Part shown: one piece after another, positions 1-64,000 of the stretch
How positions within the stretch are numbered: the stretch's first letter is position 1
Layout of the letters: each line of letters starts with the position of its first letter
DNA from: Promethearchaeota archaeon
GTDB lineage: Archaea; Asgardarchaeota; Lokiarchaeia; Sigyniarchaeales; SOKP01
DNA: 64,000 bases
NCBI GenBank assembly: GCA_019057795.1
Contig: JAHLWS010000005.1
Span: 1 to 64,000 of the forward strand
Direction of reading: 5' to 3'
The notes under the pieces: generated by a model
The model's input: only the letters and a program-made list of their open reading frames with translations
The model's database searches: none
What the model was told of the DNA's origin: nothing
Made by a program: the position numbers and the translations under genes

Positions 1-201
1 AATATTCCTTAGTAAAATCTTTCCTGAATTGGGTCTTAATAGTTTTGCAATTAGCTTAAGTGTCGTGGTTTTCCCAGCTCCATTTGGACCTATTAATCCA
101 ATAATTTCACCATCTTGAACTTCCAAATTAATATTATCAAGAGCTAAGAAAGAGCCATATTTCTTACTAATGTTTTCCAATTTGATAACGGTTTTTGTCA
201 T
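1..201 (-). CDS. ABC transporter ATP-binding protein, N-terminal part
   Basis: Only the first 67 codons are in the window; the gene runs off the left edge on the minus strand. The ATG is at 201. The protein opens with a typical ABC beta-strand region (KLENISKKYGSFLALDNINL) and has a clear Walker A, GPNGAGKTTT, near residues 44-53. It would hydrolyse ATP to drive export or import by a membrane partner, which must lie outside the window. The substrate cannot be told. The family call is safe; the subfamily is not. Confidence 0.9.
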   Translation of the reverse strand, partial: MTKTVIKLENISKKYGSFLALDNINLEVQDGEIIGLIGPNGAGKTTTLKLIAKLLRPNSGKILLRNI

Positions 202-911
202 GAGCTTTTTCTAAAGAGATACAACAGCATAAAGGTATAACTAATATTAAATAGAGAAGGAAAAATAATTATTTCCATTTTTTTTTTAAGCTTATTTTTC
301 ACACTCACTAATTAGTAAGATTCAAAGTAAGTTAATAAACGTTGTGTACTTCCTAAGGTTTTTGTTTATTTTTAAACGCTCATCTCGTATATTAATTAAT
401 TGAACTATCTCACGGAAATCAAGTGTCATAATCAAATTGGGAGTTTTCAAGATGGTGAAGAATATAGTTTCTGGAACGTCTTAATTGAATTTAGAGGAGA
501 TTTTTGGTTTCTCAGATTTTTTTAAAGAATTTACCAGATCTAAAGTTTTTTTAGATTCAATTCTCGGCAAGAGGTATATTTCTGAAATGATTAAAAATCT
601 TGAATTTTTTATTTGATAAAATTGGAATAGATCTTACTGAATTTTTACAATCCGATGTGCAACATAGAAGTGTTTACAGGATAGAAACAATCATATTAGT
701 ATGAACTTTTTTTCTTAGAGGATTGCGATTTATAGGATTTTAAAAATTTAAATTCCCTTTTTATTTTATTGAAATCCATTCTAGAATACAACCAAGCATA
801 TTGTAGACTTTTATAAATAATTTAGATCAAAAAACTAAATATTCACAAAAATTATATATACTTTTATTGAGTATTTACTATTTAGTCAAATATTGAAAAA
901 TAAGTGATTTA
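202..911. other. Non-coding or decayed stretch of 710 bp
   Basis: No intact gene is seen. Between about 615 and 740 a plus-strand frame reads DKIGIDLTEFLQSD and, after an in-frame TGA, TFFLRGLRFIGF. This looks like the remains of a longer protein, possibly a transposase, but I cannot name the family. A TATA-like sequence near 852-858 may serve the small membrane protein gene at 912. Confidence 0.4.
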
Positions 912-1313
912 ATGGATATAAAAAAGATTATCTATTACTGTATGGTAAGTATTTCTGGTATTTTCGGGATTGTGTATTCATTCTTCCATGTTAACCTATT
1001 AATTACATCTTTCTTGGCTAAATTAATGCTTATAGGTTCTTTCATTTTTTTAATTACGGGATTAATTTATATAGTTTATACTTTAAAAGAAAAGGAAAAA
1101 AAATATGGTGCTATGGGACATTTGAGTTTTCTTTGGTTTTTATTTTTACTTGTTGCGATTTCTTATACAAATGGATTAAGCAACCCAGATATACAAGGTA
1201 TGAACTTGCCATTTTTCGTCCTTGGAATTAGTATTACCCTTGGATTTAGTATTGGGATTTTGTATGTGTATTTTTCTGTAAAAAAGATTAAAACTAAAGA
1301 AATAGATAAATAA
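912..1313 (+). CDS. Small four-helix membrane protein, unknown
   Basis: This is a 133-residue protein with four hydrophobic segments, at about residues 8-28, 35-57, 70-88 and 99-121, and a lysine-rich C-terminal tail (KKIKTKEIDK). It has no recognisable motif or catalytic residues, so it is best called an integral membrane protein of unknown function. The ATG at 912 follows an AT-rich leader with no strong Shine-Dalgarno. It converges with the minus-strand membrane protein that ends at 1323. The even hydrophobic pattern and normal codon use suggest a real gene. Confidence 0.6.
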   Translation: MDIKKIIYYCMVSISGIFGIVYSFFHVNLLITSFLAKLMLIGSFIFLITGLIYIVYTLKEKEKKYGAMGHLSFLWFLFLLVAISYTNGLSNPDIQGMNLPFFVLGISITLGFSIGILYVYFSVKKIKTKEIDK

Positions 1314-1322
1314 ATAAAAAAG

Positions 1323-1970
1323 TTATTGAGCAATAGACCAGACAATAAAAAGAACAAGAAGACAAAATGAAAGTATAAATAAAAAAATAATAACAGCTTT
1401 ACGGTAATTTTCCTCAGTCTTTTTTGCACTTGGGTGCTTAGATGGTATTATTCGGCTATTTAAATCAATTTTATTTAACGATGTGAAGGATTCTAAAAAA
1501 TTATTCAATTGTTGCGCATAATCAACCGTAAATGGAGAGTCTCTTAGGTATGAAAGATATTTTGGTTTTTGAGAAATAAATTCAAGGGCTAAAAAATTAT
1601 ATTCTCCTGCAAAAAAATCAATTCCTTGCGTCCGAGGAATATTACGGGTGAAAACATTAAACCTTTTGATATCTTGCAATTTAAATGATCTCCGGTAGAT
1701 ACATAATTTAGACCAAAATCTCTCATAAATTAAAATATTGTCAGCATTATCAATCTTAAAAATCAATTCAATATTTTTACATAATAAACCAATAATAAAA
1801 GTTATGGTCACCAGTGATCCCAAAAATATATAATACCAAAACTCATGTCTTAAAAAAAAAGGAGGAAATACCAACATAATCATTGGTAGTAAAGACAATA
1901 GTAATATTACATACCAATATGTTTTAAGATGTATTTTTATTATTGGAAGATCCTCTTCTGATGAATCCAT
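1323..1970 (-). CDS. Membrane protein with a bPH-like core, unknown
   Basis: This 215-residue protein has two close transmembrane segments at about residues 18-38 and 44-64, a soluble middle of about 120 residues, and a last hydrophobic segment at 192-212. The layout, two helices followed by a beta-rich part with FKIDNADNILIYERFW, resembles bacterial-PH/YdbT-like membrane proteins, but this is only a fold guess. The start is ATG at 1970, MDSSEEDLP. It converges with the gene at 912. No enzyme motif is seen. Confidence 0.55.
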   Translation of the reverse strand: MDSSEEDLPIIKIHLKTYWYVILLLSLLPMIMLVFPPFFLRHEFWYYIFLGSLVTITFIIGLLCKNIELIFKIDNADNILIYERFWSKLCIYRRSFKLQDIKRFNVFTRNIPRTQGIDFFAGEYNFLALEFISQKPKYLSYLRDSPFTVDYAQQLNNFLESFTSLNKIDLNSRIIPSKHPSAKKTEENYRKAVIIFLFILSFCLLVLFIVWSIAQ

Positions 1971-2081
1971 ATTAAAGTCATTTTTGTCAATATTATTATC
2001 TTTCCTTAGATAAGTTTGCTTTACATTTCTGACATTTAATTTTTTCTATTATTTTATTTAAAAGTTATATGGACCCTCTTT

Positions 2082-2270
2082 ATGTTGAGTTTAATTCTTC
2101 ACGATGAGTGGTATTGTGTTGAATGTCAAGATAACGATCGCATCTGGTATCCCGCACATGGTAGTGAAGAAAATAGAAGACAGCACGACTATATTAATTA
2201 TTACTATGAACACAAAGAAAAATTTGAAAAGAAATATCTAAACAAAATTAAAGGAAAGTCGGATAAATAG
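2082..2270 (+). pseudogene. Truncated copy of the zinc-ribbon protein at 38903
   Basis: The 62-residue frame is nearly the same as the C-terminal third of the 149-residue protein at 38903-39352 (DEWYCVECQDNDRIWYPAHG here, DEWYCTECHENDRIWYPAHG there). The first CxxC knuckle and the N-terminal 85 residues are missing, so it keeps only half of a zinc site. Similarity goes on a few bases past the TAG stop in both copies (TCTGCCA). It is best read as a partial duplication left by recombination rather than a working gene. Confidence 0.7.
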
Positions 2271-2279
2271 TTCTGCCAG

Positions 2280-2420
2280 ATTGGCAAAAATATTTCTAGT
2301 TGGTATCCAAAGGATGTCGCATTGATCATTGGGGGTATAATCATTGGAGGTTTAATCGGGCTTTTAAGTTTATCAATCTACCGGAAAAGAAAACGACTGA
2401 AGTTTTTCAAAGAACAATGA
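2280..2420 (+). pseudogene. Fragment: transmembrane tail of a surface-type protein
   Basis: In the same frame as the preceding fragment and just past its TAG stop, about 46 codons are open and end at TGA 2418-2420. They read a typical single-pass C-terminal anchor: SWYPKDVALIIGG, a glycine/isoleucine-rich helix, then the basic tail YRKRKRLKFFKEQ. No start codon is present. This looks like the last part of a secreted or membrane-anchored protein whose upstream portion was lost at a recombination junction near 2296. Confidence 0.45.
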
Positions 2421-2452
2421 CTATTTTTAAAATATATTAAACTCTTCTCTAT

Positions 2453-2950
2453 TTAGATATTTAACTTGTCACATATATTTAAGGCAATAATTTCCCTTGT
2501 AACTTGGGCTTCACATTTTTTCCATGATTCCAGTTTCTTAATTTCTTCCCAATCTTTTTCGGTATAATTTGTCCATTTAATCTCGTGTTCTTCCTCTAAA
2601 TCATCAAAAATGTTATCAGAAATTACATATTCTTCAACCTTATAAGGATATTTCATAAATTTTTTTCCATTTTTCCACATTACACTTATCAAATCTTCTA
2701 GTTTAGAATAGAGAAACGAATTCTCTAACTCTTTTCTTAATTCTTCGTATTTCTGTTCTTGAAATGGTTCAGTAATGAAAAAACATCTATGTCGACAACT
2801 AAAGTTTACAATTTCCTCTTTAGTAATCGTTACTCCAAAGTTAGTCAAGTTTTGAATATTAGGGTCCTCATCTTCCCCCATTTCTCTGGCAATTTTGTAT
2901 AGTGCAATTTTGATTTCTTTAATTTTATCTTTATTCAGCTTAGTAATCAT
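2453..2950 (-). CDS. Hypothetical acidic protein, 165 aa
   Basis: This is a soluble, charged protein with many Glu and Lys residues and several predicted helices. It has no membrane segment and no motif that I recognise. The ATG at 2950 (MITKLNKDK) is the first in the frame. It is transcribed divergently from the restriction-methylase gene at 3093, with 142 bp between them, so the two could share a promoter region. A role alongside the restriction system is possible but not shown. Confidence 0.55.
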   Translation of the reverse strand: MITKLNKDKIKEIKIALYKIAREMGEDEDPNIQNLTNFGVTITKEEIVNFSCRHRCFFITEPFQEQKYEELRKELENSFLYSKLEDLISVMWKNGKKFMKYPYKVEEYVISDNIFDDLEEEHEIKWTNYTEKDWEEIKKLESWKKCEAQVTREIIALNICDKLNI

Positions 2951-3092
2951 TTATCCCTCTTGATTTATATCCATATAGAACCGCCTTAGTTGAAAAACAT
3001 TTATAACAACTTTTGAGGATAAAAAATAACTTATTGATTTTATGTCAATAGACTTAAGCGATTTTTAGGTTTTTTGAATAATTTTTAAACAA

Positions 3093-6092
3093 ATGAGAAA
3101 TAATAATTATATTATGGTCTTGCTAAAAGACATCGAAATCGATATAAATCAGATTAAGCGTTCTACAAGTGAGCATCAAATAGAGCATTGGTTTAATAGC
3201 TTATTTGATAATTTGGAATTGAATTATCAACCACAACTAAGAATTTTAAACGGAAAACCAGATTGTTTAATTGGAGATATCATTATCGATTTTAAATATA
3301 ATTTAAAAAAAAAGGAAATTAATGCTTGGGCAGCCAAAAAAGGTAAACAATATGTTCAGGAATATTACCAAAAAAGGGGTAAAAATCCATCCTTATTAAT
3401 AGTTATATCGGAAAAATATATCCTTTATTACGATAAGGATATTTCTTTAAGAAATGAGAGAGAGTTGAGCAAGGAATCGATTGTATCATTAATAGAGTGC
3501 CTTTTTGAGCCAAAATCGGTAAATTCAGAACAATTTGCTGTACTCTTTGGCGTTAATTCTCCATTATACATCTTAGCGTATTCAAGATTAGAAACTCATT
3601 TTGACGATCATCATGGAGAAAAGACAGTATGCTTTGATCAATGGAAACGTCACTTTAGATTAGCGTACCATGATGATGAAGTGGGAAAAGAGCTTTTTCT
3701 TAGGCATTCTTACCTTAGTACCCTTTTAAAATTGATTTTATATAAAGAATTCATGAATCCAGAAGAATATTCACGAGATTATTTTAAAGACTTAGAGAGT
3801 TATTTTGAAAAGAGAGGTATTTCGTTATTCCATTACGACTTCTTTCGTTGGGTTATTAATGTTCAAAACTTCTGTGATGATTATTTCGAAAAATTAAAAA
3901 TAATGGATTTCGAAGCAACCGATATCTTTCGAACAATCTATCAAGAAATGATAATAGCTGGAGTACGCCACCGTTTAGGCGAATATTATACGCCAGAAAT
4001 ATTATGTAAAAAAATGGTCGAAAAATCCTATTCAATAGGTGATCGGGTTTTAGATTCTTCCTGTGGTTCTGGTACATTCCTAATTGAAATTTGCAAAAAA
4101 ATTGATTCACATTTTGCCCTTAAAACAAATGAAAAACCACCAAAAGAATGGTTTAGTGTTGTTAATAATATTTTTGGTTTTGATATTAATCCAATTGCTG
4201 TTTTGACATCAAAAGCGAACCTATTATTATATTTTAAATCGCAAGAAAGATACATCGAAGATATTTCAATTAATATTTATCTATGTAACTCAATTGATCC
4301 AATTGAATTTTCTTCTTACGCTGATCTTGAGTTAGGAAGTTATTATTCGTTCTGTGTTGATCTATTAGAAGAAGAAAGAGAATTAAGGATTCCAGGAGAG
4401 GCATTGTCAGAGAAAAATATTCAATTCTTCCAAAACATTGTTAATGCTCTTTATAGAGTATGGGAATCGTTTGATAATTACAAGGATACTTGGGAAGCGG
4501 CAACTCACTCTTTAGAACCTAAACTAAAAAACACTTTTTTTGACTCAAATGAAAAAGTAGTAAAAGCAATTGAGAAGTTCTTTAATGAACTATACATATT
4601 AAAGCTACAGGATAAAGATCATATCTGGTTATATCTTCTCAACAACCTTGTAGGTATACATTTATTATTGTTAAAAAAGAAAATGGATCTGATAATAACC
4701 AACCCACCCTGGTTAACTTATAAGGATGCTGATAAAAGATTAAAAGAAAACATGAAAAAGATCACATCCCAATTTGGGATTAAACCTGCTGCTAAAAATG
4801 TAACAAACATAGAGGAAGCAGTAGTTTTTCTTTTTAAAATACCAGATTTATATTTAAAGAAAGACGGTTCAGGTAAAATTGCTTTTGTTATGCCGCGTTC
4901 ATTGTTAGTATCCTCTCAAAATGAAAAAGCAAGGCGGTTTGACCCATTCAATAATATTAGTTTTTTCGTATTTAACGATTTAATATTCAATATTGATTGC
5001 TGTTGTATTTTTGCTAATTACAACAAAATTAAAATCGATAAAAACACAGTATTTCAGAAATACCCTATTAAATGCGAATGCTTTGATTCAGAAGGTCTTG
5101 AACTTATCGAAGATTATGAATTAGAACCATATGTCTATTTTGAAAGTAATAGAAAAGAGAAATATTTAATAAAAAAACTAATTCAATCAGAGAAGAAAAA
5201 GAAGCTTCTACCAATTAAATTATCAGATTACTATAAGAAATTTATCCAAGGGGCGGATTTAGTACCGAAATCCTTACTTTATTGCAATGTAGTAAATGTA
5301 ATTGAGCATGGCAAAATATCCCTTATAGATCCATGGATTTCTCCGCAAGCGAAGGGAGTATGGAAAAAGAGATATTATAATAATGTAAGAGTCGAAACAG
5401 AAAATGTTTTTCAAGCAACGCTCTCTCGTGGTTTATATCCATTTTATATGAGACCATATTCAATATTTTTACCTTTGGATGCTAATTATCGATTTAGGCT
5501 CTCTAAAATAGGACCATTTAGTAGAAAACATTGGAATACTATCAATAAGATCTATAAAAAACATACGAAATATGATTTATTTGAAGTTGGGATAAATTAT
5601 AGGAATAAACTATGTACAGATAGAACAGTCAGACCTTCTCAACGCGAACAATATAAAGTAGTGTTTCCAAATGCTAAAAAATTGTGTTCTGCTGTTATTG
5701 AGGACCCTGAAGGAAGAATCTATATAGATTCTACTCTCTATTATTATGGAGCCGAAAGTAAAGAAGAAGCTTATTATATCTGTGGAATGCTGAATATTCC
5801 TGAACTTTATAAAAGTGTTAAAGTGATCAGTGATACTAGACACCACCATAAAAGACCACTCTATTTTAACATTCCAAAATTCACTAGTAGCAATGATCAG
5901 CTAAAAATTGCCGGTATTTCAAAATCTTGTCATGATCAAGTAAAACTTTTATTTGAAAATAATGAGAAAGTTAAAGAGAACGAGACATATGACCTAATAA
6001 AGGATAAACTCAGAATTATCCAAGAAATAGGGCTTAAGATTTTAAAATCTCCAGAATCTCAAGAAATAGTAAAAGAATATATGCTTAAATAG
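3093..6092 (+). CDS. One-protein restriction enzyme/N6-adenine DNA methylase (type IIG-like)
   Basis: This 999-residue protein joins a nuclease-like N-terminus and an Eco57I-type adenine methylase. Near residues 56-68 lies a PD-(D/E)XK-like signature (KPDCLIG, then IIIDFKY). Methylase motif I, VLDSSCGSGTF, is at about 319-329 and motif IV, NPPW, at about 537-540. The C-terminal 300 residues would hold target recognition. In this family one chain cuts and protects DNA. No separate specificity subunit lies nearby. The ATG at 3093 starts MRNNNYIM; a second Met at residue 8 is possible. A BREX PglX-type methylase is less likely because no other BREX genes are seen. Confidence 0.82.
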   Translation: MRNNNYIMVLLKDIEIDINQIKRSTSEHQIEHWFNSLFDNLELNYQPQLRILNGKPDCLIGDIIIDFKYNLKKKEINAWAAKKGKQYVQEYYQKRGKNPSLLIVISEKYILYYDKDISLRNERELSKESIVSLIECLFEPKSVNSEQFAVLFGVNSPLYILAYSRLETHFDDHHGEKTVCFDQWKRHFRLAYHDDEVGKELFLRHSYLSTLLKLILYKEFMNPEEYSRDYFKDLESYFEKRGISLFHYDFFRWVINVQNFCDDYFEKLKIMDFEATDIFRTIYQEMIIAGVRHRLGEYYTPEILCKKMVEKSYSIGDRVLDSSCGSGTFLIEICKKIDSHFALKTNEKPPKEWFSVVNNIFGFDINPIAVLTSKANLLLYFKSQERYIEDISINIYLCNSIDPIEFSSYADLELGSYYSFCVDLLEEERELRIPGEALSEKNIQFFQNIVNALYRVWESFDNYKDTWEAATHSLEPKLKNTFFDSNEKVVKAIEKFFNELYILKLQDKDHIWLYLLNNLVGIHLLLLKKKMDLIITNPPWLTYKDADKRLKENMKKITSQFGIKPAAKNVTNIEEAVVFLFKIPDLYLKKDGSGKIAFVMPRSLLVSSQNEKARRFDPFNNISFFVFNDLIFNIDCCCIFANYNKIKIDKNTVFQKYPIKCECFDSEGLELIEDYELEPYVYFESNRKEKYLIKKLIQSEKKKKLLPIKLSDYYKKFIQGADLVPKSLLYCNVVNVIEHGKISLIDPWISPQAKGVWKKRYYNNVRVETENVFQATLSRGLYPFYMRPYSIFLPLDANYRFRLSKIGPFSRKHWNTINKIYKKHTKYDLFEVGINYRNKLCTDRTVRPSQREQYKVVFPNAKKLCSAVIEDPEGRIYIDSTLYYYGAESKEEAYYICGMLNIPELYKSVKVISDTRHHHKRPLYFNIPKFTSSNDQLKIAGISKSCHDQVKLLFENNEKVKENETYDLIKDKLRIIQEIGLKILKSPESQEIVKEYMLK

Positions 6093-6404
6093 ATTTTAGG
6101 GAGATTGAGAAGATTATCTATAGATCAAGAGATTTCTTATATCGACAATAAGCTACATAGTCCTGAACATCATCTGAATCCATGATTTCTTCCAAAACTC
6201 TTTCTGGGGTTGGATTTTTTTAAGAGAATTCCATACCTTATTATTAAAAATCTTACTACTTAAAATCCTCAGTAATTTCAATACATTTAAAATAATAAAA
6301 ATCTTATTTTTATTTAATTCAATAGTTTAACAAAAATGTAAATTAAACAAAAATTATCGTCTAATTTATTAATTTCTATTAAATATAAAAAGGTGTAAAA
6401 AAAT
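6093..6404. other. Intergenic, 312 bp, no gene seen
   Basis: The stretch is AT-rich with no open frame of note on either strand. It ends with the promoter-like leader of the membrane protein gene at 6405, where AAAAGGTG at about 6389-6396 is a likely ribosome-binding site. Confidence 0.5.
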
Positions 6405-6806
6405 ATGTTAAAACATCGTGAAGTAGTAAGGTGGTTCTTAATTATCGACTTTCTGATAGGTTTACTTTTTGCAGGAATCTTTGTAATCATTCCAGATCTC
6501 TTCTTAAACTTTATAAACTGGCCTATTTCTGCTGCTGATCACCAAGCCTTATTTGGCTACAGAATACTCGGTGCAGCTATGTTTGGCCTTTCTGTTGCTT
6601 CCTTTCTGGCATCTTTTGAAGATAAATGGGAAGAAATTAATGTAACAATGGAAATGCAATGTATTTGGCTTTTAGGAGCAATTGTAATGATGCTATGGGG
6701 TCATTTTAATTTAAGTCTCCCGTTAGAAGCTTGGTTCATTGATGTTATACTCATCGTGTTATTTTTTGGATTCTTAATTCTCTCCTTGATTGAAAGAAAT
6801 GTTTAA
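6405..6806 (+). CDS. Small four-helix membrane protein, unknown
   Basis: This 133-residue protein has four hydrophobic helices, at about 11-31, 48-66, 83-101 and 109-128. Between the first and second lies a short polar loop (NWPISAADHQALFGYRILG) whose last part, with conserved-looking R and G residues, recalls DoxX/DUF4345-like small membrane proteins; this is a weak likeness. The ATG at 6405 follows an AAAAGGTG ribosome-binding site 8 nt upstream. It stands alone between two intergenic stretches. Function unknown. Confidence 0.6.
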   Translation: MLKHREVVRWFLIIDFLIGLLFAGIFVIIPDLFLNFINWPISAADHQALFGYRILGAAMFGLSVASFLASFEDKWEEINVTMEMQCIWLLGAIVMMLWGHFNLSLPLEAWFIDVILIVLFFGFLILSLIERNV

Positions 6807-7200
6807 TGCAAATAGAAAACCTATAGAAATAACTTCGAAATCAATTTATTCCAAAAATTTATTTTTCTTTTTTTTGATGATTATTACTTTGATATTACAA
6901 TTAAATATTACGTTATTGGATTTGAAGTGGCCTTCCTAACAGCTCTAATGAAGTATTTGATGAAAAAGGCGTAGTTTAAAAACATTTAAACTGAATTATA
7001 GTGTGCTAACGAAAGATGAAGTAAAGAAACTTTTCCTAATCTTATCTCAAGGATTTTGCTATACTTAAGGCAACAGCTTGACCAGGTGACTAAATTTATT
7101 TAAAATTAAAAAATTTACAATGAAACAAATAATAGGTAAAATACTTTAGAAAAATATTATTTGTAGATTCTTTATAACTTTCGATTGATATATAAAAAAT
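6807..7200. other. Intergenic, 394 bp, gene debris
   Basis: No intact gene. Near 7000-7065 a plus-strand frame reads LTKDEVKKLFLILSQG, which recalls the N-terminal turn of tyrosine recombinases but is far too short to call. The rest is AT-rich. Confidence 0.35.
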
Positions 7201-7671
7201 ATGAAAGAATGTTTTGGTTTATACATAGGTAACGATACGGATTGCTTTTGGGACGATCGATCTGGATGGTCTGTCGTACATGCTTGCAAACACCCATGTC
7301 ACTGTTATGCTGTAGGGTATAGGGGGAACCTACCTTCCACTCACCCGTCTTACTTAATATTTCGTCGCGAATCCCATTTAGTTTTAAATTTAGTAGATAT
7401 GGATCACCTAGATGACCGCTTTATGCGCCCTATCATAATGGCATTCTATAGTTTCATGGATGAGAAGGAAGGGCAAAAAATCCTAATACATTGTAATAAA
7501 GGTGAATCGCGTGCACCGAGCCTAGCTATCCTCTATTTAGCAAAACGCAGAAAAAAGATCCCAGATGATTCTTTTGATGCTGCAAAACAATCTTTTAAAA
7601 AGATTTATCCTATATATAATCCTGGACGAGGTTTTAATAAATATTTACATCAATATTGGGATTCTTTATAA
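7201..7671 (+). CDS. Dual-specificity/tyrosine phosphatase-like protein
   Basis: This 156-residue protein carries the cysteine phosphatase loop HCNKGESRA at residues 97-105, which is the CX5R signature (C98 nucleophile, R104), after a beta-strand (QKILI). An upstream Asp in LVDMDHLDD (about 65-72) could be the general acid. The size fits a minimal dual-specificity phosphatase, acting on phosphoproteins or other phosphate esters in the cytosol. A Cys/His-rich stretch at 29-36 (CKHPCHCY) is unusual. Small phosphatases like this also occur in phages. It is followed by the first copy of the C-rich repeat at 7696. The substrate is unknown. Confidence 0.8.
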   Translation: MKECFGLYIGNDTDCFWDDRSGWSVVHACKHPCHCYAVGYRGNLPSTHPSYLIFRRESHLVLNLVDMDHLDDRFMRPIIMAFYSFMDEKEGQKILIHCNKGESRAPSLAILYLAKRRKKIPDDSFDAAKQSFKKIYPIYNPGRGFNKYLHQYWDSL

Positions 7672-7695
7672 AGTAAATACAACATAAGCGATACT

Positions 7696-7731
7696 ATCTC
7701 CCTCCCCCGTGTTGCTCCCTCCTAAAAAAGT
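7696..7731 (+). repeat. C-rich intergenic repeat, copy 1
   Basis: This is a 36-bp element, ATCTCCCTCCCCCGT...GCTCCCTCCTAAAAAAGT. It matches copies at 9643, 10170 and 13088 without gaps, all in the same orientation. The other strand is a run of G-tracts after TTTTTTAGGAGGG. It lies just downstream of the phosphatase gene and is far more GC-rich than its surroundings. Confidence 0.8.
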
Positions 7732-7870
7732 ATGGGTAGAACAAGGTCAAATTAGAGAATTTTAATATCCCTTATTCCCTGAGAGATACTCTCGATCACC
7801 CAAAGGGCTAATGTTGTGGTTTAAATAGGATTGCAGTACTTTTCAAAAAAATTAATTAAATATTTAGTTT

Positions 7871-8515
7871 TTACTGCTCTTCTTCTATTTTTTTAAGAAC
7901 TGCACAAATGTTAGGAAATATTTCTTCAAGTTTAGTTATTCCGGTGTTCCTTACTAATTCTTCAATAGATATTCCCTTTTCCCTTAAAACTTGTTTTATT
8001 TGTTTTTTAATTGCTTTTCTCCCCGCGGACTCTCTTTTTCTTGACAGGTCAATTTTTACACCCAATTTGAGTTCCACCAATTTAGCAACTTCCTCCTCAA
8101 TAAAAACTTCTGGTCCTCCTATAATACAAAATAAAATGACATTATTTGGTCCTGTTTTACATTTTATTAAGAATGCTCCTTGGAGGGGTAGAACTTGATT
8201 GACACTTATACCTTTAGATTTTAAATGTTCCTGAATCTCGATTGCTGCATTCTCCTTAATGTGTTCCCCATCCACAATGAAAATAATTGAATTTGTCCGA
8301 AATTTTTCAGATAATAAAGGGATAGCATTAAGTGCATCCAGCCCTGTTTGTTTCTTAAGCGGTGTATTAATAGAAAATATTGCTTTATCATATCCATTAA
8401 ATTTCTTACAGAGATTCTTAAATATAACACTCTCAGGAAATGTTCCATTACCAGAAATTATTAAGTAATAGGAATCAATACCCTTAATACTCTCAACCAA
8501 TCTCATCAAAATCAC
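7871..8515 (-). CDS. Partner of AAA ATPase, possible Toprim-like nuclease
   Basis: This 214-residue protein is encoded 9 nt after the AAA ATPase gene on the same strand, so the two form a two-gene unit. Residues about 17-36 (YLIISGNGTFPESVIFKNL) and 78-84 (IFIVDGE) could be the first strand and acidic motif of a degenerate Toprim/DUF3226-like fold. The classic first Glu and DxD pair are not clear, so this is an inference from layout. The C-terminal 60 residues are basic and helical. ATPase plus Toprim-like pairs are known as phage defence units (for example PARIS). Start ATG 8515; Met4 is an alternative. Confidence 0.6.
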   Translation of the reverse strand: MILMRLVESIKGIDSYYLIISGNGTFPESVIFKNLCKKFNGYDKAIFSINTPLKKQTGLDALNAIPLLSEKFRTNSIIFIVDGEHIKENAAIEIQEHLKSKGISVNQVLPLQGAFLIKCKTGPNNVILFCIIGGPEVFIEEEVAKLVELKLGVKIDLSRKRESAGRKAIKKQIKQVLREKGISIEELVRNTGITKLEEIFPNICAVLKKIEEEQ

Positions 8516-8524
8516 AACAAGGGT

Positions 8525-9484
8525 TTATAATCGAAGTGCGTCTAATAACAAGCGTGGGTCTGTGTTCGCATCTAATAAATCTTCTAATTCATCTAAAGTT
8601 AATATTTCATGACTTAAAATATCCTCATTTGACTTAGTCAATTGGATAATTGTAGTATCTGGTGGTTTAATATCTACCAAGTGATATAACACATCGATAC
8701 TATGGGTTGAAATTATTGTTTGCCATTTTTTACTCTTCAACCATTTTAGGAATAGTTTGATCATTGTAGGGTGAAATCCTGCTTCAAAATCATCAATTAT
8801 TATAAGTTTAGGTGATAGTACCTCAAATATCGCCATAATTTTTATTAATTTCTCTGCTCCAGATCCAAGATCTTTCAATTTGAGATATACATTGTTATCA
8901 GGATATACTTTTCTCAAACTAATAGGCTCAAGAAAAACAAGTTCGCTATAGACATCATTAACACATTCATTAAGGAATTTTGCGAGTTCAATATGATATC
9001 CTTTTTTCATTATTAATTCCTTAAGAACCTTCATTCTATTTTCTAAATCTCTCAGTATAAATGTAGTAAATGGAATGAATAATACCATTTCATTTCTTTT
9101 TGTTGGTGGCACTTCAAACTTTTCAGAGATTTTATTACCTATAGACATTTGATTGTTATTCCAATACGTACTGGTAGCATTTTCACTTATTTCAATAACT
9201 GCATTTGAGTTTTCAATCCCAAATTGTAAAGTTGAAGTTCCTGCATAAAGATAGAGAAGATCTTTAATTGAACCTTGGTGTAGTTCTTTTAAAATATCGA
9301 ATTTGTTTCTACCGGTTATGTAATCATAATCTTTTGGATCAGGTAATAAGGATAATGCTTCTAATATTGATGATTTTCCGGCATTATTCTTTCCAATTAA
9401 AACTGTAAAATTACTAAATTTTAAAGTTTTATCACAAGCCTTAATTCCTCTAAATTCTTTAATATTTAAACTGCTAACAAACAT
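8525..9484 (-). CDS. AAA ATPase of the SMC/RecF-like (AAA15/21) family
   Basis: This 319-residue ATPase starts with the family N-terminus LNIKEFRGIKACDKTLKF. It has Walker A GKNNAGKSS at 31-39, an ABC-like signature DLGSGAEK at 205-212, Walker B LIIIDDFEAG at 227-236 and an H-loop STHS at 259-262. There is no fused nuclease domain; the nuclease would be the partner encoded 9 nt downstream. Similar pairs sense invaders and then trigger the effector. Cytosolic. It is the first gene of the unit, and 402 bp of AT-rich DNA with repeat copy 2 lie upstream. Which defence family it belongs to needs a profile search. Confidence 0.85.
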   Translation of the reverse strand: MFVSSLNIKEFRGIKACDKTLKFSNFTVLIGKNNAGKSSILEALSLLPDPKDYDYITGRNKFDILKELHQGSIKDLLYLYAGTSTLQFGIENSNAVIEISENATSTYWNNNQMSIGNKISEKFEVPPTKRNEMVLFIPFTTFILRDLENRMKVLKELIMKKGYHIELAKFLNECVNDVYSELVFLEPISLRKVYPDNNVYLKLKDLGSGAEKLIKIMAIFEVLSPKLIIIDDFEAGFHPTMIKLFLKWLKSKKWQTIISTHSIDVLYHLVDIKPPDTTIIQLTKSNEDILSHEILTLDELEDLLDANTDPRLLLDALRL

Positions 9485-9642
9485 GACATCTCAATTTATT
9501 CTCTTTTAAATTTCTTTAATATAATATAGTATTAATAACTGATATATTTAGAGTTCTACAAATTAAACTTTACTTCATTATTATCTTAACCTATAATAAA
9601 TACAATAGAAATATATAATTTTTCTTATTCTCTACTATAATT

Positions 9643-9678
9643 ATCTCCCTCCCCCGTAGTGCCCCCTCCTAAAAAAGT
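9643..9678 (+). repeat. C-rich intergenic repeat, copy 2
   Basis: This copy has the longest C/G runs: CCCTCCCCCGTAGTGCCCCC within 36 bp. It sits in the 402-bp gap (9485-9886) between the ATPase gene and the GIY-YIG gene, which otherwise shows no gene. On the minus strand it gives three runs of three or more G, so a G-quadruplex is possible. Confidence 0.8.
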
Positions 9679-9886
9679 AGAAAAATTGAAGTTTAATAAT
9701 TATTCGACCTTTTAGACTGAAACCTTATCCAAATTTCTCAAATAAAGGGTTATTTTATCATTATAAAGGTTAATTAGAGAGAATATCTTACTTATATATA
9801 ATATTCAACAATTCAATTAAGTGCTTTAATTTAAATATTAGATTAGATTAGCTATTAACTATATGAATTTAAATTAGTGACCAAAT

Positions 9887-10138
9887 ATGGCAAAAAAACA
9901 AAAAAAAAGAGATACTTATAGATATAAGTTAAAGGAAGGTAATGAAATTCTGAATTTTGGCATAACAGATGATCTAAAAAGAAGAGAATCTGAACATAAA
10001 AGTGAAGGAAAACAATTCTCTAAAATGGAAAAAGTTGGACCTGCGGTCACCAGAGAATCTGCCCTTAAATGGGAAAGGGAAAGTATCAAAAAATACAAAA
10101 AAAGTCATGGTGGAAAAAGTCCAAAATACAACAAATAG
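9887..10138 (+). CDS. Small GIY-YIG-like nuclease-fold protein
   Basis: This is an 83-residue basic protein. YRYKLKEGNE at 11-20 stands for the GIY strand, FGITDDLKRRESEH at 24-37 gives the YIG strand and following Arg/His helix, and the C-terminus HGGKSPKYN at about 73-81 is typical of short stand-alone GIY-YIG proteins in bacteria. In this fold the first Tyr, Arg and Glu residues cut DNA with a metal ion. Here the YIG part reads FGI, so activity is uncertain. The ATG at 9887 is clear. Repeat copy 3 starts 32 bp after the stop, so the gene is bracketed by copies 2 and 3. Confidence 0.72.
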   Translation: MAKKQKKRDTYRYKLKEGNEILNFGITDDLKRRESEHKSEGKQFSKMEKVGPAVTRESALKWERESIKKYKKSHGGKSPKYNK

Positions 10139-10169
10139 GAATTACCTCTTACTATTTCTAGTTTTAGTT

Positions 10170-10205
10170 ATCTGCTTCCTCAGTGTTTTCCCCTCCTAAA
10201 AAAGT
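10170..10205 (+). repeat. C-rich intergenic repeat, copy 3
   Basis: This is a diverged copy: ATCTGCTTCCTCAGTG... with the strongly kept end CCCCTCCTAAAAAAGT. It lies between the GIY-YIG gene and the PIN-domain gene, in the same orientation as the other copies. Confidence 0.7.
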
Positions 10206-10404
10206 GGGTGTTGAATAAAATCAATTGGTTGTAAAAAGATTTATTATTTAAAACAGCTTGAGTGCAGGAGTGGGTTTTAGAAGAACATAAATATGAATTT
10301 GTCGCAATTTTGATTGAAATCGATTAGGGGAGATTTGAATCTAAAATAAAAAAGAATTACTTTGAGCATAAATTTTTTAGGAAGATTTATTATGTGATTT
10401 ATTG

Positions 10405-11502
10405 ATGGAAACGAATACAAACTTTGAGGAAATTATTCGAGAACTAAATGAACGCGATCTGGAACGATTTAAAAACTTGTCTGATCGCTTTAAACTCCAA
10501 TTAGATAAGATAAAAGATGGATTCGCTCCACCGATTTTAGAAAATTTGAATAATTTTTATTTGGATATATTAAATCATCTCGCTGAGGGTTTCAAATTTA
10601 GATTAAAATTAGTTATCGATACAAATATTATTTTCAGTGAAATAAGAGCAATCCTAATGGGCAAACCTTCATTTTTAAGTAATTTAATTAATATTCCATT
10701 TTTAGAACTATTTGCTCCAAAAAAAATTAGAGAAGAATTATTCAAGACAATAGAAGAAGATTTGCCACCTAATTTAGACAAGGAAAATGCTTATTCCTTA
10801 GCTTATTTTTTTTTTGAAAAAATTAGTATTTTAGACCAAGAAAATGAAGAAGCTTGGGAAAAAGCTCATATCTTACTAAAACAATATGATAAGGATGATA
10901 TTCCTTTTTTAGCATTAGCGATTTCTCTAAATGCACATGGAATAATCACTAAAGACAAACATTTCAATAGACAAGAAGATATGAGCGTCTGGAAATTAGG
11001 AATAAGTGGTAAAGTAACTTCAACAATCTCAAGAGGTGTTTTTTCTCTTTATATCATAGATTATAGCTTTAATAAAATTCTCTTCACTTTAGCAAGGTGT
11101 ATCTTTATTATTTTTCAGGGGTTTCTTGAGTTTTGCCATGAACTTTATTCTGCTATTAAAGCTGCTTTTATTTCAATGCATGAAAAGTATTCTAATTTAC
11201 CCACATGGCTACAAGTAGGTATCCCTGTTATAATCATAACAATTCCTACTTTAATTTTAATTTTTTCAGAAAAAGCTCGTAATTCATTAAAAGATTTCAT
11301 TATAGATTTAAAGGATAATTTGAGTCTATTTATAAAACATTTCAGTGATGATTTGAAATTTAATATCGAAATAATAAAAAACCTAACAATAAAATTATAT
11401 CCTTTTTTTGAATTAGTAATTGAAGGTATGGGCTATCTCTTTTATTCAGCTATTTTACTTGCTAAACAAATAAAGACATTAGAAGATCGATCTGTAATTT
11501 GA
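10405..11502 (+). CDS. PIN-domain protein with a membrane segment
   Basis: After about 65 helical residues comes a PIN nuclease domain: VIDTNIIF near 70-77 holds the first Asp, and DKDDIPFLALA near 160-170 and ITKDKHF near 182-188 supply the other acidic residues and the typical PIN ending. From about 215 on the chain is helical, with one strong hydrophobic segment at about 271-290 (GIPVIIITIPTLILIF). PIN proteins are usually RNases; a membrane-anchored one is uncommon. I chose ATG 10405 over the overlapping TTG 10402. It is followed 137 bp later by another membrane protein with a DNA- or RNA-binding-like domain. Confidence 0.72.
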   Translation: METNTNFEEIIRELNERDLERFKNLSDRFKLQLDKIKDGFAPPILENLNNFYLDILNHLAEGFKFRLKLVIDTNIIFSEIRAILMGKPSFLSNLINIPFLELFAPKKIREELFKTIEEDLPPNLDKENAYSLAYFFFEKISILDQENEEAWEKAHILLKQYDKDDIPFLALAISLNAHGIITKDKHFNRQEDMSVWKLGISGKVTSTISRGVFSLYIIDYSFNKILFTLARCIFIIFQGFLEFCHELYSAIKAAFISMHEKYSNLPTWLQVGIPVIIITIPTLILIFSEKARNSLKDFIIDLKDNLSLFIKHFSDDLKFNIEIIKNLTIKLYPFFELVIEGMGYLFYSAILLAKQIKTLEDRSVI

Positions 11503-11639
11503 TGAAACTATGATTTTTATCAAAAAGTTTAAATTATCTTAAATTAAGTTGTATTAAAAGAAGTGAAATAGAAAAAGTATCGAATAATGAATTTTTGGAA
11601 TACTTAGTGGATAAGGACAAATAAATTAAAACAGATCAA

Positions 11640-12809
11640 ATGATAAATTTAAGAAATAAAGTATTTTATATAATAATTTTTTGTTTTTCTTATGCTGTTT
11701 TCATTATAGTTGGATTAGGTCTTATGAGTAGATTAAATTATTATACAATTTTCTATACTTTAAAGGGTGATGATATTGTTGATAAAGAAGTATCCTTTGG
11801 GATGAATTTTCTCGGAAGTTTTATAAATTGGTCAGATTCAAATACCTATATTCTATTTTTTGAGGATAGTTTTCTGCTTTTATCCAATTTCATCTATTAC
11901 GCTTATGTTTTTTCTCATGTGATAATTTTAATTGGTTGGATCTTATTCACCTTGTCTAGTGCCAAGAAAAAAAAAAAGCTTGCAATTAGTATCTCCTTCT
12001 TTATTTACATTGGGATCTATATTTTTCTTATTTTTTATATGCCCTTAAGATTAGATCGAATGGTAGATCAAACAAATTTGAAATATATAGAGTTAAAGGA
12101 GTTTAATCCACAAATAACTTATCTTATTTTAAGCTCACCTGCTCCCTACTGTGAGATTTTCATTTGGTTTCCCATTATTTCACTCATTGCTTTTTATCTT
12201 ATTAATTATCTCTCTTTTCAACAATTAGTTGAGAAATTCGCATTTATCCTAAAGAGAGAGATATTTTTCAGAGATTTTTATGAAAAAGTTATAAAAAAAT
12301 ATAATGAAAACGAATATTGGGACATTAAAGAAACACTAGAATGGTGGAATAAGAGAACTCCTCCTCTCGTGAAGAAGCAAAAGCAAATTAAATTTTGTAA
12401 AATAGTTTCATCATTTGCAAACTCACAAGGAGGATTCATTATAATAGGCATTTCCAATTCATTTCCTCGAGAAATAATAGGAGTACCTAATATTGAAAAT
12501 TGGATGAAAGATCTCGAAGAGAAGCTGTTAAGATGGATGAGGTTTGAGAATAAATTCTATAGATTAAAAGAGATACTTCTTCCAAATGAAAATAACCAGA
12601 TGAGGAGATGCATTGCTCTCCTGATATTTCAGACTAAAAAACCCGTTTCGGTTGAAATAACTAAAGGAACATTCTTGTATGGTAAGAGATTAGGTTCAGA
12701 GAGCGTCTCAATTGACCCTAAAATATTAATTAAAGAAAAAAAAGAGGTCTCTAAATTAAACATTGACTTTCTCGAGGAAATGATAAAGGAATATGACTTG
12801 AGTTATTAG
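11640..12809 (+). CDS. Membrane protein with an AlbA_2/Schlafen-like domain
   Basis: This 389-residue protein has four hydrophobic segments in its first 190 residues (about 8-28, 80-103, 113-135, 163-190) and then a soluble domain. There, CKIVSSFANSQGGFIIIGI (about 257-275) followed by IIGVPNI matches the core of AlbA_2 (divergent AAA-4/Schlafen) domains, whose usual form is I.AFAN..GG.l.iGv. These domains bind nucleic acids and some cut RNA. The start ATG at 11640 is the first in frame. It follows the PIN-TM gene at 137 bp and precedes the HerA-TM gene, so three membrane proteins with nucleic-acid domains stand in a row. Confidence 0.7.
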   Translation: MINLRNKVFYIIIFCFSYAVFIIVGLGLMSRLNYYTIFYTLKGDDIVDKEVSFGMNFLGSFINWSDSNTYILFFEDSFLLLSNFIYYAYVFSHVIILIGWILFTLSSAKKKKKLAISISFFIYIGIYIFLIFYMPLRLDRMVDQTNLKYIELKEFNPQITYLILSSPAPYCEIFIWFPIISLIAFYLINYLSFQQLVEKFAFILKREIFFRDFYEKVIKKYNENEYWDIKETLEWWNKRTPPLVKKQKQIKFCKIVSSFANSQGGFIIIGISNSFPREIIGVPNIENWMKDLEEKLLRWMRFENKFYRLKEILLPNENNQMRRCIALLIFQTKKPVSVEITKGTFLYGKRLGSESVSIDPKILIKEKKEVSKLNIDFLEEMIKEYDLSY

Positions 12810-13333
12810 ATATAAAAGAATAACATAAAAATTTATTATTTAAAAATGATGAACTTCTTTATAAAAATAAATAAATTCAATTAAAATCTTGAAGTGATTA
12901 AAAAACCATCTGAAATCTTATTTAATATTTTTCTCGTATTGCCCTATTGGATTAATTTAAGGAGCGGAGATTATATTTTTCATAATGAAGAAATATTTAA
13001 TTCTCTATAAAAAAACAATAAAATTGAATCAGATACCATCTCAGGTTTGAAAAATTATATACTCAATATTCTGTCTCCTATAATTATTAATTCCTTCCCC
13101 TATGGGCCCCCTCATAAAAAATTACTGCTATTATATTGAAATTTCTTGCTTTTATAATATTTTAACACTATTATATATATAAGTGAATAGAAATATGGAG
13201 GATTAAATTCACTGTATTTTAAAAAAGAGTTATAAAGTATGAATGATAAAGAAAGTGTATTTAGATTAGTTTTAGATCTGGACACTTAAACGATTAGTGT
13301 ATTTTAAAAAAGTATTATGCTAATATGCATTAA
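12810..13333. other. Intergenic, 524 bp, with repeat copy 4
   Basis: No gene is seen. The stretch holds repeat copy 4 (13088-13123) and two short near-copies of GTATTTTAAAAAAG (about 13212-13226 and 13298-13312). These bracket a small frame at 13239 (MNDKESVFRLVLDLDT) that ends after about 16 codons. Confidence 0.45.
13088..13123 (+). repeat. C-rich intergenic repeat, copy 4
   Basis: This is the most diverged copy: ATTCCTTCCCCTATGGGCCC then CCTCATAAAAAATT. It aligns without gaps to the other copies and has the same orientation. It lies upstream of the HerA-like gene. Confidence 0.6.
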
Positions 13334-14989
13334 ATGTTTCCTTTAGAGATTTATTTCGTTCTAACTTTAATTTTATTTATAAGCACTATACTCTTTTACA
13401 TCTCAAAAATTAGGGAATATAACTCTCGTAAATCTCAGTATATAATATTGATCTTATTGGTAATCATGTGTGCAATTTACTTTTCAAATTTGGGTTCATT
13501 TAATCCTTCAGACACAGAAGATCCTGTTGAAACCGCAATTTTTAGTGGATTTTCATATTTATTACTATTTTTTTCTGTTTTTGTATTCATTAAATCTTTT
13601 TTTCCTTCTGACCAAGACATTATTGAATTGAAACCCCCTTCAAGATATAGAGCAAGAAAAGGTATTATTGAAATAGGAAAAGTTATGAAAAAAGAAAGAA
13701 AGAAACACAAATTCTTTCTCTCCCTTAAAGATCTTGAAAGACATATGTTCGTATGTGGTACTACGGGCTCTGGGAAGAGTAATTTCTTACAATATCTCTT
13801 AACCAACTTTAAAAAACACTATGATATTCCTTTCTTACTTGTAGAATTTAAGGGGGAATACACGTTTTTACAAGATATAATTGAAGATATGTTAATAATT
13901 AGACCTGGAGAAAATTTTTCTATAAATATATTTAATCCAGAGGGGGCCAATCCAGAAATTCACGCTGAAAGAATTTTTAATATTCTAAAAAGTGGACAAT
14001 TTTTAGATGAGCAATCGGAATTCTCCCCTCAAATGGAAAAAGTCTTGGTGGATATTTTAACAATAGTATGTAGTAATCCACAATATCAGAGCTGGAAAGA
14101 TTTTTTTAACCAATGTGAACAGTATCTAGAAAAGGAGAAAAGAAATATCCCTATGCTACATCAGAGTCTTGTTAGTATTCAAAATAGAATTAGAAGATTT
14201 TCATTGGGACCATTAAAAGCTATTTTTTCTACAAGGTATAAATTGAAAGTAAAAGATCTATTTGACAAGAATATTCTAATCGATCTAAGCTCTATTATAC
14301 GATTAGGTGGAGAAAAAGAAGATGCTCTATTTTTTCTAAATATGGTTTTAAAATATTTATGGGATAAAAATATAACACAAGGAGCGTATCAATTCAAAGG
14401 CATAAAGCACCTGACAATTATCGAAGATGTACAATATTTTGCACCAAAAGATTCATCATCCCAATCCAAATTGACAACTTACTTAGAAGATATCGCACTT
14501 TTACAACGAGGTACTGGCGAATGTTTGATTTCAATTGCCACACGCCCTCAAGTAAGTGGCGAAATTTTAGCAAATTGTGGCGTTTTGATTGTATTTAAAA
14601 GTTATATGCAGAGGAGTCTCCTCCGTGAAATACTGAATCTTGAAGAAGAAAATGAAGATTATTTGTCAATTCTAGAAGAAGGACAATGTATTGCCCGTGT
14701 AAACTCTGTAAGGAGACCATTTCTACTTTGGGTTCCGTATTTCGAAAGACACTGGTTAAAACGGGGAGACGTGAATAGAAAAAACAAACAAATTCTAAAG
14801 AGATTAAAGGATAAAGATAAACCAGATATTAAACTAAATATAGAAGAACTAAAGCAAAATACTAAAAAAGAAATAAAAAACAAAAACAAAAAAAAAGGTT
14901 CTAAACCTCATAAAAAGAAAATTTCACTGGAGAGTAATGGATTTAAGCATAAGATTTATTGCAAATTTTGCGGAAAAGAAGTAGAGTAA
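13334..14989 (+). CDS. Membrane-anchored HerA/FtsK-like ATPase
   Basis: The 551-residue chain starts with three transmembrane segments (about 4-24, 36-54, 70-92). Then comes a HerA/DUF87-type ATPase: Walker A GTTGSGKSN at about 141-149, strand LLVEFKGEY at about 171-179, Walker B region LTIIEDVQYF at about 361-370, and the late TRPQ motif. The last residues, IYCKFCGKEVE, are the first half of a zinc ribbon cut off by TAA. HerA-like motors pump DNA and in defence systems team with nucleases. A membrane-tied form could act on incoming DNA. The nearby PIN and AlbA_2 membrane proteins are candidate partners. Confidence 0.8.
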   Translation: MFPLEIYFVLTLILFISTILFYISKIREYNSRKSQYIILILLVIMCAIYFSNLGSFNPSDTEDPVETAIFSGFSYLLLFFSVFVFIKSFFPSDQDIIELKPPSRYRARKGIIEIGKVMKKERKKHKFFLSLKDLERHMFVCGTTGSGKSNFLQYLLTNFKKHYDIPFLLVEFKGEYTFLQDIIEDMLIIRPGENFSINIFNPEGANPEIHAERIFNILKSGQFLDEQSEFSPQMEKVLVDILTIVCSNPQYQSWKDFFNQCEQYLEKEKRNIPMLHQSLVSIQNRIRRFSLGPLKAIFSTRYKLKVKDLFDKNILIDLSSIIRLGGEKEDALFFLNMVLKYLWDKNITQGAYQFKGIKHLTIIEDVQYFAPKDSSSQSKLTTYLEDIALLQRGTGECLISIATRPQVSGEILANCGVLIVFKSYMQRSLLREILNLEEENEDYLSILEEGQCIARVNSVRRPFLLWVPYFERHWLKRGDVNRKNKQILKRLKDKDKPDIKLNIEELKQNTKKEIKNKNKKKGSKPHKKKISLESNGFKHKIYCKFCGKEVE

Positions 14990-14992
14990 AAC

Positions 14993-15100
14993 ATGGAAAA
15001 ATGTGAGGAGTGTTCGACCAAATTAGAAAAGGAAGATAAAGAGCATATGGAATTAGAAAAATTCATAGATACTTTGTTGGACAAACAAAAAAAGAGTTAA
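14993..15100 (+). pseudogene. Second half of the HerA zinc ribbon, after an in-frame TAA
   Basis: The HerA gene stops at TAA 14987-14989. Reading on in the same frame gives one Asn codon and then MEKCEECSTKLEKED and about 20 more codons to TAA 15098-15100. CKFC before the stop and CEEC after it are spaced like the two knuckles of one zinc ribbon. So this is probably the true C-terminus, separated by a stop codon that is a mutation, a sequence error, or is read through. A separate 35-residue protein starting at 14993 is the plain alternative. Confidence 0.6.
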
Positions 15101-15353
15101 AAAGGTTTGATGAAATGCACATGAAAAGATCTCATGCTTTCTCTTATTTTTGTTTTAGAATTCATAGATTATTATTTAATTTTTGTAATTATAAATCTTT
15201 ACCATCTTAAAGATCGTTTTGCTGCAAAATTAACCATCGAAATGTATTTTGCTGCTTTCTCCTATCCTGTTAATCTTGCATTTGATCAATCGTTAAATTA
15301 GATAAGGCAAATACAAATGTGCTTTAAATTCTGGAGTAATAGTATTTTTTATT

Positions 15354-16223
15354 ATGTTACTCAAAGAAGTACCATACTTCTTAATTTGCCCTAAACATAC
15401 GACACGACATAAAAAGGATATCTTCAAGTCAATTTATCATTCACTTTATGACAAGATTGATTCTGTTGTATTACCTGAAGGACATTTTCTAGTTCAAAGT
15501 TATGGTAAAATTTTGGATTCAATTGTAATAGAATTAGATGATGAATCCGATTATAATTTCCTTAAAGCTTTAGGTCCATTTACGACATGGACTTTAAATC
15601 ATTTGGAAGATTATACCATTGGAAAGAATATAATGCAGGATGGATTGAGAGTTGGAACGATTTCGATTTTCGTCCTTAGAGTTTATAGATTACCTAAAAA
15701 TATTTTAATAAAACGGCCTCCTCAACAGAGCGTCTCTAATCAATTTTTTAATTGGGATGTTGAAGATGATGAAGTTTTTGATTTTAAAAATCCAGTTGTG
15801 CCTGAAGAAGAATTCAACGAAATCTTGTCTTCGATCAAATATATTTATTCCTTATACATAGCCATGAAATCTGCAAAAGATGAAAATTTTAAAAACCAAA
15901 TCACTTTCGAAGATTTATGGCAAAAAATTCAATCGAAATTTGAACCTAATATGATAATTTATACTTTGAAGCAAAAAAAAGCCAATGAAATCATCGAAAT
16001 TAACGACTCTGGAATAATAGTCAAAACTGAGAAAGGGACTGAATTAGTAGAAATTGAAATGATAAGAAAAGCATGGGAAAATTTAGTAAAAGATGGTGTT
16101 CTCTACAGAGATGAACATGAGAAATCAACTTATCGAAGCTCGTTTATTTTAGGACTACTATCACAATTTAATTTCATAGAAACAAGCTTGAAAGGTAGAA
16201 TATGTATAAAACTGAAGGTTTAG
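15354..16223 (+). CDS. Hypothetical 289-aa protein, possible winged helix at the C-terminus
   Basis: I do not recognise this family. The N-terminal 130 residues read as alternating strands and helices (KEVPYFLICPKHTTRHKKD, then VLRVYRLPKNILIKRP). An acidic linker follows (about 137-160). The C-terminal 90 residues (EMIRKAWENLVKDGVLYRD, about 237-255) look like a DNA-binding winged helix. It is co-directional with the 98-aa gene 41 bp downstream and converges on the cytosine methyltransferase operon. This placement suggests an accessory part of that system, for example a nuclease or control protein, but no catalytic motif is visible. Confidence 0.6.
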   Translation: MLLKEVPYFLICPKHTTRHKKDIFKSIYHSLYDKIDSVVLPEGHFLVQSYGKILDSIVIELDDESDYNFLKALGPFTTWTLNHLEDYTIGKNIMQDGLRVGTISIFVLRVYRLPKNILIKRPPQQSVSNQFFNWDVEDDEVFDFKNPVVPEEEFNEILSSIKYIYSLYIAMKSAKDENFKNQITFEDLWQKIQSKFEPNMIIYTLKQKKANEIIEINDSGIIVKTEKGTELVEIEMIRKAWENLVKDGVLYRDEHEKSTYRSSFILGLLSQFNFIETSLKGRICIKLKV

Positions 16224-16264
16224 TTATTTTTTTTTATATCATTAATTAATTAATTAACAAGGAT

Positions 16265-16561
16265 GTGAAAATTATATCTCAGCATAGGTGGTCAAAAGAA
16301 GATCATATAATCGCACTTTATTTATATCGATTTGGTATGGAAAGCTTGGGTGACCCTGTAAAACTATTATCTTTATTAGAAATACCTGTATCCTCAATGA
16401 CAATGAAATTTGCAAATTTAGTTTCAGCAATATATGGTAAAGATGTTGGAAAATTTGGAACTAGTGAATTGGATAAAGAAGTAGTTAAAGAATACCTAAA
16501 TTTGCCACAAGAAGATTATCGAAAACAAGTTTTTGATATCATTTATAAGAAAATGGAATAG
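16265..16561 (+). CDS. Small helical protein next to the methyltransferase operon
   Basis: This is a 98-residue all-helical protein that begins RWSKEDHIIALYLYRFGM after a few residues. That start resembles the short Myb/SANT-like helical module found in front of some HNH and restriction proteins (W-S-x-E-E-x-I-x-A-L-x-L-Y). The GTG at 16265 is the likely start because the nearby ATG 16263 runs straight into TGA. It ends 9 bp from the converging C5 methyltransferase gene. Together with the 289-aa gene it may be the restriction or control side of that system. Confidence 0.6.
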   Translation: MKIISQHRWSKEDHIIALYLYRFGMESLGDPVKLLSLLEIPVSSMTMKFANLVSAIYGKDVGKFGTSELDKEVVKEYLNLPQEDYRKQVFDIIYKKME

Positions 16562-16570
16562 TTTTACTAT

Positions 16571-17599
16571 TCATTCTTGTATCATAGCCTTTTTGAATTC
16601 AGCAATATGAGCATTATTCGCATAAAAGCGTTCTAAAGATTGTTTCATTTCAATAGCTATAGCTTTTATTACTGGGACGGGTACTGAATTAGCTAATTGT
16701 TTATATGCTTGTGTCATTGAAACAGGGAATATAAATGAATCGGGAAATCCTTGCAGTCGCGCCCATTCCCGTTCCGTCATTTTTCTTATCCCCTCGTTAT
16801 TCTTCTTTTTAAGTGGATCATCTCCTGGCCTCCACGCATCGTATTTTATGGTGTCTTTAACCAAATTTCTCTCTTTTCCCATTCCGCCGCAGACGATCGT
16901 ATTGGCCACTTCTTTCCGCCCTATGACCTGGTAACCGAATCCGTGTCCTTTTGCTTTATGACGTGTCCTATGATTTTTTAGCGTGTTCAGATATTGTTGT
17001 GATAAAAAATATTTTGTATTAACATCTTTTTCTAATATATTACCAATTCTAACATTTCTATTTTCGCCTTCAGGAAATTTAAATTTAATATCCTCCCTAA
17101 ATCCAACAATGTATATTCTTTTTCTCTTTTGAGGTAATCTAAAAAGACTGGCATCTAATATTGTGTAATAAATTGTATATCCTAATTCATTCCTTAAAAT
17201 ATCTTCAATAGTGTTAAAAGTTCTGCTTTTATCGTGATTTTTCAAATGTTTAACATTTTCAAGTAGAAAACATAAGGGTTTTTTTTCCCTTATGATATCT
17301 CTAATATAGAAAAAAAGGTTCCCTCTTTCGTCGTTAAAACCCTCCCTATATCCAGCTATTGAGAATGCCTGACACGGAAACCCAGCCAATAAAATATCAA
17401 AATCGGGAATATCTTTGGTAATTACTTCTTTTATATCAGCCTTTGGATTTTCTCCAAAGTTTAATTTGTAAGTTAGACAGCAAAATTCATCTATTTCACA
17501 TGAAAACACAAATTTTATCTGATCTCTGAATGCCTGTTCGAATCCTAATCGAATACCGCCGATACCCGCAAACAGATCAATTGCTTTATATATATACAT
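16571..17599 (-). CDS. DNA (cytosine-5) methyltransferase
   Basis: This is a Dcm-type enzyme with all core motifs (numbering from the upstream Met at 17620): motif I DLFAGIGGIRLGFEQ at 15-29, motif IV GFPCQAFSIAG at 80-90 with catalytic Cys83, motif VI ENV at 121-123, motif VIII QKRKRIYIVG at about 164-173, and motifs IX-X (REWARLQGFPDSF, then ANSVPVPV) near the end. It moves a methyl group from AdoMet to C5 of cytosine. I chose the ATG at 17599 (MYIYKAIDLF), matching paralogues, over ATG 17620. It is last in a minus-strand run after the GHKL ATPase genes. Long stretches are nearly identical in DNA to the broken gene at 22247. Confidence 0.93.
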   Translation of the reverse strand: MYIYKAIDLFAGIGGIRLGFEQAFRDQIKFVFSCEIDEFCCLTYKLNFGENPKADIKEVITKDIPDFDILLAGFPCQAFSIAGYREGFNDERGNLFFYIRDIIREKKPLCFLLENVKHLKNHDKSRTFNTIEDILRNELGYTIYYTILDASLFRLPQKRKRIYIVGFREDIKFKFPEGENRNVRIGNILEKDVNTKYFLSQQYLNTLKNHRTRHKAKGHGFGYQVIGRKEVANTIVCGGMGKERNLVKDTIKYDAWRPGDDPLKKKNNEGIRKMTEREWARLQGFPDSFIFPVSMTQAYKQLANSVPVPVIKAIAIEMKQSLERFYANNAHIAEFKKAMIQE

Positions 17600-17728
17600 T
17601 AAATTTATGTCAAAATCCATTATAAATATATGTTACTATATTCTATCTACATACATATATTTAAATTACAGGGAATTAAGAAGACGAAGATTGAGATTCA
17701 TATGGAAAGAACTAGAAAAGAAAGCGTA

Positions 17729-18952
17729 TTATTTTAATTTCCAAAAATCTCTTCCATCCCTATTAATATGAAGAATTTCTTGCTTTCGTACTAATTCACT
17801 TAGTTTAACCTTTAAGAATCTTACATCAAGCATTTCCTTCATTCTTAATTTTGAGACTAAATCATCTAAATCTTGCCATTTATTAGATAGAGTATTAATT
17901 ATATTTTCTTTAGTTATATCTATTATATGAATCTGTCTGGTTTTATCTAATCGTTCTATATCGGGCAATTTTGATTTTAGGGACGCGATTGGGACACTTT
18001 TTTCATATCCTAAAAATATTTTCTGTTTTTCACTTTTTTTTTTTAAAACTACTTTTTTCTTTGAAAGATCTTCTTCTATAATTTCTTTAATTAATTGTTT
18101 GAAATAGTTTTCCCATTTTGTTTTATGTGGTTTTGGCCATTTATTTCCATTTTCAGTTCCAAGTTGTTTTAATTTATTTCGTAATATCTGGGAGTGATTA
18201 GTAGTCCAACTTCCTTTTTTGATCTCATTATTTAATACTTCAATCAATTTAGGAATTTCATTTCTGTGATTAATTAATATTTCTTGTTTATATGATGTCA
18301 TAAAAGTATAGTGAGAATAGGCTACGGGTTTTACTTTTCCTATTTTAGTTATAACTTCATCTAGTATAAGTTCCTTTGGAATAAATTGTGCTAACCTTAA
18401 AAAATTTCTAAAACCTTCAGGGCTATAACCAATTCTTCCATTTGTCGAATATTTCTCGCTTTTTCTTATACCCATCCATTTTATTACTCTATCACCTAGT
18501 AAAGGAATTAAATTTCCAACCATTCTCAAAATTAATCTATTCTCGCTACTAATATCATGTTTAACATCAGTATACCTCTCAGAATCTTTCAAACGTCTTT
18601 TAATAAAACTATGTAAAATTTTTCCAATTGTATGAATTAATGAAGGAGGTTTTTTTCCAGATGTAACTTTTTTTCTACTTGGATCTTCTGGTTCATAAAG
18701 GGCTATACCATCTTTTAACATGTAATCCTTGATTTCCCTTCGAATTTTCAAAGCTGCACTACCTGAAAGAAGAACAAACGCATCTTTAGCCCACTTCTCT
18801 TTTGAGGAATAGATCAATTGCTCTGCTAATGTACTCAGTTCTATTGTAAGATCAATATCAGAAATACCTAAAATTGTCTCCTCATTAGTCATATCAGCTT
18901 CAAAGATCTCATCTTCATTCTTTATTTTATCTTCATCAATAATACCTGACAC
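17729..18952 (-). CDS. Unrecognised 407-aa protein of the GHKL operon, C-terminal winged helix
   Basis: I do not recognise this family. The first 60 residues are acidic and probably flexible. Residues about 80-300 are helical and basic (SRKKVTSGKKPPSLIHTIGK and FIKRRLKD are examples). The last 50 residues (LDDLVSKLRMKEMLDVRFLK, then RDGRDFWKLK) look like a winged helix. The start is GTG at 18952. It follows the 863-aa ATPase by 12 bp and precedes the C5 methyltransferase by about 130 bp, all on the minus strand. A DNA-binding adaptor or the nuclease of the system would fit the context; no nuclease motif is visible. Confidence 0.65.
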   Translation of the reverse strand: MSGIIDEDKIKNEDEIFEADMTNEETILGISDIDLTIELSTLAEQLIYSSKEKWAKDAFVLLSGSAALKIRREIKDYMLKDGIALYEPEDPSRKKVTSGKKPPSLIHTIGKILHSFIKRRLKDSERYTDVKHDISSENRLILRMVGNLIPLLGDRVIKWMGIRKSEKYSTNGRIGYSPEGFRNFLRLAQFIPKELILDEVITKIGKVKPVAYSHYTFMTSYKQEILINHRNEIPKLIEVLNNEIKKGSWTTNHSQILRNKLKQLGTENGNKWPKPHKTKWENYFKQLIKEIIEEDLSKKKVVLKKKSEKQKIFLGYEKSVPIASLKSKLPDIERLDKTRQIHIIDITKENIINTLSNKWQDLDDLVSKLRMKEMLDVRFLKVKLSELVRKQEILHINRDGRDFWKLK

Positions 18953-18964
18953 TTAATACCACCA

Positions 18965-21556
18965 TTATCTCTTCAAAGTAAATTTCTTATTTAATTCGTG
19001 AAATTTAGCTTCAAAATCCCACCAATTCATATTTAAATATTTTATGCGATCTTCAAAGCAGTAAAATAATAATATACCCAAACCTTTATACCAAATTTCT
19101 TTATCCAAACCTTCGGGTGTGTCAAGACGTTCAAAGAGTGGATGCAGTACATTAATGTATATTGTTTTTTCCTCTGGTTTAAAATAAGCTATGTCTTTTT
19201 CATCAGGATCAGGTATATATTTAATTTTAAGTGTTTTTCTTTCTTTCTCAGGTTTATCCTCTAGAATAATACTCTTTATTAATAATTCTTCTAATTCAGG
19301 AAATGATTTTTCATGAGGTTCTTCAAAATTCCATTTAGCTGAAATTGTGTACTCCCTTTTTCTTAAATCACTATAATCTATTTCTTTTACTGGAAACTTT
19401 AAATAACCTTCCTCATTGATATTAAGAAGATACTCATAATCTTTTCTTGTTTCACTTTCCGCTATTAAACTTACTCTTAATTTCCCTTTCATCTCACTGA
19501 CATAAGGATTTCTAATATGAATAATAGGACATTTATCAATTGTATTAATTTGTATTGATTTAAGGCTTTTTTCAACATAAATTGGAGTTTTAATTGTCTC
19601 GATAAGTTCATTATCTTTTTTGACATTTAATGCATATTCATATTTTCCCCTTTTTTCTTTTTTTTTAATTTCAGTATCAAAAATTTGACTGCTTAATTTT
19701 GTATATGATTTTAATTTTGAATTCTGAATAATTTCCCATTCAGTATCAGTTTCATGTTTTCTCTTAAATTCTAATTCTATTGGAAAGGGAACTCCAGAGA
19801 AGTTGCATTTAACATTTATTCGAAATGGTTGTCCTCTTAAGACTAATTTTGGATCCACACCTTCTATTTTCATTCTTTCCAGTATTTTATTAAAGTTAAA
19901 AAATTTTGTCTTGATATCAATACGTTGATTTTTTATATCTTTTAAAATTATATTGATTTTATATTTGCCTCTCTTGTGTTGATATTTTGGTTTTTTTGAT
20001 AGATTTATTCCTGGATATTTGATTTCCTTCTCTTCTAAGGGTTTGAGTTTATCAACTTCTATTTCCTTTAATTCATCAAATACTTCGCAAAGCAGTTTAA
20101 CTTCATTTAACTCTGTTTCTGATACATTTTTTATGCTTGTAGTTATAATAAAGTCAGAGATTTGGTCATGTATAAATTCTGGTTCATATTCGATCTTCTT
20201 TATATATCGCTCTATAGTTGGAGGTTCTTTTATGTCACTTTCAGTATTATCAGAATACTCTTCATCTAATTTTCCCTCGTCAGCTACAATGTCGACGATA
20301 TCTTTTAAGCCTACTTCCTCTAAGAAATTTAATATATCTTTAGTTAATGTGTCTTTCCCTCCTAATGTTTTAAGTCCTCCTATTTCCTGACTAAAAGCAA
20401 TTTTTAAGTTAATACAATGTGTTCTTATTGTATCTCTTAAAGTAGGTTCAATTTGATGAAAACCAGCATGAGTAGATTTTTCAAACTTTTTCAAAGCTGT
20501 CGAATTAATTTCTCCAATGATTTGATAATCATTCCTCCCTAGAGATATTTCATTTGGAAATATCTTTACTACTCTGTCATTTACGAGTATTCTAATACCG
20601 TCAAAAATATCCTTTGTATGACATTTATCACGTAATTCAAATAAATCATTCGTTTTCACAATACCAATTCTAAAGTTATCAACAGTAAAATTATTACTAC
20701 TTTTTCCCCTCCCAGTCCCCCATGTTTCAGGATTCTTCCTGATAATCGGCTTTAAGATACCCTTCTCTATTAATTCAGGATTATCAAATTTCTCAAAAAT
20801 AATTTCTTCTTGTATCCCTTCATTTTTAATTGATAAACAAATTTGTATTTCAGATCTATTAATAAATTTATAATATCTTGAATAAAGAACATTCCTAATA
20901 GCTGAAGAAAAATCAGAAATTACAAGTTCTTCAAGTCGATCACTGATATATTTCTTTAGTTTACCTTTATCTTCTTTAGAAAATAATTTAAAAATCCAAA
21001 CAGAACCATAGTTATTTTCAAGTTCATCCCCATTTGGGATATCCCATTTTTTATATACATCATCAGATTCTTCGTAAGCAAAGGGATTTGGATCTAAATA
21101 ATTCCCTATTTTATCAGTTACCCATGTGATTATCGAATATCCAGGATTTTCTGATTTATCTCTTGGATTTGAAAAAATTTTAATTTCCTTACAAAAAGCA
21201 AGCCAGGTTTTCCACCCCTGTCCAAAAGCCCCCCCTGATCTCCCCGTCATATCCTTAGTTTCTCCTCCAAACTTAAAAATACCTTCAATCCATTCTCGAT
21301 CAGTTATTCCATGGGTCCCTAATTGATAAAAAATGATCTGATTTTCTAAAAAGTCCAACACAATTTTAAGCTTAACATCATTATCATTAAAGTCTCTTCC
21401 AATTTCTATATCATCAAGAAAAGCATCAAAGAAATTTTGGAATTTTTCATCAACTAAAATCTCTGGTAATGGTTGATCATATCCTTTAGCAATATTATTT
21501 GCCTGTTTTGAAATGTTAATCTTAAATTTGCTTCTATGTGAAGAAATATCTGTCAC
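18965..21556 (-). CDS. Large GHKL-type (HSP90/MutL/MORC-like) ATPase
   Basis: This 863-residue protein begins with a GHKL ATPase fold. An N-box-like helix, EKFQNFFDAFLDD, is at 37-49; a G1-like loop, YQLGTHGIT, at 77-85; and a glycine lid, GRSGGAFGQGWKT, at 105-117. The Asp usual in the G1 box appears as Gln78, a notable change. The middle (about 440-760) is rich in beta strands and looks like Ig-type modules. The C-terminus has an ordered segment ending near DRIKYLNMNWWDFEAKFHE. The start is GTG 21556, overlapping the upstream 96-aa gene by 23 bp. Prokaryotic MORC/MutL-like ATPases are known next to restriction-modification genes, as here. Confidence 0.75.
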   Translation of the reverse strand: MTDISSHRSKFKINISKQANNIAKGYDQPLPEILVDEKFQNFFDAFLDDIEIGRDFNDNDVKLKIVLDFLENQIIFYQLGTHGITDREWIEGIFKFGGETKDMTGRSGGAFGQGWKTWLAFCKEIKIFSNPRDKSENPGYSIITWVTDKIGNYLDPNPFAYEESDDVYKKWDIPNGDELENNYGSVWIFKLFSKEDKGKLKKYISDRLEELVISDFSSAIRNVLYSRYYKFINRSEIQICLSIKNEGIQEEIIFEKFDNPELIEKGILKPIIRKNPETWGTGRGKSSNNFTVDNFRIGIVKTNDLFELRDKCHTKDIFDGIRILVNDRVVKIFPNEISLGRNDYQIIGEINSTALKKFEKSTHAGFHQIEPTLRDTIRTHCINLKIAFSQEIGGLKTLGGKDTLTKDILNFLEEVGLKDIVDIVADEGKLDEEYSDNTESDIKEPPTIERYIKKIEYEPEFIHDQISDFIITTSIKNVSETELNEVKLLCEVFDELKEIEVDKLKPLEEKEIKYPGINLSKKPKYQHKRGKYKINIILKDIKNQRIDIKTKFFNFNKILERMKIEGVDPKLVLRGQPFRINVKCNFSGVPFPIELEFKRKHETDTEWEIIQNSKLKSYTKLSSQIFDTEIKKKEKRGKYEYALNVKKDNELIETIKTPIYVEKSLKSIQINTIDKCPIIHIRNPYVSEMKGKLRVSLIAESETRKDYEYLLNINEEGYLKFPVKEIDYSDLRKREYTISAKWNFEEPHEKSFPELEELLIKSIILEDKPEKERKTLKIKYIPDPDEKDIAYFKPEEKTIYINVLHPLFERLDTPEGLDKEIWYKGLGILLFYCFEDRIKYLNMNWWDFEAKFHELNKKFTLKR

Positions 21557-21824
21557 CCATTTTTATTTTCGATTTTAAAATTCTATAATTGAAATTTCTC
21601 ATTTTTTTTTTTAAATTATAATCAAATTTCCTTTTAACTTCTTCTATCGCAGATTTTATACTTTTAATAATTTTGTCTACTTCTTGTTGAGTATATTCAT
21701 AGATTTGGGGATTTGCACAATTTCCTAATATACGAAGTGACTCTAACACTCTTTGCGTACGAGGTGTTACTATTCGGATAAATTTCTCGTGTGGTGTTTC
21801 ATTTTCAATTCTTACTTTTACCAT
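21534..21824 (-). CDS. Small basic helical protein, first gene of the GHKL operon
   Basis: This 96-residue protein is basic and mostly helical, with a lysine-rich stretch (KRKFDYNLKKKMRNFNYRILK, about 65-85, given only in part here as RNFNYRILK). The ATG at 21824 starts MVKVRIENE. Its end overlaps the start of the 863-aa ATPase gene by 23 bp, a strong sign of translational coupling. I know no family for it. A nucleic-acid-binding or regulatory subunit is plausible from its charge and position only. Confidence 0.6.
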   Translation of the reverse strand: MVKVRIENETPHEKFIRIVTPRTQRVLESLRILGNCANPQIYEYTQQEVDKIIKSIKSAIEEVKRKFDYNLKKKMRNFNYRILKSKIKMGDRYFFT

Positions 21825-22246
21825 TATTTTTGTGAATCATATTAAGTGTTGGATTAGGTTTACATTATTAATGTGATCATTAGTATATAAATTTATTGTA
21901 TTAGATAATTATTAATGAGTATCTAATAAGATTTCATCGTATAGATAAATTTATTATATTTCTCTAAATATTATTAATCCTACTTTTTTATATAATAATA
22001 CTAGATCCTTTAGATATTCTTCCCAATATTTCTCTATTAACACAATATAAAAATAAATCTAATAATGTTAAAAAAATCTTAATTAATTTCTCAAACAAAA
22101 TTAACAAGAAAAATATTGATGATTTAAATATAATCATTTATTGAATTTCTAAAATTAAAATTTTTTTCTTTATATACTAAAAAATATGGATTATTTACGG
22201 TCTAATAGAAAAATGTTAATTAGATATTAGTATCCCTTATCACAGA
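21825..22246. other. Divergent intergenic region, 422 bp
   Basis: Very AT-rich, with no gene seen. It separates the minus-strand GHKL operon from the broken plus-strand methyltransferase. Promoters for both probably lie here: TTTATATAC-like boxes are near 21890 and 22170. Confidence 0.45.
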
Positions 22247-23180
22247 ATGAATATATATAAAGCCATAGATCTTTTCGCGGGCATCGGCGGTATTCGTTTA
22301 GGATTCGAACAGGCTTTCAAAGATCAGATAAATTTTGTGTTTTCATGCGAAATAGATGAGTATTGCCGCAAAACATACTTTAACTGGTTTTCCGTGTCAG
22401 GCATTTTCTATAGCAGGATATCGGGAGGGATTTAACGACGAAAGAGGAAATTTGTTTTTCTATATTAGAGATATTATTAGAAAAAAACAACCAATTTCAT
22501 TTTTTTTAGAAAATGTAGATAATTTAATTACACATGATAAAGGTCGTACATTTTCAATAATTAATAATATCCTTGAAAGTGAATTAAAATATTATATCCG
22601 CTATAAGATTTTAAACGCAATGGATTTTGGACTTCCACAGAGAAGAAAAAGAATATTTATAGTAGGATATAAGAAAAATTTAAGGTTTGAATTTCCTAAA
22701 GGCGATAGTGGAAATCCTATGGTTGATGATATTCTAGAAACCAAATTAGTTGATGAAAAATATTATCTTTCTCAACAATTATTAAACACGCTAAAAAATC
22801 ATAGAACACGTCATAAAGCAAAAGGACACGGATTCGGTTACCAGGTCATAGGGCGAAAGGAAGTTGCTAATACGATCGTCTGCGGCGGAATGGGAAAAGA
22901 GAGAAATTTGGTTAAAGATACCATAAAATACGATGGTAAATTAGATGAGTTTTTAAAAATTGTTGAGCTTGTGTTAAACAAAAAACCTCAAAATATCGAC
23001 CTTGAAATGAAAGATCAGTATAGGCTTAAAATGGATGTAATTATGTTAAAATATATCGGTTTGAATAAAAAAGATGTTATAATTCTTTATAACGATTTGA
23101 TCAATTTAGTGAAACAAAGAGAAGAGAGAGCAACAAGTATAAAACGCGAGAAAAAGAAAAAAAATAATAATAAAAATTGA
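22247..23180 (+). pseudogene. Broken copy of a DNA (cytosine-5) methyltransferase
   Basis: The gene starts like its paralogue (MNIYKAIDLFAGIGGIRLGF). After CRKTYF near 22380, roughly 90 bp are missing and the frame shifts, so the PCQ motif (GFPCQAFSIAG, from 22387) is read in another frame. The second part runs on through ENVDNL and QRRKR and the near-identical block ending KDTIKYD at 22933. It then jumps to a charged tail and lacks motifs IX-X (no REWARLQGFPDSF). With motif I split off and the C-terminal lobe lost, the enzyme cannot fold normally. It is an old duplicate of the gene at 16571. Confidence 0.85.
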
Positions 23181-23327
23181 CACAAATATAAAAACCTTAA
23201 CTTCTACTCTGTTATTGAAAAACAGATAAATTGAATTAATAGAATTTAGCTTAGGTAAGACAAAAGTTTGAACCTTTTTTTTTTATTGAAAATACATAAA
23301 ATAAACAATTAAATCTAAAATCAGAAC

Positions 23328-23633
23328 ATGTTAATAGAAACATTATCAATTGAGAATTATCGCTCCATAAAGAAATTAACCATTAAAATAAAAAATAACT
23401 TTTTACAATTGATTGGAGAAAACAATTCAGGGAAAACAAATGTTTTTAGAGCTATAGAGTTATTCTTTAAAAGTTCTGTTGCTGGAATTACACAAGAAGA
23501 TTTTTTTCAAAAGACCATAAAAAACTCGATTAAAATATCAATAACATTTTTCAATTTAACCGAGTCGGAAAATTCATTTTTTCAAGATTTTTTATGTGAT
23601 AACAAACTAATTATACAAAAATTATATCGATGA
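23328..23633 (+). CDS. OLD-type ATPase, N-terminal piece
   Basis: These 101 residues hold the start of an OLD-family ATPase: SIENYRSIKKLTIKI at 7-21 and Walker A GENNSGKTN at 30-38. The frame stops at TGA 23631-23633, overlapping by 4 bp (ATGA) the start of the next frame, which holds the rest of the protein. In most OLD proteins these parts are one chain. The break is either a -1 frameshift, a sequence error, or a true split with coupled translation. ATP hydrolysis would control the nuclease in the second part. Confidence 0.75.
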   Translation: MLIETLSIENYRSIKKLTIKIKNNFLQLIGENNSGKTNVFRAIELFFKSSVAGITQEDFFQKTIKNSIKISITFFNLTESENSFFQDFLCDNKLIIQKLYR

Positions 23634-25384
23634 GCGAAGAAACTGAAAAAGTTTCATCAGATTTTCTAATAACACGAGATCTTCCAGAAATCCCCCATTT
23701 TGATGGTAGTAAATTTGATAAATGGAGAGAAAATAGCGAAGCAATTATTAATTTTTTTAAGGAATATGATTATGAAGATAATATTAAAAGCGATAGAGGG
23801 ACTATAACTAAAGCAAGTGTAGAAAAAGCTATACCTCAATTTATTAAAGAAAAAGGTAATGAATGTGAAACGAAAAAAAAGGAGTGTAATACAAACCTAA
23901 AATGGAAAGATATTTCTAGCTACTTACCAGAAGTGTTATATATTGAGGCGACAAAAAAAATTTCGGAAGAAGTAAAAACATCTGAAAGAAGTAAATCAAT
24001 TTATAAAAAAATTTTAGAGAAAATAATTTTAAAAAGCATAGAGGACAATTTGGATGATTCAAAAATAATTAAAGAATTTAAAAAAAATCGCAACCAGCTA
24101 GAAACCCTTCTAAAAAAAGGAGAAGATGAAGAAGATAAACGGTTTGAAATAATTAAACAAATTGAAAGTAATTTATTGAAGAATTTAAATCAAAATATTG
24201 CTACAAAAAGCATAGAAATTAAGATTTTTCCCCCAAGATTGCAAGATTTTTTTTCGAATACGGATATAATAATTAATGATGGAATAGAAAGCTCAATAGA
24301 AAATAAAGGCGATGGGTTAAAAAGGTCATTAATTTTTTCTCTTTTTATTACCTATTCAGAATATCTAAAGAATAAAATAAAAGATAAAGGAATTTCAGAA
24401 GATAAACCATTTTTATTTTTAATAGAAGAGCCTGAATTATATTTACATCCCCAAGCACAGAAATCCCTTAGGGATATATTAATTCTAATATCTACTTACG
24501 ATCAAGTGTTTTATAGCACTCATAGTTCTAATTTCATTGATATAAGTAAATATTTATCAATAGGATTAACAATTAAAGAACCGATAGAAACGGGTACTCA
24601 AATAAGTTTTATTGAAAAAAAGTTATTTGAACCACAGATACAAAAAGAATATGAACTTTTAATGAGATTCAATCCTGAAAGAAACGAAATGTTTTTTGCA
24701 AAAAAAGTGGTATTAGTTGAAGGTAATGTGGAGAAAATTGTATTATCTCATGTTGCTGAGTTAATGGGTAAAAATTTTGATAAATTAAATTTCTCATTAA
24801 TAGAATGCGGTGGAAAAACTATGCTATCTTATTTTATCACGGTATTATCCTGTTATTCTAAACCGATTATCGTTATTCATGATATTGATCCGTTAACCCC
24901 TGTACAAGAAAAATCTGCAGATGAATTACGAGAGTTAGGATATGAAAATCGAAAGATTGAGCAAATTCAAGAGAAGAAAAGACGATTTAAGGATAATAAT
25001 AAGATTGATGATCTTATTTCAAAAGAACATAATAAAATTGGCTTAATTACAATAAATCCTAATTTTGAAAAATTAATCGGAATAACACAACACGGAGATA
25101 AAAAAACTCTTAAAGCTTTTAAATTTGCTAAAGATCTTTCAAAAGAAAATATTGACAAAGATTTACAAGAAATAATTGATTTTATTTTAGCTTTTCAAAT
25201 AGATAAAACTCGGCACGAGATTAAAAAATACGAAATTGATTGTATTTCAAACAATGAAGAAAGTCATCTTGAAGAAGAACTATTACCAACAGACGAAACT
25301 GTACATGATAAGCCTAATTTAAATCAGAAACCTAAAGTGAAATATAAAGAACAAGTTAATTTAGATAGTTTTTTTGAAAGTTAG
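23630..25384 (+). CDS. OLD-type ATPase/Toprim nuclease, main part
   Basis: This 584-residue piece continues the gene at 23328. It has a long charged helical region (about 60-210), the ABC-ATPase Walker B FLFLIEEPELYLHP at about 261-274 with H-loop STHSSN after it, and a Toprim nuclease domain: VVLVEGNVEK at about 360-369 with the first Glu, and IVIHDIDP near 414-421 with the DxD pair. The C-terminal 130 residues are charged. OLD proteins cut DNA in anti-phage roles and sometimes pair with a UvrD-like helicase (Gabija); no such helicase is here. It sits between two methyltransferase genes. Confidence 0.82.
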   Translation: MSEETEKVSSDFLITRDLPEIPHFDGSKFDKWRENSEAIINFFKEYDYEDNIKSDRGTITKASVEKAIPQFIKEKGNECETKKKECNTNLKWKDISSYLPEVLYIEATKKISEEVKTSERSKSIYKKILEKIILKSIEDNLDDSKIIKEFKKNRNQLETLLKKGEDEEDKRFEIIKQIESNLLKNLNQNIATKSIEIKIFPPRLQDFFSNTDIIINDGIESSIENKGDGLKRSLIFSLFITYSEYLKNKIKDKGISEDKPFLFLIEEPELYLHPQAQKSLRDILILISTYDQVFYSTHSSNFIDISKYLSIGLTIKEPIETGTQISFIEKKLFEPQIQKEYELLMRFNPERNEMFFAKKVVLVEGNVEKIVLSHVAELMGKNFDKLNFSLIECGGKTMLSYFITVLSCYSKPIIVIHDIDPLTPVQEKSADELRELGYENRKIEQIQEKKRRFKDNNKIDDLISKEHNKIGLITINPNFEKLIGITQHGDKKTLKAFKFAKDLSKENIDKDLQEIIDFILAFQIDKTRHEIKKYEIDCISNNEESHLEEELLPTDETVHDKPNLNQKPKVKYKEQVNLDSFFES

Positions 25385-25547
25385 CGTTAATAACGAATGA
25401 ATGAATTTTACTATAATTTAATTAATGTATATTTTAGATAATATAACTTCTTTTCAATGATTTAAACAAGTATTAGATATAAGTATAAGATAGTAAAATC
25501 TAATTTATTCTTTAATCAATTGACTATTAAAATTAATAGTGATTCAA

Positions 25548-26228
25548 ATGGAGAAAAAAAGTGCTAAAGCTAAAATTCTGGAGTTATTTCAAGCGAATGC
25601 TAACAAGTGGATTCCTATAAATGATATTCAAAAGGTTGCTCAAATAAGTGAGTGGGCAAGAACGATTAGATTTCTAAAGGCGGAAGGATGGAAGATAGAA
25701 AAAAAAGGCGGCGGTAAAACTACAGAATATTGCCTTACATCTTTAGAAAAAAAGGAAGGTGTTGTGAGAGGACCTATAAATCCCAGAACCAGAGCAGGAA
25801 TTTTGCGTAGAGATGGTTATCGTTGTGTACACTGCGGAAAAAACCCTGAAGAGGATAATATCAAACTTGAAGTCGATCATATTATTCCTGTTGCATGGGG
25901 TGGAAAAACTGAGCCAAAAAATCTTCAATCATTATGTAGAAAGTGTAATCAAGGTAAGAAGAGCTATTTTTCTGATTTCAACGACGATGATGCTGTTAAA
26001 GATATAATAAAAGCACCATCTGGAACAGAAAAACTCCTACTAATAGGAGCAAAATTAATAGATCGTCCTTTAACTGTAGATTTTATAGGGACATTAGCTG
26101 GAATTCGCGATTGGACTCGCACTATTCGTTCTTTACGCCAAAAAGGTAGAATCAATTACAAATGGGACAGTAAAACCAACACTTACACATTTTTAGAAGT
26201 AAAAAAGAAAGAAAAAGAACGTCAATAG
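25548..26228 (+). CDS. HNH endonuclease flanked by two winged helices
   Basis: The protein has three parts. The first (about 5-65) is a winged helix containing WARTIRFLKAEGW. The middle is a classic HNH/McrA zinc nuclease: CVHCG near 93-97, EVDHIIPVAWGG near 108-119, KNLQSLCRKCN near 124-134. The end (about 160-220) repeats a winged-helix pattern (DWTRTIRSLRQKG), so the two outer parts look related. This layout fits a type II restriction enzyme in which the winged helices read the site. It converges on the C5 methyltransferase at 26262, 33 bp away, its likely partner. ATG 25548 is preferred over GTG 25539. Confidence 0.85.
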   Translation: MEKKSAKAKILELFQANANKWIPINDIQKVAQISEWARTIRFLKAEGWKIEKKGGGKTTEYCLTSLEKKEGVVRGPINPRTRAGILRRDGYRCVHCGKNPEEDNIKLEVDHIIPVAWGGKTEPKNLQSLCRKCNQGKKSYFSDFNDDDAVKDIIKAPSGTEKLLLIGAKLIDRPLTVDFIGTLAGIRDWTRTIRSLRQKGRINYKWDSKTNTYTFLEVKKKEKERQ

Positions 26229-26261
26229 AAATTATTTTAGAGGATAAACAAAACTTATTAA

Positions 26262-27596
26262 TCAAATTTTTGATGATACTTGCTCATCAATAAATTTATC
26301 TAAACTAATTTCGGTATTAGGTGTAATGAGTAATTTCGATATTATGTTATGAAACTTTCTTTTATCGGAGATATTTAACAACTTCTTTGATATTTGAATT
26401 TGATTTTTATTAATTTTACTAACTATCTTAAAAAGCTCCATTTTTCTCAATAAAAGTTCTATATCGTTAATTCTAAGATAATTCCTGTTAATGAAAGTAT
26501 GAATGGATGAAATAAACTTCTTACCAGTCTTAGGAATGTCTTTTTTCTCGTAAAGCTTTTCCAATAAAACAACAATTTCTTCAAATTCTTCTGAAATTTG
26601 AAGCTTTTTCATAATAATAGGATTTAATAAAGAATTTTTCATTTCTAAAGCTAAACTTTTTATTACGGGTACAGCAACGGAATTTCCGAGTTGTTTATAG
26701 GCTTTGGTCATTGATACAGGAAATTTAAACGAGTCGGGATAACCTTGAAGGCGAGCCCATTCGCGGGGAGTCATTTTTCTTATTCCTTCTTCGTTCCGTA
26801 ATTGAATGTCGTCACCTTCCTCTTTCCAGCAATTTGGTAATATTTTATCATAAACGAGATTTCTTTCTCTTCCCATACCTCCACATACAATAGTATTTGC
26901 TATACCATTGCGAGATTTCACTTCGTATCCGAATCCATTTCCTTTTTCTTCGTGTCGGGCTCGATGTTTTTTTAAACCGCTTAAATATTCGTGAGAGAGG
27001 TAATAAGAGCTTTTAACTTCTTTTTCTAATATATATTCAATCTTTACAGGAGTATTGAGTGGTTTTGGGAATTTAAAAGCAAGATTATTCTTAAATCCGA
27101 TAATAAAAATTCTTTCCCTATTCTGAGGCACACCAAAATCTTTCGCGTTGAGAATTTTTGTATGGATGTTGTAATTCAAATCTTTAGTAAGAACATCTTT
27201 AATTATTTGAAATGTTCTTCCTTTATCGTGATTTCTTAGGTGTTTAACATTTTCTAATAAGAATGCATCGGGTTGTTTTACTCTTAAAATCTCGGCTAAG
27301 TTAAAAAATAAAGTTCCTCTTATGTCGTTGAATCCTCGCTTCTCTCCCGCTATAGAGAATGCTTGACACGGGAAACCGGCAAGCAGAATGTCAAAACTCG
27401 GAATTTCTTTAGGATTTACCTTAGTGATGTCTCCTAGAGGATTTTCACCAAAGTTTTCTTGGTAAGTTTTACACGCGTAAGGATCTATCTCGTTAGCATA
27501 CACGAACTTGATCTTATCTTTAAACACTTGTTCAAAACCTAACCTTATGCCTCCAATCCCGGCAAATAAGTCAACAGCTCGAAAATTTTGGTTCAT
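26262..27596 (-). CDS. DNA (cytosine-5) methyltransferase with C-terminal extension
   Basis: A full Dcm-type enzyme of 444 residues: motif I DLFAGIGGIRLGFEQ near 9-23, motif IV GFPCQAFSIAG near 74-84, ENVKHL near 115-120, QNRERIFIIG near 158-167, and the final REWARLQGYPDSF and GNSVAVPV motifs near 281-312. After about residue 320 it carries an extra 120-residue helical domain not present in the methyltransferase at 16571. It probably protects the site cut by the converging HNH enzyme. The ATG at 27596 is clear. The DNA is distinct from the other two copies, so this is a separate specificity. Confidence 0.93.
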   Translation of the reverse strand: MNQNFRAVDLFAGIGGIRLGFEQVFKDKIKFVYANEIDPYACKTYQENFGENPLGDITKVNPKEIPSFDILLAGFPCQAFSIAGEKRGFNDIRGTLFFNLAEILRVKQPDAFLLENVKHLRNHDKGRTFQIIKDVLTKDLNYNIHTKILNAKDFGVPQNRERIFIIGFKNNLAFKFPKPLNTPVKIEYILEKEVKSSYYLSHEYLSGLKKHRARHEEKGNGFGYEVKSRNGIANTIVCGGMGRERNLVYDKILPNCWKEEGDDIQLRNEEGIRKMTPREWARLQGYPDSFKFPVSMTKAYKQLGNSVAVPVIKSLALEMKNSLLNPIIMKKLQISEEFEEIVVLLEKLYEKKDIPKTGKKFISSIHTFINRNYLRINDIELLLRKMELFKIVSKINKNQIQISKKLLNISDKRKFHNIISKLLITPNTEISLDKFIDEQVSSKI

Positions 27597-27894
27597 TTAA
27601 AATTACCTCTTTTTCTGATCTTTTATTGCATGACTATATAAAAGAAAATTCTTAAGAATAGATTAATAAATCTTCGGTTATTAAATTTAAGAGACCGGCA
27701 TAACAGAAATTTACCAATTCATAAAGGTTTTGCTTCGCATTAACTAATTATCGTAAATCAAATTTTTTTAAATTTACTGTTAAAGAATATAATTTATAAT
27801 CAATGCGTAATTGTTACACGTCAGATAAGAGAATTCTTTAAAATGGGTTGTAATTATCTCAATAACAAAAACAAAAACAAAAAAATTCCAAGAA

Positions 27895-28536
27895 TTGATC
27901 CTAAACTGGGCGGATAATAATTTAGTTGAGTATCCGTGGCGAAATAAAAGGAATCCCTATAAAGTATTAATTAGTGAAATTCTCCTTACGCGAACAAAGG
28001 CTAAACAAGTCACTCCAGTATATAATGATTTTATGACAAAATATCCAACAATAAACCATTTCTTGAAAGCAGAATTAATTGATCTGAAAAAAATGTTAAA
28101 ATCCCTTGGTTTATTGTTTAGAGCCGAAATGCTAATAGAGCTTGCCTTTCAACTAAAAAAGGACTTTGATAATAAAATTCCAAACACCTTAGCGGAGTTG
28201 AAAACTCTAAAAGGAATAGGGGATTACGGAGCAAATGCAATATTATGCTTCGGTTTTAATGAGAGAAATCCATTATTAGATGTTAACTTCATCCGCATCT
28301 ATACACGAGTATTCGGTATAGAATCAAAAACAAAAACGCCGAAAACGGATAAATTCTTATGGGAAACTTCGAAAGAATTACTCCCCGATACTAATTACAT
28401 AAACTTCAACTACGGTGTATTAGATATGGGAGGAAATATTTGTTTGAATAGAATCCCAAAATGTACTATCTGCCCGATTAAGAAGTTATGCTTGTATTAT
28501 TCCAAATTCGGAGCGAAACAAGAGATAATAATCTAA
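27895..28536 (+). CDS. Mig-type thymine-DNA glycosylase (MutY/EndoIII fold)
   Basis: The 213-residue protein has the EndoIII/MutY layout: PWRNKRNPYKVLISEILLTRT near the start, a helix-hairpin-helix with GIGDYGANAIL around 107-117, the catalytic-type Asp in LLDVNFIRI near 126-134, and a 4Fe-4S loop with Cys183, 190, 193 and 199. Tyr at the GIGDY position is the mark of Mig thymine glycosylases, which repair T:G mismatches made when 5-methylcytosine deaminates. That fits the nearby C5 methyltransferases. TTG 27895 is the only standard start, but the frame is open upstream to TAA 27826 and homology suggests 10-20 more N-terminal residues. Confidence 0.83.
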   Translation: MILNWADNNLVEYPWRNKRNPYKVLISEILLTRTKAKQVTPVYNDFMTKYPTINHFLKAELIDLKKMLKSLGLLFRAEMLIELAFQLKKDFDNKIPNTLAELKTLKGIGDYGANAILCFGFNERNPLLDVNFIRIYTRVFGIESKTKTPKTDKFLWETSKELLPDTNYINFNYGVLDMGGNICLNRIPKCTICPIKKLCLYYSKFGAKQEIII

Positions 28537-28841
28537 CTAATAGGCTAAGTGAGTTATTGGTTTTTTATAAGTAATTAAAGTAGGTTTAATTATTAGCTCT
28601 TGTTACGCTCCAAAATGTAAAATATATTGTAAAGATCTTAAAAATCCTAAGTCAAGTAGTCATATAAATTTAAAATTTCACTAAGAAAAATTAAAAACAA
28701 CTGTTTTAATTTTAAATGTATTTAAGACTTATATTCAATTTTAAATTAAAAATAATTGGTTTTAATAATATTTTTATAATAACTATTATAGATTAGAAAA
28801 CGGGAATTTAATTTAAAAATTAAAATTCAGAGATAATTTTA
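28537..28841. other. Intergenic, 305 bp, AT-rich, nothing seen
   Basis: The stretch is made of A/T-rich runs with several ATTTTAAATTAAAA-like words and no open frame. It probably holds the promoter of the interrupted nuclease gene at 28842. Confidence 0.4.
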
Positions 28842-29813
28842 ATGCCATTTATTTTTTATAGTAGTGCTGATGAAACCCTCGATAATTTAGTTTTTAGTAA
28901 AAATATTTGGGGAGTTAGGACGAGTCGAGTAAAACCAAGTTTAGAAAATAAACCCAATGAATTTCGACAGGGAGCAATAATAATTTGGTATTCTAGTGAA
29001 AGTGCTTCTTTTATTGGCTAATCAACAATAAAGCATGCTAATTTTTTCCCATCTGAGCACACTAGTGACAATGTCAGTGCTTTTGAATTAGAAGCTACTT
29101 CTAAATTTAAAACAAAATTAAGAAGAACTCCTCAAATTTATAACTTGATTTCAGATTTTAGTCTATTATTTAACAATTATAGAATTATAGATAATGAACT
29201 TTTTAATAAAATTATCTCTATAGCAAAAACACCAGAAATAGAGTCTATAGAACCTATAGAACATTCACATAATTCAATAGTGAATAATTTATTAAATATT
29301 GGAAAATTAATGGGCTATGAGGTTTGGGTGGCCAATGATCTAAAGAACAAAATTATAAATGAAAAAAGGCTAGGAGATCTTTCTGTTGATGACTTAAATC
29401 TTCCTGGGTTTGACAATTCTACATTAAATATTCTAAAAGCGATAGATGTAATTTGGTTACAACAAACATATATTATAGCCGCGTTTGAAGTAGAACATAC
29501 AACCTCGATATATGGTGGGTTGCTACGATTTTCTGATTTGTTTTTATGCCTTCCTAATTTAAAAATAAATGCATATATTGTTGCACCAAATAATAGAAAA
29601 AATGTGGTTGAAAAACAATTAAGTAGAATTACTTTTAAACAGATCTTTAATAATAATATTGCCAGCGTAGTTAACACTATTTATTATTCTTCTTTAAATC
29701 TTGGGGTTGAAATTGTTGAATCTGTATATAAAAGAGGAGGCCATTATAATGCAGAAAACTTTCTTATTCATTGTGTAAATGAAGAGTGGTATGATATCAT
29801 GGATCAGAGTTGA
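28842..29813 (+). pseudogene. EVE-like domain plus restriction-type nuclease, cut by TAA
   Basis: From ATG 28842 a frame reads an EVE/PUA-like start (SADETLDNLVF, NIWGVRT, GAIIIWYSSE, SFIG). TAA at 29019-29021 interrupts it, and it continues in the same frame as STIKHANFFPSE and on to 29813, 324 codons in all. The second part has a PD-(D/E)XK-like nuclease signature: IDVIWLQ, then AAFEVEHTTSIYGGLLRFSDL. EVE domains read modified bases such as 5-methylcytosine and often sit in front of nucleases. That suits the cytosine-methylation surroundings. Either the gene is dead, the stop is an error, or it is read through. Confidence 0.65.
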
Positions 29814-29827
29814 AAAAATTAAGATTT

Positions 29828-29841
29828 CGTGAAACGGTTAG
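29828..29841 (+). repeat. Short repeat CGTGAAACGGTTAG, copy 1
   Basis: This 14-bp word recurs exactly at 32792, and GAATAGAG follows within about 30 bp in both places. It lies in the short gap between the nuclease gene and the converging DUF4145 gene. Confidence 0.55.
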
Positions 29842-29908
29842 TAGAGAACGAAGAGATGAATAGAGTTTATAAAAAAAAATAATTAATAAAAATTTTAACT
29901 CTATTATT

Positions 29909-30511
29909 TTATTCGTTTTTCTTAAATTTACTGGCTACATGCTGCATTTCGTAAATAATTCTTAATAACTCCATGGTAAACATTAAAGTGGCTTTAGTTC
30001 GATTCTCATCTGGAGGAATCAGTTTATGAGTTGATTGATTTCCAATCTCTCTTATCAAATCCGCCCATTCTTTAATAATTGGAGTTATATATCCCTTTTC
30101 TTCAAGATAATCTAAATAACTGATAAAGGATTGACCTTCTTCAGCACCTTTATCTACACTAACGTGCATTAGAATCTTACGGCATACTAGCTCACATGCG
30201 GTAAAGGCATTTATTGAAAAACAACTTCGTGCCTCTTGATATGCAGCTTCAATTTCCACTGGAAGCCCTTCTAATTTTTCCCCTGGTTTAGTACCAGGGA
30301 TAATCTTACCTTCTGACCATATAGATCCTTTTATACAGGATGTACATATCATAAATTGGATAATTGGGTCATCTAATTTATTTTGAGTTCGAGAATATAT
30401 ATTTACAACTCTACCCGACACATGTCGATCACAATGGCCACATTTATAATCAAGTCTAGAAACTTGACTAGTTCCACCGATATTATTAATTAAATTCTCG
30501 TCAATTGGCAT
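29909..30511 (-). CDS. DUF4145-type protein
   Basis: The 200-residue protein has a Cys pair region (YKCGHCDRHVSG near 22-33, ICTSC near 56-60) that may bind zinc. A helical C-terminal half follows the DUF4145 pattern: ACELVCRKILMHVSVDKG, then YLDYLEEKGYI and REIGNQSTH near 155-163. DUF4145 domains are found in or beside restriction enzymes and other defence nucleases, probably as helical interaction parts. The ATG at 30511 is clear. Short cassette-border repeats lie on both sides (29828 and 30571). Confidence 0.75.
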   Translation of the reverse strand: MPIDENLINNIGGTSQVSRLDYKCGHCDRHVSGRVVNIYSRTQNKLDDPIIQFMICTSCIKGSIWSEGKIIPGTKPGEKLEGLPVEIEAAYQEARSCFSINAFTACELVCRKILMHVSVDKGAEEGQSFISYLDYLEEKGYITPIIKEWADLIREIGNQSTHKLIPPDENRTKATLMFTMELLRIIYEMQHVASKFKKNE

Positions 30512-30570
30512 AGGAATTATTAAATAAGTTAATTATATAAAACTTATTATTAAATAATTGTATAAATATT

Positions 30571-30589
30571 CGTGAAATAACCGATATTA
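30571..30589 (+). repeat. Short repeat CGTGAAATAACCGATATTA
   Basis: This is related to the sequence at 35361 (CGCGAAATAACCGTTATT) and less closely to those at 29828 and 32792. It lies between the DUF4145 gene and the TPR gene. Confidence 0.45.
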
Positions 30590-30632
30590 TTAAAATTATT
30601 TCAATTAAATAATAATTTATACTTCATTTTCC

Positions 30633-31826
30633 CTATTCTTTATTTTCATCGCTCTTATCGAAGTGAAGTTTCCATAGTTTCCCTTCTTTATCCTCATAAA
30701 TGAAGCCCTCATCGGTTTCTTCAATTCTACTTAAATCTAATTGAATCATTTGGAGTCCTTCCTTTTTTCCCTTTTCTATAATTTGCTTTTGAACTCTGGC
30801 TTCTTTAAATGATGGGTCAATTTCCAGAGCTTTTTCAAAACATTTCAAAGCTTCCTCAAACTCTTTAAGCTCATATAATGCCCTACCCTTACATAACCAC
30901 TCAACTTTATCTTTTGGGTTTTTCTTTAATGCATTCTCGCAAGTTCTGATTATTTCTTCAGGATTTTCAAAGAAATTTCCCTCGATTTCATTGATTTCTT
31001 TTTCAACATCGTCTCTCATTATTACCCGAGGAATTCTTTCTTGAGGACTTTCCAAAAAACCTTTTATTGTATCTATTTGATGTCTTGCTTCTTCAAAGTA
31101 AGGATCAATTTCAAGTGCGGCTTTCATGCATTTTATTGCTTCCTCATAGTCACCTAAGCCTACCAACGCTATTCCCTTTCTATACCAAGCGTGTATAAAC
31201 GTTGAATCAATCTCTAATGTCTTATCATAATAAATTATAGCTTCACTATGTTTTCCTAACATTTCAAGGACCATTCCTTTAGAAAACAATGCATTAATAA
31301 AATTAGGATCAACTTCAAGAGCTTTTTCATGATATCTAATTGCTTCCTCGAATCTTTTTAAAACTCCCGCAGTCATTCCCTTTCTATACCACGCTTCTTT
31401 ATGCTCAGGATACAAATCAGTTATTTTAGTATAACATTCAAGGGTTTCTTCAAACTTTTGTAAATTGTAGAATGCCAATCCTTGATTCAACCATGCTTCC
31501 GCGTCTTCGGGATTCAATTCCAACACTTTCTTATAACATTCAATTGCTTCTTCATATTTTCCTAATATTCCCAAAGCAAACCCTTTATTATACCATGCCG
31601 CTGTGCTAGGTTCTATTTCCATGATTTTATCATAACAAAGGATTTCATCCTCAAATTGATTTAAGTTATGTAAAGCCGTCGCTTTAAAATACCACGCATC
31701 TAAATTAACGGGATCAATTTCAAGATATTTGTCAAAAATCTCAATAGCTTCTTCAAACTTCTGTTTTTTGATTAATTCAATACCCTTGTCTACCTCATGT
31801 TCACGATTAGGATTTTTGTTTTCCAT
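30633..31826 (-). CDS. Tetratricopeptide-repeat protein
   Basis: The 397-residue protein is built of about nine to ten TPR units, each ending in the pattern LEIDP or LELNP (for example FEEAIRYHEKALEVDPNF). There is no signal peptide or membrane segment, so it is cytosolic. A 40-residue acidic tail follows the last unit (RIEETDEGFIYEDKEGKLWK). TPR stacks bind other proteins; the partner is unknown. Such proteins are common in archaea, and this one may not belong to the defence genes around it. The ATG at 31826 is clear. Confidence 0.9.
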   Translation of the reverse strand: MENKNPNREHEVDKGIELIKKQKFEEAIEIFDKYLEIDPVNLDAWYFKATALHNLNQFEDEILCYDKIMEIEPSTAAWYNKGFALGILGKYEEAIECYKKVLELNPEDAEAWLNQGLAFYNLQKFEETLECYTKITDLYPEHKEAWYRKGMTAGVLKRFEEAIRYHEKALEVDPNFINALFSKGMVLEMLGKHSEAIIYYDKTLEIDSTFIHAWYRKGIALVGLGDYEEAIKCMKAALEIDPYFEEARHQIDTIKGFLESPQERIPRVIMRDDVEKEINEIEGNFFENPEEIIRTCENALKKNPKDKVEWLCKGRALYELKEFEEALKCFEKALEIDPSFKEARVQKQIIEKGKKEGLQMIQLDLSRIEETDEGFIYEDKEGKLWKLHFDKSDENKE

Positions 31827-31888
31827 TGGTTTTCAATTTGATTTGTTCTTTATATCTCTACTATGTTTCAGACCTTTTTAAAAAAAAA

Positions 31889-32671
31889 TTATTCGGATTC
31901 AAGAGAGGCCCAATATCCTGTTGGTTCATTACATGAAATTGTTTCTAATATTAAATCATAAGATCTTCGGAGTATTGTTTTATACTTATTTAGATCTTCC
32001 TCAGATTTTAGGGAGAGATAGCCCCATTTTTGTCCCCCAACGCGTTCTGTCCCTGCTGTAGCGGGATCTACGCCTTCCATCTCTTCTCCTCTGGTAAATA
32101 TCATTAATCTGATGAAGTTTTTTCTAAAATAAATATAAGTAAAGACTCTCTGGGGAGAATAGATAGTATAACCCAGTTTTACTCTTTTTACAACTATATC
32201 TTCAGAAAATGTTTTAAAGTAGCTTAGTAAATCATCGCTTAGATGAATTAAACTTTCGGGAATTATATTAAAATAATCTTCTCCTTCAGGAGGTTTTAAT
32301 GAATCAGGTCTTTTTATGGGTCTATTTTCAATCCCTTTTATTACATCCTTTAATTCTATCACTTCAAGATTTGAAGGACATCCATTCCAATTATGTTCCC
32401 AGCACACAATTACATCACATTCATTTGCATTATGACCATGTGTTTTAAAATTTTTGCTATAATATTCAAATTCAATTCTAATACGCGACCATCCCCTTCC
32501 AGTAAATCGTCTAGCAATACAATCTGGAAAACCAGGCTTTATCTCTTCTACATACATATTTAGATCTTCCATAACTTTACCAAAAAGAAATACAACTCCA
32601 TTTTCATTTAAAGGAGCATATACTAGACCTCTAAAATTAATTATATCTCCTACTACACTTTTATCTGCCAT
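31889..32671 (-). CDS. Restriction-nuclease-like protein
   Basis: Residues about 45-110 hold a nuclease-like core seen in a widespread family: GFPDCIARR, then IRIEFEYYSKNFKTHGH, then CDVIVCWEHNWNGCP and LEVIEL. The D (PDC), ExE/Y and the following beta strand would suit a PD-(D/E)XK fold. The C-terminal half (about 150-255) is a mixed alpha/beta domain with YTIYSPQRVFTYIYFRKNF, of the kind that reads protein or DNA signals. It follows the TPR gene divergently from the rSAM gene at 32993. I know no proven role for this family. Confidence 0.65.
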   Translation of the reverse strand: MADKSVVGDIINFRGLVYAPLNENGVVFLFGKVMEDLNMYVEEIKPGFPDCIARRFTGRGWSRIRIEFEYYSKNFKTHGHNANECDVIVCWEHNWNGCPSNLEVIELKDVIKGIENRPIKRPDSLKPPEGEDYFNIIPESLIHLSDDLLSYFKTFSEDIVVKRVKLGYTIYSPQRVFTYIYFRKNFIRLMIFTRGEEMEGVDPATAGTERVGGQKWGYLSLKSEEDLNKYKTILRRSYDLILETISCNEPTGYWASLESE

Positions 32672-32992
32672 CAGATTAACTTCCCATTATTAATATTTTA
32701 TTAATTTTTACTAATCTTTTAAATACATTATTTATATTTAATAATATTTTATTAACAATCATTAAAAATTTGACAATATCCATAATCTGATCGTGAAACG
32801 GTTAGAATTTTAAATTAAAGAATAGAGCGTTCATTCACGTCTTACATGATTTTTTTATTTATAAAAGAAGAATACCAAATAATTTATGATAATTTAAATA
32901 ATTGTATGCCCTAAATTAATACAAAAACCTCTAAATTTCCAAACCCTTATGATTTATTGAATATTTCGAAGTAATAACATAAATAGATAAAA
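32672..32992. other. Divergent intergenic region, 321 bp
   Basis: AT-rich, no gene. It holds the second exact copy of CGTGAAACGGTTAG (32792-32805). A ribosome-binding site for the gene at 32993 is not obvious. Confidence 0.45.
32792..32805 (+). repeat. Short repeat CGTGAAACGGTTAG, copy 2
   Basis: An exact match to 29828-29841. It lies in the gap between two divergent genes. Confidence 0.55.
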
Positions 32993-33769
32993 ATGCAAGA
33001 ATTGTCAAATATAAAAACAAGAAAAATTACCTTAGGAACTAAAGAGTGGGCAGATAGTAATGTAAATTGCTACATTGGTTGCTCGAATAATTGTAGATAT
33101 TGCTATGCCAAAAATATGGCTATTCGGTTTAAAAGAAAAACCGAAGATACATGGAAATATATGGAGCCAAATCAAAAAAATATTGATAAAAAATATGGAA
33201 AGCGAAGAGGTCGAGTGATGTTTCCAACTTCTCATGATATAACAAGTGAGAGTTTGGAAGGTTGTTTAACAGTTTTAAAGAAATTAATCGATGCAGATAA
33301 TAATGTTTTAATAACTACGAAACCTAAATTGAATTGTGTTATGGAAATTTGTGACTTAACCGAAAAAGTTAAAAATTTCATTCAATTCCGTTTTACCATT
33401 ACATCAATGAATGACAAAATCTTAAAATTTTGGGAACCAGGAGCTCCCTTATTTAAAGAAAGGTTTGAATCTCTTAAATATGCATACAGGAGAGGATTTA
33501 AAACGAGTATTTCGATTGAACCATTTTTAGATAAGGATCCATTACCGCTGATTAAAATTTTACTCCCTTATGTTACAGAATCGATTTGGATTGGCAAGAT
33601 GAATTATATAAAAGCAAATGACATTCCAAGTAATTTTAGAAAGGATTATAATTCAATTCGAGAAGTTAATAGCAAAAACAATTTAAAGGCTATTATTGAA
33701 AAATTGCATATATTCCCAAAATCTCTTATTCATTTGAAGGATAGTATTGAAAATTACCTTTCGCATTAA
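32993..33769 (+). CDS. Three-Cys-motif radical SAM-like protein (TcmP partner type)
   Basis: The 258-residue protein has the radical SAM motif CX3CX2C at residues 30, 34 and 37 (CSNNCRYCYA), with an extra Cys at 26. The rest is a partial TIM barrel: VMFPTSHDIT, VLITTKPKL, FRFTITSMND, TSISIEPFLD. It is followed by a TcmP gene, the pairing known for the three-Cys-motif/Gp37-Gp68-like (DUF5131) family. These pairs are scattered among mobile and defence islands and their reaction is unknown. The ATG at 32993 is clear. Confidence 0.82.
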   Translation: MQELSNIKTRKITLGTKEWADSNVNCYIGCSNNCRYCYAKNMAIRFKRKTEDTWKYMEPNQKNIDKKYGKRRGRVMFPTSHDITSESLEGCLTVLKKLIDADNNVLITTKPKLNCVMEICDLTEKVKNFIQFRFTITSMNDKILKFWEPGAPLFKERFESLKYAYRRGFKTSISIEPFLDKDPLPLIKILLPYVTESIWIGKMNYIKANDIPSNFRKDYNSIREVNSKNNLKAIIEKLHIFPKSLIHLKDSIENYLSH

Positions 33770-33982
33770 GTATTGACTTTTAAAAATTACTAAATTAATC
33801 CATTTTATCTATTTTTAAATTGTTGTTGACTTTTCTAGCAAAACCTTAAAAACATGATAAATGGCTTTTTGTCGGCTACTAAAATCTGAAAAAGAACCAT
33901 TAGAGTCCTTTATTCTTTGATTTTAATTAACTGTTTAATAATAAATATTAATAGGCTAGTTGTCAAGTGTTAATGTATTGAT

Positions 33983-35356
33983 ATGAGTAGCAATAAAAAT
34001 GTGACCATGAAGGATTCAGCTTCTGAAAACCTCAAATTCCCTGAACATACCAAAGAAAAACTCGATGGAATTAAGTATTATTATAAGGTATGGTTTAATA
34101 TTGTTAAAGGCCAAAATTCATATATTATTGATTTCTATGCTGGAACGGGTTATTGTAAAATTGAGAACGCTATTTCTCAAATATCGGGTTCAGCATTACT
34201 AGCTGTTGATTTATTCAAAAATGATGATAATAAAAAACTGGGTGTTTTTTTAATAAATAATGATGTTGAACAATGCAAACTACTTGAGACTAATATATCT
34301 GATTATATCGACAAAAAAAAACTTCAAGCAAGTGTTGGTAAGGAAATCAAAATCATAGAGAGCGACTGGAAATTGGTTATTGATGAAATTTTAGGCTCTA
34401 CATCGGATGGGATTAGACTCTTTTTATTTGATCCTTATGGCATCAAATCAATTCCATGGGGAAATGTTGAACTACTTATTAAAAATGCAAAAAGCGAATT
34501 TGGATATAAAGAAACAGGGTTTGAAGTATTATTAAACTGGGGATGGCATAAAATCCGGCGAATATTGGGAAATTATTATAAAAATAGATTTTCTAATAAA
34601 GAATTGGATAATTTAGATAAGTTTTTTGGTCCTGTTAAATGGAAAGAAATTGTTGATCAGTATCCTAATACAATTTTTTCGGAAGAAGATGACAACAAAA
34701 TTGAAAAACTAGCTTATGATTTAATCAGAGCCTATGCTAGAAATTTCTTTAAATTTTTTAGATATGTTAAAGTCCATCCAATTCATTATCGTAAAAAGAG
34801 AAAAGAATCTCATTTAAAAGATAAAGGAAAGATAATGTACTTTTTAATATTTGCATCCAATTATTATGAAGCATTGAACATAATTGACAAACCATTTAAA
34901 GAATCGAGAGAAGCAAAGATTTTTTGTAATCTTCCAAAGGGTCAAAAAACATTTTCTGATTGGGGAATTAACTCAAAAGAAATTAAACCTAAAGCCTCGA
35001 CTAGAAGAATTAAAATAAATGATAAGATAAAAAGATTAGAAGAAGAATTAGGAGAAAATCTATTTCAAAAAACAAAGAACATAATTAAATATTTATATAA
35101 TGAAAAAAGCCATGATTATGGTTGTCCCGATTATGTATTATTTGATAAATTTAAAATAAATGAAGAAATATACATACCTTATTTAAAAAGAACTCGTATA
35201 ATTGATGTTAGATTAAAAAGAACAAAAAGAGGGAATATAATTAACTATTATTTTTTAACCCACCCTATCTTAGTTGATAGATCTGAATATCTATTTCTTA
35301 ACAATGAAGTATTTACTCATCAAGACGGCGTTTTTGATAAAATTATATTTGAGTAA
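33983..35356 (+). CDS. tcmP: TcmP, three-Cys-motif partner protein
   Basis: The 457-residue protein matches TcmP features: early LKFPEHTKEKLDGIKYYYKVW (in part), then a methyltransferase-like strand and loop YIIDFYAGTGYCK at about 48-59, and the strongly kept LFLFDPYGIKSIPW at about 144-157. The C-terminal third (about 330-457) looks like winged-helix parts. It lies 213 bp after the three-Cys radical SAM gene. The loops suggest an AdoMet-dependent methyltransferase-like fold whose substrate is not known. The pair probably acts as a unit. Confidence 0.8.
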   Translation: MSSNKNVTMKDSASENLKFPEHTKEKLDGIKYYYKVWFNIVKGQNSYIIDFYAGTGYCKIENAISQISGSALLAVDLFKNDDNKKLGVFLINNDVEQCKLLETNISDYIDKKKLQASVGKEIKIIESDWKLVIDEILGSTSDGIRLFLFDPYGIKSIPWGNVELLIKNAKSEFGYKETGFEVLLNWGWHKIRRILGNYYKNRFSNKELDNLDKFFGPVKWKEIVDQYPNTIFSEEDDNKIEKLAYDLIRAYARNFFKFFRYVKVHPIHYRKKRKESHLKDKGKIMYFLIFASNYYEALNIIDKPFKESREAKIFCNLPKGQKTFSDWGINSKEIKPKASTRRIKINDKIKRLEEELGENLFQKTKNIIKYLYNEKSHDYGCPDYVLFDKFKINEEIYIPYLKRTRIIDVRLKRTKRGNIINYYFLTHPILVDRSEYLFLNNEVFTHQDGVFDKIIFE

Positions 35357-35360
35357 ATAA

Positions 35361-35379
35361 TCGCGAAATAACCGTTATT
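35361..35379 (+). repeat. Short repeat TCGCGAAATAACCGTTATT
   Basis: It begins 4 bp after the TcmP stop and is related to 30571-30589. It may mark the right border of this set of cassettes. Confidence 0.45.
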
Positions 35380-35803
35380 CTAGGTGTTCCTAGAAACAGG
35401 AAATTAAAGCCAAAACAACCAGAGCGCAAAAAATACTTTTTAATTTTATGCACAAACAAACCGAGTGCACTTTCTCTAGCGGGATATCAAATTGAAAAAA
35501 TAAGAGTGCAAATAAGAGAAGGTATAGCGGACATGAACACTTTTATTTATTTAAATAACCATCGAGGTAATTGAATATACTATCTTTAATCCTTAGAAAA
35601 GACTGATCATATACTTTTGCTTTTTCAATTATTTTTAATAAATTCTCTTTTGAATTAATTTGTTTAATATTGAAGAAATTATGTTTGCAATCGAAATTGA
35701 TACTCAGGCATTATTCTAAAAACTCAATCAATTAGGTATTAAGGATTATGTTGATATTAATCGACCAAATGCATCCAAAAAAGAACATATCTAAATTTTT
35801 AAA
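35380..35803. other. Intergenic, 424 bp, gene debris
   Basis: Short broken frames only. Near 35440-35570 pieces such as MHKQTECTFSSGISN stop quickly. Near 35690-35790 a plus-strand piece reads FAIEIDTQALF, a stop, then LGIKDYVDINRPNASKKEHI. These look like remains of lost genes. Confidence 0.4.
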
Positions 35804-36154
35804 TTAGAATTTTAATCGCCTTTTTTTCTTAATCGAAACTTCAATCGCTTTTATCTCTAAAGGATTTAACCCCTCCAAAAGAATGGCTTCAGCAACCTTT
35901 AAACCACTCTCATTAAGAAGAATCTTATGCCGGGAACCGTGATTTTTAAGATTATCTACATATACTCTATCAATATATCGCTTTTTTGTTAAGAAAGAAA
36001 GCACTTGAGAAATTTCGCTCTTGGATTTATTAAACTTCTTAATGATGTCCTCTGTTAGTATCTCTACCTTACGATAACGCTGTTGCCTAAGAAATAACAA
36101 GATCCTTGAACTGAGTTGGGGGTAAAATCTCTTCATTTCCTCGCTAGATAGCAC
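35804..36154 (-). CDS. Winged-helix DNA-binding protein
   Basis: The 116-residue protein has a helix-turn-helix at about 30-70 (EDIIKKFNKSKSEISQVLSF followed by LTKKRYIDRVYVDN as the wing). The last residues are lysine/arginine-rich (KKKRRLKF). It is probably a transcription regulator, acting alone or on nearby genes. A target operator cannot be seen. The start ATG at 36154 follows a plain AT-rich leader. Confidence 0.7.
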   Translation of the reverse strand: MLSSEEMKRFYPQLSSRILLFLRQQRYRKVEILTEDIIKKFNKSKSEISQVLSFLTKKRYIDRVYVDNLKNHGSRHKILLNESGLKVAEAILLEGLNPLEIKAIEVSIKKKRRLKF

Positions 36155-36544
36155 AATATTTATCTATTTAAAAGCTTTTAAACTCCATTTTTTTTCAATG
36201 AATAGTTAAACAGAAAAGATTTATAATAGATTTAATAAATTAGGTTAATTTTAAAATATTTTATCATAAAAGAAAGCTATATCTGGTCCGTATGGATACT
36301 TTTTTTGCCTTTCACATTCTACTAAATTAATAAATTTCGTACAGTCTAAAATTACTTCTTCTATGTCTTCAATAGAAAACTGAAAATTGATGGTAAAGAT
36401 TTACAGAAATTTAATGATTTCATTAATAACCTCTGGAAAGAGCAAAATGATAAATCATAAACCATTTGAAAAGAATTTAATTCCTTTTTCTGTTTTATGG
36501 GCTCTTTAAATTGATGAAGTTAAACCAAGTAATGTATTTCTATC
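36155..36544. other. Intergenic, 390 bp, with a gene remnant
   Basis: On the minus strand from about 36391 to 36251 a frame reads FQFSIEDIEEVILDCTKF, then ERQKKYPYGPDIAFFYDKIF and a stop. It has no start codon and no match that I know, so it is probably the tail of a lost gene. No other feature is seen. Confidence 0.35.
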
Positions 36545-36556
36545 TTGGTGAAAAAA

Positions 36557-36745
36557 ATGAAGAGTGGTTATTACTACATCTCTTGCGATAAGTGTTATAA
36601 GCTTCAAAGTTTTGAAAAGGCTAAGAAAGATGACCCATTCCATGATGATGTTGATAATGTTGGATTAACGCTTCTTTCCTGCAGCACTTGTGGCAGTACC
36701 GACATACAGATTATTATCTCTCAAATAGTTTTAGGAAACTATTAA
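36557..36745 (+). CDS. Small zinc-ribbon protein
   Basis: The 62-residue protein has two CxxC knuckles, CDKC near 10-13 and CSTC near 43-46, so it should bind one zinc. The rest has few features (AKKDDPFHDDVDNVGLTLLS). ATG 36557 is chosen; TTG 36545 and GTG 36548 are in-frame alternatives. The last codons lie in the first copy of an 85-bp direct repeat. It precedes the 548-aa gene and the second zinc-ribbon gene at 38903. Confidence 0.6.
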   Translation: MKSGYYYISCDKCYKLQSFEKAKKDDPFHDDVDNVGLTLLSCSTCGSTDIQIIISQIVLGNY

Positions 36746-36800
36746 ATTCTTTTTTTTTTTTTATTCAAGATAGATTTACTCTTCTAAAAGAAAATCAAAT
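36716..36800 (+). repeat. 85-bp direct repeat, left copy
   Basis: TCTCAAATAGTTTTAGGAAA, then ACTATTAAATTC, a T-run, and ATTCAAGATAGATTTACTCT. It matches 36919-37003 with few changes. The left copy covers the end of the zinc-ribbon gene and its T-rich terminator-like tail. Confidence 0.85.
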
Positions 36801-36853
36801 AAAAATACAAATAGCCATTTTTTATTTAAATAAAACAATATAATATCATTAAT

Positions 36854-36916
36854 AGATTCCTACCAGAAAAAGGTCATCATACAGCCTTCAAGATAGAAAT
36901 ACACTGGTAGGAATCT
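36854..36916 (+). repeat. 13-bp perfect inverted repeat between the direct repeats
   Basis: AGATTCCTACCAG (36854-36866) and its exact reverse complement CTGGTAGGAATCT (36904-36916) enclose 37 nt. As RNA this makes a 13-bp hairpin; as DNA it could be the ends of a tiny mobile element. It lies between the two 85-bp direct repeats. Confidence 0.75.
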
Positions 36917-36918
36917 TA

Positions 36919-37003
36919 ATCTCTAAAATAGTTTTAAAAAACTATTAAATTCCTTTTTTTTTATTCAAGATAGATTTACTCTTCTAAAAGAAAATTAAAT
37001 AGA
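36919..37003 (+). repeat. 85-bp direct repeat, right copy
   Basis: Near-identical to 36716-36800, including the T-run and ATTCAAGATAGATTTACTCT. The right copy begins 3 bp after the inverted repeat. The layout suggests that the 36801-36918 segment was inserted by or with a duplication. Confidence 0.85.
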
Positions 37004-37200
37004 GAGAGAACACTGAAATAGCGAGAAGTTGTTCTCAATTACACTTGAAAGCTAAGTTTAGAGAAATTTAAACCAGTTTACAATACTTTAAACTTCATTC
37101 TTCATCTCTTTGGAAGAATAAATATAAATACTTGACTCTAATACTTAAATCATAAGACTGCGCGTTATTGCAATCTTAAAAACCAAAAGGTTGGAAAAAA

Positions 37201-38847
37201 ATGAATAATTTAGATAATGACAAAAATAATATGAAACAACTTGCAAAAATCAGAGACGCATACACTAGCCTCGTGGATTATTTAAAAGAACTCATGTTTA
37301 AAAAACGCATCCTAGATTCTCCTTCGTACGCAGAACTCTCAAGAAAACTTGGTTTTCGCTATAACTGGATCAAAGAAAAGAGATATTCTATGAAACAAGG
37401 CCATTTTCCTAAGAAAGAAACCTTTGACGATTTATATAACCGATTATCAGAACGATATATGGACCAACTAAGCAAATCATTGAAAGAAATCCAGACCAGA
37501 TTTAACGCTCTCTACACTTTTAGCTTCTCTACTGATATGCAATCACTATCGGATTTAAATTCTAATCAAAAGTCTATTAAAAGGGAATTTTTTAATAATA
37601 TAAAAGAAATTATCAAGCATTATTTCCCGAACGCTAGAATTTTTGACACGGACATCTCAAGGCTATTCTTTAAAAAGGATCGAGTGTTAATGGATTCCCA
37701 TTTAAAAGGAAACTATAAATACAGAAGGCTTGAACTCTCTACCCTCTTCAGTTTTATCTATAAGATAAAATTCTTAACTACTGAAGAAATAATCAACAAA
37801 ATTAGGGATATTGAAAAGGTCGATGAAATTACACTTCAGAAATTTAAAACTGATGTTGAAAATTTCATTGAAGAATTCATATTTTCTAATCCATTTGAGA
37901 GAAAATATATTGGCGATTCACATTACATAGGAACCAGATTTTTTGAACCTGAATACAACTTAACATTTAAGGTTTGGTTTGAATTATCCAAAGCAAAAAA
38001 AGAACCTATTCTCTTGAAGCATGCAAGAAAAAATATGAAGTATGAAACCTTCGGAAGAATAAACAGATTCGGAGAACCTGAGAAAGGTAAAGTGTATTCA
38101 TGGATAGGTCTTATTAACATGTTAAAAGAATTAACTAGACTTTTACCAGGCGACTCTTACGCAACTACCTTTGAACATGTTTGGGGATACATAGAACAAC
38201 GCGGTTTATATCCTGTTTTACCCAGAGTTTATCATCCAAGTTGGTATTCTATAAGCACTGTAAAATTTCATGTGATCATGCTCATCATCCGGGATTTAGG
38301 ACTCGATATCTTAAACTTAGAACCTATCAAAACTGAGTCTTTTAAAAAAACTCATCAAATGGATTCATTTACTTACGAAAGACATCACATCTTTATAAAC
38401 GATAAAATGTCCATCGATGTAAACAGATTAGCTCTCGTCATGCATAAAAATCATAGTGACCTTGAAGGAAAAACTGACTTAGTTCTTGATTTAATCCAAA
38501 AAAGAATAGATCTAACTTTTGATTGTCCTCAATATTATAAGACTAACTTAGAGGATTGGAGAGACAAATGGCAAAAATATCTGGAGAGACGATGCTTTTT
38601 AGTTCAAAACGGAATTGAGAACTTTATTAAAGAATATTTTACCGACGATAACGGAAATAATTACTTATTTGAAAGATTCTTCAAAGATGTTCCAAAAGAC
38701 AACATTGAACGAGAAATTAGAATCGTGATGCAAAAGTGGATTGAGAAAAAGCGACCAGCGCCCATCTTAAACGCTCACATCTTAAACAGACTCTTCTACG
38801 GCACTCCAAATTTAGTAACAAGTGGATTTATTCAATATAAATCCTAA
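37201..38847 (+). CDS. Unrecognised 548-aa protein, possible HNH-like core
   Basis: I do not recognise this protein. The N-terminus has a helix-turn-helix-like part (SYAELSRKLGFRYNWIKEKR, about 42-61). The middle is basic and mixed alpha/beta. Residues about 394-425 read YERHHIFINDK, then VNRLALVMHKNH, whose spacing of HH, N and H resembles an HNH nuclease without zinc knuckles; this is a guess. A 4-bp hairpin (CCAA AAGG TTGG) at 37184-37195 sits just before the ATG and could cover the ribosome-binding site. It has the zinc-ribbon gene at 38903 56 bp downstream on the same strand. Confidence 0.6.
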   Translation: MNNLDNDKNNMKQLAKIRDAYTSLVDYLKELMFKKRILDSPSYAELSRKLGFRYNWIKEKRYSMKQGHFPKKETFDDLYNRLSERYMDQLSKSLKEIQTRFNALYTFSFSTDMQSLSDLNSNQKSIKREFFNNIKEIIKHYFPNARIFDTDISRLFFKKDRVLMDSHLKGNYKYRRLELSTLFSFIYKIKFLTTEEIINKIRDIEKVDEITLQKFKTDVENFIEEFIFSNPFERKYIGDSHYIGTRFFEPEYNLTFKVWFELSKAKKEPILLKHARKNMKYETFGRINRFGEPEKGKVYSWIGLINMLKELTRLLPGDSYATTFEHVWGYIEQRGLYPVLPRVYHPSWYSISTVKFHVIMLIIRDLGLDILNLEPIKTESFKKTHQMDSFTYERHHIFINDKMSIDVNRLALVMHKNHSDLEGKTDLVLDLIQKRIDLTFDCPQYYKTNLEDWRDKWQKYLERRCFLVQNGIENFIKEYFTDDNGNNYLFERFFKDVPKDNIEREIRIVMQKWIEKKRPAPILNAHILNRLFYGTPNLVTSGFIQYKS

Positions 38848-38902
38848 TTTTTTTTTTTTACCATTATTTAAATATTCTTTTTTCCATACCTTTACCATAC
38901 CT

Positions 38903-39352
38903 ATGAAAGACGAACGAAAAATCGTCATCCGAAATGAACGGCTCAAAAAATTTAGAAATAACCTAAGACAAATCTTAATTCGAGCTGTATGGGATGAAAT
39001 CGAAATTTTAACCTATTACGCTAGTTTATACCCACCGCCACTTGACCTTCCACCCGAAGAGGAAGTAGAATTATACTACTTAGAAGGAACGAAACATAAG
39101 CTCTTTAGTCTTATGAGTAGATCTATTTGTAAGTGCGCTCGTTGTTCAAATCAAGAGAATGATATGATATATATCGAAACTCACGATGAGTGGTATTGTA
39201 CTGAATGTCATGAAAACGATCGCATCTGGTACCCCGCACATGGAAGTGCAGAAAATAGATGGCAAAATGATTATATCAATATGTACTATGAACAAAAAGA
39301 AAAATTTGAAAAGAAGTACCTAAATAAAGTAAAAAAGAATTCTAAGAAATAG
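38903..39352 (+). CDS. Zinc-ribbon protein, full-length copy
   Basis: The 149-residue protein starts with a basic helical region (MKDERKIVIRNERLKKFRNN), an acidic Pro-rich part (YPPPLDLPPEEEVE), and then a zinc ribbon with CARC near 89-92 and CTEC near 109-112. The last 35 residues are helical and lysine-rich. ATG 38903 is preferred over an upstream in-frame start at 38822 that overlaps the previous gene. A truncated copy lies at 2082. The family is unknown to me; a nucleic-acid or protein adaptor is likely. Confidence 0.7.
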   Translation: MKDERKIVIRNERLKKFRNNLRQILIRAVWDEIEILTYYASLYPPPLDLPPEEEVELYYLEGTKHKLFSLMSRSICKCARCSNQENDMIYIETHDEWYCTECHENDRIWYPAHGSAENRWQNDYINMYYEQKEKFEKKYLNKVKKNSKK

Positions 39353-39383
39353 CTCTGCCAATTCGCCCAAATAATGCTTTAGA

Positions 39384-39782
39384 TTAAACCCTGCGCCCCC
39401 TATGGCCCCCCTTGCGCCGGCAATGGTCGTGGGACTTCGGGGTGACTTCTTCTATCCTTCCTACGCGTAGACCAGAACGAGCGAGTGCGCGTATGCATGC
39501 TTGAGCTCCGGGACCGGGTGTTTGGCTTTTATTTCCCCCAGGCGCTCTTACTTTAATGTGAACGCCCAAAACGCCTTTATCTCTAAGATCGTTTGCCACG
39601 CGGAACCCGCACTGCATGGCCGCGTATGGATTCGATTCGTCGCGGTCAGCTTTAACTACCATACCGCCGCTACATTTTGCGAAGGTTTCACCCCCGCTGA
39701 GGTCGGTAGCTGTAACAATAGTATTGTTGTAACTGCTAAAGATGTGAACGATTGCCCACTTTAATTGTTCTTTTTTACTCAT
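39384..39782 (-). CDS. rps11: Small-subunit ribosomal protein uS11
   Basis: The 132-residue protein is a standard archaeal uS11, found at the platform of the 30S subunit where it touches mRNA and 16S rRNA. It has the typical [20 protein letters not shown] (8-27 in part), [19 protein letters not shown], and the basic C-terminus [15 protein letters not shown]. Length and start (ATG 39782) are normal. It is the last of the uS13-uS4-uS11 run, with 13 bp to uS4. It has higher GC than its surroundings, as expected for a highly expressed gene. Confidence 0.97.
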
Positions 39783-39795
39783 ATTAATTATCTCG

Positions 39796-40299
39796 TTAAC
39801 TCTTTTCTTTAACTGTTGTTAGAGGGCTACTGGGAGCGTAACCAATGAAATCTTCTTCTTCTTTTTTTACTATGTAAGAAGGGGCGTTTATTTTCTTACC
39901 TACTACTTGAATGTGGCCGTGAACAATAAATTGTCTCGCTTGATAGATTGTTTTCGCAAACCCTTTCTCAAAGACCAAAGTTTGTAGTCGTCTTTTTAAT
40001 AAGTCTTCTACGGTGAGCGATAACACATCTTCGAATCTTGCTTCTGGACCTACTACGCCGAGCCTGATTAACTTTTTACTTAGCGTTTCTTGAACCTCTG
40101 CGGCTCTTTCTTTTGATAATGTTCTTGATTGTCGTGCTATTCTTCTCCAATTACCCAGCGTGGTACGCATTTTCCAGAATTCTCGTTTATTTCTAAGTCC
40201 ATATTTTCCTAGAAATTCAAGTTCTTCAGCCAACCTTTCTTTTTGAAAGGGATGTTTTGGTTTTTTAAATTTTTTTTTTAAACGTCGTGGGTCTCCGAT
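39796..40299 (-). CDS. rps4: Small-subunit ribosomal protein uS4, apparent ATC start
   Basis: This is an archaeal uS4 of 167 residues with the S4 RNA-binding domain ([20 protein letters not shown]). Homologues begin MGDPRR; here the frame gives [12 protein letters not shown] directly after ATC at 40299-40297. No ATG, GTG or TTG lies between the upstream in-frame TGA (40308-40306) and TTG 40233, which would remove 22 conserved residues. GGTGA ends exactly 6 nt before the ATC. So the gene most likely starts at ATC. It lies 11 bp after uS13. It organises 16S rRNA early in 30S assembly. Confidence 0.9.
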
Positions 40300-40305
40300 T
40301 TTTTG

Positions 40306-40310
40306 TCACC
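40306..40310 (-). promoter_or_regulatory. Shine-Dalgarno GGTGA for uS4
   Basis: GGTGA complements the end of archaeal 16S rRNA (AUCACCUCC). It lies 6 nt before the ATC codon at which the conserved uS4 reading begins, so it decides the start. The same GGTGA is used before hdrA, where the start is a normal ATG 5 nt on. Confidence 0.75.
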
Positions 40311-40799
40311 TTATCCTTGTTTTTGCAATTTTAATCTTCTTCTCAATACGCCGACTACTAGTCCGTGTCGTCCAGTGCTTTTAGTTTTTTGACCTCTTAC
40401 TCTCAGTCCTTGGTGGTGTCGTACTCCTTTGTAGCTTCTAATCCGCTTCATTCTATCTATGTCGCGTCTTACTGACAATTCTAGCCTATTTCCAAAGATG
40501 TGTAAATTTTCTCCGGTAACTAAGTCTTTTTTACGATTAACCATCCACGCGGGGATACCATTTGTAATCGGATCTATAATAATTTCTTCAATTCTGTTTA
40601 AGTCTTTTTCAGGGAGGGCGCCAATTCTTATGTCGGGGTTTATGCCTGCAACCACAATTATTGCTTGAGCGAATCTTCTTCCAATTCCCCTTATTTGAGT
40701 TAATCCATATTCTACTTTCGCGTTTCCATCGACTTGACTTCGAAGTTTGCGAAAGAATAATTTTTCCCGAAAGTTGGTAGGTCTTGTAGTTAAGCTCAT
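40311..40799 (-). CDS. rps13: Small-subunit ribosomal protein uS13
   Basis: The 162-residue protein is archaeal uS13, at the head of the 30S subunit near the P-site tRNA. Typical parts are TQIRGIGRRFAQAI near 32-45, the helix-hairpin region IRIGALPEKDLNRIE, and the basic end MKRIRSYKGVRHHQGLRVRG (given to 20 residues) with TKSTGRHG. ATG 40799 gives the normal start. It is first in the uS13-uS4-uS11 order kept in archaea. Confidence 0.97.
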   Translation of the reverse strand: MSLTTRPTNFREKLFFRKLRSQVDGNAKVEYGLTQIRGIGRRFAQAIIVVAGINPDIRIGALPEKDLNRIEEIIIDPITNGIPAWMVNRKKDLVTGENLHIFGNRLELSVRRDIDRMKRIRSYKGVRHHQGLRVRGQKTKSTGRHGLVVGVLRRRLKLQKQG

Positions 40800-40933
40800 T
40801 TTTACTCTAAATTATTACTTACTGTAATAATTAACGTTATAATTCTTAATATGAAATTAAATATTAATTTTATGGTTTATAAAGGGAGTAGGAATATTTG
40901 AGAAAAATTTAGAGAAAATCTAATACCTAATAT

Positions 40934-42427
40934 CTAATATCGCGGGTATCTTATTTTTTTATTTTTCTTTTTATCGATATGTTTAGTACATTTGTTTCTT
41001 TTGGATTTGGCAGTCTTTTCGAGAAGAGGTAATCCGGGTTTAACGTCCTTAATCTTTTTGGATTCAATTAAATCGTTTTCGATTAGTCCGCTGTATAAAT
41101 CTTTTCCTATTTGGGTTCTTATAATAACCGTATTCCAACCTGAGGGAGAACCAATAGAACCAATAGAAATATCTGCTGCTTCTGAGGTCAGATCAAAGCA
41201 GATTTCGCAATCTTCTCTTGCTAAGTGAGAAATCTCTTTAATAGGGACCGTTAATTCATCCCCAGAATTAGTATAAATAAAAAATTTGCCCTTATTTATA
41301 TCGGTTTTTCTTACGTCCTTTACGTTAACTTTCAAAACCTCGCATATTTTTAAAAAGGATTCGTACGAGAAGGACTCCATACAGAAGATGCCGATACGAT
41401 ATTTGATTTGATTTAACGAGGGTATATCGACATTATAAATTTTTGATTTTAATAGTCCTTGCATCATACAAGGAACTCCAACAACTGCTAATTTGGTTGG
41501 ATTTTTGTTTAAATCTTTTAACTCTCTTAAAGTTGGGTTATTTACGTATTTGGTGCCGGTTGTTAAAAGAATTTCGTCTTTATTTTGAATTACTAACGGT
41601 TCAGGCCTCCACGGAGTTCCGCTCATTTTTGCTCCTAGTGCTAGATCGATTTGGTTTGTGTCAAAAAGGTAATGTAAGCAAGTACTGGTAATTCCACCAT
41701 CCTGACATACTTTAGCAATACTTTTAATTTTAGTTCTTGCGGAATAAATTTCTATGTAATGTCCAATTGTAGAAACGCTTTTAATTTCTGAAGAGTTACC
41801 TTGAGTCATGTTCAAGATATCGACGGGTAAATACGTACGAGGGCATAAAAAATAACACATTCCGCATTTGATACACACGTCTTCGTCTAATTTACCAAAA
41901 CCATTATAAATATTTAAACAATTTACAGGACAAACTCCAGCGCATAAACCACATCCAGAGCAGATATTTGATTCAAACACCGCCTTAACTGGTTCGTAAA
42001 TTGATTTTACTTCTGAGGGGTTAACAAAACGGCTTTGAATATCGAAATCCTTAAAAACTGTAGCTTTAATCGCGTCGTTATTCTCTTCTATTGTTTCAGT
42101 GATTTTATTGACTACTACAAGGTTTTCATTCTTCAATAATTCTAATAAACTAAGAGTTTTTCTAACATCTATGGAGTTTTTTTCGGAAAATTGTTTAATA
42201 GAATCAAAATTATTGGGATTGTGTTGATTTAAATAATTGAAAAGTCTATATTTCAAATTCTCTTCATCGAACATTTTGAACAAGAGTTTAAAGTATTGTT
42301 CTTCGCTATAGATGCCCGCATCTAAGATTTCCTGCTTAGCGTCAATTAATGCGCGGATTCTATATGAATCTAAGGTAACAGCTACATCTTTTAAGGTTTC
42401 CCATGAAATGTTAGACTCAGAGCTCAT
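40934..42427 (-). CDS. FrhB/FpoF-like F420-type oxidoreductase with two 4Fe-4S motifs
   Basis: This 497-residue protein carries two ferredoxin motifs, CSGCGLCAGVCP and CIKCGMCYFLCP (about 156-200). After them comes the FrhB-family domain (F420-reducing hydrogenase/dehydrogenase beta subunit) with DGGITSTCLHYL, GTPWRPEPLVI, and GVPCMMQGLLKS. The family binds FAD and passes electrons between F420 or ferredoxin and a partner. The N-terminal 140 residues are a helical extension. It is just downstream of vhuD and hdrA on the same strand, so it may feed electrons to or from the Hdr complex. Confidence 0.88.
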   Translation of the reverse strand: MSSESNISWETLKDVAVTLDSYRIRALIDAKQEILDAGIYSEEQYFKLLFKMFDEENLKYRLFNYLNQHNPNNFDSIKQFSEKNSIDVRKTLSLLELLKNENLVVVNKITETIEENNDAIKATVFKDFDIQSRFVNPSEVKSIYEPVKAVFESNICSGCGLCAGVCPVNCLNIYNGFGKLDEDVCIKCGMCYFLCPRTYLPVDILNMTQGNSSEIKSVSTIGHYIEIYSARTKIKSIAKVCQDGGITSTCLHYLFDTNQIDLALGAKMSGTPWRPEPLVIQNKDEILLTTGTKYVNNPTLRELKDLNKNPTKLAVVGVPCMMQGLLKSKIYNVDIPSLNQIKYRIGIFCMESFSYESFLKICEVLKVNVKDVRKTDINKGKFFIYTNSGDELTVPIKEISHLAREDCEICFDLTSEAADISIGSIGSPSGWNTVIIRTQIGKDLYSGLIENDLIESKKIKDVKPGLPLLEKTAKSKRNKCTKHIDKKKNKKIRYPRY

Positions 42428-42497
42428 TTTTTTTTTACTAATTTATTCTTTACAATTTATGTTTTATATTATATGTTTTAAATATCATAATTCCGAA

Positions 42498-42551
42498 AAC
42501 TCATGCTGTGAGTTAGTTACCTTCTAACTCCTTTTTTTTTAGAAGGGTCAT
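42498..42551 (-). ncRNA. Candidate SECIS-like structure after vhuD
   Basis: In the RNA of the vhuD 3' untranslated region, AUGA (42551-42548) is followed by CCUUCU (42546-42541), an A-rich loop, and AGAAGG (42525-42520). That gives a 6-bp stem with an A-run at the top, recalling the eukaryote-like SECIS described for Lokiarchaeota. The expected GA on the 3' side is not seen. Two other stems are possible: a 7-bp one (42510-42516 with 42524-42530) and a 6-bp one (42498-42503 with 42509-42514). So the exact fold is open. Confidence 0.35.
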
Positions 42552-42552
42552 T

Positions 42553-42981
42553 CTATTTCGGGTTAATTTTTTGTTTTGGTAGACGAGGAAGAGCTTCGAT
42601 TTTGTTGGTGATGTCTTCTACTGAGTTAAGGAAATTTTCAACTTCGGCTGCAGAGCAGAAATATTGTTGAACCCTATCTTCAGAAAGGCCTATGTGTTTA
42701 AACATCATTTTTAAAAATTTGACGTGTTCGTATGTATTTAAATTTCCTTTTCCAAACTCACATTCACCTTCTTTTCAGGAAATAATAGCTACTCCATCGG
42801 CTCCGTTCAAAAAGCATTCCATTATTAAATGAATTCCAATTCTACCAGTACATCTAACTCTTATTAAATGGAAAGTGTTAGAATACGGTTTTCTCATAGT
42901 GCCTGTTAAATCTGCTACGGAATACCCTCACTTTTCACATCCAAAAGCAATAATATTTCTTTCTTTTACGTTATTTGCCAT
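42553..42981 (-). CDS. vhuD: VhuD/MvhD-type subunit with two selenocysteines
   Basis: Read with UGA as Sec, this is a 142-residue delta subunit that links hydrogenase or formate dehydrogenase to HdrA through a 2Fe-2S centre. It starts MANNVKERNIIAFGCEK, then Sec18 (UGA 42930-42928) and GYSVADLTG. The middle has RVRCTGRIG, and Sec69 (UGA 42777-42775) stands in ISUKEGECEFG, where homologues have GCHxGDCHY. Both UGAs thus fall on family Cys positions. The stop is TAG 42553. It lies 21 bp after hdrA and before the FrhB-like gene. Simple gene finders would miss it. Confidence 0.88.
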
Positions 42982-43002
42982 TTATTCTCGCCTATAATCT
43001 CT

Positions 43003-45003
43003 TTAATTTTCAATTTTGGTTGATATTTTCTTCATAACTTCGATTTCACTGCCCGCGATTCCTTTAATTTCCGCCTTAAATTGCTTATCTCTGTAATATT
43101 TTAAATCGATAGCTCGTGCTGGACATGAGGAAACGCACACTCCACAACCTTTACATTTTAACTCGTCAACAACGGCAATTCCATCTTCATTTACGATTAT
43201 TGCTTGATATTCGCATAATTTCTCGCATCTATGACATCCCACGCAGAGGAGCTCGTCAACTTCAGCTATAATTAACTCTTGAACGATAGTATCGTAAGAA
43301 AGCAATGTAGCAGCTTTACTTGCAGCGGCTAATGCTGTAGAAACGGAATATGGAATGTTTTTTGGTCCCGCAGCACATCCACATATGTAAATCCCTAATC
43401 CTTTAGTTTCTTGAGGTTTTAAACACCCGTGAATTTCTGAAAGGAATCCATTGGGGCCTTTACTAAGCCCCATTACATCTATCATTTTATCTGTACCTTT
43501 TGAAGGTATCATCCCTGTTGAACACACTACTAAATCAAAATCCATGTAAGAAACTTCTCCCTCTAAAGAATTGTCGTAAAAGAGTCTCATAGTTCCATCC
43601 TCGTTCAGCTTTATATCGCCCGGTTTTCCCCTTATGAACATAACATTCTGTTCTCTTATATTTCTATAATATTGTTCGTTTCCTTTATCTGTGGTTCTAA
43701 TGTCTATATAGAATATCGTTATTTCCATATCGGGGTATTCCTGCTTTAACAATTGAGCGTTCTTCAAAGAAACGCTACAACAGACAGCTGAACAATAATT
43801 ATTTCCTCTTAACGTTCGGGACCCAACACATTGGATCATAGCTACTTTTTTAGGCGATTTTCCATCGGATATTCTATATACATGCCCCTCGGTTGGGCCA
43901 ATTGGACTTAACAGCCTTTCTAATTCGATTTGTGTAATGACATCAGGATAAATTCCATACATGTACTCGTTACTTTTCAAAATGTTGTATTCGTCCCATC
44001 CAGTTGCGACAATAACAGCGCCTACAGCAATATCGAGGATTTCGGGTTCTTGATCAAAATCGACCGCTTCACTAGGGCAATCTCTTTCACAATTTTTACA
44101 GTCTATACACACATCCATATCGATTACGGCATACTTTGGCACCGCTTGCGGAAAAGGAATATAAACTGCTCTTCTTTCTCCAAATCCTCGATCAAACTTA
44201 TTAAGGATCGTAATTGGACATTTTATCGAGCATAAACCACATCCTGTACACTTTTTTTCGTCAATATATCGAGGATTTTTTCTGATTTTAAACTTGAAAT
44301 TTCCAGTTATACCACTAAATTCTATAACATCGCTATAGGTCAGTAAAGTTATATTGGGATGTTTCGAAGCATTTACCATTATTGGGGCTAAAACTCAAAT
44401 TCCACAATCGTCAGTAGGGAAAATTCTATCGAGCTGTGCCATTTTTCCGCCTATGGTTGGTTCTTTTTCGACCAAATAAACAGATATTCCTTGACTGGCC
44501 AAATCTAACGCGGCATTCATCCCCGCAATTCCAGCACCAATTACTAAAGCTGCTTTAGTTACTGGTATTTCTTTTCGTGGAACGGCTTCTAATTCTCGAG
44601 CCCGATTTATTCCTGCTAATATTAACCTTTTTGCTTTTTCTGTCGCTTTTTCTTTATCGTCTTGATGAACAAAGGAGCAGTGTTCTCTGAGATTTACCAT
44701 TTCAAAATAGTAGGGACTTAATCCTGCTTCCTGTAATACAGCTCGGTATGTGGGTTCGTGAATTTTAGGAGTGCAGGCTGCGACCACTACTCTATTTAAA
44801 TCTAATTCTAATATATCGTTTTTGATTATTTGTTGTCCAGGATCGCTACAAGTGAAATTATTAACTCTTGCTATGACTACGTTAGGCAAAGGCTCAACAA
44901 AGTCTCTTACAGCATCGCAATCAACGTGAGCTCCTATATTAACGCCTCATCTACAAATGTAAACTCCTATTCTTAGTTTATCGATGGTCTGTTTATCAGA
45001 CAT
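43003..45003 (-). CDS. hdrA: Heterodisulfide reductase subunit HdrA with two selenocysteines
   Basis: With UGA as Sec this is one 666-residue HdrA. The start ATG 45003 follows GGTGA by 5 nt. Sec19 (UGA 44949-44947) lies in YICRUGVNIGAHVD, where homologues have CxCG. Sec203 (UGA 44397-44395) lies in DDCGIUVLAPIM, at the Cys/Sec seen in other HdrAs. The FAD site is VIGAGIAGMNAAL at about 155-167. Two 4Fe-4S motifs begin near 252 (CTGCGLC) and 299 (CIDCKNC), and two more lie near the end (CVGCHRC, CKGCGVC). HdrA bifurcates electrons between ferredoxin and a disulfide. Sec in HdrA is known in methanogens and Lokiarchaeota. Confidence 0.93.
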
Positions 45004-45278
45004 TTAATTCACCTTTAGTTGAAACATCACCGAAAGTAGTTATTGTTTATACATACTTCTTAAAATTTTTATAGAAGTCTCTTTGGTTTAGGAATTTTTG
45101 AATTAATATATTTTTAAGCATTTTTTTAACAATAATTCCATTTAGATTGTTATTGATCAAAAGAGAACATATTTTTTATGCCTTAGCAGTATTATAGGAA
45201 AACTTTTTACGAGTTATTATTGTTTTAGGTAAATATCTGTAAATTTGCATTCAAAATGCAAATCTCATTAACTTTTTT
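45004..45278. other. Divergent promoter region upstream of hdrA
   Basis: This 275-bp AT-rich stretch has no gene. It should hold the promoter of the hdrA-vhuD-frhB run. GGTGA at 45013-45009 on the minus strand is the hdrA ribosome-binding site. Confidence 0.5.
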
Positions 45279-45488
45279 ATGATAAATTCATTATTTTCTA
45301 ATATGGTGGAGCAAGAGGAAGGGAAAAAAGAAGATTTTGCTAAGCAATTTATGGCAGAAGAAGGCTTAAAAGGTAAAGCTAAGAGAATAAAAATCATGAA
45401 CATTATAGATAAAGTTGGATACGACAAAAGAAAAATAAGAGTTGCCTTTCTGCGCTCAACAATAACTGAAAGAGTTCAGCATGAATGA
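45279..45488 (+). CDS. Small hypothetical protein, 69 aa
   Basis: A short, very charged protein, mostly helical, with a basic middle (EGLKGKAKRIKIMNIIDKV, about 26-44). It has no known motif. ATG 45279 is preferred; ATG 45303 is a second choice. It lies about 100 bp in front of serS on the same strand. A real gene is plausible because the frame is open and charge-patterned, but the call is weak. Confidence 0.4.
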   Translation: MINSLFSNMVEQEEGKKEDFAKQFMAEEGLKGKAKRIKIMNIIDKVGYDKRKIRVAFLRSTITERVQHE

Positions 45489-45589
45489 GATTTTGGATTA
45501 TTCTTACAAATATCAATAATTTTCATAAATTAATTTAATGATTATTTATAATAGAAATTAGAAATTTTAAATTTTAATGGGATTAAAAC

Positions 45590-46873
45590 TTGCGAGATAT
45601 TGAAGATTTTAGAAGAAATTTCAAAAAAATCGTTGAATCAGAGAAGAAGAGATTTAATAATCCTGTTAATGCAGAAAGAGTATGTGAATACGATCAAAAG
45701 TGGAAAAGCGTCCTACAAGAAATTCAAGACTTAAGAAAACAAAGAAACGAAATTTCTAGTAAGATTAGCGCTTATAAGAAATCGGGCGATAATGTAAAAG
45801 CCGAGAAAGCGATAAAGGAATCAAAGCAAATTAAGGAAAAAATTGACGAGTTGGAAAAGAAGAGAATCGAATATATCAATAAAAGAGAAAAATATCGATA
45901 TTATGTGGGGAATGATCTACACGAATCGGTTCCTATTGGTGAAACGGAAGAGAGCAACGAAATAGTAAGAACTATTGGAGATTTGCCTAAATTTGATTTT
46001 AAACCTTTATCACATGTATTTCTAATTGAGAAAATTAATGGAGCAGATACAAAGAAGGCATCTGAAGTGGTGGGGTCAAGGTTTTATTACTTAAAAGGGG
46101 ATATGGTGCTACTTAATTTAGCTCTCATTAGATTTGCTTTAGATAAGTTGATAAGCAAAGGTTATACTCCTTTATGGACCCCATTCTTTATAAAGCACGA
46201 AATTATGAAAGCAGCTGCAGAATTGGCAGATTTTGAGGAACAATTATATAAAATACAAGACGAAGATCTCTATATGATTGCTACATCAGAACAGACTTTA
46301 GCTGCTTATCATTACAATGAGATTATTGATCCTAATTTGTTTCCACTAAAATATGCGGGAGTATCATCTTGTTTTAGGAGAGAAGCAGGTTCACATGGAA
46401 AAGACACTCTGGGAATATTTCGAGTACATCAATTTGAAAAAGTGGAACAATACGTTTTTTGTAAACCTGATAATTCGTGGAATATCTTCGAAGAATTAAT
46501 AACAAACGCAGAAGAGATTTATAAAGAATTAAATATTCCTTATCGAATTGTTAATATCGCCTCTGGCGAATTAAACGATAATGCCGCTAAAAAGTACGAT
46601 CTTGAAGCTTGGTTTCCTGCTTCCGAAAAATATCGAGAATTAGTCTCGTGCAGTAATTGTTTAGATTATCAAGCAAGAAAATTAAAAATAAGAGTTGGAA
46701 AAGTGGGTTCTACTCAAAAAAAAGAAATCGCACACACCCTAAATTCCACTGCGGTCGCGACTGAACGTACAATTTGTTGTATTTTAGAGAATTATCAAAA
46801 TGAAGATGGTTCTGTTAGGATACCAAAAGCTTTACAACCTTATATGAATGGTAAAAAATTATTAAACTCATAA
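45590..46873 (+). CDS. serS: Seryl-tRNA synthetase
   Basis: The 427-residue protein is a class II SerRS of the common type. The N-terminal coiled-coil arm (about 25-95) grips the long arm of tRNA-Ser. Motif 2 is SCFRREAGSHGKDTLGIFRV near 262-281 and motif 3 is NSTAVATERTICCILENYQ near 385-403. It joins serine to tRNA-Ser, which in this organism also begins selenocysteine synthesis on tRNA-Sec. The start is TTG 45590 (read as Met), giving MRDIEDFRRNF; no in-frame ATG lies before it. A coiled-coil gene follows 25 bp later. Confidence 0.95.
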   Translation: MRDIEDFRRNFKKIVESEKKRFNNPVNAERVCEYDQKWKSVLQEIQDLRKQRNEISSKISAYKKSGDNVKAEKAIKESKQIKEKIDELEKKRIEYINKREKYRYYVGNDLHESVPIGETEESNEIVRTIGDLPKFDFKPLSHVFLIEKINGADTKKASEVVGSRFYYLKGDMVLLNLALIRFALDKLISKGYTPLWTPFFIKHEIMKAAAELADFEEQLYKIQDEDLYMIATSEQTLAAYHYNEIIDPNLFPLKYAGVSSCFRREAGSHGKDTLGIFRVHQFEKVEQYVFCKPDNSWNIFEELITNAEEIYKELNIPYRIVNIASGELNDNAAKKYDLEAWFPASEKYRELVSCSNCLDYQARKLKIRVGKVGSTQKKEIAHTLNSTAVATERTICCILENYQNEDGSVRIPKALQPYMNGKKLLNS

Positions 46874-46898
46874 AATAAAATTTGTCTAAAAATTAATA

Positions 46899-48131
46899 AT
46901 GATTGAAATTTCATTAGAAGAATTCGAAGTTTTTTACAAGGAAAAGCTTGATTCTCAATTCTATAAAGTTAAAAAAGCTGTCAAAAAGCAGATTTCTGAC
47001 GTTCGAGATAACTTAATTGAAATAAAGGTTTGTACAGATCATTTTATTGAAGCAGGAGGCGGAAAAATAGATGAGAAAGCTGTTAAATCGTTACATTTCT
47101 TTTCTGACAGAATTAAAAAAGAAATTGATGAAGTTCAAATACCTGAAGAAGATATTACTTACGACAACTTGCATAGTTTATTAAACTCAATCAAGAAACT
47201 CTTTACAAGCATCAATGATATAGCAAAAAAATCTTTACCAAAATTCCAGAAACAAGTACAACCAGAAATAAAGGAATTAAGTTATATTACGCGGAAATTA
47301 GGCAATAAACAAAAAGGTATGGATGAGTTTCTAAGGAAAAAATACACCGATCTAAAGGAGGCAGAATATTTGCTTAAAAAGCTGCCAAAGATATTTTCTT
47401 TAAGAGATAACATCGAACATGCCAAGTCTGATTTAGATGCGTTTGAAAGTGATTTAGAAGCGAGACAGAAAGATCAAGAGGGGTTAATCCAAGAGCTAAC
47501 ATTGGTTGAAAAAAACGAGCTATTTAAAGAACAAGACGAACAAGAAGAAAACTTAGCCAAGTTGAGGATGAAAATAAACAACAAATTTGGTTTTAAAAAA
47601 GCTTTAAAAAAGTTGAAATTTGAATTAGAAAAAGAAACTATTCATATCCCTAGCATTAACACTTATTTTCTAAGAGATTTTTTAAAAAACCCAATAAATA
47701 CGTTAGTTAATGAAAGCAGGGAACTACCAAAATTCTCAAGTTTGCTTATCCAATTACGTCATGTTTTAGAAGAAAATAAGTTAAATCTTAAATCTGAAGT
47801 AAAAGATAAAACTATTAACCAAATTAATGCAATTTTTGACGAAAAAAAAATTCAAAGCGATATCGATAAAATCAAAGAGATTACTAACAAAATTAATGAA
47901 TTAAAGAAACAAATTGACCAAGCAGGTTTAGCGATTAATAGAGAAGATATCAAGAATAAAATTGCTACAAATACAATAAAAATAGAACGTTTGGAAAACG
48001 ATCTCAATAGAAAAAACAAAGATTACATAAGATATTTATCTTCTTTAAAGAAAGAAAGAGAAGAATTTCAAAAATCAGTTAAAAAGATTTTAAACGAAGA
48101 AGTCAAATTAAATATCACGTTCTCATTTTAA
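46899..48131 (+). CDS. Coiled-coil protein, 410 aa
   Basis: A soluble, lysine/glutamate-rich protein made almost wholly of long helices, with clear coiled-coil patches at about 160-230 and 305-395. It has no ATPase or membrane motif. It follows serS by 25 bp and may be in one transcript. Lokiarchaeal genomes hold many such coiled-coil proteins, some thought to be scaffold or cytoskeleton-linked. No function can be read here. Confidence 0.7.
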   Translation: MIEISLEEFEVFYKEKLDSQFYKVKKAVKKQISDVRDNLIEIKVCTDHFIEAGGGKIDEKAVKSLHFFSDRIKKEIDEVQIPEEDITYDNLHSLLNSIKKLFTSINDIAKKSLPKFQKQVQPEIKELSYITRKLGNKQKGMDEFLRKKYTDLKEAEYLLKKLPKIFSLRDNIEHAKSDLDAFESDLEARQKDQEGLIQELTLVEKNELFKEQDEQEENLAKLRMKINNKFGFKKALKKLKFELEKETIHIPSINTYFLRDFLKNPINTLVNESRELPKFSSLLIQLRHVLEENKLNLKSEVKDKTINQINAIFDEKKIQSDIDKIKEITNKINELKKQIDQAGLAINREDIKNKIATNTIKIERLENDLNRKNKDYIRYLSSLKKEREEFQKSVKKILNEEVKLNITFSF

Positions 48132-48166
48132 TTTTTTAGATAATTTGATAATTAATTAAAGCTTTG

Positions 48167-48898
48167 CTAATTAGTTTTAATAATTTTAAAATCTCGGTTA
48201 TTTCTTTTATTTCTTTTTTGCAAAGTTAATTTTAAATTATTTTTTAGAAACTTATACATCTCGGTTTCAATTAAATTAAAGATTTTAAAGTATTCATGCG
48301 CTAGTACTAAGTCTTGCTTAATATCGATATCAAAACCCGCCCGAAACGAGTCGTAAATCGTAAATTTCAAGTTTCTTTCTTGAGCGTCTTTTAGTAACGC
48401 GACAAAAGAAGGAATATTCGGATCTGAAAAATGCGTAGGCAAAATTTTGGGAGGATTTCGTCCAAAAATAGAAATACCGGCCGAATGTATAGCAGGACAA
48501 ACGACAAGTTGGTTTTTTTTCATTAAATTACTTACTTCAATAAAATTTCTTTCTGATATTAAAATAACATCTAAAAACGTAAAAATTGTTTCTGTAGCGT
48601 TAAATTCTTCAATGGCTATGTTGTTTAAATCTCTAATAACTTCGTCAAACGATTTTCTTGGTACTGTGAAGCGCTCCTTTATCCCAACTAATCCATATTC
48701 TTCTGCTAAGTCTAATATCTCACCGCTATTACAATAAACTACTTTTTGGTAGAAGCAATCAACGTTAACTACTTTATTTGCTAAGTCTTTAAACATAGCA
48801 ATAGTCAAATCTTTGAGTAATTCTTTTGAAAAGCAATCTCTAAGACGAGATTTAGTCCTTGACAAAGGGGCGATAGGGATTAAAAGAATACTCCTCAT
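48167..48898 (-). CDS. cofC: 2-phospho-L-lactate guanylyltransferase-like CofC
   Basis: The 243-residue protein has the CofC nucleotidyltransferase fold: LIPIAPLSRTKSRLRDCF at 6-23 with the GTP-binding Lys/Arg, LDVILIS in the metal-binding position near 108-114, and ILPTHFSDPNIPS, then YDSFRAGFDIDIKQDLVLA near the end, as in known CofC. It makes the GPPG-type intermediate for coenzyme F420. LD stands where many have D-x-D/PLxxP, so some change of the metal site is possible. ATG 48898 is clear. F420 also fits the FrhB-like gene. Confidence 0.85.
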   Translation of the reverse strand: MRSILLIPIAPLSRTKSRLRDCFSKELLKDLTIAMFKDLANKVVNVDCFYQKVVYCNSGEILDLAEEYGLVGIKERFTVPRKSFDEVIRDLNNIAIEEFNATETIFTFLDVILISERNFIEVSNLMKKNQLVVCPAIHSAGISIFGRNPPKILPTHFSDPNIPSFVALLKDAQERNLKFTIYDSFRAGFDIDIKQDLVLAHEYFKIFNLIETEMYKFLKNNLKLTLQKRNKRNNRDFKIIKTN

Positions 48899-48962
48899 TA
48901 TGAAATTTAGGCATAGTTAAAATATAAAATATATCAAAATTAAGATCTTTAAGTTACTATTA

Positions 48963-49520
48963 CTATTTTAAATTATTTAATATTTGAATGGATAAACTTT
49001 CAAATGCCACATCCACATTTTTATTAAGTTTAGCGGAAGTCTCGAAATATTCTACTCCAAGCTTATTTACTTTTTCATCGATAAGAGACTGGTCAATTTT
49101 CCTTTCAAGGTCCGATTTGTTTCCAACTATTATGTATGGAACATCACCGCTTAATTCCTTCAATTTAGAGAGCCAGAAGGTTATACCCTTGAATGATGAT
49201 AATTCGTTTAAATTGAAAACAATCATAGCCCCAACTGCTTGAACAAAATAGTATTCGTTGCTAAAAAGTTTATCTTGTTGACCCCCTATGTCCCAAAAAT
49301 ATAGTTTGAAGCCCTTATCTTTAATATCCTTTTTCAATTCAGGGTTTTCTAATTTTATTTTATCAATCACATTGCTCAAATCAATCTCTTTAATTAAAAA
49401 ATTTGCACCGAGAGTTGGAACTGATCCTTCGTTAAATTTACCATCTACGTATCGAGCTAGTAGGCTAGTCTTGCCAACAGATGGGTCTCCGCATAAAATA
49501 ACTTTCCCTCGATAAGACAT
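48963..49520 (-). CDS. Ras/Rab-like small GTPase
   Basis: The 185-residue protein has all GTPase motifs: P-loop GDPSVGKT at 11-18, switch I with T36 (VPTLGAN), DIGGQ at 77-81 in place of DTAGQ, NKSD at 134-137, and ETSAK near 160-164. An insert of about 20 residues (49-70, charged) lies between switch I and the DxGGQ strand, longer than in Rab. There is no C-terminal Cys for a lipid anchor. Such eukaryote-like GTPases are typical of Asgard archaea. The partner and role are unknown. ATG 49520 is clear. Confidence 0.92.
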   Translation of the reverse strand: MSYRGKVILCGDPSVGKTSLLARYVDGKFNEGSVPTLGANFLIKEIDLSNVIDKIKLENPELKKDIKDKGFKLYFWDIGGQQDKLFSNEYYFVQAVGAMIVFNLNELSSFKGITFWLSKLKELSGDVPYIIVGNKSDLERKIDQSLIDEKVNKLGVEYFETSAKLNKNVDVAFESLSIQILNNLK

Positions 49521-49655
49521 GCTTTTTTACCCCTATGATTTTAAATCGTATTTGATTAACATTCAGATTAAAATTTAAACTTATTTTTATTTCAGTTTGT
49601 CCTTTTTATTCGTAATTTTTAACTACTATTTATTAATAAATTTGATTAAAATTAT

Positions 49656-50510
49656 TTACGTTTGGTATGGAGCTTTTGCGGGAGTTAACTTAATTTCTTT
49701 CGTTTCTGAACTAATAAAGTGTTTAAATAAGTGTTCATAACCAATAATTTGGTTTATTTTACCGTTTTCTAACCATATTCCGGATGTATACTCCGGAGCT
49801 TCTTTAACTTGATCAAGTGTAGTTAATAGAAATCCATAATCCGCAATCAATAAACCGAAAGGAATTACATTATCGCCTTCAATTGAATGTATTTTAACAG
49901 AAATTTTTAATAGCTTTTTAATTTCTTCTTTTAAATCCTCAAAATACTTAAAGGCAATTATAATTTCCATATCGGATGAAAATTTTTTGTTCCATAATTC
50001 CTTTAAAATCCATTCGTATCCTCCTAATTCTCCCATCAGTAAATCAGGCGTTATTATAAAATAAATCCGGTTTTCTGAAGAGCTAATTAATTCCTTAATT
50101 TTTGCTCTAATTTTTTCTCGAGAATTTATTGCCCATACTCTGGGTTCTGATTCTTCTTTATCGATTTCCAATTCTGTTATGGCTTTTTCTAGCGTTATTG
50201 TATCTGCGATTTTCTTTTTGTATTGGTCTCTAATAGTTTTAAATATTTTTTCAATAGGAATAACTTGGTAATTTGCGCCCCTCTTTACCGGTTCTTTTTG
50301 GATAAAGCCTTTCTCAATTAACCGGTTAAGACTATCGTATACTCTAGCACGATCGACTCCAGAAAATCTTGCTATATCTGCGGGACTTAAAATTTTATAT
50401 TTGGCAAGAGTTAGTAAAACTTTAGAATCGTTTTTAGTAAATCCCAACGATTGTAGAGAGAGTTCGATTTCTGATTCTTCAAGCTTTATAATACCACGAC
50501 TAAACGTCAA
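49656..50510 (-). CDS. TrmB-family transcription regulator
   Basis: The 284-residue protein starts with the TrmB winged helix: LQSLGFTKNDSKVLLTLAKY at about 19-38, then ADIARFSGVDRARVYDSLNR and a wing with KRGANYQV. A PLD-like or ligand domain fills about 125-270 (VWAINSREKIRAKIKELISS, IYFIITPDLLM). Members bind sugars or other small ligands and control nearby transport or metabolism genes. The start is TTG 50510. The operator is not visible. It stands alone before a long gap. Confidence 0.9.
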   Translation of the reverse strand: MTFSRGIIKLEESEIELSLQSLGFTKNDSKVLLTLAKYKILSPADIARFSGVDRARVYDSLNRLIEKGFIQKEPVKRGANYQVIPIEKIFKTIRDQYKKKIADTITLEKAITELEIDKEESEPRVWAINSREKIRAKIKELISSSENRIYFIITPDLLMGELGGYEWILKELWNKKFSSDMEIIIAFKYFEDLKEEIKKLLKISVKIHSIEGDNVIPFGLLIADYGFLLTTLDQVKEAPEYTSGIWLENGKINQIIGYEHLFKHFISSETKEIKLTPAKAPYQT

Positions 50511-51058
50511 GATTGGAATCTAATTCTTTTTTTATTTAGTATTAAATATCTAATTTTAAAACTATTATTTAATTTTAATTTTTCAGAAAAAAAATAATTA
50601 AATTGACACTTTTATTAAAACGTCTAATTTTGTTAAATATTTGATGACATGCATAAAAAGGTACTTTAAGCTAAAAATCCTATTGTTTAAAACTCAAATG
50701 TTAATTTAATAAAAAATGAAGATTTCGAATATTTACATGATGTTAAATCTTTAATAAAAAAAGAAGATTTCGAACTTTTGCATGAAATCCTTTTTAAAAT
50801 CTCATTCTAGTGAAATTAAACAATCAAAAAAAAATTATTCCCAATTTAATAAATTTTAAAAATTTATTTTAATAATGGTATTTTGTCGGAGTAATAATCT
50901 TTAGTAAATTTTAGATACATAATAACTAATTAACAAAATTTCCATAAAGTATTATTCCGAACCATAATATTTATATAATAGAAAATCGTAGTTATTATTA
51001 ATTATAAATTTAAATTAAAACAGTTCAATTTAAAAAAAAATTTGTGGAGGAATAAATC
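50511..51058. other. Intergenic, 548 bp, before the histone gene
   Basis: Mostly promoter DNA for the histone gene. Near 50720-50810 a plus-strand frame with no start reads NEDFEYLHDVKSLIKK then EDFELLHEILFKISF, a short internal repeat (EDFE-LH) that looks like a gene remnant. Confidence 0.45.
50970..50979 (+). promoter_or_regulatory. Probable TATA box of the histone gene
   Basis: TTTATATAAT lies about 80 bp before the histone ATG with an A-rich leader after it, so transcription could begin near 51003. The leader ends in a strong Shine-Dalgarno, GGAGG, 8 nt before the ATG. Confidence 0.6.
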
Positions 51059-51295
51059 ATGGCAAAAAAAAAAGCCCCAGCAAAGAAAAAAAGCGATAGT
51101 TATATTGCTAAAGCTCCAATTCGGCGATTGATGAAAAAAGAAGGCGCTGATTTAGTTGCTGCCGATGCTCTAGATAAACTTATCGGTTTTCTCGAAAAAA
51201 CCGCTGCTGACGCAACTAAAGAAGCTATTAAGGTTACCAAGGCGGACAAGAGGAAAAGGGTCACAGCGGCCGATATTCGTAAGGCTACGAGGTAA
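51059..51295 (+). CDS. Archaeal histone with N-terminal lysine-rich tail
   Basis: The 78-residue protein is a single histone fold: APIRRLMKKEGADLV at 19-33, the long middle helix to about 57, and RVTAADIRKATR at the end. It wraps DNA as dimers that stack into longer fibres. The first 18 residues (MAKKKAPAKKKSDSYIAK) form a short basic tail absent in most euryarchaeal histones and similar in kind to eukaryotic tails. GGAGG 8 nt before the ATG is one of the best ribosome-binding sites in the window, fitting high expression. Confidence 0.96.
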   Translation: MAKKKAPAKKKSDSYIAKAPIRRLMKKEGADLVAADALDKLIGFLEKTAADATKEAIKVTKADKRKRVTAADIRKATR

Positions 51296-51406
51296 AGCGT
51301 TAGTTTTTAAAAATCTTTAATATTTTTTTTTACTTTTTTTCTTATTATAATCTGCTTGTTATATTATCTTTTTAAGATTATTTTTACTTATTTTCTTAGC
51401 TATCTA

Positions 51407-52342
51407 TTAAAAAGAGTTGGTTATCAATAATTCCTTAATCTTTCCTCTTTTACTTCCATCACTATTTATAGCTCTTTTAGCGTAAAGGATGTTTATTTGA
51501 TAATCTTTATATAAACCTAAAATAAAATCAGAATAAGAATTACTCAACATCACCTTACAACCCCGTTCATCTAAATTTTTATATACATTAAAAAGCCTGA
51601 TTTGGTCTTCTTTGCTAAAATTACCCTTAGTATAACTGGTAAAATTAGCAGAACGCGATATTGGAACATAAGGTGGATCAAAATAAATGAAATCATCTTT
51701 CTCCGCAAAATCTAAACATATTTCGAACGAATTATTTATTAATTTAACATTTTTAAGTGCTTTATGAACTGCATTTAAATTTTTCTCGTCGCAAAACTTT
51801 GGACTTTTATATTTTCCAAAAGGCACATTAAACTGTCCTTTGCTGTTTACTCTATATAATCCATTAAAGCAACAGCGATTCAAATATATAGTTCTTGAAG
51901 CCTTGGTCACATCTGACAATTTATTATATTCTTTGGGATTTCTATCCTTACTTCGTACTTCGTAATAATAATCTTTTTCATTTTTGTGGTTTTTAAGGGA
52001 TTTTATGAGTTCAGAAACATTATTTTTTATTATATTAAAGGAATTAATTAATTCTTTATTTACATCAATTAATATAGCCGTTTCGGGTAATAAATAAAAA
52101 AAGATGGCTCCGCCGCCCACAAAAGGTTCAATATATTTATTGAATTCTTTAGGAAAATAATCGTTCATTTGTAGAATTAATTGTCTTTTACCGCCTACCC
52201 ATTTTAAAAAAGGTTTAGGCACATCTACAATAGATTTCTTCCTTCTATTTTGCTCTTTCTTAATATCAAGATAGTGAATTTTTTTATCATCTTTTCCTAA
52301 AAAATTTTGCAACGATTTTTGGGTCAAGCTTTTTTCATTCAA
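51407..52342 (-). CDS. Dam-type N6-adenine DNA methylase
   Basis: The 311-residue protein has the Dam/DpnM layout: PFLKWVGGKRQL at about 44-55 for AdoMet binding, IEPFVGGGAIFF at 71-82, and catalytic DPPY at 222-225 (FIYFDPPYVPIS). It methylates adenine, in this family most often in GATC, though the site here is not known. The first 40 residues are an unusual charged extension. No matching nuclease gene is adjacent, so it may be a lone methylase for replication or protection. ATG 52342 gives the full frame. Confidence 0.92.
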   Translation of the reverse strand: MNEKSLTQKSLQNFLGKDDKKIHYLDIKKEQNRRKKSIVDVPKPFLKWVGGKRQLILQMNDYFPKEFNKYIEPFVGGGAIFFYLLPETAILIDVNKELINSFNIIKNNVSELIKSLKNHKNEKDYYYEVRSKDRNPKEYNKLSDVTKASRTIYLNRCCFNGLYRVNSKGQFNVPFGKYKSPKFCDEKNLNAVHKALKNVKLINNSFEICLDFAEKDDFIYFDPPYVPISRSANFTSYTKGNFSKEDQIRLFNVYKNLDERGCKVMLSNSYSDFILGLYKDYQINILYAKRAINSDGSKRGKIKELLITNSF

Positions 52343-52486
52343 CGTTAATATTTCATTTTTTCTAATATTATTAAATCAATTAAATCTAATATTTCTATTG
52401 ATATCAACTATTTAATTAATTTTATTACTATATGAATATCTTAAAATCAGGGATTAAAAAAGGAAGAAACCTATTGGTTTTTAGAA

Positions 52487-53008
52487 TTATCCAAACTCTT
52501 CAAAAAATTCCTTATTAAGAAATTTATCGATATTATTCTTTAATTTTTTCCTGACGGAATCCAATCCTTCAGGAACAATTCGAGTTTTGCTAAAAATATC
52601 AATATATCCTAATTCTGAGCCATATCTTGGAACTAAATGGAAATGTAAATGTTCTAAACTTGCTCCAGCGTCTTTTCCTTGATTAATTCCAATATTATAC
52701 CCCATTGGATTGTATAATTCATCGAGTAATAATTGTAAGCCTTGAATCGTTCTTGATATATGGACGATTTCTTCTTTCTTTAAATCGGTAAATTTTGTGA
52801 TATGACGATTTGGAACGCACATGAGATGTCCGGGATTGAAGGGATATAAGTTTAACACAACAAAGCAGATTTCATCTTCGTAAATTTTTAATAAAACTAC
52901 TCTTTCGTCATTCATTCTGATAGAGCATAAAAGACAATCAACATCGGGTTTTGCTTTTCCTTGAACATAATCTAATTTTCCTAACGCCTGTAACCATTTC
53001 TCGAAAAT
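52487..53008 (-). CDS. HIT-family protein, apparent ATT start
   Basis: The HIT signature HLHFHLVPR is near the C-terminus and GKDAGASLEH precedes it, so this is a nucleotide hydrolase or transferase of the Fhit/GalT-like HIT group. The first ATG (52915) would cut off a conserved N-terminus: upstream, the frame reads KWLQALGKLDYVQGKAKPD, then CLLCS, the CxxC usual at HIT starts. The only likely start is ATT 53008-53006, 6 nt after GGTGA, as in uS4. An ATG at 53026 is followed by TGA at codon 4, so it would work only with stop read-through. Confidence 0.88.
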   Translation of the reverse strand: MFEKWLQALGKLDYVQGKAKPDVDCLLCSIRMNDERVVLLKIYEDEICFVVLNLYPFNPGHLMCVPNRHITKFTDLKKEEIVHISRTIQGLQLLLDELYNPMGYNIGINQGKDAGASLEHLHFHLVPRYGSELGYIDIFSKTRIVPEGLDSVRKKLKNNIDKFLNKEFFEEFG

Positions 53009-53014
53009 TACATT

Positions 53015-53020
53015 TCACCT
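53015..53020 (-). promoter_or_regulatory. Shine-Dalgarno AGGTGA for the HIT gene
   Basis: AGGTGA ends 6 nt before the ATT codon chosen as start, the same spacing and core as before the ATC of uS4. The UGA inside it also closes the frame that starts at ATG 53026. Confidence 0.65.
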
Positions 53021-53037
53021 ACTCATCAAATTAATTG

Positions 53038-53556
53038 TTATGAATATAAAGAGAAATCTGAAGTAAAATCTTTAGATTTAGAAAAATCTCCGGGTTTGAT
53101 TTTACCTATGCAATATTCATTAAGAATCATGTTTGAATAAGCCGCACAAGTAAATACCTTACGTATGCTTTTAAAAAACGAATTTTTTGAAATAGTACCA
53201 TCTTTTTTAAGGAAAATTTGATCGCTTATTTCGTATCGAAATTTCTGTGTATCGATTCTAAAAAAAACGTCACGAATTAGAAAAAATTTCCTCAAATCCA
53301 TAAAATATTGTAATTTTTTGTTATCTTCTAAAGCGTTTAAGGCATCCACTTGTTGAGGGGCTATTTGAATTGGGTTAGAAATTATAATTAAATCTTTATT
53401 TTTAGGTTTTAAAACAACCATTTTTGTTTTAAAACAAACAAATTGAAAGCCAAATTCAAGTTTTTTATCATCAATTGGAATTTTTTTTCTTAAAAGACCT
53501 TCATCTAATAGATATTCTTGGATTAGATGTTTTATATTACTCTCGTTGTCAGTCAT
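53038..53556 (-). CDS. Hypothetical protein, 172 aa
   Basis: A soluble protein of mixed strands and helices with no motif I know. Parts such as FGFQFVCFKTKMVVLKPKN (about 50-68) and a late KVFTCAAYSNMILNEYCIGK suggest a compact domain. ATG 53556 is clear. It is co-directional with the HIT gene, 12 bp before the HIT ATG at 53026 but about 30 bp before the ATT. Probably an Asgard- or archaea-specific protein. Confidence 0.6.
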   Translation of the reverse strand: MTDNESNIKHLIQEYLLDEGLLRKKIPIDDKKLEFGFQFVCFKTKMVVLKPKNKDLIIISNPIQIAPQQVDALNALEDNKKLQYFMDLRKFFLIRDVFFRIDTQKFRYEISDQIFLKKDGTISKNSFFKSIRKVFTCAAYSNMILNEYCIGKIKPGDFSKSKDFTSDFSLYS

Positions 53557-53703
53557 TATTATACGTAATCTTTGATTCGATATAAACGTACAATTTTTAA
53601 GGGATGGATTAATTTCCTTATAATTACTTAAATCTTGAAATTATCAATAATAAGAATAAATATATTGCCTAACAATCAGGATTTAGACAATAATCTACGG
53701 GTT

Positions 53704-54195
53704 CTAATCCCAAAGTAATTTAGATCCGCATTTAGGACAAGGATTTGATTTAACGGGTATTAATTGATGGCAAATAGGACAATTCTCTGCAAGTTTAGGT
53801 TGATTTGAGACGCTTTGCGAAGCAATAGGTCTTGAATTATGAATGGGTGTGGTTGAAATGGGAATATTCGGAGTAGTAGAACCGTATTTGGTTTTAATAT
53901 GTGCCACGAATTCCTGCTCTGATTGATTCATTTTCTTGGTTAAAGAGTTCCCACTCGTTATTATCATACACGCAACTACGCCTAATGGGAGGAATGTCAT
54001 TTCATTAAAGGGTAATTCATTTAATAATAACCCAACTACAATAAATAATAATATAGCAACACCAATTAAAACGCCAATGAGGCTTGAACGGATCGATTTA
54101 TTTACCATTTTTTTATAAACGGCGTAATCATTATCCGTTATAGTAATTCCATTTTCGTCTTTAATCTTTGATATAAAGAGAGCCTTTTGTTTCAT
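53704..54195 (-). CDS. Two-helix membrane protein with C-terminal zinc ribbon
   Basis: The 163-residue protein has two hydrophobic segments at about 36-58 and 67-83, a linker rich in Ser, Thr and Pro, and a zinc ribbon at the end (CPICHQLIP, then CPKCGSKL). The layout is common in archaeal small membrane proteins of unknown role, with the ribbon in the cytosol as a binding part. ATG 54195 is clear. Confidence 0.7.
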   Translation of the reverse strand: MKQKALFISKIKDENGITITDNDYAVYKKMVNKSIRSSLIGVLIGVAILLFIVVGLLLNELPFNEMTFLPLGVVACMIITSGNSLTKKMNQSEQEFVAHIKTKYGSTTPNIPISTTPIHNSRPIASQSVSNQPKLAENCPICHQLIPVKSNPCPKCGSKLLWD

Positions 54196-54262
54196 AGTTT
54201 AGTAATATAATTACAATAATTTAAACTTATGTTTATAGAAAAGTATATAAGAACAACATAAA

Positions 54263-54403
54263 ATGGAGAAGAATTATAAGTGTGGTTGTGGTTTAGAAAA
54301 TGTGTTTAAAAAATTGTTTATCCCGTCATTTAAAGAAATGTTGAGTGTGGATATAATCGTTGGAAGGAAAGAAAATGCAAAAATAATGATGGTAATAAAA
54401 TAG
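54263..54403 (+). CDS. Possible small Cys-containing protein, 46 aa
   Basis: A short frame (MEKNYKCGCGLENVFKKLF to VIK) from ATG 54263 to TAG 54401. It has a single CxC pair and no known family. It lies between two genes on the other strand. It may be chance. Confidence 0.25.
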   Translation: MEKNYKCGCGLENVFKKLFIPSFKEMLSVDIIVGRKENAKIMMVIK

Positions 54404-54427
54404 TAAGCGAAAAATTACCAAATTAGG

Positions 54428-54790
54428 TTAATATTTGCCTTTTGGTCTAGTTTGAGGTTGAACTCCTGCGTTCTTTAATTTTTCAATATTTTTTACTAAA
54501 TCTTCTGAGGAAGTGCTGTAAACAACTTGTAGAGTGTCTAAATCTATATATAAGGAGCCAACAATCCCCAATCCCATCAATTGATTATCTTTATCTATAA
54601 AAGTATTATCAAGATTCATTTTAATCGCTTTTTTATTGCCCTCAAGCTCAACAAGCTGCGGTTGACACGCAGTGTACCCCACTCCTCTATTTTTAATCAA
54701 ATAACTCATTATTGCGTAGTCTAATTCGTCGTTGATCTCTCCTTGCTCTTGGAGAATTTTTACCACATTTGGAGGGTTTTGTGATGACAT
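54428..54790 (-). CDS. Hypothetical protein, 120 aa
   Basis: A small soluble protein with a central beta-rich part (ELEGNKKAIKMNLDNTFID, then GIVGSLYIDLDTLQVVYST) and a Pro-rich end. No catalytic motif is seen. A link to other Asgard proteins is likely but not shown. ATG 54790 is clear. It sits 80 bp after the DUF211 gene on the same strand. Confidence 0.6.
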   Translation of the reverse strand: MSSQNPPNVVKILQEQGEINDELDYAIMSYLIKNRGVGYTACQPQLVELEGNKKAIKMNLDNTFIDKDNQLMGLGIVGSLYIDLDTLQVVYSTSSEDLVKNIEKLKNAGVQPQTRPKGKY

Positions 54791-54870
54791 TTTTATAAAT
54801 AAACTATATCATTTAAACAGAACTTTAAAGGGATAGAATTCACATGATGGATTTTGTTATAATAAAATTT

Positions 54871-55122
54871 TTATCTTTCAATAATAACTTCATCAACACT
54901 GTGCAGGGCACAGTTCATGCTTTCTAAAATGTCCTTTATTGAATCCAATGTAAGGTCTTCAGTACCTTTAATGGTTAAAAAGATTGAGGTTGTATTTTGG
55001 TCTATCTCGTCTGTCTTAATCTGTACATACGTAACACCCTCAGTTTTCATTAAAGTGCGGCCGATTAGTTCGTTATCGGGACTGTGTGGTTTCAAAATGT
55101 CTAATTTAAAAGTAATATTCAT
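54871..55122 (-). CDS. DUF211 family protein
   Basis: The 83-residue protein matches the archaeal DUF211 pattern along its length: LDILKPHSPDNELIGRTL at 8-25, EGVTYVQIKTDEIDQNT, and the end ALHSVDEVIIER. The fold is a ferredoxin-like beta-alpha-beta domain that forms rings; its role is not known, though a ligand-binding or regulatory part has been proposed. Length is normal. ATG 55122 is clear. Confidence 0.85.
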   Translation of the reverse strand: MNITFKLDILKPHSPDNELIGRTLMKTEGVTYVQIKTDEIDQNTTSIFLTIKGTEDLTLDSIKDILESMNCALHSVDEVIIER

Positions 55123-55216
55123 GATTTAATAAATTAAATATTTAATTAAAATTATATCACTAATTGAATTATTTCAATAATTGATTAAATTGTATTTATA
55201 ATTTATTTTTATTAGT

Positions 55217-55381
55217 TTATAAAAATTGTTCAATGATTTCAATTAATTTAGATGGAATTTCTTTTGGTTCGATGATTTTACTCTCTATGAAAAAGAAAAT
55301 GATACGATGGGTATAGCAATCGCATTTAATAACATGTTTAATTGCTCGTTCTATTCGATAAATCTTGTAATATTGTTTCTC
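55217..55381 (-). pseudogene. Partial copy of the HAD gene tail, in frame after the DUF4177 gene
   Basis: Bases 55211-55281 are close to 55581-55650, the end of the HAD gene: both encode EIPSKLIE and end EQFL-stop. The open frame carries on upstream (KIYRIERAIKHVIKCDCY) to TAA 55382-55384, which is the stop of the DUF4177 gene, in the same frame. It has no start of its own. It is a duplication scar, or the rest of a longer protein split by that TAA. Confidence 0.55.
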
Positions 55382-55534
55382 TTATTTTTCTCTTACCCAA
55401 ACGTGAAAAGCACCCTCTATTAACAATAACTCCCAGCCTTCTGCAGCTATTGCGTTTAATTCTTCCTCTAACCTTTTTTTAATTTTACCGGTGGTTAAAG
55501 ATCCTTTAAAAATTTCAATTCTATATTCTTTCAT
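55382..55534 (-). CDS. DUF4177 family small protein
   Basis: This 50-residue protein was found outside longer frames: MKEYRIEIFKGS at the start, then RLEEELNAIAAEGWELLLIE and HVWVREK. The LN-x-x-A-x-x-GWELL pattern is the mark of DUF4177, a small family of unknown role in bacteria and archaea. The ATG at 55534 is clear. After the TAA the frame stays open for 55 codons into the HAD-like tail. Confidence 0.75.
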   Translation of the reverse strand: MKEYRIEIFKGSLTTGKIKKRLEEELNAIAAEGWELLLIEGAFHVWVREK

Positions 55535-55586
55535 ATTTGATATCTCTTTTTCAAATGTTTAATTATTAGTTATAATAATTTTTAGT

Positions 55587-56282
55587 TTATAAAAATTGTT
55601 CAAGGGTTTCAATTAATTTTGATGGAATTTCGTGTAGTTCAATAATTTTATCTGCCTTTCTAAAAAATTCTCTTTTTAAGTAATTTGGAATTTTAGTGTT
55701 TAAAGCGATAGAGCGCGATCCTATGTTAATCGCTGCTTCAATATCTCGCCCAGTATCTCCAATAACCACAATTTGATCAGGTTTTACATCTATTTTCTCA
55801 CATATGTGTTTTAAATGATCTGGGTGCGGTTTAAGATTTTTAGTATCGTCACGACCTACTATAACTTCAAAGTAGTGAATGATACCTGCTGTGTCTAGTG
55901 AAATTCTTGCGTTGTTATGGGTATTATACGTAAAAACAGCTTGTTTAAGTCTTTTCTTTTTTGCAAACTCTAAAACCTGGTCTATACCCTGAGTTAAAGT
56001 CGCTTTAATGGCAGCTTCGTGTTCGACTTGAATTACGGCGTTATTCACTTCGTTAATAATTTCTTTAATTTTTTCGGAAGAAAACCCCAACTCATTAAAT
56101 ATTACTCTGGAGATTTTAACACTTTCTAAAATAGGCATTTCAATTGAAAGGTCTTCCTTTGGTATCCCATAATCTCTTAATACTTTAATAGCCTTTCTTC
56201 GAGCTTTAACCGAGTTAATTTTAAAATGTATTAAGGTACCGTCCAAATCCCATATAATTGCTTTAATAGGTTTTTCGTTCAT
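55587..56282 (-). CDS. HAD-superfamily hydrolase
   Basis: The 231-residue enzyme has the HAD motifs: DLDGTL near 12-17 (first Asp nucleophile), TYN near 118-120 as motif II, LKPHPDHLKH with the motif III Lys near 150-159, and VVIGDTGRDIEAA near 172-184 as motif IV. The helical cap of about 100 residues makes it like phosphoglycolate phosphatases (Gph), which remove phosphate from small molecules. The substrate is unknown. It begins 1 bp after the ThpR gene stop and is likely in one operon with it. Confidence 0.9.
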   Translation of the reverse strand: MNEKPIKAIIWDLDGTLIHFKINSVKARRKAIKVLRDYGIPKEDLSIEMPILESVKISRVIFNELGFSSEKIKEIINEVNNAVIQVEHEAAIKATLTQGIDQVLEFAKKKRLKQAVFTYNTHNNARISLDTAGIIHYFEVIVGRDDTKNLKPHPDHLKHICEKIDVKPDQIVVIGDTGRDIEAAINIGSRSIALNTKIPNYLKREFFRKADKIIELHEIPSKLIETLEQFL

Positions 56283-56855
56283 TTAATATACCAAATCGGA
56301 ATATATCGGCCCTGTAGGCGTTAAAACAGACTTTTTTAGTTTTACCTGGCTTATATTGAAAGGTCCAAATTCGAAATTTTTATTCTCGTTAATTAGTTTT
56401 TTTAGCACATCAAAAGTTTTATAATTTACTTTATCCCTTCTCAATCTTCCTATCGTAAGATGTGGTTTGAATCCAGTTCTTTTATCTTTTTGAATTTTCA
56501 ATCGCTCAGATAAGAGTTGTTCTATTATATTTTTAATTTGTTGTAAAAATTGAACATCTCCAATAAGTTTTACCCATAAAACAGAGAATTTGTTAAATTG
56601 ACCTACCCCTCTAAGACTATATTCAATGGTTTTTCCTTGAAACATGCTTTCGTTTACATCTTCTTTCAAAATTTCATAAATTTTTAGTGCCACGGATTCA
56701 GAAATGTTTCCCAAAAATTTTACAGTCATATGAAGGTTTTCTGGTTCTACTACTTTAAGCTTGGGCTGATTTTGTTTTAATCGAGATGAGAAAGCCTGAA
56801 TTTTCTCTATCGTGTTCTTGTCTTTTAATTCGATCGCTATAAATGCTCTAATCAT
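56283..56855 (-). CDS. thpR: RNA 2',3'-cyclic phosphodiesterase (ThpR/LigT)
   Basis: The protein has the two HxTx motifs of the 2H family: HMTVKFLGNI near 42-51 and HLTIGRLRR near 132-140. It opens 2',3'-cyclic phosphate ends of RNA, as in tRNA splicing or repair. ATG 56855 (MIRAFIAIEL) fits the family start better than ATG 56867, which adds four residues. It stands directly before the HAD gene on the minus strand, with no gap, so both are likely translated from one RNA. Confidence 0.92.
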   Translation of the reverse strand: MIRAFIAIELKDKNTIEKIQAFSSRLKQNQPKLKVVEPENLHMTVKFLGNISESVALKIYEILKEDVNESMFQGKTIEYSLRGVGQFNKFSVLWVKLIGDVQFLQQIKNIIEQLLSERLKIQKDKRTGFKPHLTIGRLRRDKVNYKTFDVLKKLINENKNFEFGPFNISQVKLKKSVLTPTGPIYSDLVY

Positions 56856-56898
56856 GACTACACCCAATTAATGTTAATATTACAAGTTTTTTGACGAT

Positions 56899-57861
56899 CT
56901 ACCTTTCAATTTTGCCCGGAAGATAGAAATCATACTTTTTCTTAAAGACTTTAGTTTTAAGAAATCTATCAAAGCGTCTCACACTTTGAAAAATAACCCA
57001 CATACTGCTGTCGCTCTTGTAATATTTTTTAACTTCTTCTAATGTTAACGGTTCAATATCGAAATCAATTGCTTCTTCTTCAAAGAATTTATTGACAAGG
57101 TTAATCAATTCAGGGATAAGTTCGGGTTTTTGTTCCTTAAAGAAATTTGCGACTAAATCAATTGTAACCTTCCTCCAGTCGTAATATCTCCCGATAGTTT
57201 CTTCAAGAAATAAAGCTTTTAATAACCACCTTAGAAATGAAGGGGCACTTTTCAAAAATAGGACTGCCTCCATCGCTTCGTTACCATTAACCCTAAAAAA
57301 TGGTGTACTCGTATCGAAATACATTAGTTTTGTATCAAGATCAATTTTAGGATTGTTAGGATCGAAACCAATAATGGCAAAGTTAGATATTTGACCGTCT
57401 AATCCTAAATCTATAGTATTATGGTTTTTAGCGTAATCCCACACTTTCTTCATTTCTCTCATTACAAGTAGAATTAAAGTTTTAATGTCTTGATCGCTTA
57501 ATTGATGAATTACCTTATGCCCTATTGATTCTGAGGGAAGTTTTTCTTGAACGCAATAAAATTGAATTTTTCCCTCTTCGTCTTTAAACCATGCTACATC
57601 GTACTCAGGCAGATTGAGCCCCACATCTTCTTTTAAAAGTCTATTATATTCGTTATATGCCCAAATATGTCTTTCGACTTGCGTTTCATTATCAAAAATT
57701 GGAATCCTTTTATATGCTATTTGCTCTGGGTTATTCAAAATCTCAAAAACGAGGCTTATTTCACCATAACCTAAAATTTTTATCGGTACTTCTCCTTTTT
57801 CGGGATCAGAAGTATCAATTGACTTTTCTAACTTTTTTAAAACTTCAATATCAATTTTCAT
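56899..57861 (-). CDS. Possible kinase-fold protein, 320 aa
   Basis: Parts of the chain recall small protein-kinase-like folds: VPIKILGYGEISLVFEI near 25-41 as the glycine-rich strand, IAYKRIP near 48-54 with the Lys, DLGLDGQISNFAI near 150-162 as the catalytic loop with D and N, and LMYFDTSTPFF near 179-189 in the place of DFG. This resembles DUF6206-like proteins. Whether it is active, and on what, cannot be read. It lies between the ThpR gene and the methyltransferase gene at 57937, all on the minus strand. ATG 57861 is clear. Confidence 0.6.
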   Translation of the reverse strand: MKIDIEVLKKLEKSIDTSDPEKGEVPIKILGYGEISLVFEILNNPEQIAYKRIPIFDNETQVERHIWAYNEYNRLLKEDVGLNLPEYDVAWFKDEEGKIQFYCVQEKLPSESIGHKVIHQLSDQDIKTLILLVMREMKKVWDYAKNHNTIDLGLDGQISNFAIIGFDPNNPKIDLDTKLMYFDTSTPFFRVNGNEAMEAVLFLKSAPSFLRWLLKALFLEETIGRYYDWRKVTIDLVANFFKEQKPELIPELINLVNKFFEEEAIDFDIEPLTLEEVKKYYKSDSSMWVIFQSVRRFDRFLKTKVFKKKYDFYLPGKIER

Positions 57862-57936
57862 ATCTAATCAATTCACTTCTTTAATATTTAAAAAAATTAA
57901 CTTAAATCTTTATAAAATTAACTCAAAAATTCAATA

Positions 57937-58980
57937 TTAATATTTTCCTAATTTCTCTACTAAGGTTTTTGCAATTCCTAAGTTTCTACTTGCCATAGTA
58001 AATGGTTCCCAGGGCCACTCACATCCTGCGGCATACATAAACATCCCACCTGGTTTTCCTAATTCAATTGTTGTTTCCACTTCGCTAATAACATCGTTAA
58101 TTGAATAAGTTGTACTTCCCAATATCTGTGTATTAGTATTTCCTCTAATACAATTATTTGTCCCGATCTTCTCTTTAGCTAATTTTAAGTCTACTTGATA
58201 ATCTAAGTCTAAAATTGCCGCGTTTGTATTCGATATTAACTTAAGCATATCTCTCCCTTCCTTATCTATCACCGAATTATCGCCACAAACATGATACAAC
58301 ACTGGAACTTTCCTTTGAATATCATCGAATAGTTCTTTTGTTGCCTTTAAACAGCATTTTTCATACCGCATTGGACCAATTTGAGATATCGCGGAATCGC
58401 CAGCGCCAATAATATTCGCTCCAACTTCGATCTGCATTTTAGCAAACTCTTTTTGTATTGGTAGTATTCGATTTATGAGATCTCTTATCCTTTTTTCCCA
58501 ATCTTGATGCTTACATAACATTAGAACATTTACCAAATCGAATAGGCAGCAAATTTCAGCAAAGGGAGCCTCGATCCATCCGATAATGCATTGTTCACCT
58601 CCAACTTTTTCGCTCAATAATTTAACAGCGTTAACTCTGTTCAATATTCTCTTATTTGAATTTAAATCAGGTATTTCGAGGGAGTAAAAATCATCAATTT
58701 TCAAGTAAGTTTTTGCTACAGGAGTGTGACTCTTCCAACCTATTTCTACACCCCACGCGTTAGCTTCGCGGTATGCATCTGTAGACACATTCACATGATC
58801 AATTCCAAAAAAATCTGAGCATTTTATTTGGGATTGCGCTAATATTTCTGGATTTTGGCAGTATTCGCGATTATAATCGATATTGTTCAAGTTGGCTGCA
58901 AGGTGCATAATAAACGGGTTAAAGGGTATCTTCTCGGGCGTCCCCTTAATCGCAGAGAGGTTTAATTCCAATCGGTTCAT
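57937..58980 (-). CDS. Uroporphyrinogen decarboxylase-type methyltransferase (MtaA/MtbA-like)
   Basis: The 347-residue protein is of the URO-D superfamily. It holds the zinc-binding pattern of corrinoid:thiol methyltransferases: YHVCGD near 236-241 (His and Cys) and a late Cys in MYAAGCEWPWE near 316-326. Such enzymes move methyl groups from a methylated corrinoid protein to a thiol such as CoM, or to another acceptor. Lokiarchaeota have many. No corrinoid protein gene is nearby, so the partner is unknown. ATG 58980 is clear. It is divergent from the GH2 gene. Confidence 0.82.
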   Translation of the reverse strand: MNRLELNLSAIKGTPEKIPFNPFIMHLAANLNNIDYNREYCQNPEILAQSQIKCSDFFGIDHVNVSTDAYREANAWGVEIGWKSHTPVAKTYLKIDDFYSLEIPDLNSNKRILNRVNAVKLLSEKVGGEQCIIGWIEAPFAEICCLFDLVNVLMLCKHQDWEKRIRDLINRILPIQKEFAKMQIEVGANIIGAGDSAISQIGPMRYEKCCLKATKELFDDIQRKVPVLYHVCGDNSVIDKEGRDMLKLISNTNAAILDLDYQVDLKLAKEKIGTNNCIRGNTNTQILGSTTYSINDVISEVETTIELGKPGGMFMYAAGCEWPWEPFTMASRNLGIAKTLVEKLGKY

Positions 58981-59091
58981 TTTTCTTTGGATGTTCTATA
59001 AAACTTTGAAAAATTCTTCATTTTCTTTCCAGAATTTATTATTAATATTAAATTTGGTTAAGTTTTTATTTATAATAATTCTTTTTTTCTC

Positions 59092-60975
59092 ATGGAAAAA
59101 TTAGGCGAAGATTATATACCTAGACCGGAATACCCTAGACCGCAATTTGTAAGGGCAGATAGTTGGATTAATCTTAACGGGGAATGGGACTTTGCTTTTG
59201 ATGATATAAATAGAGGATTAATTGAACGCTGGTACCTTAAAGAGAGTGCAAACAACTTTGATAAGAAAATAATAGTTCCCTTTTGCTTTCAAAGCAAATT
59301 GAGTGGAATTGAGGACACATCATTTCACGAAGTCTTTTGGTATAGAAAAAAATTTAATATTCAGAAACAATTCGAAAATAAGAAAGTTTTGCTTCATTTT
59401 GGGGCTGTTGATTATAGTTGTGTAATTTACTTAAATGGGGTTTATGTTGGCTCTCATGAGGGTGGTTATATTGGATTTTCTTTAGATATAACAAATTATA
59501 TTGAAGAAAATAATGTTTTGGTTGTTAGAGTAGAAGATCCGAGTCAAGATCTTGAAATTCCCAGAGGTAAACAATACTGGAAAGAGAATATAGAATTGAT
59601 ATTCTACCCTAGAGTATCTGGTATATGGCAAACGGTTTGGTTGGAGTCTCTTTCTCCAGATTACCAAATCGAAGATTTAAAAATTACTCCAGATATTGAT
59701 AAATCTGAAGCTATTTTTGAAATCAATATTAATGGGATGGGTTTCTCAGAGTTATATCTTATAATTAAGGTTTTATTTGATAATCAAATAATCACTCAAG
59801 ATAAAATTAATCTAGATTTCATCGGGAAAATCGGTAAAAAGAAAAATAAGAAAGTAATCAAAGAAAGGATCGAGATTTTCCATAAGAGAATGTTCCATGA
59901 GAATCAATCACGCTTTAATTTCAAGGTTGCAATACCTAACAATTTATTGCATCTTTGGGATGTAGATAATCCAAATTTATACGATCTATCATTAAAAATT
60001 GAAAATGAGAATACAGGTGAGATATATGACGAGATATCAAGTTATTTTGGTATGAGAAAGATATCAATATCAGAACAAGAGAATGAGAATAAGCAAATTT
60101 TGCTAAATTATAAACCCTTATATCAGAAATTGTTTTTGGTGCAGGGGTATTGGCCTGATAGCTTATATACGCCTCCCTCTGATGATCACATTAAAAAAGA
60201 TATTCAACATGTTTTAGATTTTGGATTTAATGGTTTAAGGACACATCAAAAAGCTTTTGATCCTAGATTTTTGTATTGGTGTGATAAAATGGGCGTTTTA
60301 GTGTGGGGAGAGATTGGTAATGCTTACCGTTTCTCTGTGAAATCACAACTTAAACTTATTAACGAATTTGTAGCTGAAGTTGAACGAGATTATAATCATC
60401 CTTCGATTATTGCCTGGGTACCCTTGAATGAAGGTTGGGGTGTCTCCGGAGCAGAGAGGGACCCTAAAAGAGGTTATTATACATCTTCATTATATTTTTT
60501 AATAAAATCAATTGATCCTACTCGATTAATTATAGATGATGATGGATGGTGGCATACGGAGAATAATGATGTGTGTACCCGACACTTTTATTCGACAACT
60601 AATTTTTTACCAGTATCATTAGAGGAAGAAATTAGAAGCCATAAAACCGCAGTTCCAAAAACTTATCTAAAATCATACGAGTATAAAGGTGAACCTATTA
60701 TTTACAGTGAAATAGGAGGATTTGCCTATGATTTTAAAGAAAATGTTGAAAAGAAATGGGGTTATGGAGGATTAATAGAAGATTCTGAAGTTTTATTTGA
60801 AAGAGTAATAGAATTACTTAAAGAATTCGAAGCAAGAAAAGAATGGATTCAAGGCTTCTGTTACACTGAACTTTACGATCAGTTCCAAGAAATAAATGGT
60901 TTATTAACTTTCGATAGAGAACCTAAATTTCCACCGCAGAAATTGAAAGAAAAACTAGATGCAATGTTTTATTAA
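59092..60975 (+). CDS. Glycoside hydrolase family 2 enzyme
   Basis: The 627-residue protein has the GH2 order: a jelly-roll sugar-binding part (about 10-190; RADSWINLNGEWDFAFDD), an Ig-like part (about 195-320), and a TIM barrel. The acid/base Glu is in WVPLNEGWG near 443-451, and YSEIGGF near 537-543 fits the nucleophile Glu. It would cut beta-galactosides, beta-glucuronides or beta-mannosides; the exact sugar is open. There is no signal peptide, so it probably works in the cytosol. It suggests use of plant or algal sugars. The start is ATG 59092. Confidence 0.92.
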   Translation: MEKLGEDYIPRPEYPRPQFVRADSWINLNGEWDFAFDDINRGLIERWYLKESANNFDKKIIVPFCFQSKLSGIEDTSFHEVFWYRKKFNIQKQFENKKVLLHFGAVDYSCVIYLNGVYVGSHEGGYIGFSLDITNYIEENNVLVVRVEDPSQDLEIPRGKQYWKENIELIFYPRVSGIWQTVWLESLSPDYQIEDLKITPDIDKSEAIFEININGMGFSELYLIIKVLFDNQIITQDKINLDFIGKIGKKKNKKVIKERIEIFHKRMFHENQSRFNFKVAIPNNLLHLWDVDNPNLYDLSLKIENENTGEIYDEISSYFGMRKISISEQENENKQILLNYKPLYQKLFLVQGYWPDSLYTPPSDDHIKKDIQHVLDFGFNGLRTHQKAFDPRFLYWCDKMGVLVWGEIGNAYRFSVKSQLKLINEFVAEVERDYNHPSIIAWVPLNEGWGVSGAERDPKRGYYTSSLYFLIKSIDPTRLIIDDDGWWHTENNDVCTRHFYSTTNFLPVSLEEEIRSHKTAVPKTYLKSYEYKGEPIIYSEIGGFAYDFKENVEKKWGYGGLIEDSEVLFERVIELLKEFEARKEWIQGFCYTELYDQFQEINGLLTFDREPKFPPQKLKEKLDAMFY

Positions 60976-61050
60976 ATTAGATTAATTTTTCTTACAGAAT
61001 ATTAGAATTTAAAATTAAAATATTTTAGAATTAGTAGGTTTGAAGTTAAA

Positions 61051-61866
61051 ATGGCGAGACCGTTATGGTTCGTAAATTTGCTGAAAAAAACTTTTCCTAA
61101 TATTAAATTGATAGCTAAATTAACGAGGTTTCCTGTTGTTGGTAAAATCTTTGACTTCCTGTTATTTGAAGGAGACGAAATTATATACCTGACGCAAGAT
61201 AAGGTAATTCCTATTAATAAAGAAGTCAAAAAACAAGCGGAAATGGTGTTACCCTCAAAAGTTTTGGATCACTTTATAGAAAAAGCTAACTACCATTGGG
61301 TAATGAATTTCTGTATATGTCGAGATTCAATGCAGTGCAAAGACTATCCAATAGATTTAGGGTGTTTATTTCTGGGGGAAGCTGTTTTAGGGATTAACCC
61401 TCAATTAGGACGACTTGTAACGAAAGAAGAAGCCCTTGATCATATAAAAAAATGTAAAGAAGCTGGTTTAGTTCATATGATTGGAAGAAATCGATTGGAT
61501 AAGCAATGGCTTGGCGTAAATCCAGGTTATAAACTTCTAAGTATATGTAATTGCGATCCTTGCTGTTGTTTATGGCGTATATCTCCCGTTTTAGCTTCTA
61601 AAATTGGTTCTAAAGTGCAAAAAATGCCAGGAGTCACCTTAGAAGTATCAGAAAGATGTGTGGGGTGCGGAACATGCATGCAAGGAATATGCTTTGTCGA
61701 TGCGATACATATGGTTGACAACCGTGCCAAAATTACTGAAGAATGTAGGGGATGTGGTAGGTGCGTTGAAATTTGCCCCCAAAACGCTATCGAACTCACG
61801 ATAAATGATAAAGAATATGTAGAGAAATCAATCAAACAAATTGAAAAAATTATCGATGTTACCTAG
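61051..61866 (+). CDS. Ferredoxin-type iron-sulfur protein with extra Cys region
   Basis: The last 70 residues hold two 4Fe-4S motifs (CVGCGTCMQGIC, then CRGCGRCVEICP). Before them are further Cys residues: CICRDSMQCKDYPIDLGC near 88-105 and CNCDPCCC near 169-176, which could carry another centre. This layout is found in iron-sulfur proteins of anaerobes with no settled role. The start ATG at 61051 gives an N-terminus with a weak hydrophobic helix. It may serve in ferredoxin-linked redox steps with HdrA or FrhB. It is 75 bp after the GH2 gene and 34 bp before the aminotransferase. Confidence 0.82.
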   Translation: MARPLWFVNLLKKTFPNIKLIAKLTRFPVVGKIFDFLLFEGDEIIYLTQDKVIPINKEVKKQAEMVLPSKVLDHFIEKANYHWVMNFCICRDSMQCKDYPIDLGCLFLGEAVLGINPQLGRLVTKEEALDHIKKCKEAGLVHMIGRNRLDKQWLGVNPGYKLLSICNCDPCCCLWRISPVLASKIGSKVQKMPGVTLEVSERCVGCGTCMQGICFVDAIHMVDNRAKITEECRGCGRCVEICPQNAIELTINDKEYVEKSIKQIEKIIDVT

Positions 61867-61900
61867 TTTTAAATCTTACCAATCTTAATTCTTTAATGAA

Positions 61901-63019
61901 ATGAGAATTAAGGACTTTAAATTAGAAGAATATTTCGCAAAGTATGAGTTTAATGTTAAATACTCTTTGTGTTCCTCAGATTGCGAATCATTTAGCGTAG
62001 ACGAATTGCTAACTTTAGATAAAGATTCCTTAGGAGAACTTAAAAAGGTTTGGCTAGGTTATACTGAATCTCTTGGCAATCCTTTGTTAAGAGAAGAAAT
62101 TTCTAAATTGTATAGCAATATAAAACCAGAAGAGATAATTGTTTTTTCTGGAGCTCAAGAAGGAATTTTTGTTTTTATGAATGTTTTATTAAAGAAAGGA
62201 GATCATGTGATCGTTCAATATCCTGCTTATCAATCGCTATACGAAATCGCTAACGCTATAGGATGTAAAGTTACTAAGTGGATAATGAGTGATGAGAACA
62301 ATTGGAAACTTGATTTGAAATTTTTGGAATCTAACATCAATAAATCTACTAAATGTATTGTTGTAAATTTTCCACATAATCCAACAGGGCAACTCATCTC
62401 AAAAGAAAACTACCAAAAAATTATTAAGTTAGCTAAAGAAAAAGATATTTACGTTCTTTCTGACGAGGTTTATAAATTTTTGGAGTATAACAAAGCCGAC
62501 AGATTACCATCTGCTTGCGATCTTTACGAAAAAGGAATATCAATAAACGTGATGTCAAAAGCATTTGGCCTTGCTGGGTTAAGAATTGGATGGATTGCAA
62601 CAAAAAATAAAACCCTTTTCAAAAAAATCGCTTCTTTCAAGAATTATACTACTATTTGCAATAGTGCTTTAAGCGAGTTTTTTTCAATATTGGCTTTGCG
62701 TAATAAAGACAAAATTATTAACAGGAATTTGGACATTATTAATAAAAATTTGAACCTACTGGATAAATTTTTCGAAAACTATTGTAAATATGTAGCTTGG
62801 GTGAGACCTAAAGCAGGTTCGATTGCTTTTCCAAGGCTTTTAATTGAACAAGATGTAGAAGAATTTTGTCTTGATTTATTAGAAAAAAAGGGTGTATTGT
62901 TGATGCCAAGCACTAAATTTGATTATGGAACATCTCATTTTAGAATTGGATTTGGTCGAAAGAACTTACCTGATGCCTTACAACATTTTGATAACTATAT
63001 GACTGAAAATTATGGTTAA
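61901..63019 (+). CDS. PLP-dependent aminotransferase (class I/II)
   Basis: The 372-residue protein has class I/II motifs: VFSGAQEGIFVFM near 85-97, NFPHNPTGQL near 165-174, SDEVYKFLEY near 187-196 with the Asp for PLP, and SKAFGLAGLRIGW near 219-231 with the Schiff-base Lys. The final Arg for the carboxylate lies in FRIGFG. It would transfer amino groups of aspartate-, alanine- or aromatic-type amino acids. The exact substrate cannot be told. It follows the ferredoxin gene by 34 bp. ATG 61901 is clear. Confidence 0.92.
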   Translation: MRIKDFKLEEYFAKYEFNVKYSLCSSDCESFSVDELLTLDKDSLGELKKVWLGYTESLGNPLLREEISKLYSNIKPEEIIVFSGAQEGIFVFMNVLLKKGDHVIVQYPAYQSLYEIANAIGCKVTKWIMSDENNWKLDLKFLESNINKSTKCIVVNFPHNPTGQLISKENYQKIIKLAKEKDIYVLSDEVYKFLEYNKADRLPSACDLYEKGISINVMSKAFGLAGLRIGWIATKNKTLFKKIASFKNYTTICNSALSEFFSILALRNKDKIINRNLDIINKNLNLLDKFFENYCKYVAWVRPKAGSIAFPRLLIEQDVEEFCLDLLEKKGVLLMPSTKFDYGTSHFRIGFGRKNLPDALQHFDNYMTENYG

Positions 63020-63348
63020 TAATAATTGTAGAACATTTTCAATGGTTATCTGGGAGAAAATCTGAAATATTTACTATTGAATTTTTGAATACTTAAACTA
63101 TAAAGGCGATGTAACTCTTTTTTACTAAACATTGGGTTATTTTTTAGTAATTATTACTTCTTAATATTGAAGATTTATTCATCGATTTAAATGATGCTTT
63201 TTTGATAAATGCATCAATTCTAATTTCTTCCTTTGAGATGGGGTAGTTAATTATTTTAGTGAATATTCCCGCTCATAGATTTATCCATAATAAAACAATG
63301 ATATATGAGTAGGTTATACCCATAAAAGAAAGAATAGTATGAATAAAA
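63020..63348. other. Intergenic, 329 bp, nothing seen
   Basis: AT-rich. Short frames only, such as the minus-strand reading antisense to the helicase start. It must hold the helicase promoter. Confidence 0.45.
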
Positions 63349-64000
63349 ATGTTAAAAGAAACACAAAGAATGACCGGAACGGTCAAATGGTATGATGAGA
63401 AGAAAGGGTTTGGATTTATAACCCTTGATAGGGATGGTAAGGATATTTTTTTACACCATACTGCACTGCAACCAAACGAAGATAATAATATCACCAGTGG
63501 TGATTGCCTTACTTTCACAATTCAACCACAAAAAAAAGGTCTTGCTGCTATTGAAGTAACACGGTTAGAAGAAGTTGTGCAATCTAGGATATCAAAAAAA
63601 AATAAACCATTACAATACAACCAAATTGATAGTGGTTTAAATTTTGCTGATCTTGATTTAGACTCTAAGATTTTACAGGCAGTAAGAGATTCGGGATATG
63701 AGGCTCCGACACCAATTCAAGCTCAAGCAATCCCGATTATATTGAATGGAAAAGATATGATAGGTTGTGCTCAGACAGGGACTGGAAAAACTGCTGCTTA
63801 CGCTCTTCCTATCTTGCAACGATTAGTTAGTATAAAGAACAACAATAACATGAAAACCAAGCGTAAAATCAGTGTTTTAGTAGTTGCTCCTACAAGAGAG
63901 CTTGCAATCCAAATTAAAGACAGTTTTAATATTTATGGAAAATATACTGGACTAAGAAATACTGTTGTTTATGGAGGGGTTGGACAAAACCCACAAGTGA
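63349..64000 (+). CDS. Cold-shock-domain/DEAD-box RNA helicase fusion, partial
   Basis: From ATG 63349 (MLKETQRMTGTVKWYDEKKG) the frame is open to the right edge, 217 codons. Residues about 8-75 are a cold-shock domain with both RNA-binding motifs: KGFGFI and DIFLHHTAL. After a short linker (about 76-95) a DEAD-box helicase starts: the Q motif GYEAPTPIQ near 115-123, Walker A AQTGTGKTA near 142-150, and PTRELAIQ near 182-189. CSD proteins and such helicases both melt RNA in the cold; joining them in one chain is unusual. The remainder lies outside the window. Confidence 0.9.
   Translation, partial: MLKETQRMTGTVKWYDEKKGFGFITLDRDGKDIFLHHTALQPNEDNNITSGDCLTFTIQPQKKGLAAIEVTRLEEVVQSRISKKNKPLQYNQIDSGLNFADLDLDSKILQAVRDSGYEAPTPIQAQAIPIILNGKDMIGCAQTGTGKTAAYALPILQRLVSIKNNNNMKTKRKISVLVVAPTRELAIQIKDSFNIYGKYTGLRNTVVYGGVGQNPQV

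Follow-up and report, generated by a model that had tools for sequence, protein, structure and literature searches.

In most species of one lokiarchaeal genus, the gene encoding ribosomal protein uS4 very probably begins at an AUC codon, selected through pairing of a GGUGA Shine-Dalgarno (SD) motif with the 16S rRNA tail and decoded by the ordinary initiator Met-tRNA. We draw this reading from sequence comparison, which also suggests that the uS4 start belongs to a wider group of AUU, AUC and AUA (hereafter AUH) starts in the class. The gene lies in a 64,000-nucleotide stretch of contig JAHLWS010000005.1 from a Promethearchaeota archaeon (assembly GCA_019057795.1, positions 1 to 64,000 of the forward strand), which we refer to as the window.

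Results

The uS4 (rps4) coding sequence occupies positions 39796 to 40299 on the minus strand and spans 167 codons from ATC to stop, counting the ATC. Its identity is given by Pfam matches to the S4 domain (PF01479, 4.7e-15) and Ribosomal_S4 (PF00163, 2.2e-4), and the hallmarks of an archaeal uS4 are present, namely the S4 domain, the Ribosomal_S4 N-domain and the M-GDP N-terminus, with the methionine codon replaced by ATC. Immediately upstream lies uS13 (40311 to 40799, minus strand), which has an ATG start and whose TAA stop (40313-40311) directly abuts the uS4 SD. Read along the minus strand, the junction runs from this TAA through GGTGA (40310-40306), CAAAAA (40305-40300) and ATC (40299-40297) to GGAGACCCACGACGT, which encodes GDPRR. 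The initial annotation had placed GDPRR directly after this ATC, with GGTGA ending exactly 6 nt before it, a TGA in frame three codons upstream and no canonical start codon before codon 23, and each of these readings is borne out on the minus strand. The TGA (40308-40306) is part of the SD itself and closes the uS4 frame upstream, and the first ATG, GTG or TTG of the frame is a TTG at 40233-40231. When GDPRR is aligned with the uS4 chains of solved archaeal ribosomes (4v6u and others), its first residue corresponds to residue 2, which puts the ATC exactly at the initiator position, homologous to the AUG of other uS4 genes. Several features of SD-dependent near-cognate initiation are found together at this locus: the codon at the homologous start is not AUG, the frame offers no canonical alternative to it, and a normally spaced SD matches the 16S tail by complementarity.

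As the earliest canonical start, the TTG at codon 23 could in principle be used instead, or uS4 could be made by readthrough or frameshifting from uS13, but we consider a start elsewhere highly improbable. Initiation at codon 23 would delete the conserved GDPRR...KHPF N-terminus, which is intact and under constraint in all species, and since uS13 ends at TAA ahead of the TGA that closes the uS4 frame, a fusion would need readthrough of two stops. In two relatives (L005 and L014), a second stop upstream of uS4 leaves only AAA and ATC before the GGA, ruling out any other shared codon as the start.

We located uS4 in 71 of 83 genomes of the class and read the bases before GDPRR wherever the gene start was present; all genomes compared are metagenome-assembled genomes (MAGs), and named Lokiarchaeota records are Loki_b31, HM4_B22, ABR02, DZG_bin1.240, ABR04, E44_bin85, bin41, ABR11, YT5_023 and YT_039. 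Within the genus of the window, the start position reads ATC in 11 genomes including the source, ATA in one (G010) and ATG in three (G015, G023 and G012), and in all other genera checked it reads ATG, save for one TTG (G068). GGTGA is kept in 11/11 ATC genomes and the six spacer bases vary. In these 11 species a stop closes the frame 3-4 codons ahead of the ATC, and recurrence of GGTGA-N6-ATC at uS4 in 10 other species is more than chance. A search of 227 genomes of the phylum for the pattern GGTG-N4-8-ATH-GDP[P/R/K..] returned uS4 matches in this genus only.

The source assembly is a draft MAG of 87 contigs with 7.5% contamination, and the ATC might on that account be a sequencing or assembly error, or the gene a pseudogene. 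We give this explanation almost no weight, because 10 other MAGs of the genus, from different projects, likewise have ATC there, which excludes an assembly error, the gene is the sole uS4 copy found in the source genome, and its frame runs unbroken to the end and encodes a protein 78-96% identical to those of relatives. The initial annotation had allowed for an intact ATG in relatives and an error in this genome alone. Alignment with lokiarchaeal relatives excludes that case for the ATC clade and, with ATA in one further genome, supports the proposed initiation at AUC as far as sequence can.

Some loci of the genus have peculiarities of their own. In the ATA genome, G010 (L013), GGTGA is shifted by one base and the SD contains an in-frame GTG (GTG ATA GAA ATA GGA), and the start there could be either this GTG or the ATA. 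MAG contigs L011 and L014-L018 end inside uS4 at differing places, probably owing to conserved stretches common to species that occur together. Separately, one uS4 match (G035:C266:4906-5397) contains an internal TAA.

In a tree of uS13, uS4 and uS11, ten ATC species are monophyletic (UFBoot 100), and their sister clade comprises the one ATA and three ATG species; G009, which also has ATC, is placed apart from this clade, and its gene is truncated. Within the clade, the median divergence is 0.57 differences at fourfold sites and a single codon is kept in only 2 of 15 invariant isoleucine columns, indicating that the uS4 start region has been kept over real divergence. Such persistence could reflect a deliberately weak regulatory start, through which uS4 or initiation stringency would set its own level as in bacterial infC: the AUC is unchanged in 10 diverged species in which other isoleucine codons have changed, and uS4 is a classical autoregulator in bacteria. 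We find this quite unlikely. Constraint on the C of the ATC is weakly supported, since 69/316 invariant residues (about 22%) keep an invariant codon anyway, the sister clade has ATA or ATG and other genera have ATG, and a conserved RNA structure or hairpin was not found at the start region, where zero pairs covary. The same type of start also occurs in many unrelated genes, including those for a HIT protein, a thiolase, a GTPase and a helicase.

The first of these is the second AUH-start gene of the window. It encodes a HIT-domain protein (PF01230; 52487 to 53008, minus strand) and came to light in a comparison of the window to syntenic contigs from relatives. Its start reads GGTGA-AATGTA-ATT (53019-53006), such that the SD (53015-53019) stands 6 nt before the ATT (53006-53008) and contributes an in-frame TGA. 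The ATT is conserved in most of genera g1 and g8, where homologues from 21 genomes have ATT, against two with ATA and a few with ATG; in G014 the aligned position reads AGT because of a one-codon shift, with ATT one codon upstream. This gene bears on the idea that uS4 is translated by coupling, with ribosomes that end uS13 at its TAA reinitiating at the nearby AUC without an AUG. The uS4 SD directly follows that TAA and the 12-nt gap before the ATC would suit reinitiation, but the same start type is found in genes without an abutting upstream gene, and at HIT the in-frame TGA does not terminate any gene upstream. We therefore hold coupling to be unlikely as the explanation; it would add to the SD rather than replace it, and may help uS4 but not HIT.

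Additional AUH starts occur in other genes and genomes. uS11 (39384 to 39782, minus strand) has an ATG start without an SD in the source genome, and begins with ATT in the close relative Loki_b31 (GGTGG-TTTTAA-ATT-AGT) and with ATA in two g7 genomes (GGTGA-N6-ATA-AGT). uS13 of TEKIR_8 starts with ATT; starts in the ribosomal protein cluster were defined by homology. A thiolase starts with ATT in three genomes (G000, G021 and G001). In G007, the ATT of a RagA-like GTPase lies two codons ahead of the domain, and the first canonical start comes only at codon 34. Most AUH cases among the HIT, uS11, uS13, thiolase and GTPase genes follow the GGTGA-N6 signal. The candidates extend to an amidohydrolase, a Ras-family GTPase, a JAB protein and a DEAD helicase, and in Harpocratesius FW102 to an FtsX-like permease, a label without a Pfam match.

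Other late-start genes of the window (45587-46870, 49659-50519, 53041-53640, 56286-56867, 59062-60972 and 61006-61863) were rejected as AUH cases, having usable ATG or TTG starts or unclear ends, and the ATA candidates L201:16250 and G053 L141:7318 are weak because an ATG lies within 8 codons downstream. The window also holds an HdrA-like gene (43003-44946, minus strand) that is interrupted by in-frame TGA codons whose positions are conserved, which fits selenocysteine. Beside it, at 42556-42927 on the minus strand, short conserved reading frames separated by TGA look like what we take to be an MvhD-type selenoprotein. Selenocysteine is known in Lokiarchaeota (PMC8211752).

To quantify the association between GGTGA and AUH, we sampled 1.09 Mb of the source genome for open reading frames of at least 100 codons framed by the TGA of GGTGA (n=21). 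At +6, AUH codons were found in 9/21, compared with a background of 9.5% in the same reading frames (p=6.5e-5); GTG or TTG accounted for five and ATG for one. With the window left out, AUH was still found at +6 in 7/19 (p=0.0023). Control NNTGA pentamers other than GGTGA in the same genome gave no AUH enrichment (29/255, p=0.69; ATG, 35/255), and samples from three other genera yielded a weaker signal in the same direction (4/14, p=0.059). Very rough scaling suggests some 20-40 GGTGA-AUH genes per genome. Across orthologues, non-AUG starts were associated with a GGTG-type SD for uS4 (12/13 vs 27/55, p=0.004), uS11 (4/9 vs 1/41, p=0.0025) and HIT (16/21 vs 1/10, p=0.0008), these Fisher p-values being optimistic because orthologues of related species are not independent.

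The 3′ end of 16S rRNA (GGATCACCTCCT) is fully complementary to GGTGA, and the only initiator-type tRNA found in the source genome has the normal CAU anticodon; the pattern used, GGGCTNATAACCC, which interrupted tRNAs could escape, gave CAU there and no GAU, AAU or UAU form. Matches to the pattern with GAU or AAU elsewhere are not tRNAs, and a dedicated AUH initiator tRNA is unsupported. The initiator tRNA gene at G000:C70:174383 (L249) and in relatives L246, L248 and L251 is apparently interrupted in the T arm, its sequence departing after the anticodon arm; L256 (G017) has the uninterrupted form. The SUI1 protein aIF1 is present in G000 and in 18/18 high-quality genomes of the class, which rules out its loss as the cause of AUH starts. 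In Sulfolobus, this factor disfavors start codons other than AUG (PMC6237735, PMC8211752), and given this role its presence counts against the model of AUH initiation.

Discussion

In the model that we favor, pairing between GGUGA and UCACC in the 16S tail would position the 30S subunit and, at the standard 6-nt spacing, bring AUC into the P site. The ordinary initiator Met-tRNA (CAU) would decode the codon there despite a third-position mismatch, and the uS4 product would start with methionine followed by GDPRR. A well-spaced SD may keep the mRNA in place for the time that Met-tRNAi needs to tolerate this mismatch, and genes with strong SDs could consequently lose the G of AUG. Sequence comparison shows the position and conservation of the codon, its SD, the enrichment and the normal anticodon, whereas methionine as the first residue, decoding through the third-position mismatch, relaxed stringency and expression level are inferred.

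Across Lokiarchaeia, a strong and well-spaced SD would likewise permit drift of the start codon's third base. SD-led genes may carry GUG, UUG, AUU, AUC or AUA, and most AUG genes would be without an SD, in line with the observation that SDs are not prevalent in Prometheoarchaeum (PMC7531240). It is conceivable, if somewhat short of probable, that Lokiarchaeia possess two start modes, one consisting mostly of SD-less AUG and the other led by GGUGA and regularly accepting GUG, UUG, AUU, AUC or AUA owing to a relaxed third-position check by aIF1 or tRNAi. If so, AUH would be part of the normal start repertoire, used by some tens of genes in each genome, those for ribosomal proteins among them. 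Gene finders limited to ATG, GTG and TTG will misplace or lose such starts, leading to wrong N-termini in Asgard ribosomal proteins, GTPases and enzymes.

Lokiarchaea are relatives of the ancestors of eukaryotic cells, and eukaryotes tightened AUG selection via eIF1 and scanning; here, by contrast, a strong SD seems to do the work of the start codon's third base. How stringently start codons are chosen in the archaea closest to eukaryotes thus becomes directly testable, with uS4, HIT, uS11, uS13, thiolase and the RagA-like GTPase as a clear test set.

The archaeal start codons named in PMC7531240 are AUG, GUG and UUG only. In the open-licence literature searched, we found no report of AUH starts in Asgard archaea or in archaea generally, nor of a recurrent GGUGA-N6-linked AUH start class in Asgard archaea that reaches ribosomal proteins. 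Non-AUG initiation itself is known, and the closest case is the AUU start of bacterial infC, which encodes IF3 and is autoregulated by it in E. coli. Both involve a near-cognate AUH start behind an SD that is read by initiator tRNA, in a translation gene; infC, however, is a single, IF3-autoregulated bacterial gene, whereas the starts described here are archaeal, occur in many unrelated genes and show no sign of a regulatory element. Archaeal GUG and UUG starts are also one base removed from AUG and in Lokiarchaea follow the same GGTGA-N6 signal, but they depart from AUG at the first position and AUH starts at the third. In Pyrococcus abyssi, aEF1A is SD-led, its GGUGA lying 5-6 nt ahead of the start and pairing to the 16S tail (PMC6237735). 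The pairing and its spacing resemble those proposed here, but the start there is AUG rather than AUC, AUU or AUA, and in the present lineage SDs are otherwise scarce (PMC7531240).
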